Part shown: positions 1 through 41,868 of the stretch, one piece after another | Layout of the letters: each line of letters starts with the position of its first letter | Numbering within the stretch: the first letter of the stretch is position 1 | Assembly (NCBI GenBank): GCA_016650175.1 | Contig: JAENWG010000010.1 | Span: 1-41,868 of the forward strand | Direction of reading: 5' to 3' | DNA length: 41,868 nucleotides | Source: Peptostreptococcaceae bacterium | GTDB lineage: Bacteria; Bacillota; Clostridia; Peptostreptococcales; Anaerovoracaceae | Made by a program: the position numbers and the translations under genes | The notes under the pieces: generated by a model | The model's database searches: none | Told to the model about the DNA's origin: nothing | Seen by the model: the letters and a program-made list of their open reading frames with translations, nothing else

Positions 1-136
1 ACCAGAGATTTGCCTGATGCTTCCTTCAGATTCTACCTCACGATAGACACCCTTGCCTTCGGCTATGTGCTTATTGTTTCAACTACTTCCGCACTTGGGG
101 CTTTCACCCTTGAGATTATGCCCATGCTGGGCGAAC
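1..136 (-). mobile_element. Group II intron, 5' end only (runs off the window)
   Basis: Read on the minus strand, the DNA starting at 136 begins GTTCGCCCAGCATGGG and continues with the segment CAAGGGTGAAAGCCCC and the block AAGGCAAGGGTGTC. This is the look of the 5' end and domain I of bacterial group II introns (usual 5' end GUGYG; here GUUCG, one base off). The intron starts a few bases after the U-tract of the terminator at 143-172, which is the insertion habit of group IIC introns. The maturase and the 3' end lie outside the window. The other strand has an open frame through this stretch, but it is a by-product of the structured RNA. The intron class is inferred from the insertion position, not from the whole structure. 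Confidence 0.72.
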
Positions 137-142
137 ATCAAG

Positions 143-172
143 AAAAATCGTAGTGTTTACACTACGATTTTT
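143..172 (-). terminator. Intrinsic terminator of the MocR-family gene
   Basis: A perfect 14-bp inverted repeat (143-156 and 159-172) with a two-base centre, A-rich on one side and T-rich on the other, so it can work in both directions. It overlaps the last codons and stop (162-164) of the MocR-family gene, and the group II intron lies just beyond it. Confidence 0.85.
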
Positions 173-1625
173 TCATTTCTTTAATTATTATACTTAAATC
201 TTTTACAGCAACTTCTATTTCATCCTCATCTAGATAAATGTATGACATCCTAATGAATTTATTTTTATTCCGTATATCATATATATAGCCAGGATTTAAT
301 AATATTTTTTTACTTAATGCATTTTTAAATAGTGCTTCCATAGAAATCTTATCCTTAAGCTCAGTCCATACATAGTATCCACCTTCAGGAATATTCCATC
401 TTCCTATTTCTGTAAAATATTTATCCATAGCATTCAGCATTATATCTCTTCTTCTTCGAAGTCTACTCTTATTTTCAACTATAAATTTGTCGTAATCTCC
501 ATTTACGAATAGTTCGTTAATTATAAGCTGTGAAATGGAACTTGCTCCATAATCAACATTCATTTTCACATCACCAAGTCGTTCAATTACTGATTCTGGA
601 CCAACTACCCAGCCTATTCTTAAGCCTGGGGCAAAGGATTTAGATACAGTACCTAAATAAAGTATCATACCACTTTCATCTATACTTTTTATTGTGTTCG
701 GTGAGGCTTTATCAAAAGTAAGCTCTCCGTATGCATCATCTTCGATAATAGGTATTCTGTTAGCTTTACAGTAACTATACAACTCTTTTCGCCTATTCAG
801 AGACATCGTAGTACCTGTAGGATTATGGTTAGTAGGAATAGTATATAAAACAGAATCATAATTCGTATTTTCTTCTTTCATATTCCAATACTGTATTCCT
901 TCGCCATCCATATTTATGCCCTTCATCCTCATACCAGCTGACTGAAACACTCGTAAAGAATTTATATATGATGGAACTTCGCAATAAACAGTAGATTCTT
1001 TTTTAAGCATACATATAGAAATAAGCTGAAGTGCTTGGAGTGACCCTGCAGTGATCAGCACATTCTTAGGATTAGCGTTTATTCCAATACTCCTCATTCG
1101 CTTAGCTATAGTTTCTCTAAGACTTTCTAATCCTAAAGGTTCAAGATAATTTAGTGAACTTATCTCACCTGACAGTTTACGAAGTGCATTATTGAAGTAT
1201 TCTTTTGGAAAAAGCTTTGGTGACATTTCTCCGGTACCAAGTCTTCTTATTTTATCCACAAACTCATATTCATTTATTGTCTGTATGGTGGGAAGACTTT
1301 CCATAAAGTATCCTGACTCCAAATGACTTCCCCAGTTGGTTTCATTTGAAGACATCAAAATTGACCAAGTATTTTCTGCAACTACTGTTCCGCTTCCGGC
1401 TAAACCTTCTAATATTCCATATGATTTTAGTTCCTCAATAGCCATAACAACGGTACTTCTGTTAACATTAAAAGCTTTTGCAAGTTCTCTTTGAGCAGGT
1501 AATTTATTACCTATAGCCCAATCACCACTCGCTACCTTTTTATTCATGTAGTTAACAATCTGTTTGTATACCGGTTCATTGCTTTTTTTATTTGGTTTCC
1601 AATCGATATTAACTATTTTACTCAT
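162..1625 (-). CDS. MocR/PdxR-type GntR regulator with aminotransferase-like domain
   Basis: 487 residues, normal for MocR-type regulators. Residues about 15-85 form a GntR winged helix (QRELAKAFNVNRSTVVMAIE and the following GILEGLAGSGT wing). Residues about 125-480 form a fold-type I PLP aminotransferase domain with PTNHNPTGT, the EDDAYGEL aspartate segment and the PLP lysine in VSKSFAPGLRIGW. MocR proteins use PLP or an amino-acid-PLP adduct as a signal and often control neighbouring PLP or amino-acid genes. The start overlaps the stop of the PhzF-like gene (TAATG), so the two are translationally coupled. The likely targets are the aminotransferase and cyclodeaminase genes of the same cluster; this is inference. 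The effector is unknown. Confidence 0.9.
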   Translation of the reverse strand: MSKIVNIDWKPNKKSNEPVYKQIVNYMNKKVASGDWAIGNKLPAQRELAKAFNVNRSTVVMAIEELKSYGILEGLAGSGTVVAENTWSILMSSNETNWGSHLESGYFMESLPTIQTINEYEFVDKIRRLGTGEMSPKLFPKEYFNNALRKLSGEISSLNYLEPLGLESLRETIAKRMRSIGINANPKNVLITAGSLQALQLISICMLKKESTVYCEVPSYINSLRVFQSAGMRMKGINMDGEGIQYWNMKEENTNYDSVLYTIPTNHNPTGTTMSLNRRKELYSYCKANRIPIIEDDAYGELTFDKASPNTIKSIDESGMILYLGTVSKSFAPGLRIGWVVGPESVIERLGDVKMNVDYGASSISQLIINELFVNGDYDKFIVENKSRLRRRRDIMLNAMDKYFTEIGRWNIPEGGYYVWTELKDKISMEALFKNALSKKILLNPGYIYDIRNKNKFIRMSYIYLDEDEIEVAVKDLSIIIKEMKKS

Positions 1626-2518
1626 TATATTTCAATTTCACCTTTCACAAGTGTTACTGCAAATCCGCCTACTTTTACAATAGGCTTTCCATTTTCCATT
1701 AATAATTTAGTAGATATTTTAGACGGTCTTAACATCTTTTCACCTTGAATTACATTATTTAATTTATTTGCTTTAACTATTCCCATATTATATAAGTAAA
1801 ATGTAAGTGCTCCGTTAGAAGTTCCTGTCGCTGCTTCTTCATCTATATCATATAGAGGCGCAAAGTTTCTAGCATGTATACATCCGTCTTCAGTGTTTAC
1901 TGTGAAAGCATGTACACCAACTACTTCGTATTTTTTTGACAATTCTGTTAATGCAGGAAAGTCAGGATTTATTTTATCAAGCTCAATTTCATCTTTTACA
2001 GGCATCATAATATCTATTAAACCTGTAGTTACCATCTTAGGTATCAACTTTACGTTTAAATCTTTATTGTAATCCTCGTTGCCTAAATAACTAATCCCCA
2101 TTACCTTATATAAAGCTTCTATTTCAGCTTGTTCAGTCATTTCGCCTACTTCTTTTGGCTCTGCCATATCCATTAGGATAGCGTCATTATCTACTTGTAC
2201 CTTTAATTCTCCCGCTAATGTATGATTGACACATACATCTCCTGCTTTTATTAGGCCTTCTTTTAACAATACATAAAATGATCCTATAGTTGCATGACCG
2301 CAAAGTTCTACTTCAGCTGCTGGAGTAAAATATCTAATATTAAATTCTTTTTCACCTAACCGCTTTATAAAGGCTGTCTCTGAATATCTAAGCTCAGCCG
2401 CTGTTTTTACCATTACGTCATCACTTGGAAAACCAGCACCTTCAGGTAAAATTACAATTCCAGCAGGATTGCCACCAAAACACTCTTCTGTAAATACATC
2501 TACAATATATAATTTCAT
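1625..2518 (-). CDS. PhzF-family isomerase/epimerase-like protein
   Basis: 297 residues from the ATG at 2518, which has GGAGG at the right distance; an upstream in-frame ATG at 2557 lacks a site. The PhzF fold is visible: N-terminal VDVFTEECFGGNPAGIV, the catalytic-type glutamate in LRYSETAFI, the RYFTPAAEVELCGHAT motif and the C-terminal EEAATGTSNGALTFYL. PhzF relatives isomerize amino-acid-like or aromatic substrates; PhzF itself acts on a dihydroanthranilate in phenazine biosynthesis, but no phenazine genes are present. Its neighbours (aminotransferase, cyclodeaminase-like protein, MocR regulator) point to modification of an unusual amino acid. It is cut off from the first two genes of the presumed operon by an IS110 element and may have lost its original promoter. 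Confidence 0.88.
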   Translation of the reverse strand: MKLYIVDVFTEECFGGNPAGIVILPEGAGFPSDDVMVKTAAELRYSETAFIKRLGEKEFNIRYFTPAAEVELCGHATIGSFYVLLKEGLIKAGDVCVNHTLAGELKVQVDNDAILMDMAEPKEVGEMTEQAEIEALYKVMGISYLGNEDYNKDLNVKLIPKMVTTGLIDIMMPVKDEIELDKINPDFPALTELSKKYEVVGVHAFTVNTEDGCIHARNFAPLYDIDEEAATGTSNGALTFYLYNMGIVKANKLNNVIQGEKMLRPSKISTKLLMENGKPIVKVGGFAVTLVKGEIEI

Positions 2519-2600
2519 AATTACCTCCTTGTATAATACAGTTATAGAAATAATCATATATTCTATACGGATATTCCTCTAACTTTATTATTTAATGTTC

Positions 2601-2791
2601 GTGGTTAAAGATGGTTCAACCACTTTTCTAATTCTACTTTTTGTACTATAGTTTCTTATAAGAGTATATGCGATGCCTCCTTGAATAACTCTTTGAGTTT
2701 ATATTCGTAACATAGCATGCATTCTATGATACTCGTTGATTTAGCTGGTTGAATTTCTCTTTGGCTACCAAAGAGAACTATTCGTGTCAAC
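2601..2791 (+). ncRNA. Candidate IS110 bridge RNA in the left non-coding end
   Basis: IS110 (not IS1111) elements encode a bridge RNA in the non-coding DNA upstream of the transposase. Here one sees a 5' hairpin GTGGTT/AACCAC (2601-2606 with 2618-2623), a middle region with AACTC/GAGTT (about 2691-2703) and CATAG/CTATG (2711-2715 with 2724-2728), and a strong 3' hairpin TCTCTTTGG/CCAAAGAGA (2756-2764 with 2768-2776). The 3' hairpin is enclosed by GTTGA/TCAAC (2748-2752 with 2787-2791), leaving an asymmetric internal loop. A 5' stem-loop followed by two looped domains is the known bridge RNA layout. Which loop binds target or donor cannot be told by eye. Confidence 0.42.
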
Positions 2792-2848
2792 AACAAGGTT
2801 AACTGACTCATTATTATAACTCTTAATTACTTTGAAAGGAGTTTTACT

Positions 2849-4153
2849 ATGTCAAAACTTTACGACTTACCTGTGATTGGCATTGATATCGCTGCCAACT
2901 TCTCTGTCGCCACTGTTTTAAGGCCTAATGGTGACATTTTCAAGAAAAATTTTCGTTTTAATCATTCTCTTGATGGCTTTAACAGTTTTCTTGAACTTTT
3001 CTATAAAGCTGAAGAAGAGTTCAACCGCAAGCCTAAAGTGTTTTTCGAATTCACAGGTATTTACCATTTAACTCTTCTTCATTTTCTTGTTGATCGCCAG
3101 ATTGATGCTAACACCATCAATCCTTTGATAACTAATTCTAACAAGAATTTCAACATAAGGAAAGTAAAAAATGATAAATTGGATTCTTATTCTATTGCTA
3201 GGCTTTGTAAGTTCGATGATGTTAAAACATCTGTTTACACTTCCAAAGATATGTTAAGCTTAAAACTTTTAGTACGTGATTATTATAAACTCGTTGATTT
3301 AAAAGCAAATGCTAAGAAAGCTTTTTCCAACGCTTTATACATTTATTATCCTGGTTTGCAAAAGGCTTTTACCGATATCTCTGGTAAAACACCCCTGGCT
3401 TTTATTTCTAAGTACCCTACACCTAATGACCTTTTAGGCGCTGATCGTTATGAAGTTATCAGCTTTTTAAAAGTATCTTCCCATCGAAGTTTAGTTTGGG
3501 CTACCGCTAAGTTTGGTCTTATTTTAAAAATAGCTTCTGATGCTTTCGTTTTAGGTATTAATTCAGCAACTTTTACTTCTAAAGTACGTCGTTTTGTTTC
3601 TACCAATAACTTTTACGAACAACAGCGACTTGATTTACTTGATGAAATCAAGTATTTAATTGATTCTGTGCCTTTTTCGGATTCATTTAATCAGAATATT
3701 TCTTTGCTTATGAGTTTCAAAGGTGCTGGTTTTATAAGCGCCGTCACTCTCTTAACTGAAATGAACGATATCGCTAATTTCCATAATGCTAATCAACTTG
3801 TTGCCTTTTTCGGTGTAGATCCTTCTGTTAATGAATCAGGTAACTTTAAAGGTGATACCAACAAAATGACTAAGCGCGGTACTGCTACCGGACGTAGGGC
3901 ATTGTACGCACTAGCCCTTTCCTCTATTCGTAAGACGAAATCAGGTGTTCCTATGAATAAAGTTCTTTATGATCAATATCATATAAAGCTCAAAGGAAAA
4001 AAGAAAAAAGTTCGCTTAGTCGCTATTATGAACAAGCTACTAAGATATATTTTTTCGGTTCTGAAAAATCAGAAGCCCTATGTTGAAAGAGACCCAAGAA
4101 TTCATCAACAAATGTTTGTAAACAACACTATTAAAAATAACTCTGCAGCCTAA
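2849..4153 (+). CDS. IS110-family transposase (DEDD recombinase)
   Basis: 434 residues, full length for the family. The RuvC-like DEDD domain is N-terminal: GIDIAANF (residues about 11-18), the glutamate in FFEFTGIYH (about 60), and the aspartates in VKNDKLDSYSIARL (about 105-120). The C-terminal Transposase_20 domain begins at MSFKGAGFISAVTLL and includes AFFGVDPSVNESG and the KRGTATGRRALY signature, where the catalytic serine of the family resides. The RBS AAAGGAG precedes the ATG. IS110 recombinases insert the element at a site chosen by the bridge RNA and act through a circular intermediate. The frame is intact, so the element may be active. Confidence 0.95.
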   Translation: MSKLYDLPVIGIDIAANFSVATVLRPNGDIFKKNFRFNHSLDGFNSFLELFYKAEEEFNRKPKVFFEFTGIYHLTLLHFLVDRQIDANTINPLITNSNKNFNIRKVKNDKLDSYSIARLCKFDDVKTSVYTSKDMLSLKLLVRDYYKLVDLKANAKKAFSNALYIYYPGLQKAFTDISGKTPLAFISKYPTPNDLLGADRYEVISFLKVSSHRSLVWATAKFGLILKIASDAFVLGINSATFTSKVRRFVSTNNFYEQQRLDLLDEIKYLIDSVPFSDSFNQNISLLMSFKGAGFISAVTLLTEMNDIANFHNANQLVAFFGVDPSVNESGNFKGDTNKMTKRGTATGRRALYALALSSIRKTKSGVPMNKVLYDQYHIKLKGKKKKVRLVAIMNKLLRYIFSVLKNQKPYVERDPRIHQQMFVNNTIKNNSAA

Positions 4154-4250
4154 AATTTAATAAATGTTCGGGGTTTAATACCCCTTGTTAATGATGCTCA
4201 TTTTTTCTAATTATCTTTTTCAACATTTTCCTTGACTATTTCTAGCTGGT

Positions 4251-5243
4251 CTATTTACTTTCAAAATCAAAATATGTTCCTATATTCTTCTCTTTCGCCA
4301 ATTCAAATATCTTAACTGCTGTTACATTATCTTGAATACCCATTCCTGTAGTATCAAATATCGTTATTTCATTATCGCTTATTCTTCCTGCCTTCTGGCC
4401 TTCAATAATTTCTCCAATTTCAGCATGGATATCATCTTCTAAAATCAATCCATTTATTACCGCATTTCTGATTTCACCTCTAGATAAGCACTGTTTAGCA
4501 CTATCAACCACTATTTTTGAACCTATAAATATTTCAGGATCCCATTCGTTTTTACCCTGCATATCAGCACCCACTGCCACGATGTGGAGACCATCTTTTA
4601 CCCGTTCTTTATCAACCCAATAAATTTTAGTAGGTGTCGTAGATATTGCTATATCTGCATTTTTCATAGCAGACGCTACGGAAGCACACATGATTACCTC
4701 TAAGCCAGTTTTTTCTTCAACATCAGCCTTATAGTCCTCTAGTTCTTCTACCTTAGGACTAAAGACCTTCACAGTTTTAATCGGCATTAATTCAGCCAAA
4801 GCATATATTTGCATTCTAGCCTGAGAACCGGCTCCAATTACAGCTACTGTCTCTGAATTTTTTCTAGCTAGATATTTACATGAAATAGCTCCGGCTGCCC
4901 CTGTCCTATAGTTTGTTATCAAGGAGCCATCCATTACACATACAGGAAGTCCATTTTGACCATCTAAAATCACTATGGTTCCTTGCATAGTTGAGATATC
5001 ATACTTCTTTGGATTATCCCAGTATCCTGAAGCTATTTTAATTGAAACCATATCATTTTCTTCATTGTAGCAAGATTTTATATCTGTCTCTCCATTATTG
5101 TTTTTTTCTTCAACAGTAACTACATCAGGTTGTGATACCTTACCTCTGTTATAAGAAACATAACCGCCTTCTACAGCTTCTATTACATCTTTCATAGATA
5201 GTACCTTTAATACATCTTCATAACTTAATAATAATGTTTTCAT
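4251..5243 (-). CDS. Ornithine cyclodeaminase/mu-crystallin family protein
   Basis: 330 residues, the usual family length. The Rossmann nucleotide-binding segment is VAVIGAGSQARMQIYAL (about 135-150), preceded by the conserved lysine in VSIKIASG and the arginine in NYRTGAAGAIS, and followed by VGADMQGKNEWDP. Family members include ornithine cyclodeaminase, delta-1-pyrroline-2-carboxylate reductase, alanine dehydrogenase of the archaeal type and diaminopropionate-forming enzymes; the sequence alone does not decide between them. It lies 18 bp downstream of the aminotransferase gene in the same operon. The IS110 element follows its stop codon, so it is now probably the last gene transcribed from the promoter at 6465-6493. 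Confidence 0.88.
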   Translation of the reverse strand: MKTLLLSYEDVLKVLSMKDVIEAVEGGYVSYNRGKVSQPDVVTVEEKNNNGETDIKSCYNEENDMVSIKIASGYWDNPKKYDISTMQGTIVILDGQNGLPVCVMDGSLITNYRTGAAGAISCKYLARKNSETVAVIGAGSQARMQIYALAELMPIKTVKVFSPKVEELEDYKADVEEKTGLEVIMCASVASAMKNADIAISTTPTKIYWVDKERVKDGLHIVAVGADMQGKNEWDPEIFIGSKIVVDSAKQCLSRGEIRNAVINGLILEDDIHAEIGEIIEGQKAGRISDNEITIFDTTGMGIQDNVTAVKIFELAKEKNIGTYFDFESK

Positions 5244-5261
5244 TGTATACTCCTCTATTAT

Positions 5262-6386
5262 TTATACATAACCGTTTTCAATTAAGAATTCTTCAAATTT
5301 AGCTAGGCTTTCAGGAACATTTGCTCTTCCATAACCCATTCTAAAGTAATTTCCTTCAAAATCATATATGCTAGCCGGTAGTAGTAATACGCCTTTCTTA
5401 GTAACAGCTTCATCGCAGAACTTATCAACTGGCATATCTAACAATAATTTATGAAATGCTATAGGACCAGCTAGTGCACTTCTTCTTGAGAAGATTTTAG
5501 GGTATTTATCAAAGAATTCGTTTGCTAAAGTTATATTTTTCTCGATTATCTCTAAATTTCTCTTTAGTAATTCATCGCTATGTCTAAGTGCAATTTTAGT
5601 TAAGAATTCAGATGGTCCTGCGTCACATATGCTCATATAATGTTTAAATCTAACATTCTTTTGGAGTACATCATGGTCTTTGGATACCATCCAACCTACT
5701 CTTAATCCAGCTAAACCATATGCTTTAGACATTACACCTACAGATATTCCTTTATCAGATACATCTGCCATCCATCTTCTATTTTCTCCATCCATTTCAA
5801 GTCCTTTATATACTTCATCACTGAAAATATATATGTCATGCTTTTCTGCAATTTCACCTAAACTTTTCAGTTCTTCATTTGTGAACGTATAACCTGTCGG
5901 ATTATTAGGAGTATTTATTGCAATAATCTTAGTATTAGGTCTAATAAGAGCTTCTAATTCATCAAAGTCTAAATTCCATTTTTCACCATCATCTTTTAGA
6001 TACCATTTTGAAAATTCGCAGTTTGGTACTGAATTAGCTACTTCATATGCTGATTGATAGTTTGGGTACATAACAATCATGTGGTCCCCTTCATCTAACA
6101 TAACGTTCATGAAGCCAAAAATACCTTCCTGTGCACCGTGCATCACCATTACGTCTTCTGCTACCATATTTTCATAAAGCCCTGCTATTATCGCTCTAAG
6201 CTCTGGATCTCCCCAAGTTTCTGTATATCCTAATCTCATATTTAGGAATTCTTTTTCAGAACCAGGCTCCATAGCAAGCAACTCTTTAATCTCCATTGAT
6301 TCACAATCTGATTGTGTTAACAAATATGGTGCTGTGAATTCATATTGTCCAAAATAAACTTCTAATTTAAAATCATTGATTTTCAT
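5262..6386 (-). CDS. Class I/II PLP-dependent aminotransferase
   Basis: 374 residues with the fold-type I landmarks: the substrate-binding NTPNNPTGYTF (about 155-165), the PLP-pyridine aspartate in FSDEVYKGLE, the PLP lysine in VMSKAYGLAGLRVGW (about 225) and an arginine in FRMGYGR near the C-terminus for the substrate carboxylate. It transfers an amino group between an amino acid and a keto acid in the cytoplasm; the substrate is unknown. It is the first gene of the operon, preceded by a good sigma-A-like promoter and an RBS (GGAGGG). The neighbours suggest a pathway for a basic or cyclized amino acid. Confidence 0.9.
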   Translation of the reverse strand: MKINDFKLEVYFGQYEFTAPYLLTQSDCESMEIKELLAMEPGSEKEFLNMRLGYTETWGDPELRAIIAGLYENMVAEDVMVMHGAQEGIFGFMNVMLDEGDHMIVMYPNYQSAYEVANSVPNCEFSKWYLKDDGEKWNLDFDELEALIRPNTKIIAINTPNNPTGYTFTNEELKSLGEIAEKHDIYIFSDEVYKGLEMDGENRRWMADVSDKGISVGVMSKAYGLAGLRVGWMVSKDHDVLQKNVRFKHYMSICDAGPSEFLTKIALRHSDELLKRNLEIIEKNITLANEFFDKYPKIFSRRSALAGPIAFHKLLLDMPVDKFCDEAVTKKGVLLLPASIYDFEGNYFRMGYGRANVPESLAKFEEFLIENGYV

Positions 6387-6464
6387 TTTACCCTCCGAAT
6401 ACTACTATCTAAATATTTAACTTATATTTATGTTACACCTTTTAAGGCAACAAATCTACATCCA

Positions 6465-6493
6465 ATTATATATTCATTTCCAACCAATTACAA
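6465..6493 (-). promoter_or_regulatory. Promoter of the aminotransferase operon
   Basis: On the minus strand, -35 TTGTAA (6488-6493), a 17-bp spacer and a perfect -10 TATAAT (6465-6470). It is about 80 bp upstream of the aminotransferase start. The DNA upstream of it is where a MocR-type regulator would be expected to bind, but I see no clear repeat. Confidence 0.7.
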
Positions 6494-6570
6494 GTATTTA
6501 CAACGTATATGATTGTATTACTATGTTTTGTAAACATTTGATACCATCCAATATTTTTACCTCTTTAACT

Positions 6571-6616
6571 AAAAAACAACCATCCACTGTCTTTATAGCG
6601 GATGGTTGTTTTTTTA
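6571..6616 (-). terminator. Bidirectional intrinsic terminator
   Basis: Stem AACAACCATCC (6575-6585) with GGATGGTTGTT (6600-6610), loop of 14 bases, and T-runs on both strands. It ends the small gene at 6628-6852. Confidence 0.88.
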
Positions 6617-6627
6617 TCGTTTAGCTT

Positions 6628-6852
6628 CTATTTTTTATCTTTTGCTTCAAGTTCTTCAGCATATTCTATAACAAGCATTTCAGGAATTGATTTATCTTTT
6701 TCACTTACTCTTTCAATCATAACTTCACCTATGAAATTTTTAAGTTTTAGCTTTTTACACTCTTCATAAACTTCAAAAATTACTTTCTTTTCCTTAGCTG
6801 TAAGCTCTGTTCTGTCCGCATAATCATCCATTGCTTTCTTTGTATTAAACAT
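6628..6852 (-). CDS. Small hypothetical protein (74 aa)
   Basis: The start is the ATG at 6852, with GGAG seven bases upstream; an ATG further out at 6888 has no site. The product is highly charged and soluble, rich in Lys and Glu, with no membrane segment and a probable helical central part (TAKEKKVIFEVYEECKKLKL). It is followed by a clear terminator and stands alone. I do not recognise the family and propose no function. Confidence 0.6.
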   Translation of the reverse strand: MFNTKKAMDDYADRTELTAKEKKVIFEVYEECKKLKLKNFIGEVMIERVSEKDKSIPEMLVIEYAEELEAKDKK

Positions 6853-7078
6853 TCTTTTCTCCTTTTTTATAGTGTAAAATTGTTGCAACTACGACATAGA
6901 TATAAGAAATATTGTTTTATTAAGCTCTTTAATATATCTTTTCGCTTAATCTCTACAAAAACATTATATACCTTTTATTCTGCTATGTCTATTTCCGGAT
7001 AAATTTTTTACTGGTCAGTTTATATGATTTTCAGACATACACAGCATATATGTACCTAGATTATTGAAGGATAAAATA

Positions 7079-8320
7079 TTATATTACCCATTCTCCATTT
7101 TTAAATATCAATACCTTATCGCCAGCTGTAGTAGTTCCTACTATTTTCATATCGTCACTACCTACCATAACATCTTCATGTACTAAACTCTGATTAACTC
7201 CTCTTTTTAAAAGTTCTTCATTACTAGCAGTGCTGCCTCCTGTAACTGTAGTAGGATATCCATCTCCGAATGCAATATGACATGCTGCATTTTCATCAAA
7301 TAAAGTTTCATAAAAAAGTATTCCTGTTTTGTTAATAGGACTAGATGTCGGTACCAATGCTACCTCACCAATGTGTTTTGCTCCTTCATCTGTATCTAAG
7401 AGTTGTCCTAAAAGATCTTTACCTTTTCTAGCACCATACTCTGCTACTTTGCCATTTTTAAACTTGACCCAGAAATCTTCAATCAGATTACCGTTATATA
7501 CATAAGGTTTAGTTCCATATACAATTCCTTCAGTTAAGTCTCTATGCGGCGCTGTAAACACTTCTTCTGTAGGAATATTTGCTATAAATTCATATCCTTT
7601 ACAAGTTTTACTTGCTGCACCTTCCCAGATGGCACCATCAGCTAAACCTACTCTTAGATTTGTTCCAAGCGAATTGGTCATATGAATGCTTTCCAAATTC
7701 AAGTCATTGATTTTGTCTCTTGATGCTGTAATACTTGCTACGTGTTCTTTCCATTCGCCTACAGGGTCACCTCCGGTTACTCTACAAACATCAAATATTG
7801 CTTTCCAAAGTTTTTCAACAGCTTCTTCTGCACTGACATCAGGAAAGACTTTAACTGCCCATGATTCAGACGGAAGCGCTACTACGCTCCACTGCACTTT
7901 ATCATTCATTGTATATGCTCTTATAGGTTTTAAGGCCTTTTCTCTAGCTATCATAGCCTTATCTACTTTATCTTTATCTAAGCCTTTATATATTTCAGGA
8001 TCACCCGCTAAAACATGAAGAAAACACGCTTGACCTTCGCTTTCTAGATAGTCTAGTGTCATTCTTGGAACATAAGGCTTTATATCTTCTAATACTTCAG
8101 TATCCGTATGTATTAGTTTTATTCTGTCCATTTTCTCGTCTTTATAGTTTACTACTACTTCTCTTACATTTGCCTTCTCATATGCAACTTTAGCACACAT
8201 TCTTGCAAAGTATGATAATTCTACAGGGCAGTTTATTATGAGTGTTTGTTCAGGTTTGGGATTAGTTCCTATTAGCACTGCAAACTCCGCGTATTTTTCA
8301 ATTAGTTTCATATTCATCAT
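7079..8320 (-). CDS. M29-family aminopeptidase (thermophilic-type, AmpS/PepS-like)
   Basis: About 413 residues, the typical size. Metal-ligand segments of the M29 family are present: the glutamate in NIPTEEVFTAPHRD (about 250), the glutamate in HIGEVALVPTSSPI (about 317), the CHIAFGDGY histidine (about 345) and NQSLVHEDVMVGS (about 378-385), plus the tyrosine in LFYETLFDENAACH. These enzymes use two metal ions to remove N-terminal residues from peptides in the cytoplasm. The furthest in-frame start at 8326 is a GTG that lies inside the GAGGTG ribosome binding site, so ATG 8320 or 8317 is more likely. It is the last gene of the operon with the metal transporter and amidohydrolase. Confidence 0.93.
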   Translation of the reverse strand: MMNMKLIEKYAEFAVLIGTNPKPEQTLIINCPVELSYFARMCAKVAYEKANVREVVVNYKDEKMDRIKLIHTDTEVLEDIKPYVPRMTLDYLESEGQACFLHVLAGDPEIYKGLDKDKVDKAMIAREKALKPIRAYTMNDKVQWSVVALPSESWAVKVFPDVSAEEAVEKLWKAIFDVCRVTGGDPVGEWKEHVASITASRDKINDLNLESIHMTNSLGTNLRVGLADGAIWEGAASKTCKGYEFIANIPTEEVFTAPHRDLTEGIVYGTKPYVYNGNLIEDFWVKFKNGKVAEYGARKGKDLLGQLLDTDEGAKHIGEVALVPTSSPINKTGILFYETLFDENAACHIAFGDGYPTTVTGGSTASNEELLKRGVNQSLVHEDVMVGSDDMKIVGTTTAGDKVLIFKNGEWVI

Positions 8321-8365
8321 TTTCACCTCACTAATTATTAAGATATATTTGCCATATCTTTTTTT

Positions 8366-9154
8366 CTAGTTGATACTTTCTTTACCTTTATTTACAATTA
8401 ATTTAACTACAACAAATATAGCTACTGATACTAATGCAATTAAACCACCAGGACTAACCCCTAATGCGTAGTATAGGCTAATGCCTACTGTACTAGAAAT
8501 TAAGGCTAAACCAGTAGCTAATAGGATTTGTTTTTTTAACCCAAATTTAAAACTTGCAGCTGTAGCCGCTGGTGCAGTTAATAATGCCATAACCAATATA
8601 ATACCTGTTATATGTATTAGCGAAACAATACAAATCGATATTACTACCATAAGCACATTTTCTATGATTTTAATGTTAGCACCTTGTACTTCTGCAAATG
8701 TCTCATCTAGTAAAAATACCAATAGGCTTTCATAAAAAAGTATTATTAAAGTAAGCACCACAATTGTTGTAACTACTAAAAGTAACATTTTTTCATTGTT
8801 TATTTGTGTAATATCGCCAAACAAAGATTCTTCTATTGTTACTGTTGGATTTTTTGCCATAGAATAAAAGGATATACCCAGTGCCATACCAGCGGCCCAA
8901 AGAAGTGATATGCTTATATTTATTTTATCTCCATACTTTCTTTTAGCATAAATTATATAAAGTGCCGCTAAAACCGCAAATATGCCTGCTCCAAGTGTAG
9001 TATTAAACCCCAGCCAAATAGCAAGACCTACTCCACCAAAGCTAGTATGTGCTATTCCTCCTGTTATCATAAGGTAGTCTTTGTGTACTATAATTGTACC
9101 TAATATTCCGCATATCAAGGCAACACAAATTACTAATATTGCTAATTTAATCAT
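8366..9154 (-). CDS. Metal ABC transporter permease, ZnuB/MntB (ABC-3) family
   Basis: About 262 residues with 7-8 hydrophobic segments and the ABC-3 permease hallmarks: GGIAHTSFGGVGLAIWLGF near the N-terminus and, late in the protein, LVMALLTAPAATAASF and LGVSPGGLIALVSV. It forms the membrane channel of a Zn2+, Mn2+ or Fe2+ importer together with the ATPase encoded just upstream. A GTG at 9163 lies in the RBS; ATG 9154 is well spaced from AGGTG and overlaps the ATPase stop by 8 bp, indicating coupling. The metal cannot be read from the sequence. No solute-binding protein gene is nearby, which is unusual for this family. Confidence 0.9.
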   Translation of the reverse strand: MIKLAILVICVALICGILGTIIVHKDYLMITGGIAHTSFGGVGLAIWLGFNTTLGAGIFAVLAALYIIYAKRKYGDKINISISLLWAAGMALGISFYSMAKNPTVTIEESLFGDITQINNEKMLLLVVTTIVVLTLIILFYESLLVFLLDETFAEVQGANIKIIENVLMVVISICIVSLIHITGIILVMALLTAPAATAASFKFGLKKQILLATGLALISSTVGISLYYALGVSPGGLIALVSVAIFVVVKLIVNKGKESIN

Positions 9155-9920
9155 TTGCATCACCTACGTTATCATGCTGCCTTAAAACTCTATGTGCTAC
9201 TCCATGTGCTAAAAGATCTACATTACATCCATACATTTCATCAACTATCTTTTGATTTATTTCAGGTTTCCCATGATATATAAGCTTTTCGTTAACACAT
9301 GCAATTGAATCAGCATGCTCATTAACTGCCATAGTGTCGTGTGTTGTTATTATTATCGTATACTTGCCTTTTAGTTCGCTTAAAATCTGATAGATGTTTT
9401 TTCTTGATTCTGAGTCAATATTTGCTGTAGGTTCATCAAGCAATAATATATCTGCTCCCGAAGCTATTCCTCTAGCTATAAGAACTTTCTGATATTCTCC
9501 ACCTGAAAGTTCAGATATTCTTTTATTAGCTATATTATTAATTCCAAGATCATTTATAGTTTTATCTGTTATTTTATAGTCTTCATCACTGTATTTAAAA
9601 AATGGCTTAAGCGCTCCTTTATATGTCCCTGTTAAAATGAGATTTCTGACATCTACCGGAAATTTTCTGTCAACAGTGTTTAATTGCGGTACATAACTAA
9701 TGCTTCCGTTAATCTTAATTTTTCCATCATAATTTCTTATTAAGCCTAACATAGCCTTAACTAACGTGGTTTTTCCTCCACCGTTAGGACCGATTATTGC
9801 TACGTACTCTCCTTTTGCAATTTTCATATTTACATCAAGTAAAGCCCCTTTTTTATTATCATAATTAACATTTAAATGCTCAATAATCACTGCATAATTT
9901 TGTAATTTATCATTGACCAT
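9147..9920 (-). CDS. Metal ABC transporter ATP-binding protein, ZnuC-like
   Basis: 257 residues. Walker A is GPNGGGKTTL (about 43-52), the Q-loop region is SYVPQLNTVDRKFPV, which is typical of zinc/manganese ABC ATPases, the signature is LSGGEYQKVLIARG, Walker B is ADILLLDEPTANID and the switch histidine is in ITTHD. It energizes the permease encoded next. The genes overlap and belong to a four-gene operon (amidohydrolase, ATPase, permease, aminopeptidase). The RBS is GGTGATA-type. The specificity (Zn, Mn or Fe) is not resolved; an association with two metal-dependent hydrolases makes zinc or manganese plausible, by inference only. Confidence 0.92.
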   Translation of the reverse strand: MVNDKLQNYAVIIEHLNVNYDNKKGALLDVNMKIAKGEYVAIIGPNGGGKTTLVKAMLGLIRNYDGKIKINGSISYVPQLNTVDRKFPVDVRNLILTGTYKGALKPFFKYSDEDYKITDKTINDLGINNIANKRISELSGGEYQKVLIARGIASGADILLLDEPTANIDSESRKNIYQILSELKGKYTIIITTHDTMAVNEHADSIACVNEKLIYHGKPEINQKIVDEMYGCNVDLLAHGVAHRVLRQHDNVGDAND

Positions 9921-9953
9921 GTTATCACCTTCTATTTCCGATTTGATTACCTT

Positions 9954-11246
9954 TTATAATTTTGCAAAAGCTACATCTAGATTTTTTTCTATTTTAGCAT
10001 ATTTTTTAACTTTTGGGTTTTTCATAATTTTACCTTTAAACACTACCATGTATGGCTTTGCTAGGATTGATAAATCATCCAAAGGATTACAATCAGCTAT
10101 AAATAAATCTGCACTCTTTCCTTCAGTAACTGAGCCTGTTTCTTTTTCTATTCCAAGAATTTTGGCATTACCTAAAGTTGCAGAATATAAAGCAAATGAA
10201 GTTGAAACTCCAACATATTTATGAAACAAATAAAGTTCTCTCCACATATTGTAATGGGTAACAAATGGGCATGCTGTGTCAGTGCCTAATCCTACTGGAA
10301 TATCATTTGCTAAGCATTCTTTAGCTGATTCTATAATTCCATCCATAACAACTTTTCCGTTATACTGAACGAGTTCAGTACTATTTGTTAATTCCGTAGG
10401 AAAAGTAGCAATTGGAAGAGCTGGTGAAATTGTACATATATCTGCTGCTTTTCTTTCTTTATATAAAGCAATTATTTCGTCAGTAGGCATAGCACCATGC
10501 TCTATGGTGTCTACTCCGCCTTTTAATGCAACCAAAACACCTTCTGTGCTTTCTGTATGTGCTGCTACTTTAAACCCAAGTTTATGTGCTTCCGCGCAAG
10601 CAGCTTCTACGTATTCAAGAGGCATTTTTAATATTCCTGGTTCTCCTTTAACTTTTGCATCTAAAACCCCACCAGTAATCATCAACTTAATTATATCAGG
10701 TTTACCTTCAGCTATTTTACTTACATAGGTTCTGCATTCTTCTGGGCTAGTTGCTTCATAGGCTAAAACTCCTGCCATATGACCGCCGGGTACTGATACT
10801 GCCATATCAGAAACTAGCATTCTAGGTCCAATCTTTTCGCCATTATTTACACTATCACGAATTGAAGAGTCTATTTGACCCAATCCGCCCATAGTTCTTA
10901 TAGTTGTCGTCCCTGATAAAAGCTCTGTCTTAGCATAATTTGCACACATTCTCTTAATCACAGAATATGCTATTGGATTCCCTATCAATTTCTTAACACT
11001 GTCTGCATTTTGTGAACCAGGTTTACTTGGTTTTCCACTACCGGGTAAATGTACATGCGCATTGATTAGTCCAGGTAATACATATTTATCATATAAATCT
11101 ATAATTTCAGAATCTTTTGTGTTTGGATTTTCTCCTATATATGAAATCAGTCCATCTTCAATAACAATTGACATGTTTTCCTTTGGTTCCATATTTTCAT
11201 TACCTTCTAAGATAATGCAGTGAGTTAATGTAATTTTATTTTTCAT
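9954..11246 (-). CDS. Amidohydrolase-superfamily metal-dependent hydrolase
   Basis: 430 residues. The amidohydrolase metal-site pattern is clear: PGLINAHVHLPG (about 55-65), a lysine in PDIIKLMITGG (about 180-190, in the place of the carboxylated lysine), the histidines of FKVAAHTEST and DTIEHGAMP, and the aspartate in GLGTDTACPF (about 325). The C-terminal EGKSADLFIADCNPLDD closes the composite beta-sandwich domain. Relatives include imidazolonepropionase-like enzymes, Xaa-Pro dipeptidases and other amide-bond hydrolases; the substrate is unknown. It is the first gene of the operon, with a near-consensus promoter at 11276-11304 and a GGGGGG-containing RBS. With the M29 enzyme it suggests peptide breakdown. 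Confidence 0.88.
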   Translation of the reverse strand: MKNKITLTHCIILEGNENMEPKENMSIVIEDGLISYIGENPNTKDSEIIDLYDKYVLPGLINAHVHLPGSGKPSKPGSQNADSVKKLIGNPIAYSVIKRMCANYAKTELLSGTTTIRTMGGLGQIDSSIRDSVNNGEKIGPRMLVSDMAVSVPGGHMAGVLAYEATSPEECRTYVSKIAEGKPDIIKLMITGGVLDAKVKGEPGILKMPLEYVEAACAEAHKLGFKVAAHTESTEGVLVALKGGVDTIEHGAMPTDEIIALYKERKAADICTISPALPIATFPTELTNSTELVQYNGKVVMDGIIESAKECLANDIPVGLGTDTACPFVTHYNMWRELYLFHKYVGVSTSFALYSATLGNAKILGIEKETGSVTEGKSADLFIADCNPLDDLSILAKPYMVVFKGKIMKNPKVKKYAKIEKNLDVAFAKL

Positions 11247-11275
11247 TTATCCCCCCATTTATTAAGTTAACATTT

Positions 11276-11304
11276 ATTATATTCTCTATCTAATGTTTAG
11301 TCAA
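11276..11304 (-). promoter_or_regulatory. Strong sigma-A-type promoter of the hydrolase/metal transporter operon
   Basis: Minus strand -35 TTGACT (11299-11304), exactly 17 bp, then -10 TATAAT (11276-11281), about 30 bp from the amidohydrolase start. I see no obvious Zur or Fur palindrome around it. Confidence 0.82.
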
Positions 11305-11387
11305 TTTACTATGTTCAGCTGATAGGATTAATCTTTAGAATATTTATTTGCTTATAATAATATATGTTGATTTTAGATATCGAAAAA

Positions 11388-11408
11388 GGCAATCTCAACG
11401 AGATTGCC
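11388..11408 (-). terminator. Intrinsic terminator of the copper operon
   Basis: Perfect 9-bp stem GGCAATCTC/GAGATTGCC with a 3-base loop, followed on the minus strand by TTTTTC. It lies just after the copZ-like gene. Confidence 0.9.
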
Positions 11409-11419
11409 CTAAACTTTAA

Positions 11420-11635
11420 CTAGATAGATTTAACATTCGTTACTTCATAACCAATTTCATTTATTGCTGAAATAATTTTACCTGCATCAACTTCTTTAGC
11501 CACCTTAATTACCGCGTTATTAAGCTCCAAGTTTACAGTAACCTCTTCTACATTGTTTAATTTTTTTAGTGCCTCTTTAACATGAGCCACGCAGTGCGCA
11601 CATGACATGCCTTTTATTTCTACTAATTGTTTCAT
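11420..11635 (-). CDS. copZ: Copper chaperone, CopZ-like
   Basis: 71 residues, a single heavy-metal-associated (HMA) domain with the Cu(I)-binding GMSCAHC motif at residues 9-15 and the family's beta-alpha-beta-beta-alpha-beta pattern. It carries Cu(I) in the cytoplasm and hands it to the N-terminal domains of CopA. It lies 19 bp downstream of the copA-like gene in the same operon and is followed by a terminator. The RBS is GGAGG. Confidence 0.93.
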   Translation of the reverse strand: MKQLVEIKGMSCAHCVAHVKEALKKLNNVEEVTVNLELNNAVIKVAKEVDAGKIISAINEIGYEVTNVKSI

Positions 11636-11654
11636 TCCATTCCTCCTTCTAAAC

Positions 11655-14114
11655 TTATTCCACTGGCTTAAATTTTTTCAACCTTAAAGCATTCATCAAT
11701 ACCGTTATCGAACTAAATGCCATTGCTCCACCTGCAATCATTGGATTTAATTGTGGACCACCAAATGCGTATAATATGCCTGCTGCAATTGGTATCCCTG
11801 CTGTGTTATATGCAAATGCCCAAAACAGATTTTGTTTAATGTTTCGTATCGTCTTTTTACTAAGTTGTATTGCAGTCACAACGTCTTGTAGATCGCTCTT
11901 CATTAATACAATATCAGCTGATTCCATAGCAACATCAGTACCTGAACCTATTGCAATGCCTACGTCTGCTTGCGCTAATGCTGGAGCATCATTGATTCCA
12001 TCACCAACCATCGCAACTACATTACCTTCTTTTTGAAGCTTTTTAATTTCATTTGATTTATCTTTAGGTAAAACTTCGGCAAGTACAACATCAATGCCTA
12101 CTTGTTTAGCTATTGCATTGGCTGTTTGATAATTATCACCTGTAATCATGGCAACTTTTATTCCTAATTTGTGTATTGCCTTAATTGCTTTAGCGCTGTT
12201 TTCTTTTGTCGTATCAGCAACTGCAATAATACCTGCTAATTGATTGTTTATTGCTATATACATCGGTGTTTTTCCTTCGTTAGCTAATTGATCAGCCTTC
12301 TGCTCTAAGTCATTTTTGATCATGTGATCCATTAGTAACTTTTTGTTACCAAACAAAATCGATTTGCCTTCAATCTGAACTTCAATACCGTGACCTGGAA
12401 TAGCATTAAATTCATTAATTTCAACAAATTCAATATGCTCCTGTTCTGCCTTTAAAACTATTGCTTCTCCAAGAGAATGCTCTGAACCTTTTTCAGCCGA
12501 TGCTGCTAATTTCAGAAGTTCTAATTCGCTATGCTGATTTGTAGTCACTATGTCAGTAACAACAGGTTTTCCTTCTGTAATCGTTCCAGTTTTATCAAAA
12601 ACAATGGTATCAATTTTATGAGCAGTTTCAAGTGGTTGTCCACCTTTTATTAGGACTCCATATTCTGCTCCCTTACCTGTTCCTACCATAATTGCTGTTG
12701 GCGTTGCCAATCCAAGGGCGCAGGGACACGCAATAACTAAAACTGCAATAAATATCGTGAGCGAAAAGACTGCTGATTGACCAGATATAAACCAAGCTAC
12801 TCCTGAAATAGTAGCAATTGCTATAACAATTGGTACAAAATATCCAGCAATAACATCCGCTAACCTAGCAATAGGTGCTTTTGAACCTTGTGCATCTTCT
12901 ACAAGTTTTACAATATGTGCTAAAGCTGTGTCTTTTCCAACCTTTGTAGCTTTAAATTGTATTAAACCATATTTGTTAATACTTGCACCAATCACATTAG
13001 ATCCAACTATTTTTTCAACTGGCATACTTTCTCCAGTTAACATAGACTCATCAACAGATGTATTTCCTTTTATTACGACGCCATCAACTGGAACCTTTTC
13101 TCCTGGCTTAACAATGATGATATCTCCAGTTTCTACTTCTTCAATTGGCATAACTACTTCTTCACCATTTTGAATAACTAATGCTGTCTTTGGTGCCAAT
13201 CCCATCAATTTTTTAATTGCCTCGGATGTTTTTCCTTTTGTTACTGACTCAAGGTACTTACCTAATAAGATAAGCGTAATAATGACACCTGCTGATTCGA
13301 AATATAAATTACCAGCGTATTCCACTTGACCATTAGCTATCATTATTGTTGCATATATACCGTATAGCACTGCTGATCCAGTACCTATGGCAATCAAAGA
13401 ATCCATGTTTGGAGTCCCTCTAAACAGAGTTGAAAAGCCAATTGTATAAAACTTATAGCCAACAATTATTACTGGTATTACAAGCAGTATTTGTGCAATT
13501 GCAAAATTAAGAGGGTTTTCCATTGGATTAATAAGCTCGGGGAGTTGTAGCCCCAACATATGTCCCATAGAAATAATTAGTAATGGTACAGAAAAGGTAG
13601 CAGATACTACAAATTTTTTCCATAAGATTTTTATTGCCTTTTCGTTTCTTAATTTCTCTTCATCAGAACTTTCTTGAGTTTCAATCTCTAAAGGTGTATA
13701 ACCCGCTTTCGTTATTGCTTGCTTTATCTCAGAAATTCTTATTAGAGATGTATCATATGTAACTGTTGCTTTCTCAGTTGTTAAATTAACATTAGACATT
13801 TCAACACCGTCTAATTTCCTAAGTGTTTTGTCAATATTCGCTGCACAAGAAGCACATGTCATTCCAGCAATTGGTATTGTAACTTCGCTGGCTTTTATCT
13901 CTTCCTTTGCTTCGTATCCAGCATTTTTCACTCTTTCTTTTATTTCTTCAATACTTGTTTTATCTTGATTATATGTAAATACTAGTTTTTCTGTAGCTAA
14001 ATTAACACTAGCATCACTTACTCCTTCGATTTTTCTAACACTTCTTTCAACTGCATTTGCGCAGGACGCACAGGTCATTCCTATTATTGATAACGTACTA
14101 TTATTTTTATTCAT
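11655..14114 (-). CDS. copA: Copper-exporting P1B-type ATPase, CopA
   Basis: 819 residues. Two N-terminal HMA domains with GMTCASC at 12-18 and 84-90 are followed by eight predicted membrane segments. The CPC metal-site motif is in [19 protein letters not shown] marks the actuator, [11 protein letters not shown] the phosphorylated aspartate, and [14 protein letters not shown] the hinge. The last two helices hold [10 protein letters not shown] and [11 protein letters not shown], the YN and MxxSS signatures of Cu(I) pumps. It exports Cu(I) from the cytoplasm. Odd point: the nucleotide-domain HP motif, usually SEHPL, reads SEHSL; the histidine is kept. The gene lies between the HTH gene and copZ. 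Confidence 0.96.
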
Positions 14115-14143
14115 ACACTTTACTCCTTTACAGGTTAACTCAT

Positions 14144-14614
14144 TTAATTTTCATAAGGTTTCATAGCGTTCATAACTCTACTCATATAGGATGGCGCCCC
14201 CCAGAAAACTAATCTCATTTTATTCTCTGAATCATCATAAACATAATTGAATCGGCTACTACAGTTTTGAATACTATAATCAGCAACAACTTCCATAACA
14301 TCTTTAAGAAGATTTTTTACCTGCTCTTTTTGCACGTAATAGTCGACAATTGTGCAAATTTGAATGGTCTCATCAGAATCAAAATATTCACTGTCCATAA
14401 ATACACAAAAATCATCTTTGCTAACAGAGCAATGTTTACTTTCATTTACTTCACAGGTCTCTAAAAATTGTTCTAATGAATCTTCGTTAATTCGCCAAGA
14501 ACCAGCTACTTTTTGAGCTGAAATTTTACCGCCACTGATATAACGCCTCACTGTTTTAGGGTGCACGCCTAACTTATCTGCTGCCATTTCTATTGTCAAT
14601 ATCTTTTGCTCCAT
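14144..14614 (-). CDS. Excisionase-type HTH DNA-binding protein, likely copper operon regulator
   Basis: 156 residues from ATG 14614; the in-frame GTG at 14623 lies in the GAGGTG ribosome binding site. Residues about 1-55 form a MerR/excisionase-like winged HTH ([20 protein letters not shown], then [14 protein letters not shown]). The rest is an unfamiliar domain with clustered cysteines ([17 protein letters not shown], about 77-93) that could bind metal. It is the first gene of the copA-copZ operon, in the place where CsoR or CopY regulators usually sit, so a copper-responsive role is likely but inferred. It does not resemble CsoR or CopY. Confidence 0.7.
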
Positions 14615-14670
14615 AGTTATCACCTCAAGTGGATACTACCATACTTTATTGTACTTGTCTATACATATTT

Positions 14671-14703
14671 ATTTATTAATGTACATCATTGTCTATTTCG
14701 TTC
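14671..14703. repeat. 33-bp direct repeat, copy 1
   Basis: Matches 14938-14970 with three differences. This copy lies about 60-90 bp upstream of the HTH-copA-copZ operon and contains the palindrome ATGTACAT. It could be a duplicated regulatory site. Confidence 0.7.
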
Positions 14704-14833
14704 CTTCTTTACCTTTGTATTTATCTAAAAAACATAATAAATGGCAGATTTAACGTGCTGAGATAATAGATGATAAGCTGTAGCCAATAACATTAATAAT
14801 ATTTTGAGTTCGCACAAAACATTATTTAAAACA

Positions 14834-14873
14834 AAAGCCGCGAAGCCTATAATGATAAGGTTTCGCAGCTTTT
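14834..14873 (-). terminator. Intrinsic terminator downstream of the MMPL pseudogene
   Basis: Stem of about 15 bp (AAAGCCGCGAAGCCT against AGGTTTCGCAGCTTT, one mismatch and one G-U pair) with a 9-base loop and T-rich flank on the minus strand. Confidence 0.8.
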
Positions 14874-14937
14874 TATTCCATACAAGTTTTAAACACATGA
14901 TAGTATCACACTTTTATGTAATTATCTGTATGTTTCT

Positions 14938-14970
14938 ATTTATTAATGTGCATCATTATCTATTTCATTC
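14938..14970. repeat. 33-bp direct repeat, copy 2
   Basis: Second copy of the repeat at 14671-14703 (30 of 33 bases), ending two bases from the stop of the MMPL pseudogene. The 230 bp between the copies hold only the terminator at 14834-14873. Confidence 0.7.
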
Positions 14971-14971
14971 T

Positions 14972-17781
14972 TCAATTCCCTTTGTTTTTTCTCAAAATAA
15001 ATCTATCTAACAAAAGTATAATTGGAGGTAATACTATAAAGGTACTAAATAAAGCTAATGAAATGTTAATTACAGTCATTAGTCCAAAATCTCTAAGTAT
15101 AACAAACTGTGATGCCATCAATACGGAAAATCCACCTATGGTAGTTAATCCTGAAGCTACAATTGCTTTACCTATTTTACTGACTGCGGTAACTATAGCT
15201 TCTGTTTCACTTTCACCTAGTTTACGTTCCTCTAAGTATCTTTCCATTAGCATGACTGTCATTTCGGTACCCATACCTAATACCAGTGCACCTAAAGTAG
15301 ATGTAATCGGTGTGTAATCAATCCCAAGTAAATACATTACGCCACTTGACATACCTATTATAAGAACAACCGGTATTATAGGTAACAATGCTTTAACAGG
15401 GTTTCTGTAAATCAAGAGTAATGCTCCGAAAACCAGTAACAAACCTATAAGGGTCATTCTTACTCTGCCAGAGGTAAGTCCATCTACCATTTCCAAATCC
15501 AAAACACTCTTACCCGTAATTTCAATTCCCATATCAGTATCTTTTAGTTCGCTTTCTAGTTCTATAACAAATTCATCTAATTCATCGTTAGGTAAATGTT
15601 TAATATTAACCAGTATCAAAGATTCAGTATTATCTTCGTTTACAAACATACTTGCCTGCTGACTAGGTAGCCCATCAATCATATCGATGTATTCTTCATA
15701 GCTTAGATCATTATCTCCTGAAAGATTTTCTGCCAAGGTATCAATAGATTTTACGTCTGTTACAGTTTCACTAAATTTATTTTCTATTTCTTCTGTCTTG
15801 GCCTTTATCCAGTCTTAATTTTCCTCTTCTAATACATTATCATCTTTTATATAGATGGCTACTTGATCTGTTGAACCTACCGTGTCTCTAACAAAATGTA
15901 TATCATTTAATGCTTCCATGTCTTGTGGCATAAATGTCTCAATATCTGTTTCAACCCCTATATTTTTATCTACCATAAACCCCGCAGTTGCAAAACAAAC
16001 TATGATAATTATTATTGGGATAGAAAACTTTATAACTTTTTGTGTAGTAAATTTCAATATCTTGTTTAATACAGTTTCCTTATCTTCCTTTATTTCAGTA
16101 TTAATTTCTGGTGAACTTTTATCTCTTAAGTATAAAATTGGCATAAGCAGTAGTACGCTACCTATAAAGCTAATGATAACTCCAATTGTTAACATCTTAC
16201 CAAAATCCTGAATCATAGGAACTGGAGATGCATATAAAGAAATAAATCCAAGCACTGTAGCTAATACTGCTATAGCTATTGCCTTACCTATTTGAGTTAC
16301 TGTTTTAATTACTGACTTTTCTTCTTCATATCTATTATGAAATTGTATCGAATAATCTATACCTAAACCTATTAATATTGGAAAAACTGCCATGGATACC
16401 ATTGTAATCGGCACGCCTAAATGTCCCATAAGTCCTACTGTAGCTACAACTGATACTAGAATCACTCCTAAGCTCAGCGTTCTCCATCTCACTTTAAATA
16501 TAATTGCAAGAACCGCTAACATAATTAATATGGCTAACCCCACCATTATCATCATATTAGTTTTCATTTCCGTCCTTAATGACGAATCAAGTACAGGCTT
16601 ACCTGATACAACATATGATATATTTTCAAAGTCTTCTTCTAATGCTTCAGTCAAATCACTAACAATCTGATCTTTATATTCATCATCCAAATTACCTTTT
16701 AGCTTCACTACCATTAAGCAATTTTCGTCGTCTATCATAACGTCAGAAAATATAGCACGCAATTCATTGTCATCTTCATATAAGATGTTATCTGTTTCAT
16801 CTTGATTTTTAGGTATATCAGCTATCATCATGTCGCTTTTAGTATGAAAAAGCTTTAAACCTTCAGAAACATTGCTAAGATTTTCACCCATAACTATAAA
16901 GTCATCAGCCATTTCCATTAGCTCATCAGCTGAAATGCCATCTGTAAATCCATCTTTCATAGATGCAACTTCAGTAGTTAAGTTACTGTTAATATTTGTA
17001 AGTGCTGTTGAAGTGTTTTCAGTACCCTTCAGTATGTTTTCAGTACCTTCTCCCATTGTTCTAACGTTTTGAGAGGTAACCTCAATATTTTCAGAAATTA
17101 CAGTTAATTTATTCTTTAGTTCAATATTGTCACCAGCTAAATTAGTCAAAGCATTTAACTGATCAGATGTAGCACTCAAACCATCTGCTACAGTAAACAG
17201 TCCTGTCTGTGTTTGCTGAGTTACTTCTGTTAAATTATCTTGAACAGTAATAAGCTTATTAAATGCTTCAGTAGACTCCGATAGACTATTCAACTTTTCT
17301 AACATTTCATCGGGGTCATTTATATCTTTTGAATTAAGTTCATTTCCTAGTCTATCATTTTAGAACTCATTTCGTCTAATCCATCACTTAAGGTTAGTAC
17401 TTGATTTTTTAACTCCGTACTTTGTTTTTCTGTTAACTGATGAATTATACTTGCTGGGCTTGTAAAAGAAAAAATGCTATCTTCGTATTCAAATTGCTTT
17501 TCGACATTCCACATCTTTTCAATGTTTTTTTGTGCTAACAAATTTCCGTTTGAATCATCTGTAAAAAGAACTAAAATAGAGTCTCCCCCAAAAGTCTCCT
17601 CCATCTGTTCCTCCGATATGTAAACTTCGTTATCACTTTGTACTAGCGTTTCGTTTCCTGTGGCCATCTTAATCGTACTTACTCCGGTAATTAATAATGC
17701 AAATAGTAGCATGGTTACCAGTAATACTTTAACTGGTTTCTCATTAATTAATTCCCCTATCCTTTTAAAAATTCTGTTCAT
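14972..17781 (-). pseudogene. MMPL/RND-superfamily transporter, broken by a frameshift and a stop
   Basis: Three open segments (17781-17347, 17305-15815, 15736-14972) join into one protein of about 935 residues, the expected size for a two-half MMPL (RND) transporter. The first starts with a membrane helix (VKVLLVTMLLFALLITGVS). The second contains a heptad-rich extracytoplasmic part and a five-helix block with GLGIDYSIQFHNRYEEE. The third repeats that block (VLGMGTEMTVMLMERYLEE). Lesion 1: at 17358-17361 a run of four A's (minus strand) shifts frame; a fifth A would restore it. Lesion 2: an in-frame TAA at 15815-15817. Such pumps move lipids or drugs out of the cell. It is in one operon with the TetR gene. 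A sequencing error could explain lesion 1, less easily lesion 2. Confidence 0.82.
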
Positions 17782-17802
17782 ATAATATTAAGCTCCTTTA
17801 TG

Positions 17803-18348
17803 CTATTTGTTAATTTCTTGTACTATGATATTTGTTATTTTGCCAATGTAATCCTTAATATCTTCTTCATTTTTATCAGGCATGTATAAAACTGATAGTA
17901 TCGTTCCCATTAGTAACCTTAAGGCAAATTTATTATCTTCTTCGGATGCGCCCATTTCTGTTAATAGGTTCTTTAGAATTTCTAATATCCTATTGATAAA
18001 ATTCCCTCTGCCAAGTTCAGTTAAAAGAGAATCCTCCATTAGTATTAATTTTATTACTTGATAATTCTTAGATATCAATGTAATACGATCAGATAAAATT
18101 GATTCTATCATTTCGCTGCCGCTTGATTCCTTGGAAATATTTATTGCTCCTTCTAATGTACTAAATAAAATTGGTTCTATCCCTTCAAGTAATATCTCCT
18201 GCTTTGATGAAAAATGTCTAAATAGAGTTACTTCAGTTATTTCCGCTTCTTTTGCAATTTGCAAAGTTGTAGTACCTTTATATCCCTTTTCTACAAACAA
18301 TTTCATAGCTGCTTCTAATATCTGTTCTCTTCGCTCTTCCTTTTTCAT
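17803..18348 (-). CDS. TetR-family transcriptional repressor
   Basis: 181 residues. The N-terminal TetR HTH is clear (ILEAAMKLFVEKGYKGTTTL, then IAKEAEITEVTLFRHFSSKQ), followed by a helical ligand-binding domain with no named subfamily. It is the first gene of the operon with the MMPL pump, 21 bp apart, and probably represses both through the palindrome at 18385-18398. AGGAGG lies seven bases before the ATG. The ligand is unknown; the pump's substrate or a lipid is the usual case. Confidence 0.92.
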   Translation of the reverse strand: MKKEERREQILEAAMKLFVEKGYKGTTTLQIAKEAEITEVTLFRHFSSKQEILLEGIEPILFSTLEGAINISKESSGSEMIESILSDRITLISKNYQVIKLILMEDSLLTELGRGNFINRILEILKNLLTEMGASEEDNKFALRLLMGTILSVLYMPDKNEEDIKDYIGKITNIIVQEINK

Positions 18349-18384
18349 ATCTAGGCCTCCTCATTTAATATATTAATTTATGTA

Positions 18385-18398
18385 AGTAAGTACTTACT
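18385..18398. promoter_or_regulatory. Likely TetR operator
   Basis: Perfect 14-bp palindrome AGTAAGTACTTACT, within a wider TAAGTAAG tract, 37 bp upstream of the TetR start codon. Size, symmetry and position fit an autoregulatory TetR operator. Confidence 0.75.
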
Positions 18399-18495
18399 AT
18401 TTTACTAAAGCTTCACATTGTCAACATCTTTTAATCAACTATTTCATGTTCTATCAAATAAAACTTCATATTATTCAGTTTGGTTTATTGCACTA

Positions 18496-18530
18496 AAAAA
18501 GCACCATACTACCTGGAATTTCAGCAGTAT
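18496..18530 (-). terminator. Terminator of the MORN lipoprotein gene
   Basis: An imperfect hairpin built on CATACT/AGTATG with an inner CTG/CAG pairing, followed on the minus strand by GTGCTTTTTT. Confidence 0.65.
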
Positions 18531-18563
18531 GATACTTTACTTTTCTTATTATTCAACGAACAA

Positions 18564-19370
18564 CTAGTTTATTGAAATACTCCATGCTACTAAGTAAGGT
18601 ACCGTGTTATCGCCAGTTCCTGTTTCATAAGTATACAAACCTTCATATTCTCCACAGAAAGTTGCCACGTCGTTTTCTACAATTCTTTTTTCATCATCGT
18701 TTTGAGTATATTCTATGCAATAAACTTCTTCATACAGATTATCAGTAGCTACTAAATAGACAACATAATCATCATATTCCCATATACTAAATACTGTTCC
18801 TGTAACTTTTACTATATCTTCTAAACGTGATTCATCGCTAGCTAAATCTTCATAATTAGTTTCTTTTACAAGCTCTTCGATTTTTTCTAAGTCAGAAGGT
18901 TTATCGTTGTAAAATTCACCTTTATACATTTCAACCTCTTCTGAATCATATAAAATACCTTCACCTTCATATAAGAAGTAATTATTTCTATCAGCAAATT
19001 CTCCCTTGTATACTAGTTTACCATCATCATTATAATAGCTACCTTCAATAATTGAATTCTCATGGAATTGCCCTGAATATTTCAGACCACTTTCAAAAAC
19101 CATTTCACCTGTTCCCTCGAACTCTCCATTTACAAATTCGCCTTCATAATACCATTCCTCTCCTTCGGGATTTTCGGTACTAAACTTACCATTTCCATTT
19201 GGAATATCGTTCTCAACTTCTCCAGTATATAGACCTACTCTGATTTCATCAGTTTCTAAAGTAACTGATAATTCTTGGTTCTCAACATCTTTAGTACATC
19301 CCGTTAATAATATTACTGCTAAAGCTAAAGCTAAGGTTAATATTAATACTTTGTTTTTAATCTTTTTCAT
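18564..19370 (-). CDS. MORN-repeat lipoprotein, function unknown
   Basis: 268 residues. A signal peptide with lipobox LLTGC puts the lipidated cysteine at about residue 25. Residues about 45-160 contain MORN-like repeats (YTGEVENDIPNGNGKF, YYEGEFVNGEFEGTGEM, YSGQFHENSIIEGSY, YKGEFADRN, MYKGEFYNDKPS). The C-terminal 90 residues form a separate acidic domain (VKVTGTVFSIWEYDDYVVYL) that looks OB-fold-like. MORN repeats make elongated beta-sheets, often at membranes. It is a single gene with its own terminator. No specific role can be assigned. Confidence 0.82.
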   Translation of the reverse strand: MKKIKNKVLILTLALALAVILLTGCTKDVENQELSVTLETDEIRVGLYTGEVENDIPNGNGKFSTENPEGEEWYYEGEFVNGEFEGTGEMVFESGLKYSGQFHENSIIEGSYYNDDGKLVYKGEFADRNNYFLYEGEGILYDSEEVEMYKGEFYNDKPSDLEKIEELVKETNYEDLASDESRLEDIVKVTGTVFSIWEYDDYVVYLVATDNLYEEVYCIEYTQNDDEKRIVENDVATFCGEYEGLYTYETGTGDNTVPYLVAWSISIN

Positions 19371-19419
19371 AATACGCCCTCCATATTTTTCATTTATCAG
19401 GTAAATTACGATTTATATA

Positions 19420-19632
19420 TTAATCTTTCAATAAACTTCTAAGTTTTTCAACTTCTTCTTCCGATAACGTTATACCTTTACTCATCTTTTCATGTTCCGG
19501 ATCCCATTCGCGAATATCATATTTGGCCGGTCTATCATTCCAGCTTACTCTATTAAGCTCTTTAGTCCAACCTTTGTTATTCTCCGATAGAACTCCAATT
19601 TCTTCAACAATCTCATATTTAATATCAGCCAT
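19420..19632 (-). CDS. YdbC/PC4-family single-stranded nucleic-acid-binding protein
   Basis: 70 residues from ATG 19632 (MADIKYEIVE), preceded by AGAGG at good spacing; the ATG at 19650 is too close to no site. The pattern IGVLSENNKGWTKELNRVSW, then KYDIREWDPEHEKMSKGITL is characteristic of the Firmicute YdbC family, bacterial relatives of the eukaryotic coactivator PC4 that bind single-stranded DNA or RNA. Monocistronic. Confidence 0.87.
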   Translation of the reverse strand: MADIKYEIVEEIGVLSENNKGWTKELNRVSWNDRPAKYDIREWDPEHEKMSKGITLSEEEVEKLRSLLKD

Positions 19633-19728
19633 ATTTATTACCTCTCTCATTAAATTCTAAAACAATACTTGCACATATTCATCTCTAAAGGTTACCATAA
19701 TTTCAATAATATAACCATTTTACTTTTA

Positions 19729-20112
19729 TTAAATTTCCGCAAAAATTTCATGGATATTTCCATCTGGGTCAGCAAATAATGCTGTTCTTTGATTCCAAGG
19801 CATATCTTGTGGCTCATGAACAGAAGTTGCTCCTTTAGAGATTAACTCCTTAAATGATTCATCAACATCATTAGGATTTTCACATGGGAAAGCAAGTTCA
19901 AAGCCTTGTCCAAATGACTCTTTTCTATACTCGCTACTATACACATACATAACATTTTTCATACAAATAGCAAACCTTGTTCCATCATTTTCAAATTCAA
20001 CATAATTACCAAGGTCATTTTCAATTCTAAATCCGAGAACTTGATTATAGAAATTTTTCATTTTATCTATATCATTTGTCCAAATCGTAATAAGATTAAT
20101 TTGTGCTTTCAT
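19729..20112 (-). CDS. VOC-fold (glyoxalase/bleomycin-resistance-like) protein
   Basis: 127 residues with the two beta-alpha-beta-beta-beta modules of the vicinal oxygen chelate fold: INLITIWTNDIDKMKNFYNQ at the start, and the ending RTALFADPDGNIHEIFAEI with the usual metal-site glutamate. Family members are lyases, dioxygenases or antibiotic-binding proteins; the residues visible do not decide. Single gene facing the tRNA-Cys island, so it marks the left chromosomal flank. Confidence 0.85.
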   Translation of the reverse strand: MKAQINLITIWTNDIDKMKNFYNQVLGFRIENDLGNYVEFENDGTRFAICMKNVMYVYSSEYRKESFGQGFELAFPCENPNDVDESFKELISKGATSVHEPQDMPWNQRTALFADPDGNIHEIFAEI

Positions 20113-20399
20113 CGTATATTTTTCCTACTTTCTTTGTCTGTTATAATATTCCTTACTTGAGCTCCAATTTCTTTAAATGCTTCTATTTATCTGCGAAAAG
20201 CTATATGAATTATTGTTAAATTATATCACTATTCTCTGTCTATTCAAAATATTTATTCCACTGTTTATCCACTGCTTTATTTCAATAATTTCTAATACTC
20301 TCCTAAATTCTCTAAAATTAAGCATTTTTGATATTTAAATTTCAACTTAACTTTTATGTTTTCTTAAAATAAAATATAGCTAAAACCCTTGCAATTGCA
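20113..20399. other. Intergenic DNA, no gene seen
   Basis: AT-rich DNA between the VOC gene and the first att repeat. The only structure noted is the palindrome TTGCAATTGCAA near 20389-20400, just outside the repeat. Confidence 0.5.
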
Positions 20400-20498
20400 A
20401 TAAAAAAAGCGCCCTACTCCTTGCAAATGCAAGTTTCTGACGTTTTTATGTGGAGGCGACACCCAGATTTGAACTGGGGGATGGAAGTTTTGCAGACT
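20400..20498 (-). repeat. att repeat 1: 3' part of tRNA-Cys plus its terminator (left boundary)
   Basis: 99 bp identical to 25622-25720. From 20451 to 20499 it equals the 3' part of the intact tRNA-Cys (31403-31451): CCA end, acceptor strand, T arm and anticodon loop. 20400-20450 is the tRNA terminator region. No 5' half follows, so it is not a functional tRNA. This is the classic left attachment site of an element integrated in the tRNA gene. Confidence 0.92.
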
Positions 20499-20501
20499 TA
20501 C

Positions 20502-20518
20502 GTTACAAGACTTGTAAC
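20502..20518. promoter_or_regulatory. Inverted repeat next to att repeat 1
   Basis: Perfect inverted repeat GTTACAAG-A-CTTGTAAC four bases past the tRNA identity. Its position at the att junction suggests a recombinase or excisionase binding site; inferred. Confidence 0.4.
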
Positions 20519-20611
20519 CCTTTAATACCAACGGTTTGCGACCGTCGATATTGTTCTGGCGGTAGTTTGGCTATAGTTATCAAACTTCCCAAAGTTCCTA
20601 ATGCTTCCCGA

Positions 20612-20809
20612 TTACAGCTTTCTTAAGTATTCTTTAAAATCTTCTTCTGTAACAAATCGGCTGTTGCCTATTTTTTTACTTGGAAAAGAATTATCTTCAA
20701 ATAAGTTGTATGCGCTTTGCGTTCTTATCCTCAAATATTTTCTTACATCTTGCGGTGATAATAATACCGGTAATTTAGCAATTCCATGTTTTGTTTCTAA
20801 TTTCATCAT
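20612..20809 (-). CDS. Excisionase-like HTH protein (element A)
   Basis: 65 residues with GGAGG seven bases before the ATG. A MerR-type excisionase HTH is visible (LLSPQDVRKYLRIRTQSAYN, then FPSKKIGNSRFVTEEDFKEY). Such proteins steer tyrosine integrases toward excision. It lies about 110 bp from att, where an integrase gene would normally also be found, but none is present. The element B counterpart at 25864-26061 has the same length and pattern. Confidence 0.82.
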   Translation of the reverse strand: MMKLETKHGIAKLPVLLSPQDVRKYLRIRTQSAYNLFEDNSFPSKKIGNSRFVTEEDFKEYLRKL

Positions 20810-20922
20810 ATTTATTCCTCCTTCTAATATACCTATTTACTTCCTTATTATATAAATAGGCAACAGCCATATTTAAGTAACTCCTTAAAATTTATGCCAA
20901 CATTCTTAATTGTTGACTTATT

Positions 20923-20932
20923 GTCTGTAGAC
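20923..20932. promoter_or_regulatory. Candidate XRE operator (element A)
   Basis: GTCTGTAGAC, an inverted repeat (GTCT/AGAC), lies 56 bp upstream of the XRE gene in the divergent region shared with the excisionase gene. The same motif recurs at 26144-26153 and as GTATGTAGAC at 26296-26305, always followed by a TTATTGTAT-like or similar tract. This suits autoregulation by the C-protein-like XRE product. Confidence 0.6.
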
Positions 20933-20988
20933 ATATTGTATTCTTTTATATAATCTTAACATATAATTAAGTCAAGCGGGAGATGAAA

Positions 20989-21213
20989 ATGGATATTTTA
21001 AAAGTTTTTGGAGATAATCTTAAATACTATAGAGATTTAAAAGGCTTTACTCAAGAAGAATTCGCCTTTAAATGCGGATTACACAGAACTTATATAAGTG
21101 CTATAGAACGATATAGAAGAAGTATTTCATTAAATAATATACAGAAAATAGCTGATGCTTTAGAAATCGAGACTTATATGTTATTCATACAAAATGATTC
21201 TAACCATAACTAG
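20989..21213 (+). CDS. XRE-family regulator resembling restriction-modification C proteins (element A)
   Basis: 74 residues from ATG 20989, spaced seven bases from GGGAG; the ATG at 20983 is too close. Nearly the whole protein is an XRE HTH: LKYYRDLKGFTQEEFAFKCG, then LHRTYISAIERYRRSISLNN and IQKIADALEIETYMLF. The LHRTYISxIER...ISLxNI pattern and the small size match controller (C) proteins of restriction-modification systems, but no restriction or modification gene is here. It is divergent from the excisionase gene and probably controls both. Confidence 0.88.
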   Translation: MDILKVFGDNLKYYRDLKGFTQEEFAFKCGLHRTYISAIERYRRSISLNNIQKIADALEIETYMLFIQNDSNHN

Positions 21214-21272
21214 TTAAATTAATTATAGTAACTAATACATATTTCTATTTTTAAATGCATATTTAAATTAAT

Positions 21273-21304
21273 AAAAAAAGTGGTACAAAATAACCACTTT
21301 TTTT
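21273..21304. terminator. Bidirectional terminator between XRE gene and unknown operon
   Basis: Stem AAAAAAAGTGGT with ACCACTTTTTTT and an 8-base loop, with A and T runs on either side. Confidence 0.88.
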
Positions 21305-21311
21305 ATTATTA

Positions 21312-21863
21312 TTAATTTTCATCAATTAACCCTTTATTAAATGACAAACCTAATGACTCCATCATTTTTTCCTTCGCTATAAAATATGATGGGTCTATTT
21401 TATTATCATCAATCCGTTTTATTATTAAATCCGTTAATTTAGGTTTAGTAAAGTTCTTAATCATTTTTTCATTGTGCAACGATAAAACAATTTCTTTTGC
21501 AAATCCTCCTAAACACGAATAACTCAGTTCTGTTATATCACGATGCATATAATTATATTCTTTAATCGAGTTTGCAGAACTCGGATCATTATCTACTGTA
21601 AAACCTTTACTGATAAGCTCTTCCTCCGACAAAATTACCATTTCTACTTTTCTTATTTCATCGCGTGCAACGCACAAAGCTATTGCAGCGTTCTCTACTT
21701 CTTCAACATCTTCTATATCTTCGACTCTCCAAACAGACAATCGGTTTTTTGTGTCAGTCTGTAAATCCTTTGTAATAGTGTGTGATGGATAAGACCCGAT
21801 ATCTTCTTCTTCATTAATGCCTCTCCATTTACTACCTGCAATCATTCTAATTAAGTATGCCAT
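21312..21863 (-). CDS. Unknown protein, third gene of a three-gene cargo operon
   Basis: 183 residues, soluble. The N-terminus MAYLIRMIAGSKWRG is followed by an acidic stretch (SVWRVEDIEDVEEVENAAIA) and a segment EYNYMHRDITELSYSCLGGF, then a helical C-terminus. I have seen similarly arranged proteins in mobile DNA but know no function. It starts 3 bp after the upstream gene's stop and shares its operon and terminator with 21867-22583 and 22580-23302. Tight coupling suggests the three products act together. Confidence 0.75.
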   Translation of the reverse strand: MAYLIRMIAGSKWRGINEEEDIGSYPSHTITKDLQTDTKNRLSVWRVEDIEDVEEVENAAIALCVARDEIRKVEMVILSEEELISKGFTVDNDPSSANSIKEYNYMHRDITELSYSCLGGFAKEIVLSLHNEKMIKNFTKPKLTDLIIKRIDDNKIDPSYFIAKEKMMESLGLSFNKGLIDEN

Positions 21864-21866
21864 TCT

Positions 21867-22583
21867 CTACAACCTTATTCTTATATCTCTAATTACAGTT
21901 ACTATATAATCATCTAGCCACTTTTCCCCTGTTTGTATTTCTTCTAAAAAATCTATTGCCTCATTATTAGACCATTGTTCAAAAATGTTAATCGCTAATT
22001 CCTTTATTTCAATATCCTTACTTGCAAAAAAAGTCCCCACCATACAAACACCCTCTGGCTCAATCTCTTCATAACTTAAAGATGTCAAAATATTAATTAC
22101 CGCTATCCATACATCTTTTTCCTTAGAGTGGTGTAACAATACTTTTTGAATTGCTGTAAGCACATCCTTTTTATTTTTCTTTACTTCTGCTCTAATATAC
22201 TTTATACAATCATTTTCATAACCCATTTCAAACTCATCACGTTTTATCATTAAATAAATGTATTCGCTAAAATCATCGTCAGTATTTATTGTTAACGTTC
22301 TATTTGTAATTTTTTGTTTCAAGTCTGATTTTGTACTTTCCTTGTAAGTTTCTTTTTTTGTATCAATTTTTTTTGTGCTGTCAATATTAATTTCATTGTT
22401 TTCTTCATAAATCAAATCTATAATCATACCATCTTTATTCAACAAATTCTTATTGTCCATTTGTGTAGTTTCAGAGTCTCTGTTCTTATTAATTTCACTC
22501 AAAATATTGTAATTTCTATTAAAAGTTTTGTAATATGCATGACGTTCTTCAGATTGCTTAGCATTCCCTTTATAGTTTTTCAT
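21867..22583 (-). CDS. Unknown protein with HEAT-like C-terminus, second gene of cargo operon
   Basis: 238 residues. The first 110 are polar and low in complexity (many Asn, Lys, Glu), probably disordered. The last 130 are helical and HEAT-like: KKDVLTAIQKVLLHHSKEKD, then AVINILTSLSYEEIEPEGV and ELAINIFEQWSNNEAIDFLE. HEAT-like folds bind proteins or nucleic acids. The start overlaps the stop of the preceding gene by four bases (ATGA). I do not recognise the family. Confidence 0.75.
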   Translation of the reverse strand: MKNYKGNAKQSEERHAYYKTFNRNYNILSEINKNRDSETTQMDNKNLLNKDGMIIDLIYEENNEINIDSTKKIDTKKETYKESTKSDLKQKITNRTLTINTDDDFSEYIYLMIKRDEFEMGYENDCIKYIRAEVKKNKKDVLTAIQKVLLHHSKEKDVWIAVINILTSLSYEEIEPEGVCMVGTFFASKDIEIKELAINIFEQWSNNEAIDFLEEIQTGEKWLDDYIVTVIRDIRIRL

Positions 22584-23302
22584 GCTAATTCCTCCTTGAA
22601 ATATTTGATTTTTTCTACTTCAATACTGCAAGCGTTTTCTAAAAATACTTCAAATTCATCAATTTTAAGTCTTTCTCCTTTTTTGTAAAATAATGTATTT
22701 ATATCGTAATGTACTAACAAACCGTCTAGTTTAATCTGTTTGCCATTAATAACAATCTGGTTATTTTTGAGAAGGCTTACTTCTTCAATAACATTTAAAA
22801 CCTCATCTATTTGAAGTAATTTTATTGGTTGTCTAAATGTTTTTCTTGTATTCCATTCATGAAGTTTCATATCATCTTTTGAATTACAAACAATAAAGTT
22901 ACTAGACTCAATATTCTTATCTTTTTCAACTATATAATTACTATTAAAAGCAAATCTGCTACCTTTAAAACCAAATTCCTCACAAAGGTTTTTCATATAT
23001 TTAAATGCGATTTTCGATTTCTCCTCTATTAAATTGTTTGAAAAATTTGTTTCTTTATCAAATTCTTGAACAAAGTTAATTCTTTCTGGTAAAAATTCAA
23101 TTCTCCATTTACTTTTCTGATTTATAACTTGAGGTCTATCAATTACATTTGCCGTATTATCAATTACATTTAACAATTGTAAAGAATTAAACATCACTTC
23201 ATCATCATCAAATACTCTTAATAGTCTTTTAACCGTAGCCGTCGAATTATTTAAATCTGGCATATTAGTAAATATTGTAAACATAACTTGAACAAGCTTC
23301 AT
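22580..23302 (-). CDS. Unknown protein (weakly TIGR04255-like), first gene of cargo operon
   Basis: 240 residues, no membrane segment. The C-terminal pattern LLVHYDINTLFYKKGERLKI followed by DEFEVFLENACSIEVE recalls the sporadic TIGR04255 family, where a DIDT-like strand precedes a helix; this likeness is weak and could be wrong. GGAGG sits five bases before the ATG. It overlaps the next gene by four bases. The operon has a possible -10 TATAAT about 30 bp upstream. It is the leading gene of a conserved-looking trio of unknown role in element A. Confidence 0.72.
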   Translation of the reverse strand: MKLVQVMFTIFTNMPDLNNSTATVKRLLRVFDDDEVMFNSLQLLNVIDNTANVIDRPQVINQKSKWRIEFLPERINFVQEFDKETNFSNNLIEEKSKIAFKYMKNLCEEFGFKGSRFAFNSNYIVEKDKNIESSNFIVCNSKDDMKLHEWNTRKTFRQPIKLLQIDEVLNVIEEVSLLKNNQIVINGKQIKLDGLLVHYDINTLFYKKGERLKIDEFEVFLENACSIEVEKIKYFKEELA

Positions 23303-23487
23303 AATTTCCTCCTTGATACCATATCTATTATACTACATGAATTTCTTAATATAATCAATATCCAATAATTACAAATTTTAGGCTTTTCATTACACGATAT
23401 TGTTATTTTCTTTTATAATTTATTATATACCTTTTATTATTCACTTTCAATGCCAAGGCAACCGAAAACTATTTATAATAGTTCTAC
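23303..23487. other. Upstream region of the unknown three-gene operon
   Basis: About 185 bp, AT-rich. A TATAAT on the minus strand about 30 bp from the operon start is the only promoter element I would suggest; no matching -35 is evident. Confidence 0.4.
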
Positions 23488-23664
23488 TTATTCCATCACA
23501 TTTGTAAAAAACTTGATTAATTCATTATATGGTTGCTTAGTTAGATTACTTACATCTTTTAACACACCTTCGCTTGCAACCTGAAGTTCTGCCAACGTAG
23601 TCTCTGGATCTGTATCTCCTATTTCAATATAAGCTACATCCTCATTCACATTAATCTTTAACAT
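23488..23664 (-). CDS. Small conserved element protein, 58 aa (element A copy)
   Basis: 58 codons, ATG 23664 to TAA. Its N-terminal 30 residues (MLKINVNEDVAYIE...TDPETTLAELQVA) are almost identical to the protein at 28027-28203; 45 of 58 positions agree overall. The RBS region AAGGAAGGTG is also shared. It lies last in the cargo operon of its element in both cases. Acidic and soluble; similar small proteins occur in clostridial phages and plasmids, with no known function. Conservation while cargo differs suggests a role for the element, such as regulation or maintenance. Confidence 0.78.
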   Translation of the reverse strand: MLKINVNEDVAYIEIGDTDPETTLAELQVASEGVLKDVSNLTKQPYNELIKFFTNVME

Positions 23665-23773
23665 TCGTTTACACCTTCCTTTTCTCAGATTAATATAATC
23701 ACATCTTATTCATCTAAGAATACGCGAGTGCTAAACGTGCCCTTTTGTTACAGAATTGTGTTAATATTAATGC
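23665..23773 (-). repeat. Dispersed intergenic repeat, copy 1 (leader of the 58-aa gene)
   Basis: About 100 bp similar to 24599-24692 and 28204-28350. All three carry GCTAAACGT and an ATTRATATAATMA-like tract near the next gene (as read on the plus strand). On the minus strand they are ACGTTTAGC and a TTATAT-type -10. Copies 1 and 3 also share the inverted repeat TCTTA/TAAGA. Probably a shared promoter/operator. Confidence 0.68.
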
Positions 23774-24598
23774 TTAAATCCATGGGTAAGGATTGCCATT
23801 ATCATCTAAAACCACCGATATTGAGAAACTTTCGCGTTGTTCTTTTTTAAAATCATGTGATGACCGACTTATGAACAATTCAAATCTTCCGATTTCATCT
23901 TCATTCATAAGTGTGTATTCCCCTTCCTTATTCATTTCAATTTTTAGTATAAATAGCAATTCTTCAATTGCTCTATTCGCTTTTTCTTTATATATACTAA
24001 TAACTGGCGCAATCAATATATCAGACTCCATATCAATCAAAGCTCTTACCGTCAATTTATATTTTCTAACAGCTTCTTGCAAACTTTCAATTGCTTTTAT
24101 AAAATAAATATCAGTATCTGAATATGCAATGTTACATTTTATTAAGTCAATATCTGCAATATTCTTTTCCATACATATACAAATATTTTCATTTATTTGT
24201 ATCTTATCGCAACAGGTTTTATTTGGAAACTCAGATCGAATTTTTTTAATATAAATATTATCCCTATACTTGTCTTTTTTATATGAGTCATCATCTACAT
24301 GCGGAAAACATTGTTCTATAATAAAGTTTATTGTTTTGTAATTTTTAATTATCTCTATGGTTCGTACCCTAAGTATTTCATTTGCACTTTTCACACGTCT
24401 TCGTTTAGGTATATAAACTTGAACTATATAGAAAATAGAGCCTACAAATACAGCAAAAGATAATTGTTCCCAATTGTACATTTCGTTTTTTTCTAGCCAA
24501 GGAATTATTGGAATTAACACTATCAATAATATTACAGATATATCAAAAGCTATATCTCTTTTTAATTCATAATTAATTCTATATTTAATATTTTTCAT
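23774..24598 (-). CDS. Unknown two-helix membrane protein (element A cargo)
   Basis: 274 residues. Two adjoining membrane helices near the N-terminus (ISVILLIVLIPIIPWL at about 20-35 and LSFAVFVGSIFYIVQVYI at about 46-63), then a basic RRRR-type stretch and about 200 cytoplasmic residues, mainly helical, with a CCDKIQINENICICM cysteine group. Two short N-terminal helices plus a soluble domain are seen in membrane-anchored effectors of defence systems, but there is no specific match. It precedes the 58-residue gene and follows 24693-25115. Confidence 0.72.
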   Translation of the reverse strand: MKNIKYRINYELKRDIAFDISVILLIVLIPIIPWLEKNEMYNWEQLSFAVFVGSIFYIVQVYIPKRRRVKSANEILRVRTIEIIKNYKTINFIIEQCFPHVDDDSYKKDKYRDNIYIKKIRSEFPNKTCCDKIQINENICICMEKNIADIDLIKCNIAYSDTDIYFIKAIESLQEAVRKYKLTVRALIDMESDILIAPVISIYKEKANRAIEELLFILKIEMNKEGEYTLMNEDEIGRFELFISRSSHDFKKEQRESFSISVVLDDNGNPYPWI

Positions 24599-24692
24599 GT
24601 ATCACTTTCCCTTTTGTCAGATTGATATAATAATTTATTATTACTATAATTATTCGCAATTGCTAAACGTGCCTTTTGGTTAAGGAATTGTA
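24599..24692 (-). repeat. Dispersed intergenic repeat, copy 2 (leader of the 274-aa gene)
   Basis: 94 bp, the most diverged copy. It keeps CAGATTGATATAAT and GCTAAACGTGCCTTTTG (plus-strand reading). Confidence 0.62.
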
Positions 24693-25115
24693 CTACTTTC
24701 TATTTAATTGCAAAAATAATTTTTTCAATTTTTCTTTATCAATATCTTTATTATTTTTATCCAAATCTTTACGCATTAAATTAAACAAGACACAATAACT
24801 TTCAAATTTTTTTTCTTCTTCTTCCGTTGTTGGTTTTGTAGTATAAAAGTCTAATGGTTGAACATCAGCCAACATATCTACTATTTCTTTCGGTGAACGT
24901 AAAGCAATTTCATGAAGATTTAGCATTTGCCTTCTAGCTACTTTTTTTCTTTCCGCTCTACTTGATAACAACAATGATGCTGAAATGTTTTCAAAGTAAT
25001 TATTATATACCCTTTGCTTCTCTTGGTATTTTTTAAATTCGATGTTGGAGTGCAAGCTCCAAACTAATCCAACAGCAGCTAATACCAGTGTACCAATTCC
25101 AATTACATATTCCAT
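24693..25115 (-). CDS. Unknown single-helix membrane protein (element A cargo)
   Basis: 140 residues: an N-terminal membrane helix (YVIGIGTLVLAAVGLVWSL), then a helical cytoplasmic part with RAERKKVARRQMLNLHEIA, and a lysine-rich end. The layout resembles small DUF4760-type membrane proteins, but this is only a resemblance. First gene of the operon 25115-23488. GGAGGAAT-type RBS. Confidence 0.68.
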   Translation of the reverse strand: MEYVIGIGTLVLAAVGLVWSLHSNIEFKKYQEKQRVYNNYFENISASLLLSSRAERKKVARRQMLNLHEIALRSPKEIVDMLADVQPLDFYTTKPTTEEEEKKFESYCVLFNLMRKDLDKNNKDIDKEKLKKLFLQLNRK

Positions 25116-25621
25116 GATATTCCTCCAATGTTATTATTATAGAACTAAAACAAATATTACACAAGATATTTGGGCAGGAATTTTATTACACATATAATTA
25201 ATCGATTAATTATATCCATACTAAAAACCATCTTCTAAGACACCAATTTATTATAATCAATAACTAAATAATAGATTTACAAACCATTTTTTAAAGTATT
25301 TATTTATATTTGTTTTAAATGCACAGAGGTCTGGTAGACTTCTACCCCTCCATTTCTATCTCTTTGATTTCAACGGTTACATGGTTTTTAGAAACGTTTG
25401 GCGGTAGTTTGGCTATAGTTATTTTTTGAACTGGGGAAAACAGGGGCTATTTAGGGAAGTTTGTACACTATCAGTGTATAATATTGAATATTTTTAAGAA
25501 TAGAAAAGTGCTAAAAGCCTTTATTTTCAAGGGTTTAACCACTTTTATATCAAACAGTGAATTTTATAGGATTTATAGAGGTTTATACACCGGCTATGTG
25601 TTTTAGGAGGTAGTTTTAGAC
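25116..25621. other. Right end of element A: no gene, repeat-rich
   Basis: About 500 bp without a gene. A block near 25247-25280 (TTATTATAATCA-TAACTAAATAATAGATT type) is matched at 31018-31050 in element B. Then come the att-like palindrome at 25333-25346 and an arm-like segment at 25370-25420 that resembles the DNA just right of the att repeats. The remaining 200 bp up to the att repeat are AT-rich and unassigned. Confidence 0.6.
25333..25346. repeat. Internal att-like palindrome (element A)
   Basis: GGTAGACTTCTACC, an inverted repeat of 6-2-6, resembles the tRNA-Cys crossover region TGCAGACTTCTGCC (GCAGA-CT-TCTGC). The same 14 bases occur at 31103-31116, in both cases about 340-375 bp from the real att repeat and followed by arm-like DNA. 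Confidence 0.65.
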
Positions 25622-25720
25622 ATAAAAAAAGCGCCCTACTCCTTGCAAATGCAAGTTTCTGACGTTTTTATGTGGAGGCGACACCCAGATTTGAACTGGG
25701 GGATGGAAGTTTTGCAGACT
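25622..25720 (-). repeat. att repeat 2: 3' part of tRNA-Cys plus terminator (boundary of A and B)
   Basis: Identical over 99 bp to 20400-20498. Identity with the intact tRNA-Cys runs from 25673 to 25720 (CCA end to anticodon loop). It marks the junction of the two elements. Confidence 0.92.
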
Positions 25721-25780
25721 CTTATCTTCGTTGCGAAACCTCTTTAATTGCAACGGTTATAGAGTTTTTTAAAACTTTTG

Positions 25781-25817
25781 GCGTTAGTTTTGCGTTAGTT
25801 TTGCGTTAGTTTTGCGG
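25781..25817. repeat. Three 11-bp direct repeats beside att (candidate integrase arm sites)
   Basis: GCGTTAGTTTT three times in a row, then GCGG. Related sequence is found at 20557-20580, 25398-25420 and 31165-31190 (for example TTTGCGCTAATTTTGCG). Their place beside every att or att-like site suggests arm-type binding sites for a tyrosine integrase. Confidence 0.6.
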
Positions 25818-25863
25818 TATAGCCGGGTAACGTATTGCATTTTGGTGTTAGTTATTGTGTTGG

Positions 25864-26061
25864 TTATTTTAGATTTTCAAGATACTCAATCAACGCTGTA
25901 TCAGTAATATAATTCTTACCTGCTACTTTTATACTAGGGAAACTATTATTTTTAAATAAATTATATGCTTCATCATTTCTAATCCTTAAATATTTTCTTA
26001 CATCTTGTACCGACAATAATGCCGGAAGTTCCACAGTTCCATTTTTTATTTCTAGTTTCAT
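25864..26061 (-). CDS. Excisionase-like HTH protein (element B)
   Basis: 65 residues from ATG 26061. The frame is open to an ATG at 26085, but AGGAGG lies inside that extension, so the internal start is favoured although the spacing is long (12 bases). The HTH (LLSVQDVRKYLRIRNDEAYN, then FPSIKVAGKNYITDTALIEY) matches its element A counterpart closely. Likely role: excision directionality or regulation of the divergent XRE gene. Confidence 0.8.
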   Translation of the reverse strand: MKLEIKNGTVELPALLSVQDVRKYLRIRNDEAYNLFKNNSFPSIKVAGKNYITDTALIEYLENLK

Positions 26062-26143
26062 TATATCCCAATACCTCCTGTTCATATAAATAGTATTTAA
26101 GTTATAACTATTTATATCTTAAATATTAATGAGTTCTCTTATT

Positions 26144-26153
26144 GTCTGTAGAC
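26144..26153. promoter_or_regulatory. Candidate XRE operator 1 (element B)
   Basis: GTCTGTAGAC, identical to 20923-20932 and with similar surroundings (TTATTGTCTGTAGAC). It lies upstream of the broken XRE copy. Confidence 0.58.
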
Positions 26154-26207
26154 TTATTGTATATTAATTATAATCTTAATATAGAATTAAGTCAAGCAAA
26201 AGTATAA

Positions 26208-26290
26208 ATGAATACTTTGAAAGTTCTTGGGATAATCTTGTAAGACATAGAATGTTAAAAAGATTTACTCAGGAAGCATTTGCCTTACAC
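26208..26290 (+). pseudogene. Remnant of an XRE gene
   Basis: About 27 codons that align with the start of the element A XRE gene (ATGAATACTTTGAAAGTTCTTGG then GATAATCTT...). One base is missing before GATAATCTT, which shifts the frame, and the similarity stops after GCCTTA. A second operator and the intact XRE gene follow at once. It shows that a former left-end module was overwritten by a new one. Confidence 0.75.
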
Positions 26291-26295
26291 TTATT

Positions 26296-26305
26296 GTATG
26301 TAGAC
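26296..26305. promoter_or_regulatory. Candidate XRE operator 2 (element B)
   Basis: GTATGTAGAC, one base from the other two copies, 55 bp upstream of the intact XRE gene at 26360. Confidence 0.55.
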
Positions 26306-26359
26306 TTTTTGTCTGTTATTGAAGTACATTAGATACATAAAAGTGGAGGTGATTGAATT

Positions 26360-26590
26360 TTGGACATTATAAAAGTATTTGGAACTAATTTAAAAGAATA
26401 TCGAAACAAAATAGGTGTTTCTCAAGAAAAATTTGCAGAAATGTGTGGTTTGCACAGAACCTACATTAGCGATATTGAAAGATTTCAACGAAGCATATCT
26501 TTAGGAAATATACAGAAAATAGCTGATGCCTTAGAAATCGAGACCTATATGTTATTCATACAAAATGATTCTGATGATATAGAAGATTGA
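26360..26590 (+). CDS. XRE-family regulator resembling C proteins (element B)
   Basis: 76 residues, starting with TTG, with GGAGGT nine bases upstream. The HTH (LKEYRNKIGVSQEKFAEMCG, then LHRTYISDIERFQRSISLGN) is homologous to the element A regulator, and the last third (IQKIADALEIETYMLFIQND) is identical between them. No restriction-modification genes accompany it. It probably represses its own and the excisionase promoter; control of the cargo is possible. Confidence 0.87.
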   Translation: MDIIKVFGTNLKEYRNKIGVSQEKFAEMCGLHRTYISDIERFQRSISLGNIQKIADALEIETYMLFIQNDSDDIED

Positions 26591-26645
26591 AGTAATGATA
26601 GTTCTCTGTTAGATTTATCTTATACATTTAATCTAATTAATACTA

Positions 26646-26688
26646 AAAAGACAAGTAAACGTGCTGCTAATCGTTTTACCTGTCTTTC
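26646..26688. terminator. Bidirectional terminator between XRE and Ltp-like genes
   Basis: Imperfect hairpin AAAGACAAGTAAACG with CGTTTTACCTGTCTTT around a 10-base loop, followed by T-rich DNA on the plus strand and A-rich DNA before it. Confidence 0.7.
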
Positions 26689-26716
26689 TTTTATTTTTTT
26701 ATTAAATAATTAAAGT

Positions 26717-27256
26717 TTAATAGCCATTGGCTTCAACACCATAAGTTGCTTGTTCTGTTGTAAAACCTTCGTACACTAATTGATCTATTAATCCTTGACG
26801 AGAAAAAGAATCATAATCTAAATATTCTTTTGCACAATATTCTGCTTGATCATTCCAATTCGCTCCACAATTGTCAGAACCATAGGTCGCTTCTTCTGTT
26901 GTATAACCTTCATACTCTAATTGTCCTATTAATCCTGTATAGGAAAATGCGCTATAATCTAGATAATCTTTAGCTGTATTTAGTGCATTTTTTTCTCCGA
27001 TAGTAATTGGATCCTCTTCAACTACAGGTTCTTCAACGACAGCTTCTTCAACGACAGCTTCTTCGGCGACAGTTTCTTCGGCGACAGCTTCTTCGGCGAC
27101 AGCTTCTTCTGTCCCTTCAGTTGCTGTTGACTCTAAATCATCATCACTTAATCCCGCACCACCTATTCCAAATAATAACACAATAATTATCACCCAGAAC
27201 CACCATCTTTTAAATATAGATTTTTTAACTTTTGGGTTTTGTTTGTTTCTTTTCAT
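26717..27256 (-). CDS. Ltp-like membrane-anchored protein, candidate superinfection exclusion factor
   Basis: 179 residues. A basic N-terminus and one membrane helix (WWFWVIIIVLLFGIGGAG, about 18-36) anchor it. Then comes an acidic repetitive linker (EEAVAEEAVAEETVAEEAVV) and two copies of the 'host cell surface-exposed lipoprotein' (Ltp) motif: NALNTAKDYLDYSAFSYTGL with GQLEYEGYTTEEATYG, and CAKEYLDYDSFSRQGL with DQLVYEGFTTEQATYG. In streptococcal phage TP-J34 the Ltp protein blocks DNA injection by related phages. Here the anchor is a membrane helix, not a lipobox. It is alone between terminators, GGAG-type RBS. Function is inferred from the family. Confidence 0.82.
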   Translation of the reverse strand: MKRNKQNPKVKKSIFKRWWFWVIIIVLLFGIGGAGLSDDDLESTATEGTEEAVAEEAVAEETVAEEAVVEEAVVEEPVVEEDPITIGEKNALNTAKDYLDYSAFSYTGLIGQLEYEGYTTEEATYGSDNCGANWNDQAEYCAKEYLDYDSFSRQGLIDQLVYEGFTTEQATYGVEANGY

Positions 27257-27477
27257 TCTTTACTCCTTTTTTTAATATTAAATTTATTCATCTAATAACT
27301 CTTCTATATTTTTATTCAATCTTTTTATCTTCCGTTATTATACTCCTATTTATTTTTGATTTAGTTAAATGTAATGAATAGACCGTTTTTTGTAATAAAA
27401 ATCTGTTTTCTAACTCGTAGTTTATATTTCATTAAATACTAATAAGGTTTATACTATTACTGGAAGGCGGTAACAAA

Positions 27478-27990
27478 ATGAGAAAAAGTATATTTATAGC
27501 TTGGTGTGTAGTAGTAGCTGTTTTAGTAATTATTATTGGTTATAAACTCATCTCCGACAACTACAACAATCCTTCGAGCGATAATAATAATGATGATGAT
27601 TATGTTGGTGTCTATTCTCCTGATGAAAGTGATGATAATTATGCGAATTCAATGAGCGGTTATGCTAACTTATATATTACTTCTAATCAAACCGCATACT
27701 ACCATTTAGGTGAAGATGTTTCTATTTCTCATTCATGTAACGGAACTTCCGTCAGTTCAGGATCTAAAGTCCCATTTAATAACGACACTACTATAACTAC
27801 TACCATAACTGAATATGATTCTATTCCTGACTCTAATACAATTAATGTCTGTTTGAACAATTTAACTTCAGATGAATTAATGTATGGCGTTACTTATACT
27901 GGAGATTTAACTGTATATGAAAACGGAGGTACAAGATATCCGGATGCATATGCTACATGGTATTTGGAATATGAGTTTGTTCCGTATTAA
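27478..27990 (+). CDS. Unknown membrane-anchored extracytoplasmic protein
   Basis: 170 residues. N-terminal membrane helix or uncleaved signal (IAWCVVVAVLVIIIGYKL), then a linker rich in Asn and Asp (SSDNNNDDDY) and a beta-rich, Ser/Thr/Tyr-rich domain of about 110 residues (ANLYITSNQTAYYHLGEDVS). GGAAGGCGG precedes the ATG. It stands alone on the plus strand in element B, opposite to the other cargo. It resembles nothing I can name; a surface role is likely. Confidence 0.72.
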   Translation: MRKSIFIAWCVVVAVLVIIIGYKLISDNYNNPSSDNNNDDDYVGVYSPDESDDNYANSMSGYANLYITSNQTAYYHLGEDVSISHSCNGTSVSSGSKVPFNNDTTITTTITEYDSIPDSNTINVCLNNLTSDELMYGVTYTGDLTVYENGGTRYPDAYATWYLEYEFVPY

Positions 27991-27994
27991 AAAA

Positions 27995-28012
27995 GGCAGC
28001 CCGAAAGCTGCC
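27995..28012 (-). terminator. Intrinsic terminator of the element B cargo operon
   Basis: Stem GGCAGC/GCTGCC with a 6-base loop, followed by TTTTTT on the minus strand. It ends the operon 30799-28027 and lies directly after the stop of the convergent gene 27478-27990. Confidence 0.85.
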
Positions 28013-28026
28013 TGTAATAATTCTAT

Positions 28027-28203
28027 TTATTCTATCGTACCTTTGAAAAACTCTTTCAGTTCTTCATAAGGTATTTCTGTCCGCTTACTAACATCCTTCA
28101 ACACACCCTCGCAAGCTACCTGAAGTTCCGCTAATGTAGTTTCTGGATCTGTATCTCCTCTTTCAATATAAGCTACATCCTCATTCACATTAATCTTTAA
28201 CAT
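28027..28203 (-). CDS. Small conserved element protein, 58 aa (element B copy)
   Basis: 58 codons, homologous to 23488-23664 (45 of 58 residues identical, the first 30 nearly so: MLKINVNEDVAYIERGDTD). Differences cluster in the C-terminal half. It lies last in the cargo operon, after the AAA-DUF4435 pair, with the shared leader 28204-28350 before it. No known function. Confidence 0.78.
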   Translation of the reverse strand: MLKINVNEDVAYIERGDTDPETTLAELQVACEGVLKDVSKRTEIPYEELKEFFKGTIE

Positions 28204-28350
28204 TCGTTTACACCTTCCTTTTCTTGGATTGATATAATCATATCTTATTCATCTAAGAATCCGCTAGTGCTAAACGTATCTTTTTGATACATAGTTGTGC
28301 TATTTTCAATGATATTAGATAATATTTACTCATTTCATAGGCATCTTCAA
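28204..28350 (-). repeat. Dispersed intergenic repeat, copy 3 (leader of the 58-aa gene)
   Basis: The first 105 bp closely match copy 1 (23665-23773), including CATCTTATTCATCTAAGAAT-like, AGTGCTAAACGT and the GTTTACACCTTCC start. The last 40 bp up to the DUF4435 gene do not. Confidence 0.68.
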
Positions 28351-29256
28351 TTAACCAAGTTGCGTGTTAATATACCGTGACAAACAGTCTGGAACTTCTG
28401 CATATTGTGTCAAATTTGATATCAAAGTGTTCTCTTCGATTTTACCTAATGTCACAAGTCTTCTCTTCCTAAAATACTTCCAATTGGCTCTTTTATTGGA
28501 ATCCTCAAACATATTATTCAAATATAAAGGCATAGCCTGCCTAAAATATTTGCCTCTTATCAGTTTTTCTGGTTCATTTTGCAAATATTTTATTGCATGT
28601 TCTATTTCATTTTCATTTACTTCTACAAAATTTGGGATTAAATCCATTACTTCTTGATAATTTTTCAATCCTTTAATTTGATTATATTTCTTCATTTTGC
28701 TTAAGTCTGGTTTATCGCAACAATATTTAGCTTTATTCTTCTGCAAATAATAACACGCATTTGCATATAGTATTTCTTGACAAATTATATCTCTACTACT
28801 TTTTAAATATTCAACAGCTGATTCATAATCTAAATAATCCTCGTGATTTTTAAAACCATTAAATCCCATTGTACCCTTAACTATTTCCACTATTGCTTCA
28901 TCTGTTATAAATAAATTTTCTATTGAATAACAAGGGGTAACATATATTTCTTTGGGAATATCAGAATTATCATCATAGTCTTTATCTACGAAATACAAAA
29001 GTTTTTTATTTTTGGCTAATTTTGTAGACCTTTTAATAAATTCATATACTTTAATAACATTCTCTTTACCCTGGCAAATGTAATGATTTTGTTTTCTTCC
29101 TTTATAGAAAGATCTTAGAACGCTGCCATAATATAAATAATCATCTTTTCCTTCAAAAAATAAGAATATATCATATCTACTGAATTCTGAAATAAATTCC
29201 ATATAAACAACCTGATCGCCTTCAGCTTCATTAATTAAATCATCGACTAAACTCAT
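28351..29256 (-). CDS. DUF4435 (TOPRIM-like) protein, AriB-like effector candidate
   Basis: 301 residues. The N-terminal half has the TOPRIM-type acidic pattern: FFEGKDDYLYYGSVLRSFY (glutamate at about residue 33) and LLYFVDKDYDDNSD (aspartates at about 88-92), followed by YVTPCYSIENLFIT, a usual DUF4435 motif. In PARIS, DUF4435 protein AriB is released by the ATPase AriA on sensing a phage anti-restriction protein and acts as a toxic tRNA nuclease. The gene lies one base after the AAA ATPase gene. The pairing and residues support a PARIS-like effector; target and trigger are unknown. Confidence 0.8.
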   Translation of the reverse strand: MSLVDDLINEAEGDQVVYMEFISEFSRYDIFLFFEGKDDYLYYGSVLRSFYKGRKQNHYICQGKENVIKVYEFIKRSTKLAKNKKLLYFVDKDYDDNSDIPKEIYVTPCYSIENLFITDEAIVEIVKGTMGFNGFKNHEDYLDYESAVEYLKSSRDIICQEILYANACYYLQKNKAKYCCDKPDLSKMKKYNQIKGLKNYQEVMDLIPNFVEVNENEIEHAIKYLQNEPEKLIRGKYFRQAMPLYLNNMFEDSNKRANWKYFRKRRLVTLGKIEENTLISNLTQYAEVPDCLSRYINTQLG

Positions 29257-29257
29257 A

Positions 29258-30799
29258 TTATTCCCCTACTTTTAAAAATGATAGCTCTTTTGTTAATTCT
29301 GAATAATTTTCTTTGAAAATAAAAGGAGAGTGCGTAGCTACTATTAGCATCGCAATTTTTTTAGATTCATAAATATCCTTTAATAAGGTCTTCTGCCAAG
29401 CTATGGACAATGATAATTCAGGTTCATCCATTACCATTATGCCTTTTGTCATTAATTCTAAATACACTTTAGAAAAAACCGACACTATTTGCTTTTCACC
29501 TGAAGACAACTGATCGAATGTAATAATTTCGTTGTCATTAGTTATAATTTTAATTGATAACAAAGCTTCATTATATTCAATCTTTTTATTCGTAAGATAT
29601 TTATTACAAGTGCTTGTAAAATTTTTTAATTTGTCATTTATTGCTTCTTGATCTTTATATATGTCTACCAACCTGTTTAAATAATAACTTAAAAACACTT
29701 GATTCGTATTGTCAAGATTACCTTTTAGGAAACGATTTAATTTGCTTAAATTCTTTATACTATCACGACCTATGCGGTCTATTACTACGTTTGCTTTATA
29801 TATATCCATTTCATTATAATCATTTGAGAGTTCATCTATACTTTTATTACTTAATAAGTCTCCAATGATCTCGCCGTTCATTTTTGTATATGAATTGTTT
29901 GCATCTTCAGACATTTTCATTAATAGATTATTAATAATCATTTCAACATCATGCATTCCAAAATTTGCATAATTAATCATTTTATTGCTGTTTGTTCTAT
30001 TAGAAATTTCATCATCCATAGATACTTCAATTCTTCTATAGGTCGGGAAAAAACAAACTTCTTCACTTATCATGCTTTTTATCTCAAACAACTCCCTAGA
30101 ATAGCTGTAGCTCATTATACGCCTAATCCTATATAACAAATATTTAGATTTATCATAATCTTCCATAGGTCTTCTATAATTGAGGCTATGAACACGCACA
30201 TATTCTTGCCTTTTTAATTCTTTTGAAATATACCTTTCAAGAGTTTCAATACCATCCGCACTTTGATCATCAAGATAACTTTTCAACCTTCGTCTTATCG
30301 TAGGAGAAAAACTCTCATAATTATCATCAATCAGGTTTTCAATTTTACTAATCATTTCTCTATTGACTTTTTTCTTTCCATTATCTATATTAAATACTTT
30401 ATCCTTAACACCTACTGTTATACTTTTAAAATTGATATTCACTAAAAGTCTCTCATTTCCAGTCAAAACAGCATTTATTATATTTAAGATAGTCGTTTTT
30501 CCTTGCCCGTTCTCTGAAACCCAAATATTTATATCTTTATCAAAGTCTATAAAATAATCATTTTTACCAAACAGTCCAATAATTTTAATCCATTTTAATG
30601 GAGATGTATTCATGTTTTTCTTTGGTATTTTATTAATCTCAAGTTTTTTTAGAGCCTTTGTTAATTCTTTAGTTTGTAATACCACTATTCGCCCATCACT
30701 TACCTCTACGTTGTTATTATTGTACTCTAAATATTCAAACATTCGTTCATTTGCCATTCCATATTTTTTAGCAAGCTCGCTTACTTCGTATTTAGTCAT
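29258..30799 (-). CDS. AAA (ABC/OLD-like) ATPase, AriA-like sensor candidate
   Basis: 513 residues. Residues 1-60 look like a small helical, possibly DNA-binding part (YEVSELAKKYGMANERMFEY). The ATPase follows: Walker A in VSENGQGKTTILNIINAVL (about 95), a long helical insert, the signature FDQLSSGEKQIVSVFSKVYL, Walker B in GIMVMDEPELSLSIAWQKTL and the switch histidine in VATHSPFIF. This is the ABC-type AAA fold of OLD, RecF and AriA proteins. The partner DUF4435 gene next to it favours PARIS. The start has no adjacent Shine-Dalgarno site; the hairpin at 30809-30830 lies between it and AAGGAG. Confidence 0.87.
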   Translation of the reverse strand: MTKYEVSELAKKYGMANERMFEYLEYNNNNVEVSDGRIVVLQTKELTKALKKLEINKIPKKNMNTSPLKWIKIIGLFGKNDYFIDFDKDINIWVSENGQGKTTILNIINAVLTGNERLLVNINFKSITVGVKDKVFNIDNGKKKVNREMISKIENLIDDNYESFSPTIRRRLKSYLDDQSADGIETLERYISKELKRQEYVRVHSLNYRRPMEDYDKSKYLLYRIRRIMSYSYSRELFEIKSMISEEVCFFPTYRRIEVSMDDEISNRTNSNKMINYANFGMHDVEMIINNLLMKMSEDANNSYTKMNGEIIGDLLSNKSIDELSNDYNEMDIYKANVVIDRIGRDSIKNLSKLNRFLKGNLDNTNQVFLSYYLNRLVDIYKDQEAINDKLKNFTSTCNKYLTNKKIEYNEALLSIKIITNDNEIITFDQLSSGEKQIVSVFSKVYLELMTKGIMVMDEPELSLSIAWQKTLLKDIYESKKIAMLIVATHSPFIFKENYSELTKELSFLKVGE

Positions 30800-30808
30800 A
30801 TTGTTTTT

Positions 30809-30839
30809 ATAGTATGTTTGTTAATACTATATTGCTCCT
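30809..30839 (-). promoter_or_regulatory. Hairpin between the ribosome binding site and start of the AAA ATPase gene
   Basis: On the minus strand AAGGAG (about 30834-30839) is followed by the hairpin ATAGTAT/ATACTAT (30809-30830), then nine bases and the ATG at 30799. Without folding the spacing is over 30 bases, too long; with the hairpin folded the site comes near the start. No other start codon exists upstream in frame before a stop. Confidence 0.5.
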
Positions 30840-31350
30840 TTCCTTAAGGTTTATTAAATATATTATATCACAATTTTTTCAATTATCATCTCTTATAATT
30901 ATATATACTAGCAAAATCATTTCAACAAAGCTAATTCTTACCCATTATTATAACTGCATACTTATTTATAATCAATAATTACCTCCATTTAAAAACGCAG
31001 CTCTCTCAGTCCGCAACTTTATTATAATCATTAACTAAATAATAGATTAAAGTAATACTTTTTGAGCAATTTTGTAATAATCGCTATAGAGGCATAGAAG
31101 TGTGGTAGACTTCTACCTTGAATTCTGCGCCCTTTAATAGCAAGGGTTATAGAGCTTAATATAATTTTTGCGCTAATTTTGCGTTAATTGTGCACCAGCC
31201 ATGTTTTGATTGGGTAAATATGGGTATAATTAGGTATTTTTTTAAGATATATAGGTGTTTTTTGGTTAATTTAGGAGTAATTCGGGAATAATTAGGTAGA
31301 CTTTTTACACAATAAAGGTATATTTATCGAAAATTATAATTTCAAATATT
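30840..31350. other. Right end of element B: no gene, repeat-rich
   Basis: About 500 bp. It holds the block near 31018-31050 shared with element A, the att-like palindrome at 31103-31116, an arm-like segment (31130-31190, TTTGCGCTAATTTTGCG) and, at 31215-31305, several copies of an AATTAGGTA-type word that may be further protein binding sites. Confidence 0.58.
31103..31116. repeat. Internal att-like palindrome (element B)
   Basis: GGTAGACTTCTACC, identical to 25333-25346, followed by arm-like DNA. See that entry for the likeness to tRNA-Cys. Confidence 0.65.
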
Positions 31351-31400
31351 AAAAAAAGCGCCCTACTCCGTTGAAATTTCAACGTTTCTGACGTTTTTAT
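31351..31400 (-). terminator. Terminator region of the tRNA operon (variant)
   Basis: After tRNA-Cys the minus strand contains the palindrome CGTTGAAATTTCAACG and then GGAGTAGGGCGC and a run of seven T's. The two other att copies have the same flanks, but their palindrome is CTTGCATTTGCAAG. Both arms changed together, so the pairing is kept. Confidence 0.68.
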
Positions 31401-31402
31401 TG

Positions 31403-31477
31403 TGGAGGCGACACCCAGATTTGAACTGGGGGATGGAAGTTTTGCAGACTTCTGCCTTACCGCTTGGCTATGTCGCC
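31403..31477 (-). tRNA. tRNA-Cys (GCA), intact; integration site
   Basis: 75 nt with CCA encoded. Acceptor GGCGACA pairs with TGTCGCC; the anticodon loop CTGCAAA gives GCA. The 3' half is repeated at 20451-20499 and 25673-25720. The recombination point lies in or near AGACTT, in the anticodon arm. Confidence 0.97.
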
Positions 31478-31509
31478 ACACGTTCTATATCATTTAAAAT
31501 TAATTTTGT

Positions 31510-31584
31510 TGGCTAGGGTAGCAGGATTCGAACCTGCGAATGATGGAATCAGAATCCATTGCCTTGCCGCTTGGCGATACCCCA
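31510..31584 (-). tRNA. tRNA-Gln (CTG)
   Basis: 75 nt with encoded CCA. Acceptor TGGGGTA pairs with TACCCTA; the anticodon stem ATGGA/TCCAT encloses TTCTGAT, so the anticodon is CTG (reads CAG). Confidence 0.93.
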
Positions 31585-31592
31585 ATAAAAAA

Positions 31593-31669
31593 TGGGGTGG
31601 ATAGTGGGAGTCGAACCCACGCATACAGGAGCCACAACCCTGTGTCTTAGCCACTTGACGATACCCACC
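31593..31669 (-). tRNA. tRNA-His (GTG)
   Basis: 77 nt including the extra G at position -1 opposite C73 and an encoded CCA. Anticodon loop TTGTGGC gives GTG. Confidence 0.96.
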
Positions 31670-31727
31670 ATAGAAAATGTTTCGTGTAAAAGAGTAACCC
31701 ATCCAATTTTTCAATTGTTAATAAATA

Positions 31728-31804
31728 TGGCGACCTGGATCGGGCTCGAACCGACGACCTCCAGCGTGACAGGCTGGCATTCTAACCAACTGAACTACCA
31801 GGCC
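31728..31804 (-). tRNA. tRNA-Asp (GTC)
   Basis: 77 nt with encoded CCA; T-loop GTTCGAGC and anticodon loop CTGTCAC, anticodon GTC. Confidence 0.97.
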
Positions 31805-31818
31805 AAATATATTTATAA

Positions 31819-31894
31819 TGGTGGGCGTAATAGGGCTCGAACCTATGACCCCCTGCTTGTAAGGCAGGTGCTCTCCCAGCTGAGCTATACGCCC
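31819..31894 (-). tRNA. tRNA-Val (TAC)
   Basis: 76 nt with encoded CCA; GGGCGTA pairs with TACGCCC; anticodon loop CTTACAA, anticodon TAC. Confidence 0.97.
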
Positions 31895-31898
31895 ATTA

Positions 31899-31975
31899 TG
31901 GTAGCGGCGAGTGGACTCGAACCACCGACCTTCCGGGTATGAACCGGACGCTCTAGCCAACTAAGCTACACCGCC
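31899..31975 (-). tRNA. tRNA-Met (CAT), elongator type
   Basis: 77 nt with encoded CCA, anticodon CAT in loop TTCATAC. The body GGCGGTGTAGCTTAG matches elongator tRNA-Met; it lacks the GGG/CCC anticodon stem pairs of the initiator. A tRNA-Ile2 with modified CAT is less likely. Confidence 0.9.
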
Positions 31976-32004
31976 ACACAACAACGCAAAGCGTCGCAAG
32001 AAAT

Positions 32005-32033
32005 ATAATACCAAAAATAGGCATTTTTGTCAA
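32005..32033 (-). promoter_or_regulatory. Promoter of the tRNA operon
   Basis: Minus strand -35 TTGACA (32028-32033), 17-bp spacer, -10 TATTAT (32005-32010), about 30 bp before tRNA-Met. The -35 overlaps the stop codon end of the alpha-galactosidase/galactokinase gene. Confidence 0.88.
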
Positions 32034-35000
32034 TGATTTTTGCCATATTCTTTCATAATTCTTTTAGGTCCATCAACTATTTCTACAGGATAAAAAGAAG
32101 GCGTGTATCCTATCTCTTTTTTATAAATTTCTGATACACTTTTTATGAAATTATTTAACTCTTCGTTCCTTACAAGCGCAATAGCGCAACCTCCAAAACC
32201 GGCTCCCGTCATTCTTGCCCCTAATACGCCTTCTTGAGAAACTGCTGCTTCAACAATAGTATCAAGTTCTATTCCAGTTACTTCATAATCTTCTTTTAAA
32301 GATTTATGCGATTCATTTAGCAACTTTCCAAATTCAACGAAATCACCATTTATTAAAGCTGTATTGGCCTTATTAGTTCTTTCGCATTCCGTTACTACAT
32401 GTCTTCCTCTTCTTATATGTGTTTCATCAGGTATTAAATTTTTATTATCCTCATATTCTTTTAATGATATGTCCACCAAATTCTTGTAATCATGCTCTTT
32501 ATTCAAATATGAAAGAATTTCTTTGCACTCTTCTACCCTTTGGTTATACTTAGATTCACTTAGTTTTCTTTCTTTATTAGTGTTACAAATAACTAAGGTT
32601 AAATCATCAAATATAGCCGGTACATATTTATACTCTAGATTATTGGTATCAAGGTAAATAGCATTATCCTTTTTACCCATTGCTATAGCAAACTGATCCA
32701 TAATACCACATTGAACACCAATAAAGTTGTTTTCTGCTTCTTTACCAATCACTGCTAATTCCTCATTTGGAATCCCTAATTCATATTCATTATTTATGGC
32801 ATAAGCCACTAGCATTTCTAAGCATGCCGATGAAGAAAGACCTGCACCCTTAGGTAAATCACTATTGCAATAAAGGTTAAAACCTTTATCAATCTTATAT
32901 CCATGTTTTTTCAACGTAACTATTACGCCTTTTACATAATTAGTCCAACTATCCTCTTCGTTATATTCTAAATCATTTAATGATATTTCTATTTCACCGA
33001 ACTCACTAAAGTCATTAGAATAAAGATGTATTTTATCATCATTTCTTTTAACAAAGCTCCCGTATATTCCTAAGCTTATAGCACACGGAAGTACTTTCCC
33101 ACCGTTATAGTCTATATGCTCACCTATTAAATTTACTCTTCCTGGTGCAAAATACCTCTTCACCTCTTCCATCACATATATTCTAGATGCAAAGTCTTTA
33201 AATATTCTCACATTTTCATTATGCCCTGTTCCTGAAAATCCAGGTTTTAATTTTATTCCTATGTTATTCAGAAGACTTCCTGTAACAAAGCAGTCTTCTT
33301 TTTCACCATCTAATTTAACAAACTTAGATAAGGCGTTATGAACAGCTGATTTATTCTTTATATGAACAGGTGAAACTGCGTTTATTAAAGTACCGAACTC
33401 TCTTATATCAGTGTCTACTATTCTATTTGAAAATCTATAGTAGCAATCTTCTTTAAGCCCTTTTGATACAAACTTTTGATAACCAAAATTAGCTTTAACT
33501 AGACTTTGGAAAACAAGTCCTACAGCTTCTTCTATACCTACGCTCATCCAAGAAGTAATTCTGTTGTCTTGTTTTAGCCTATAGAATTCTCCGAATTGCA
33601 TAGTATATCTGTGTTTCTTATACCATTTGATTTGTTCAATTACTATTTTCTTATCTACTGAACTCATCTCTGCAATATTTAGTTCATAACCCAGTATTCC
33701 AAAACACGCAACCTGGAATCTACTTTCAATACTAGTCTCTCTAAGAGTCTGATGATTAGGACTATCAGATACATGTGCGCCTATTGTAGACATTGGATAA
33801 CCATAACTGTAACCAGTTTGAATCTCTGTTCTACACAGTGCATCAGTATTATCACTCGCCCAAATCTGAGGCATATAGCAAAGAATACCTAAATCAAATC
33901 TGTTTCCGCCAGATGCACATCCTTCAAACAATATGTTAGGAAATTCCGCTTGTAGCTTCACTAAAATTTCGTAAAGACCCATAACATACCTATGAGATAG
34001 TTCTTCCTGCCTGTCGCTATTTAAATGCTGTGAATAGCTATCAGACATAATTCTATTCATATCCCATTTAACATAACTAATATTCGCTGATGAAAAGAGA
34101 TTTTTCATAGCATTAAATACATATTCTCTTACTTCTTTATTACTTAAATCAAGCATCATCTGATTTCTGCCTAAACTATGATCTCTATTAGGGTTTTTAA
34201 TGGCGTACTCAGGATGTTCTTTATATAAGTCGCTTTCTTCATTAACCATTTCTGGCTCTACCCAAATCCCGAACTCAAGTCCCATATCGTTTATTTTATC
34301 TGCTAAGCCCTTAACCCCTTTAGGTAATTTCTTCTTGTTAGGATACCAATCCCCTAAAGATGTTTTATCATCGTCTCTTTTTCCAAACCACCCGTCATCT
34401 AATACAAACAGCTCTACGCCTACTTCTTTAGCAGCTTTCGCCATAGTAAGTAATTTACTTTGATTAAAATTAAAGTATGCAGCTTCCCAGCTATTATTGA
34501 TTATTGGTCTTTCTTTATATTTCCAAGGGCCTCGAACTACATGTTCATTAACAAACTCATGCATATTGTTACTCATTCTTTTGAAGCCTTTATCAGAAAA
34601 TATAAAAACAGCTTCTGGCGCTTCAAATGCTTCATCTTTATTTAGATGCCATGAAAAGTTTTCTGGATTAATACCACTTAAAAATCTAAGCTTCCCATCT
34701 CTATTTTTTTGTACAGATTCATAGTGATTCCCGCTGTATATGAGGTTCATACCATACACTTTTCCGTAATCTTCATCTGTATTTTTATCAGAAAGCATTA
34801 CAAAAGGATTATTACCCGATGAAGATACTCCTGCATTAGATGAGTTTACTATAAGTGTAGGCCCGCAGCTTATAGTATTTTTATCCATTTCCCTAGCCCA
34901 CGCACCATTAAACGTAGTAAAGTCAAAATCACCTTCATCAAAGTCTAGTTGCGCACTCATAAGTCTTTTTATAACAACATCTTCGTCAGACTTATTAATA

Positions 35001-35485
35001 AGTTTAGCTCTTCTTGATATTACATCGCATTTAGGATAAGAAGTATAGAAAAGTTCCAAAAATACATCTCTTTCCCTTTCCTTAAGCACTATCTTCAACC
35101 TATCTGCCTTATCACTTCCATATGATGAAGGAAGCGTGCTCATTTCATCACTGCTTTCCATTTCATAATCAAAATATATGAAATCAGAAGTAGTACTTCC
35201 ATCTGCATATTTGCATACTACAAGAGGATCTCTAGAATCACCTTTACCAGTTGATGAATATTCTAAACAGATATCTTCTAAACATACGTTATCATATTCT
35301 TTAGAATAACTAATCGAGCTCCCTCGTGGGAATTCATGCTTTTCTAAAACCGAATTAGCAACAATATTTCCAACTACTTTTTTACCATAGTAAATATGCT
35401 CAAGCTGACCTGCTTCCATAATTCGAAAAACATAGCTTGACCAATAAGTGTTTATTGTAAATGTATTTCCGGTTTTATAAATCAT
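32030..35485 (-). CDS. Fusion of GH36 alpha-galactosidase and galactokinase
   Basis: 1151 residues in one frame. Residues 1 to about 770 are a complete GH36 alpha-galactosidase: nucleophile Asp in YVKWDMNR (about 474), acid/base Asp in WASDNTDAL (about 545), GCASGGNRFD and a C-terminal beta domain. From about 772 a galactokinase follows with all GHMP motifs: RYFAPGRVNLIGEHIDYNGG, LPKGAGLSSSACLE, the catalytic Asp in GIMDQFAIAMG and GARMTGAGFGGCAIAL. There is no linker; the usual N-terminal helix of GalK seems replaced by the end of GH36 (RIYVMEEV). The protein should free galactose from alpha-galactosides and phosphorylate it to galactose-1-phosphate. It lacks a signal peptide. It overlaps the symporter gene by 11 bp. 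Confidence 0.93.
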   Translation of the reverse strand: MIYKTGNTFTINTYWSSYVFRIMEAGQLEHIYYGKKVVGNIVANSVLEKHEFPRGSSISYSKEYDNVCLEDICLEYSSTGKGDSRDPLVVCKYADGSTTSDFIYFDYEMESSDEMSTLPSSYGSDKADRLKIVLKERERDVFLELFYTSYPKCDVISRRAKLINKSDEDVVIKRLMSAQLDFDEGDFDFTTFNGAWAREMDKNTISCGPTLIVNSSNAGVSSSGNNPFVMLSDKNTDEDYGKVYGMNLIYSGNHYESVQKNRDGKLRFLSGINPENFSWHLNKDEAFEAPEAVFIFSDKGFKRMSNNMHEFVNEHVVRGPWKYKERPIINNSWEAAYFNFNQSKLLTMAKAAKEVGVELFVLDDGWFGKRDDDKTSLGDWYPNKKKLPKGVKGLADKINDMGLEFGIWVEPEMVNEESDLYKEHPEYAIKNPNRDHSLGRNQMMLDLSNKEVREYVFNAMKNLFSSANISYVKWDMNRIMSDSYSQHLNSDRQEELSHRYVMGLYEILVKLQAEFPNILFEGCASGGNRFDLGILCYMPQIWASDNTDALCRTEIQTGYSYGYPMSTIGAHVSDSPNHQTLRETSIESRFQVACFGILGYELNIAEMSSVDKKIVIEQIKWYKKHRYTMQFGEFYRLKQDNRITSWMSVGIEEAVGLVFQSLVKANFGYQKFVSKGLKEDCYYRFSNRIVDTDIREFGTLINAVSPVHIKNKSAVHNALSKFVKLDGEKEDCFVTGSLLNNIGIKLKPGFSGTGHNENVRIFKDFASRIYVMEEVKRYFAPGRVNLIGEHIDYNGGKVLPCAISLGIYGSFVKRNDDKIHLYSNDFSEFGEIEISLNDLEYNEEDSWTNYVKGVIVTLKKHGYKIDKGFNLYCNSDLPKGAGLSSSACLEMLVAYAINNEYELGIPNEELAVIGKEAENNFIGVQCGIMDQFAIAMGKKDNAIYLDTNNLEYKYVPAIFDDLTLVICNTNKERKLSESKYNQRVEECKEILSYLNKEHDYKNLVDISLKEYEDNKNLIPDETHIRRGRHVVTECERTNKANTALINGDFVEFGKLLNESHKSLKEDYEVTGIELDTIVEAAVSQEGVLGARMTGAGFGGCAIALVRNEELNNFIKSVSEIYKKEIGYTPSFYPVEIVDGPKRIMKEYGKNH

Positions 35486-36839
35486 TCCCTACCTCTTCAC
35501 GTTTTACCTTTAAATCACTCATAATTTCGTTCATCTTGCTTTCGTTCAGCTTATATTTCGATTTAAAGAAAAGTATGGACAAAACAAGCCCTGCCATAGG
35601 AATAATTATCATAATAAATCTTAGGCCTCCAAGCGTTGATGCCGTTTGAACAGCTGCATCTTGGTCAAGCTTAATTAAATCAAGTCCAACACCTGCAATT
35701 AAAACTGATATTGCAGAAGCAAGTTTTACAACAAAGGTTTGAAGTGAAAACACTACGCTTTCATTTCTTTGTCCATTTTTCCATTCGCCATAATCTACAG
35801 TATCCGCTAGGAAAATGGTTGTAAGAACAGTTGCCATCCCAAAACCAAAAAAGATTACTGCTGCTGCTAAACAAAGCAGTATAATATTTTGTATATTTAA
35901 AATACCAAGAATAAATAGCATTGCATAGCCTACCAAAGTGGTGATAATCGCTCCGATAAGGATTTTTTTACATTCAAATTTTTTCCTTATTAAAGGTAAA
36001 CTTACCATAGATAATATTTGCACAGCTCCGCCTACTGTAGCAAACAAACCAAACAGTGCTACATTACCTATATCATATCTAAAGAAATATATTGCAACTT
36101 GATTAGTTAAATAAAGAGATGCATTAAATACTATAATTGCTATTACTACTACCATAGCCTGATCATTATGAAAAAGTGCTACAAACATATCCTTAACAGT
36201 TGCGGCCTTTTCTTTAATGTTAAATTTTTCTTTAACATTCTTTATAGTTACTCCTATAGTAATTATAAACATTATGCATATAAATAGAGCAACTCTACTA
36301 AATCCAAGCCTCTCATCCCCACCTCCAAGAACCGGAACCACTACAAGGGTTAATGAAGTAGCTACAGCAAATCCAAAGCCCGCGCAACTTCTAGCTATAA
36401 CTGAGATGTTTTCTCTATCTTTACCTGGCTCTGTAATAGCCGGGATCATAGACCAATAAGGAATATCCATAATAGTGTATGTCGTTCCCCAAAGTATATA
36501 TGCTACTGATATATATACTAATAAACTATTTCCTTCAAGTCCGCTTGGTACAGAATACATAGCGTATAGTACTAGCGCATTAACTAAGGTACCTATCATA
36601 AGCCATGGTCTGAATTTACCAAATCGAGTTCTAGTTTTTTCTACTATTACTCCCATAAATGGATCATTTATTGCATCGAACACTCTAGCTACCATGAATA
36701 GTACTCCTATAAATGTTGCTGAAACCCCAAGGACAGTATTGTAGTAATACATTAAAAACCCAGCTACAAAAGCATAAACCATGTCTTTTCCCACAGCGCC
36801 TACGCCGTAGGAAACTTTTTCCCCTGTCGATAACCTCAT
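35475..36839 (-). CDS. GPH-family glycoside:cation symporter (MelB-like)
   Basis: 454 residues, about 12 membrane helices. The MelB/GPH signature is clear: helix II has ARVFDAINDPFMGVIVEKTR (cation-site aspartates at about 52-59), followed by RFGKFRPWLMIG, and the central DIPYWSMIPAIT. These carriers import melibiose, raffinose-type sugars or other glycosides with Na+ or H+. Its operon partners (alpha-galactosidase-galactokinase, GH2) make a galactoside the likely substrate. One base separates it from the preceding gene, and it overlaps the next by 11 bp, so translation is coupled. Confidence 0.93.
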   Translation of the reverse strand: MRLSTGEKVSYGVGAVGKDMVYAFVAGFLMYYYNTVLGVSATFIGVLFMVARVFDAINDPFMGVIVEKTRTRFGKFRPWLMIGTLVNALVLYAMYSVPSGLEGNSLLVYISVAYILWGTTYTIMDIPYWSMIPAITEPGKDRENISVIARSCAGFGFAVATSLTLVVVPVLGGGDERLGFSRVALFICIMFIITIGVTIKNVKEKFNIKEKAATVKDMFVALFHNDQAMVVVIAIIVFNASLYLTNQVAIYFFRYDIGNVALFGLFATVGGAVQILSMVSLPLIRKKFECKKILIGAIITTLVGYAMLFILGILNIQNIILLCLAAAVIFFGFGMATVLTTIFLADTVDYGEWKNGQRNESVVFSLQTFVVKLASAISVLIAGVGLDLIKLDQDAAVQTASTLGGLRFIMIIIPMAGLVLSILFFKSKYKLNESKMNEIMSDLKVKREEVGNDL

Positions 36840-36840
36840 A

Positions 36841-38300
36841 CTATTGTTCCTCCTTCAATTTAATAGCTGTTTTAACTGCATTATATGCACCGTCGTATAT
36901 CCCAATGCTTTTATTTTTCATTATATTTTCGCACATATCATTTACTACGTCTCTATCACTCATCATGAGGTCTAACATCTGTATTACATGAGGAATGTCA
37001 CTGCATTCTATACTTCCATCACCTATTTCCGCGGAATGTATAGCCCCCCACTTTTCATGGCCTCCAACTCTTTTAATAAATAGCTTAGGAACAGGATAAA
37101 AAGCAAGTTCACTAGGTTTTGTAACCAGTACATCTGAACATCTCATTAATAGATTGGTAATGTATACAGCTTCGAAGATGTCTTCATGATAAAATCCGTG
37201 AATTCCGTATACTTTTTTATCAAGCCATTCTTCAGCATATTTTACTGAATTGTCCCATTCGTTTAAGTGTTCTTTTGTTATATTTTTCATTCCATCTATT
37301 TCATTTATCAGTTCAGACCATACATTTTTATAGTCTCCTACATTTACAAAGAGAACTACTTCTTTTCTTCTAATATATGGAAGAAGATGCTTTATTATTG
37401 CTACAAAGATTTCCTTTTGTGCGCCTGCACCGCCAATCGTCAGAAGAAACCTAATTGGCTCACCTTCTTTTGATCTTCTTATTCTTTTCTCACAGTCATC
37501 TTCAATATTTGAAACAAGTTCATGATCAATATAGTGACCTGTTTCTTTTATATTTTCTTTTGGTATGGGCTTTAATACTTTTATCCCATCCATTCCGTTA
37601 AGCAATCTATAACCTAAATAAGAAGAATGTGTCTGCACAGTATGGACACTTCCTTCAGCTAAATGAAGAGCCATTGGCCAATTATCTGGTATTGCGTTTA
37701 CTACATATTTCATGTTACCGTGTATTGCAGCTTGCGCAGGCCATACATGAGTTGCAATAACAGGTATATCATCAGGCACATTATTAAATAGTGGTGCCAT
37801 TAATCCTGCATTCTTCTGATCTACCGCATTATATGAAATCTTTCTAAACCCTTCATAATTTAACGGTTCCCAGTAAAATTTGTTAAACAATTTACTTTTA
37901 GAAGATAGTCTCGAGCCAAATGAATACAAATCGTTTTGGTTACTAATCACCTTGCCCCCTGTAGAAACTGACATAGCGTTAAGATCCATCCAATAAGGCA
38001 CATATCCTAAAGAGTTCGCAGCTGATGCCATTGCCATCGATATTCTGTAATGACCAAATCCCATCCTTATATTTCCAATAATTATTGCCTTTTCATCATA
38101 AATATCTTCTTTATCTCCAAGTACCATGTTTTTAATTCCAAGCGTTTTACCTAATGTTTTATTATCTTCTAAGTGATAACCATATTCTATTTCAGAATCA
38201 TCACCAAATTTTTCTCGAATTTTAGTTTTGATTTCTCGGCTTTGTTTAAAACTTTATCGTCCATTTCGTTTCCAAATATTTCACTTGAGCGATCTTTCAT
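36841..38300 (-). CDS. Glycosyltransferase-like (MurG/GT28-fold) protein, frameshifted near 5' end
   Basis: The main frame encodes 428 residues from 38127 (MVLGDKED...), but the sequence before it also codes in the same frame (KIREKFGDDSEIEYGYHLED) and joins, through a one-base shift at 38226-38229, a start at ATG 38300 with GGAG seven bases upstream. A fifth A in the AAAA run would join them into about 485 residues. The body starts AIIIGNIRMGFGHYRISMAM and later has LLTIGGAGAQKEIF and MRCSDVLVTKPSELAFYPVP, the pattern of two-domain GT-B glycosyltransferases. A role in glycan or glycolipid synthesis or in handling the imported sugar is possible. Whether the frameshift is real or an error is open. 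Confidence 0.62.
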
Positions 38301-38313
38301 GCCTCTTCTCCTT

Positions 38314-40647
38314 TTAGTTATGTTTAACAGCAAACTCCAATATTACATCTTCTGTTCCGTGTATCTTAAAGATAAGTTTAGCTTTTCCAGTTTCACCTAC
38401 AGTCTTAACGTAAGTTCCTCCCATTCCGCCTTTTAAACTAATCAAATTAGGTCCGACAATTTCTATAGGTCCTTCTGTTTCAATTTCAATAGGTTCCTGA
38501 TAATATCTCATGACTTGGTTATTTTGATTAAGCATTCTGAGTTTCACTGTAGCTATATCATAGGTTTCTCCGTCTATTAGATCCATATGGTCAACTTCAG
38601 CCTCAAGATGCTTACTTTCATAAGCGCCTTTTATAACAGTTATAGCCTCTTTATCATTTATATATCCTACGAATTTAAATACGGGTCTTTTACCTCCCCA
38701 ATTACCTATGTAGGTTTCATATAATCTAGTGAATTCTGAAGACTTCATACCATTAAATACCATAAGCTTTAATGCTTCTAACTTGTCTTTAATAGTAAAG
38801 CTAGAAAGTCCTTCTCTGGAATATTTTAAAAGAAGTTTTTTAATGCTTTTTTTAGTGCTTCCTTTATATTTTTCGTCATCTAATTTATCCCCAATAATAT
38901 CGTCTATTTCTATTGGTGGATGCAAAAGTGCACTATAATGTTTAGTATCAGGATAAAATCTATTGATTAATCTATTATTGATAAAAAGCTCTATATAGTC
39001 GGTATTTGTAAATGCATAAACTTTTCCTAAAATGCTAGCTGAGTTCTCTCCTAAATTCATAGAAGGCATAATTTCCATAACCGGCTCTCTATTACTTTGA
39101 CTTTTGTAGACATAACCTGCCGGTTTTAAGTTCCTAAACATATCTGTAACCCCATGGTAACAAATAATGTCATCTCCTCCGAAGTCAACATGTGTTTGAT
39201 AATCTGACATACACCAGCCAAATCCTCCGGCTATATCATTGTGCATAGCTATATCGTTTAATACTCTGGCATGTCTTAAAGCATGTTCAAGCAATTTCTC
39301 TTCTGAATCAAATGGCTTACACGGAAACATGTGCCCATTATATTCTGTAACCATATATGGAACTTCCGCGCTACCCGTTACTTTTTTTCTGCTCCTTACA
39401 CCGTCGTTTTTACCATCATAAAGGAAATCATTGAACGTATAAACATCTTCAAGCAGATGTCCGTTTTCATAGCATCTGACGCCTCCTGTTTGTCTATATG
39501 GATCAAGCTCTCTTGCAACATCGTTAGTTTTTTTGTAAAAGCTGTCTAAATCCTTTGATTCGTTAATTCTTACACCCCAAAGCATTATTGAAGGATGATT
39601 TCTGTACTGCAATACCATATCCTTTACATTTTCTATTGATATTCTTTGCCAATCTTTATCACCTATATGCTGCCACCCAGGCATCTCGGTAAATACTAGT
39701 AATCCTATCTCATCACACCTTTCAATAAAATGTTTTGATTGTGGATAATGTGACGTTCTTACGCAATTTAAACCTAAATCATTTTTAAGTAAATCAGCAT
39801 CACTTACCTGTCCAGATTTTGGCATAGCATATCCAATATATGGATATGACTGATGTCTATTTAATCCTCTAAGTTTAAGCTTTTTACCATTTATATAAAA
39901 ACCATCTTTTTCAAATCGTATATCTCTAAATCCAAACCGTATTTTTTTCTGGTCAATTAAACTCTCTTTATTATATAAACTTACTATTAAAGTATATAGT
40001 TTAGGATTATCAACGTCCCAAAAAACAACATCACATTCCTTTGAATTTAATTTACTTCCTAAATCAGTTATTTGATTATTATCTAAAAGTTTATAATTCA
40101 GTACATATCCTTCATTATCATTTTCAATAACCGTATCTGCTGTTACCTTTTTACCTTCTGTGTGAATATAGACATCTTCTATATATGATTTATTTTTAAT
40201 TTCAAGGCTTACTTCTCTGTAAAGACCGCTATACGCTAGGTAATCTACTGTTCCTCCAAACGGTGGTATGTCATGTCTTTCAGTGCTATCAACTCTTATG
40301 GCAAGAATATTTTCACCTTTTACCAGACCATTTGTAATTTCAGTCTTGTAGTAAGTATAACCACAACTGTGCTCATTTAAAAATTCACCATTTAAATACA
40401 CCTTGCTATAGTGTGCTGCGCCTTCTATATTAAGAAAAACCCTCTTTTCATTCCAGAGTTCATCAAATTCAATTTTTTTAACATAAATGGAATCTCTTTG
40501 ATAAAGTTTAGGGTTCGCATAGTTCGCATCTAACACTTTAAACGTATGAGGAAGTCTTACATTCTCCCCAACATCTCTAGAATTTTTCAGATGCCTTTCA
40601 TCAAACTTTTCATAGTATTCCCAACTGTTATTAAGATTTATAATCAT
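38314..40647 (-). CDS. Glycoside hydrolase family 2 (beta-galactosidase/beta-glucuronidase-like)
   Basis: 777 residues. Order: N-terminal sugar-binding beta domain (about 1-165, GAAHYSKVYLNGEFLNEH), immunoglobulin-like domain, TIM barrel (about 255-540), and a C-terminal beta part. Catalytic residues: acid/base Glu in LWGVRINESKD (about 361) and nucleophile Glu in YMVTEYNGHMFP (about 433). The motif LRGLNRHQSYPYIG is typical of GH2. It lacks a signal peptide, so it acts on imported oligosaccharides. Substrate could be a beta-galactoside; a beta-glucuronide or mannoside is not excluded. First gene of a four-gene operon ending in the fused enzyme. Confidence 0.9.
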   Translation of the reverse strand: MIINLNNSWEYYEKFDERHLKNSRDVGENVRLPHTFKVLDANYANPKLYQRDSIYVKKIEFDELWNEKRVFLNIEGAAHYSKVYLNGEFLNEHSCGYTYYKTEITNGLVKGENILAIRVDSTERHDIPPFGGTVDYLAYSGLYREVSLEIKNKSYIEDVYIHTEGKKVTADTVIENDNEGYVLNYKLLDNNQITDLGSKLNSKECDVVFWDVDNPKLYTLIVSLYNKESLIDQKKIRFGFRDIRFEKDGFYINGKKLKLRGLNRHQSYPYIGYAMPKSGQVSDADLLKNDLGLNCVRTSHYPQSKHFIERCDEIGLLVFTEMPGWQHIGDKDWQRISIENVKDMVLQYRNHPSIMLWGVRINESKDLDSFYKKTNDVARELDPYRQTGGVRCYENGHLLEDVYTFNDFLYDGKNDGVRSRKKVTGSAEVPYMVTEYNGHMFPCKPFDSEEKLLEHALRHARVLNDIAMHNDIAGGFGWCMSDYQTHVDFGGDDIICYHGVTDMFRNLKPAGYVYKSQSNREPVMEIMPSMNLGENSASILGKVYAFTNTDYIELFINNRLINRFYPDTKHYSALLHPPIEIDDIIGDKLDDEKYKGSTKKSIKKLLLKYSREGLSSFTIKDKLEALKLMVFNGMKSSEFTRLYETYIGNWGGKRPVFKFVGYINDKEAITVIKGAYESKHLEAEVDHMDLIDGETYDIATVKLRMLNQNNQVMRYYQEPIEIETEGPIEIVGPNLISLKGGMGGTYVKTVGETGKAKLIFKIHGTEDVILEFAVKHN

Positions 40648-40789
40648 ATCAGACTCCTAAACATAGTATTAAAATAATAATACACCTTGCAACTATTTTT
40701 TGCACCAACAAATCAACCTCAATGCACCTTTACTATTTATACAACTAATGTTAAACTATAAGGTAATGAATAAAAGTAAGGAGAAAACT
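40648..40789. promoter_or_regulatory. Divergent promoter region between the GH2 operon and the nucleotidyltransferase gene
   Basis: 142 bp serving both directions. On the plus strand TTTACT-17-TAAACT (about 40730-40758) or a TATAAG further on could be the -35/-10; on the minus strand TTGCAA and a TATTAT or AATACT are candidates. None is strong. I see no clear catabolite-response palindrome. Confidence 0.4.
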
Positions 40790-41695
40790 ATGAAACCAAT
40801 ACTATTAATAATGGCAGCAGGAATGGGAAGTAGATACGGTGGATTCAAACAGATCGACCCTATAACAAGTGAAGGTGAAATAATTATGGACTTTTCACTG
40901 TATGATGCTTATGAAGCAGGTTTTAGAAAAGTAGTCTTTGTTGTAAGACATGACTTTGAAGAAGCTTTTAGATCTTTTATCGATACTAGAGCAGGGAAAT
41001 ATTTTGATGTTTCATACGCTTTTCAAAACATAGATGATTTACCTGTTGGATATAAAGTACCTGAAGGAAGAACTAAGCCTTGGGGAACATGCCACGCAGT
41101 TATGGCCGCTAAAGATGCAATAGATGCACCATTTGCAGTTATAAATGCTGATGATTATTACGGTAAAGAAGCTTTTATTAAAATATATGATTACCTAGCT
41201 ACTAAATCAGCCAAAGAAAACTACTGTATGATAGGATACAACGTTGAAAACACATTGTCCGAAAACGGCAGTGTTACAAGAGGTGTATGTAAAACTTCTG
41301 ATGACAATAAGCTTATAGGTTTGAAAGAAACTTATGACATCGAAAGAATAGACGAAAAAATTATATATACCGAAGACAACGTAGATTATGAAATAGCTGA
41401 AGGCACTCCAGTTTCTATGAACATGTGGGGAATACACGAAGCTTTTATGAAAGAAGCAGAAGAAAGTTTTCCTGACTTTTTAGATGAATCCATTAAAACA
41501 AATCCTATGAAAAGCGAATATCTTTTGCCTAGTAAAATAGATGAACTTGTCTTAGCCGGTAAGATAAGCGTAGATGTTCTTACATCAGCCGATAAATGGT
41601 TTGGAGTTACATACAAGGAAGACAAGCCCGTTGTAGTCGCATCTATCGATAAAATGAAAAAAGAAGGTAAATATCCTTCAAAACTCTGGAAATAA
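40790..41695 (+). CDS. Sugar nucleotidyltransferase (UTP-hexose-1-phosphate uridylyltransferase-like)
   Basis: 301 residues from ATG 40790, with AAGGAG upstream; the frame is open 30 codons further but lacks a site. The nucleotide-binding signature LLIMAAGMGSRYGGFKQID (about 4-22) and the central NADDYYGKEAF with its metal-binding aspartates define the NTP-transferase fold. Such enzymes join a sugar-1-phosphate to UTP or another nucleotide. Its divergent partner operon makes galactose-1-phosphate, and no galT is in the window, so it may be the step from galactose-1-phosphate to UDP-galactose, as the UTP-dependent enzyme does in some bacteria. That role is inferred. Confidence 0.85.
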   Translation: MKPILLIMAAGMGSRYGGFKQIDPITSEGEIIMDFSLYDAYEAGFRKVVFVVRHDFEEAFRSFIDTRAGKYFDVSYAFQNIDDLPVGYKVPEGRTKPWGTCHAVMAAKDAIDAPFAVINADDYYGKEAFIKIYDYLATKSAKENYCMIGYNVENTLSENGSVTRGVCKTSDDNKLIGLKETYDIERIDEKIIYTEDNVDYEIAEGTPVSMNMWGIHEAFMKEAEESFPDFLDESIKTNPMKSEYLLPSKIDELVLAGKISVDVLTSADKWFGVTYKEDKPVVVASIDKMKKEGKYPSKLWK

Positions 41696-41698
41696 ATC

Positions 41699-41730
41699 AA
41701 ATGAGCATATCATAAATGATATGCTCATTT
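41699..41730 (+). terminator. Hairpin after the nucleotidyltransferase gene
   Basis: 15-bp perfect inverted repeat (41699-41713 with 41716-41730) starting two bases after the stop codon. T-run is short (TTTC), so it may be a weak terminator or mRNA 3' stem. Confidence 0.7.
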
Positions 41731-41745
41731 CAGACTGAAGACAAA

Positions 41746-41779
41746 GTCCTAGAAATCTAAAAGTTTCTAGGACATTTTT
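41746..41779 (+). terminator. Second intrinsic terminator
   Basis: GTCCTAGAAA (41746-41755) pairs with TTTCTAGGAC (41764-41773) and is followed by ATTTTTA. Confidence 0.82.
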
Positions 41780-41868
41780 AATGCAAAAACAAAAATGAAG
41801 AATGTGTGAAACCGTTGGTATATCAGTGCTTTGAGGTTCATTTTATGGTATAATATATGTATACTTTG
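41780..41868. other. Window end, no gene seen
   Basis: About 90 bp. It ends with a TATAAT (near 41850) that may be the -10 of a gene beyond the window; no good -35 accompanies it. Confidence 0.4.

Follow-up and report, generated by a model that had tools for sequence, protein, structure and literature searches.

A conserved three-gene operon of integrative elements, plasmids and prophages as a candidate anti-phage cassette with a putative ART-fold effector

Results

The window analysed here is a stretch of 41,868 nucleotides from the genome of a Peptostreptococcaceae bacterium (contig JAENWG010000010.1). It contains a tRNA-Cys gene and two further copies of the 49-bp stretch found at the 3' end of this gene (Table 1). 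The 49-bp stretch occurs at these three places only in the whole genome, and its copies delimit two tandem units of ~5.2 kb (element A) and ~5.7 kb (element B). Common to both elements are an HTH_17 protein, an XRE regulator (the two XRE genes are paralogues, with a 219-nt repeat at 77%) and further repeats, including a 300-nt repeat at 82%, the first copy of which holds a 58-aa ORF with no Pfam match. A 30-nt motif around CTTATTGTCTGTAGAC is repeated upstream of both XRE genes and is possibly the operator of these regulators. Since no integrase was recognised in either element (ORF lists; Pfam on ten products), we infer that both were probably moved in trans.

The cargo of element A consists of three genes, which we call A, B and C, while that of element B is a PARIS pair whose Pfam families are AAA_21 and DUF4435. 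The original prediction, made from the sequence alone, had placed the trio in the slot that PARIS holds in element B, and this is borne out by the common backbone and site and by the AriA and AriB matches. The sole genome of the same genus (G001) has a tRNA-Cys locus 91% alike, with TetR and MMPL genes resembling those of the window within ~6.5 kb of tRNA-Cys, and neither C nor A has a match there, which is what an insertion in the window's genome would produce. Elsewhere in the window, two ORFs correspond to parts of one 938-aa MMPL-type protein in G001, and this pair is either a broken gene or an assembly error in the window's genome.

Table 1. Features of the window
Feature	Position	Strand	Evidence or size
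Two ORFs, parts of an MMPL-type protein	15815-17781		
49-bp tRNA-Cys 3'-end copy, outer att-like repeat	20450-20498	+	
HTH_17 excisionase-like protein, element A	20612-20809	-	Pfam 1.1e-8
30-nt motif, first copy	20912-20941		
XRE-type HTH_3 regulator, element A	20983-21213	+	Pfam 6.4e-16
Hairpin with T/A tails, between C and the convergent XRE gene, just past C	21269-21308	unstranded	
Gene C	21312-21863	-	183 aa
Gene B	21867-22583	-	238 aa
Gene A	22580-23302	-	240 aa
Best promoter-like site, upstream of A	23450-23422	-	11/12
300-nt repeat, first copy	23462-23761		
49-bp tRNA-Cys 3'-end copy, between elements A and B	25672-25720	+	
30-nt motif, second copy	26133-26162		
30-nt motif, third copy	26285-26314		
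Paralogous XRE gene	26360-26590		
Lipoprotein_Ltp repeat protein, element B	26717-27256		5.5e-27
300-nt repeat, second copy	28001-28300		
PARIS AriB, cargo of element B	28351-29256	-	PADLOC 1.2e-26
PARIS AriA, cargo of element B	29258-30799	-	PADLOC 2.7e-35
49-bp stretch at the 3' end of tRNA-Cys itself	31402-31450	+	
tRNA-Cys gene	31403-31477	-	ARAGORN

The three genes are as tightly coupled as had been claimed: by their ORF coordinates A and B overlap by 4 nt and B is separated from C by 3 nt. Such spacing recurs at the other loci measured (see below), where the gap is at most 15 nt between A and B in 18 of 21 cases and between B and C in all 21. The hairpin just past C is a probable bidirectional terminator, and terminator-like sites are more numerous than expected (2 seen versus 0.6). 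Promoter-like sites as a class are no better than chance (19 seen versus 20.4 in shuffles), so that of the single promoter and single terminator predicted for the operon, the terminator is probable and the promoter weak.

Searches with Pfam, NCBIfam and PADLOC returned nothing significant for the trio proteins of the window, and PHROG placed C in phrog_10743 (4.7e-22) and B in phrog_21208 (8e-6), both families without function. No homologue was found by single-sequence searches with the window proteins in viral contig, plasmid, phage and genome contig collections, and among 99 relatives only the window itself was recovered. Several matches were set aside: a Stenotrophomonas phage match (E 0.3) was dropped after inspection, rows for A in 349 family genomes (best outside the window 0.008) were weak and taken as chance, HMM matches to SifB, ECSIT_N, Cmr4 and similar families scored far below cut-offs and were likewise attributed to chance, and an AtxA-like PDB match to B at E 0.02 was rejected.

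The family became visible through intermediate sequences. Phrog_10743 is present in 1 of 393 genomes of the order (the window's own) and in 2 of 398 of the phylum, the second being G696, in which all three genes occur in the same order at 25-28% identity. The C protein of G696 matched a 5042-bp Enterobacter plasmid at E 0.05, a match whose identity was confirmed by PHROG scores, and this plasmid encodes all three genes, with A spanning the record start. With the plasmid C as query, we retrieved nine records of the plasmid collection (two Enterobacter, three Klebsiella and four Acinetobacter, of which two are chromosome-sized) and ten Acinetobacter phage records, three of them matching over at least 80% and seven over residues 1-47 only. 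When 84,980 species genomes were scanned with four C rows, 24 loci were obtained, in organisms titled as Pseudomonadota, Bacteroidota, Planctomycetota, Spirochaetota, Bacillota, KSB1, WOR-3 and others.

Gene order at these 24 loci was tested with HMMs built from the first six trios. C was found at all 24, directly preceded by B at 24, and A directly preceded B at 21. At L082 the contig starts inside B, and at L064 and L079 the HMM search found no A upstream, so two-gene B-C forms exist. Profiles rebuilt without the window score its A at 3e-32, B at 1.1e-35 and C at 2.4e-30 among 304 ORFs, none of the others reaching E <=0.01 for any of the three, and the window copy has all three genes in order and close together. 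The homologues therefore co-occur as a trio and are not scattered, and no housekeeping or conjugation matches were found for the three proteins (Pfam, NCBIfam and PADLOC; families listed for 70 trio proteins), so that neither of the two outcomes named as refuting the original prediction was seen. Distances between trios correlate among A, B and C (r 0.82, 0.80 and 0.80 in 20 sets, each reached by 0 of 5000 permutations), correlations into which shared host ancestry also feeds. Horizontal travel is likely, because the Pantoea C is closest to those of Microbulbifer (46%) and Kushneria (44%), while that of Serratia, a fellow enterobacterium, is outside its five nearest. In the alignments used here, C (25 rows) excludes L084 (truncated gene), A (21 rows) excludes L064, L079 and L082 (no A) and L080 and L081 (short or cut), and B excludes L082 and L084; L037 alone was taken from 26 viral loci, and the alignments for structure prediction exclude L024, L027, L028, L031 and L033.

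The trio travels on diverse replicons. It is found on plasmids of Enterobacter (5.0 kb), Klebsiella (4.4 and 8.1 kb) and Acinetobacter (7.5 and 134 kb), of which those of 4.4-7.5 kb have few other genes annotated, and on a Serratia contig with MobC. In Acinetobacter Vieuvirus prophages it follows a lysozyme-type gene, and in one of them (L034) it precedes an IS and an integrase. In a Pantoea P2-like prophage (L067) the trio lies between gpA (1.2e-128) and the portal gene (2.3e-18). In a low-sensitivity search, 6 of 5426 E. coli genomes matched the DNA of the Pantoea trio in part, and both loci opened among the six (L103 and L104) encode A, B and C of 231, 215 and 171-173 aa between the replication endonuclease and the portal gene of a P2-like prophage. 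One E. coli trio spans NZ_CP025753.1 3194282-3196155. This gap between gpA and the portal gene (gpQ) is an anti-phage hotspot of P2-like prophages, occupied in P2 by old and tin (PMC9122126).

Among the 24 loci of the species-genome scan, mobile features were recognised at six (L063, L067, L070, L075, L077 and L083), with integrases near the trio at L070, L075, L077 and, weakly, L083. Restriction genes were recognised at two: a DNA methylase and an MjaI-family restriction endonuclease directly precede the trio of a Ruminococcus MAG (L071, 369-2227), and a methylase and a Res subunit adjoin that of L086. At 16 of the 24 loci no mobile or defence neighbour was recognised among neighbours picked by eye. 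The neighbour scan comprised 20 proteins, chosen by eye, from 10 of the 24 loci, and we claim no enrichment because these proteins were hand-picked.

A, B and C thus form a conserved operon on small integrative elements, plasmids and prophages, in slots of known defence genes. A different explanation is that the trio is a toxin-antitoxin-type maintenance or competition module by which small plasmids and integrative elements stay in the cell, and that any phage defence is no more than incidental. The trio is the main cargo of small plasmids, at many chromosomal loci it stands alone among host genes, and one copy (L074) is followed by a PIN-domain toxin gene. A point against a defence role is that P2-like hotspots also carry cargo unrelated to defence, for example partition genes and toxins (PMC9122126). 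Against a maintenance module stand the location of the trio in the anti-phage hotspot of P2 and its proximity to PARIS and to restriction-modification genes, and the consideration that prophages would rarely need such a module for their maintenance. We regard this explanation as rather unlikely. A role of the trio in defence we consider quite likely, and probably against phages, because a fixed unit recurs on plasmids, prophages and chromosomes of many phyla, including a known anti-phage prophage site.

Protein C was modelled with a pLDDT of 90.6 (25-row alignment). In VIA, rows 1-27 are all ART-fold chains at Z 6.6-3.3, values that, by the tool's own note for those below 8, can be chance: KptA/Tpt1 at 6.6-4.1, CC0527 at 5.0, DarT at 4.2 and ART toxins at 3.8-3.3. 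The match to KptA (Z 6.6) has an rmsd of 2.9 over 83 aligned residues, and that to CC0527 (Z 5.0) an rmsd of 3.9 over 104 of 114. CC0527 is presumably a DUF952 protein, in keeping with a Caulobacter match. The first non-ART fold, CCDC25, appears in row 28 at Z 3.2. We favour the ART fold for C despite the low Z because different ART families fill the VIA list, and consider the predicted fold fairly probable. Other comparisons were weak or null: Foldseek gave a best E of 0.09, profile search found no PDB match, BFVD gave no usable match, and DUF952 was present in 0 of 60 genomes of the class. A comparison of C with a KptA profile (six-row alignment) by hhalign gave a probability of 0.3 percent and hence no support, and the controls C-A and B-KptA were likewise null.

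Eight residues of C are invariant in all 25 rows (R6, W13, T31, T36, L42, S43, W45 and H107), and D109 is kept in 23. Judged by eye from their place in the fold, R6 and S43 fit the first two residues of an ART triad of the R-S-E type. No invariant Glu was seen in the 25-row alignment; the third residue of the classical ART triad would then be absent or substituted, and C might lack activity or handle NAD in another way. That C is an active ART we place a little short of an even chance. Residues 28 and 33 are His and Asp in the window C, while the 24 other rows have Asp (D28) and Cys (C33). The G696 C has the same His and Asp as the window at these positions, and the two may possibly represent a Bacillota subfamily with a changed site.

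The model of A (pLDDT 89.4; AF2, 21 rows) has two alpha/beta repeats that form a duplicated saddle, and its nearest folds in VIA are the guanidino-kinase C-lobe/McsB (Z 9.2-7.0) and TBP (Z 7.7). McsB/arginine kinase and TBP were rejected as functions of A (Z 9.2-7.1 at ~6-12% identity) and kept as fold shape only. A is likely a partner or sensor. Its predicted weak likeness to TIGR04255 was lost on inspection, with no NCBIfam match for the window A up to E 10 and TIGR04255 absent among the 25 of 36 families listed for 70 trio proteins. The first ~100 residues of B vary strongly in length and sequence and are probably disordered, judging from sequence, and conservation rises from ~0.15 at residues 1-40 to 0.57 at residues 181-200. 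HEAT_2 matches 5 of the 70 trio proteins (the search does not give which members), and we infer that these HEAT signals would belong to the conserved back half of B. Conservation and HEAT_2 matches together uphold the disordered front and HEAT-like back that B had been assigned. Histone H2B rows for B were rejected.

These protein data bear on another alternative, in which the trio would be a three-subunit metabolic or regulatory complex (for example NAD- or RNA-related) carried as accessory cargo, with C a non-catalytic ART-like binding protein. The lack of an invariant Glu in C, the resemblance of A to guanidino kinase and TBP folds and the two-gene B-C forms (L064 and L079) are consistent with it. 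Against it, the trio moves with plasmids and phages, which is not expected of a core function, and its occurrence is patchy, as the above counts of phrog_10743 for phylum and order illustrate, both of which include the window's own genome. On balance this alternative appears very improbable.

In two Acinetobacter phages (L035 and L036), C is reduced to a 186-nt ORF (5001-5186 in each record) behind annotated ORFs of the size of A and B; these are the two opened of the seven phage records that match C residues 1-47 only. The shortening of C beside A- and B-sized genes suggests that A and B are not toxic in the absence of C.

Discussion

Based on our findings, we propose that A, B and C make up a mobile cassette directed against phages (or mobile DNA), in which C would be an ART-fold effector held by A and B; we see the balance for and against this proposal as even. 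We assign the part of effector to C because it is well conserved, its predicted fold is enzyme-like, B accompanied it wherever it was found here, and some Acinetobacter phages retain A- and B-sized genes next to a shortened C. A and B would hold C inactive, the HEAT-like part of B would serve as a scaffold, and contact with a product of the invader would fall to the variable front of B, to A or to both. Infection would release or activate C. Using NAD, C would then transfer ADP-ribose to a molecule of the host or the phage, and this modification would stop the infected cell or the phage. In its boldest form, which we offer as speculation more apt to fail than to hold, the trio would be a hitherto unrecognised, phylum-crossing three-component immune system, comprising an ART-fold effector with a non-classical active site in which R, S and H/D replace R, S and E, a HEAT-repeat scaffold with a fast-changing front that reads proteins of the invader, and a duplicated saddle-fold partner. 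Its vehicles would be tRNA elements lacking an integrase, plasmids and P2-like prophages.

The original prediction had singled out the trio as a candidate undescribed immune system. The immune reading is supported by the co-occurring trio and the slot parallel to PARIS. Its novelty is uncertain, because the trio lies in the E. coli P2-like hotspot from which a P1-protecting system of three genes lacking clear domains was described (PMC9122126). The two could be of the same family, in which case defence would already have been shown for a relative. They are alike in having three genes without clear domains and in the gpA-gpQ position. Three genes at the gpA-gpQ location are found at L067, L103 and L104, the E. 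coli copies being hypothetical genes of the sizes given above in the same hotspot, while the window copy sits in a tRNA-Cys element. Many other cassettes occupy the P2 hotspot, and the part of the PMC9122126 text consulted gives no accession for its system. Moreover, only 6 of the 5426 E. coli genomes matched the Pantoea DNA, in a search of low sensitivity. PADLOC, which may contain the P1-protecting system (presumably the one called 'Rst_3HP' in later tools), gave no convincing match. Common membership is unlikely in our view, if worth serious attention. If it holds, defence has been shown for one member, and what is new is the breadth of the family, the fold of C and the element in the window. 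No description of the trio was found in the literature searched, in which PMC13092281 (DefensePredictor) and PMC11813220 (Vieuvirus) were covered by search term only, and PHROG, Pfam, NCBIfam and PADLOC hold no name or function for it.

Returning to an ART-fold effector held by two partners, the closest parallel is CmdTAC, in which two partners keep an ART in check until a capsid protein is detected (PMC11618068). Both are three-gene operons that encode a small protein, of ART fold in CmdTAC and predicted to be so in the trio, with two partners that, for the trio, are proposed to control it. CmdTAC combines CmdT, with an HY-[EDQ] triad, SecB-like CmdC and CmdA (PMC11618068), whereas the trio combines C, with its invariant R and S, the saddle-fold A and the HEAT-like B. 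C lacks the HY-[EDQ] triad, its first-strand residue being Arg in 25 of 25 rows (paired with His by eye), and no SecB is named among the 50 VIA matches listed for A. By its triad the trio falls outside CmdTAC, yet it may work like it. DUF952 and PTS_2-RNA (KptA) are listed among the families of the ART clan (PMC7955679), and KptA/Tpt1 and DUF952 proteins resemble the model of C in fold. KptA and C share no profile-level similarity, and the His of the LYHGT strand of KptA is Arg in C (by eye). A DarG macrodomain was found neither among the Pfam families of the window proteins nor among the 25 of 71 families listed for 70 members.

If our proposal is right, three anonymous genes acquire a family definition that reaches from Bacillota and Bacteroidota to Enterobacterales, phrog_10743 and phrog_21208 acquire a meaning, and a further kind of ART-linked defence stands beside DarTG and CmdTAC. 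Its effector would have named residues and be testable, and the E. coli copies would be usable in a standard laboratory strain.

Known exclusion and defence genes share the positions of the trio. The P2 old and tin genes have the same prophage position, and the window trio has no significant Pfam relation to them. PARIS takes the corresponding slot of the window's sister element, and the window trio has no PADLOC match to AriA or AriB, which sets it apart from PARIS. Element B also encodes a protein with Lipoprotein_Ltp repeats (Table 1); Ltp lipoproteins are phage superinfection-exclusion factors in other Gram-positives.

Follow-up and report, generated by a model that had tools for sequence, protein, structure and literature searches.

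Can two consecutive enzymes of galactose catabolism be encoded by one continuous bacterial gene, and what would be gained by joining them? This question is raised by a reading frame in contig JAENWG010000010.1 of a Peptostreptococcaceae bacterium (assembly GCA_016650175.1), of which the whole stretch analysed, 41,868 nucleotides in length, is referred to here as the window. An initial annotation had described a GH36 alpha-galactosidase fused to a galactokinase (GalK) at positions 32030-35485.

Domain organisation of the fusion gene

The fusion gene (32030..35485) is located on the minus strand, which the initial annotation had not given, and encodes a GH36 alpha-galactosidase followed by a galactokinase in a protein of 1151 amino acids. 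As had been claimed, it is a single open reading frame, which starts with ATG and contains no internal stop codons. Its assignment is supported by Pfam and NCBIfam matches, and by an orthologue in the same genus (L002/L137). Unless stated otherwise, all features described below are on the minus strand.

The GH36 half contains the complete three-domain set, with all matches above the Pfam cut-off. It comprises an N-terminal beta-domain (residues 26-282, 34640..35410; PF16875 Glyco_hydro_36N, 254 bits), a catalytic (beta/alpha)8 barrel (residues 286-632, 33590..34630; PF02065 Melibiase, 479.6 bits over the full profile) and a C-terminal domain (residues 645-774, 33164..33553; PF16874 Glyco_hydro_36C, matching residues 645-772). 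Both catalytic aspartates originally reported are present: motif scans have placed the nucleophile Asp475 in KWDMNR (34061-34063) and the acid/base Asp545 in WASDNTD (33851-33853), and both align with the catalytic aspartates of AgaA. The CxxGxxR galactose-recognition motif reads CASGGNR (residues 523-529) and the GxxLxxxG motif of the C-terminal domain reads GSLLNNIG at residue 736 (motifs as defined in PMC5094572); from the alignment, the latter is the putative tetramer motif. The GH36 part terminates in ..DFASRIYVMEE, matching its stand-alone relatives.

The remainder of the protein is a galactokinase domain (residues 776-1143, 32057..33160), which scores well above the cut-offs of the NCBIfam galactokinase models NF003705 (545.9 bits, cut-off 385) and TIGR00131 (370.7 bits, cut-off 226.65). 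Pfam matches within it are GalKase_gal_bdg (777-808), GHMP_kinases_N (849-938) and GHMP_kinases_C (1042-1122). The three GHMP motifs noted at the outset were recovered as GRVNLIGEHIDYN at residue 782, PKGAGLSSSA at residue 878 and GARMTGAGFGG at residue 1089, and the catalytic Asp930 (in CGIMDQF) and Arg783 are also present. No match to a P-loop kinase family was found in the fusion protein by Pfam, NCBIfam or Foldseek, and the kinase half is of the GHMP type. A second match to either part of the fusion protein is absent from this genome and from that of the second species described below. Both halves thus appear intact, with their catalytic residues kept, and are predicted to be active.

The junction between the two enzymes

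An AlphaFold2 model of the whole fusion (pLDDT 87.2, pTM 0.78) resembles known structures in both halves, with TM-scores of about 0.95 for the GH36 half against 3MI6 by structure comparison, and of 0.91 and 0.94 for the kinase half against 1PIE and 1S4E, respectively, by Foldseek. At the junction (33125..33190), where pLDDT ranges from 83 to 92 in ten-residue blocks, a single residue separates the last GH36 strand (residues 766-774) from the first GalK strand (residues 776-787). In this predicted structure, and consistent with the alignment, a flexible linker between GH36 and GalK is missing.

As originally noted, the kinase also lacks the usual 25-30-residue N-terminal helix of galactokinases, according to both alignment and model. 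Helix-less galactokinases are known, and loss of the helix is therefore no sign of a dead enzyme. One example is 1S4E, for which the structural match begins at chain residue 8. Another is a stand-alone enzyme from the same bacterial order (L010; G059:C14, about 1492-2618, minus strand), which groups weakly with the fused kinases.

Conservation in a second species

The initial annotation had proposed a search for the same domain order in other genomes, and this order was found in another species of the genus (G001), whose assembly is independent. Its genome is 97% complete and is the only other one of this genus in the collection. It encodes the same fusion in a protein of 1144 amino acids that is 82% identical, and both proteins, as the alignment shows, lack the N-terminal helix of GalK. 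The two genes have a synonymous divergence of about 1.3, and a dN/dS of about 0.07 for the whole gene, with values of 0.05 for the GH36 barrel and 0.08 for GalK. These low ratios indicate purifying selection on both halves, which are thus being kept, in agreement with the view that the fusion is not a chance read-through.

Genomic context

Directly upstream of the fusion, and overlapping its start by 11 nucleotides, lies a gene for a MelB-type glycoside-cation symporter of 454 amino acids (35475..36839). The fusion of the second species is also located downstream of such a gene, with the same overlap. The symporter narrowly passes the cut-off of the NCBIfam MelB equivalog (458.6 against 456 bits), and its substrate is predicted. 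Two further co-oriented genes belong to the same cluster: a DUF6937/DUF6938 protein (36841..38127), assigned by Pfam and comparison with the second species, and a GH2 family protein of 777 amino acids (38314..40647; PF02836/PF02837), which is syntenic there. The DUF6937/DUF6938 gene (36841-38300) encodes 428 amino acids here and 486 in the second species, and its 5′ part appears to run on in a different frame; near 38209-38213, an A run differs by one base, which represents either a real frameshift or an assembly error.

Divergent to this galactoside cluster, a nucleotidyltransferase related to structure 3PNN (E 6e-87) is encoded on the plus strand (40700-41695). Six tRNA genes (Cys, Gln, His, Asp, Val and Met; 31403-31975) are found directly downstream of the fusion, and a 116-residue reading frame on the opposite strand to them (31592-31942) is probably spurious. 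Near the tRNA cluster, an AAA ATPase gene (PADLOC AriA, 2.7e-35) adjoins a gene for a DUF4435 protein (AriB, 1.2e-26) at 28351-30799, forming a PARIS-like anti-phage pair. Elsewhere in the window, an IS110-family RNA-guided transposase gene is present on the plus strand (2849-4153).

A possible galactose pathway without GalT

Unexpectedly, no match to the galT models PF01087 or TIGR01239 was detected in either genome of the genus, with controls and related genomes positive. The same locus of the second species (L137, 1-17558) contains galE, as well as genes resembling pgm and pgi. By our own count, GalT is missing in roughly half of the family genomes with a clear GalK, which suggests that galactose-1-phosphate may be used in another way in these bacteria.

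The nucleotidyltransferase is a candidate for uridylylation of galactose-1-phosphate, and its homologue in the second species adjoins galE. It occurs, however, in 298 of the 347 genomes of the family, many more than have a clear GalK. With such near-universal occurrence, its presence argues weakly for such a role and is not diagnostic of a dedicated GalT replacement, which was rejected as an assignment.

Distribution and origin

The fusion was sought in 350 genomes of the family and in samples of 394 genomes of the order and 398 of the phylum, which partly overlap, and in 80 loci drawn from a scan of 84,980 species genomes. Fetched loci were checked by script for one frame with both domains, and genome-table matches spanning both halves were inspected for stop codons. 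Across these roughly 1,200 partly overlapping genome searches and 80 loci, GH36 and GalK share one uninterrupted frame only in the two species described above; no single frame with both domains was found in any other genome or locus examined.

The genome is assigned to the family of Mobilibacterium timonense (Anaerovoracaceae), since G064, another member of its family, has a locus identical in sequence to that of this species wherever the two were compared. In many relatives, GH36 and galK lie side by side on one strand as separate genes, with the GH36 stop about 80-280 nucleotides ahead of the GalK 'YFAPGR' motif. Separate, adjacent GH36 and galK genes in this order are found, for example, in L003, L023, L026, L047, L048, L078, L094, L102, L111 and L127. 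In L003, the two genes overlap by four nucleotides (ATGA), and a similar transporter gene is located upstream of the pair. Relatives with separate genes, which the initial annotation had named as an argument against the fusion if found alongside its restriction to this assembly, do therefore exist, but the second species shows that this assembly is not alone in being fused.

Three apparent fusions were rejected. G244 (L026) and G928 (L127) gave one match each, across residues 8-1143 and 14-1143, but GH36 is divided from GalK by a single in-frame stop (TAA and TAG, respectively), leaving adjacent genes, and G004 (L006), for which a frame of 1300 residues was recorded, has a stand-alone GH36 enzyme of 773 residues. 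L026 and L127 are near-fusion arrangements, with GH36 and GalK in a shared reading frame one stop codon apart.

Since the other genomes and loci examined have no single frame with both domains and often have adjacent separate genes, the fusion is, on present evidence and as judged from sequence comparison, a derived trait at genus level. It most likely originated from an adjacent GH36-galK pair and was then fixed in the genus, which is the parsimonious reading. Loss of roughly 80-120 nucleotides, comprising the GH36 stop and the stretch encoding the GalK N-terminal helix, would have produced the fusion. In a kinase tree, the fused GalKs are not placed within the group of adjacent-pair GalKs, and their nearest rows join at a weak support of 62/88. 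Owing to this weakly supported key node, the tree neither confirms nor excludes a local origin from an adjacent pair.

Proposed function and alternative explanations

We consider it likely that the fusion acts in the cytoplasm as a bifunctional enzyme and belongs to a gene cluster for the use of alpha-galactosides of the melibiose type. A melibiose-like alpha-galactoside would be imported by the symporter of the overlapping upstream gene, and its terminal alpha-galactose would be hydrolysed in the cytoplasm by the GH36 half, with retention, via Asp475 and Asp545. The GHMP half would then convert the released galactose and ATP to galactose-1-phosphate. The main gain would probably be that two consecutive enzymes are made in a 1:1 ratio and are physically tethered to each other on a GH36 tetramer. 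We know of no characterised member of the GH36 branch closest to the fusion, so that another specificity, such as that of an alpha-N-acetylgalactosaminidase, is conceivable.

The initial annotation had proposed that the fusion couples release of galactose to its phosphorylation, and the two consecutive steps are indeed combined in one protein. Coupling beyond tethering is a different matter. It appears unlikely that the fusion evolved for channelling, by which galactose would move straight from the GH36 pocket into that of GalK and never mix with the cytoplasm. The consecutive strands, lack of a linker and confident junction of the model may fix the relative placement of the domains, which would favour channelling, but galactose is small and diffuses fast, and separate proteins suffice in relatives. 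In addition, the domains of the analogous fusion AgaSK are kinetically independent, behaving similarly together or apart, and the modelled kinase domains of this tetramer face outward from its GH36 core, with their sites away from the GH36 sites (PMC7688924). The benefit of the fusion therefore most likely lies in fixed stoichiometry and proximity rather than in true channelling. We regard as very improbable the more elaborate possibility that a rigid, linker-free GH36-GalK protein transfers galactose internally between its halves and supplies a route without GalT, by pyrophosphorylase uridylylation followed by GalE, fixed in a single genus; if true, it would represent a compact, rewired galactose route in one genus. 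Release of a separate kinase from the same reading frame, by proteolysis or by internal initiation near Met772, is quite unlikely too. An internal start near 33170 had been suggested, and an in-frame ATG at codon 772 (33170-33172) is conserved in both species, at a position near which helix-less galactokinases such as 1S4E and L010 begin. However, this codon has no Shine-Dalgarno sequence in either species (about 0 kcal/mol, against -7.2 kcal/mol at the true start in both), on which ground a restart was rejected and a single polypeptide is expected. Met772 also lies within the conserved last GH36 strand in alignment and model, so that its conservation is explained without a start function.

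The likelihood that two normal genes were joined by an assembly or sequencing error, or by chance read-through, is almost negligible. The one-base frame change in the nearby DUF6937/DUF6938 gene shows that the assembly may contain errors, but the same junction occurs in an independent genome whose fusion protein has diverged to 82% identity, with the synonymous divergence given above, and a single stop loss or indel would not remove the GalK N-terminal helix in both species. That one half is not catalytic for galactose, with a kinase acting on another hexose or a hydrolase preferring alpha-GalNAc (alpha-N-acetylgalactosaminidase), is likewise very unlikely. Such altered specificity could be read from CASGGNR in the fusion, where AgaA and AgaB have CSGGGGR, and from motif 2 of the second species, which reads PKASGLSSSA. 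Against it stand the full set of catalytic residues, the galactokinase equivalog score, the low dN/dS in both halves, the adjoining MelB-type transporter and galE in the cluster of the second species.

Comparison with known systems

The best-studied GH36-kinase fusion is RgAgaSK, the alpha-galactosidase/sucrose kinase of Ruminococcus gnavus E1, whose GH36 part is represented by PDB 2YFN (PMC7688924). Like the fusion described here, AgaSK has an N-terminal GH36 part directly followed by a sugar kinase, and is restricted to a few Firmicutes, with at least one relative carrying the parts as separate genes. The kinases differ: that of AgaSK, a sucrose kinase of the Walker A (P-loop) type, has about 215 residues and acts on the sucrose that is left, whereas the present one has about 370 residues and is a GHMP galactokinase, with the released galactose as its expected substrate.

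The separate GH36 and galK genes of other Bacillota (for example L003/L126, L111 of Mobilibacterium timonense, and L127) share domains, order and strand with the fusion, but have a stop between the two genes and a GalK that retains its N-terminal helix. GH36 enzymes of subgroup I (AgaA/AgaB, LaMel36A and 3MI6 of L. brevis) have the same fold (TM-scores of 0.92-0.96, normalised to target) and share the catalytic aspartates, CxxGxxR and GxxLxxxG; they are about 37% identical in structural alignment and carry no kinase. The galactokinases 1PIE of Lactococcus lactis and 1S4E of Pyrococcus furiosus have the GHMP fold and motifs of the fused kinase but stand alone; 1S4E, solved with galactose and ADP, is helix-less like the fused GalK.

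The initial annotation knew of no description of this arrangement, and we have found none of a GH36-GalK fusion in the open-licence PMC literature beyond the analogue AgaSK, although this precedent makes the architecture less unprecedented than claimed. In the fusion, domains of known enzyme families are combined in a new way, which on present evidence is confined to one genus and has a described analogue. This natural, linker-free joining of two successive enzymes of galactose catabolism appears to be undescribed. With its predicted activities, it would offer a ready-made one-enzyme path from alpha-galactosides to galactose-1-phosphate, and its separate-gene relatives provide controls with which to test cleanly whether joining two enzymes is enough by itself to make a two-step reaction faster. 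Together with AgaSK, it shows the independent addition of sugar kinases, of two unrelated folds, at the C-terminus of GH36 enzymes.
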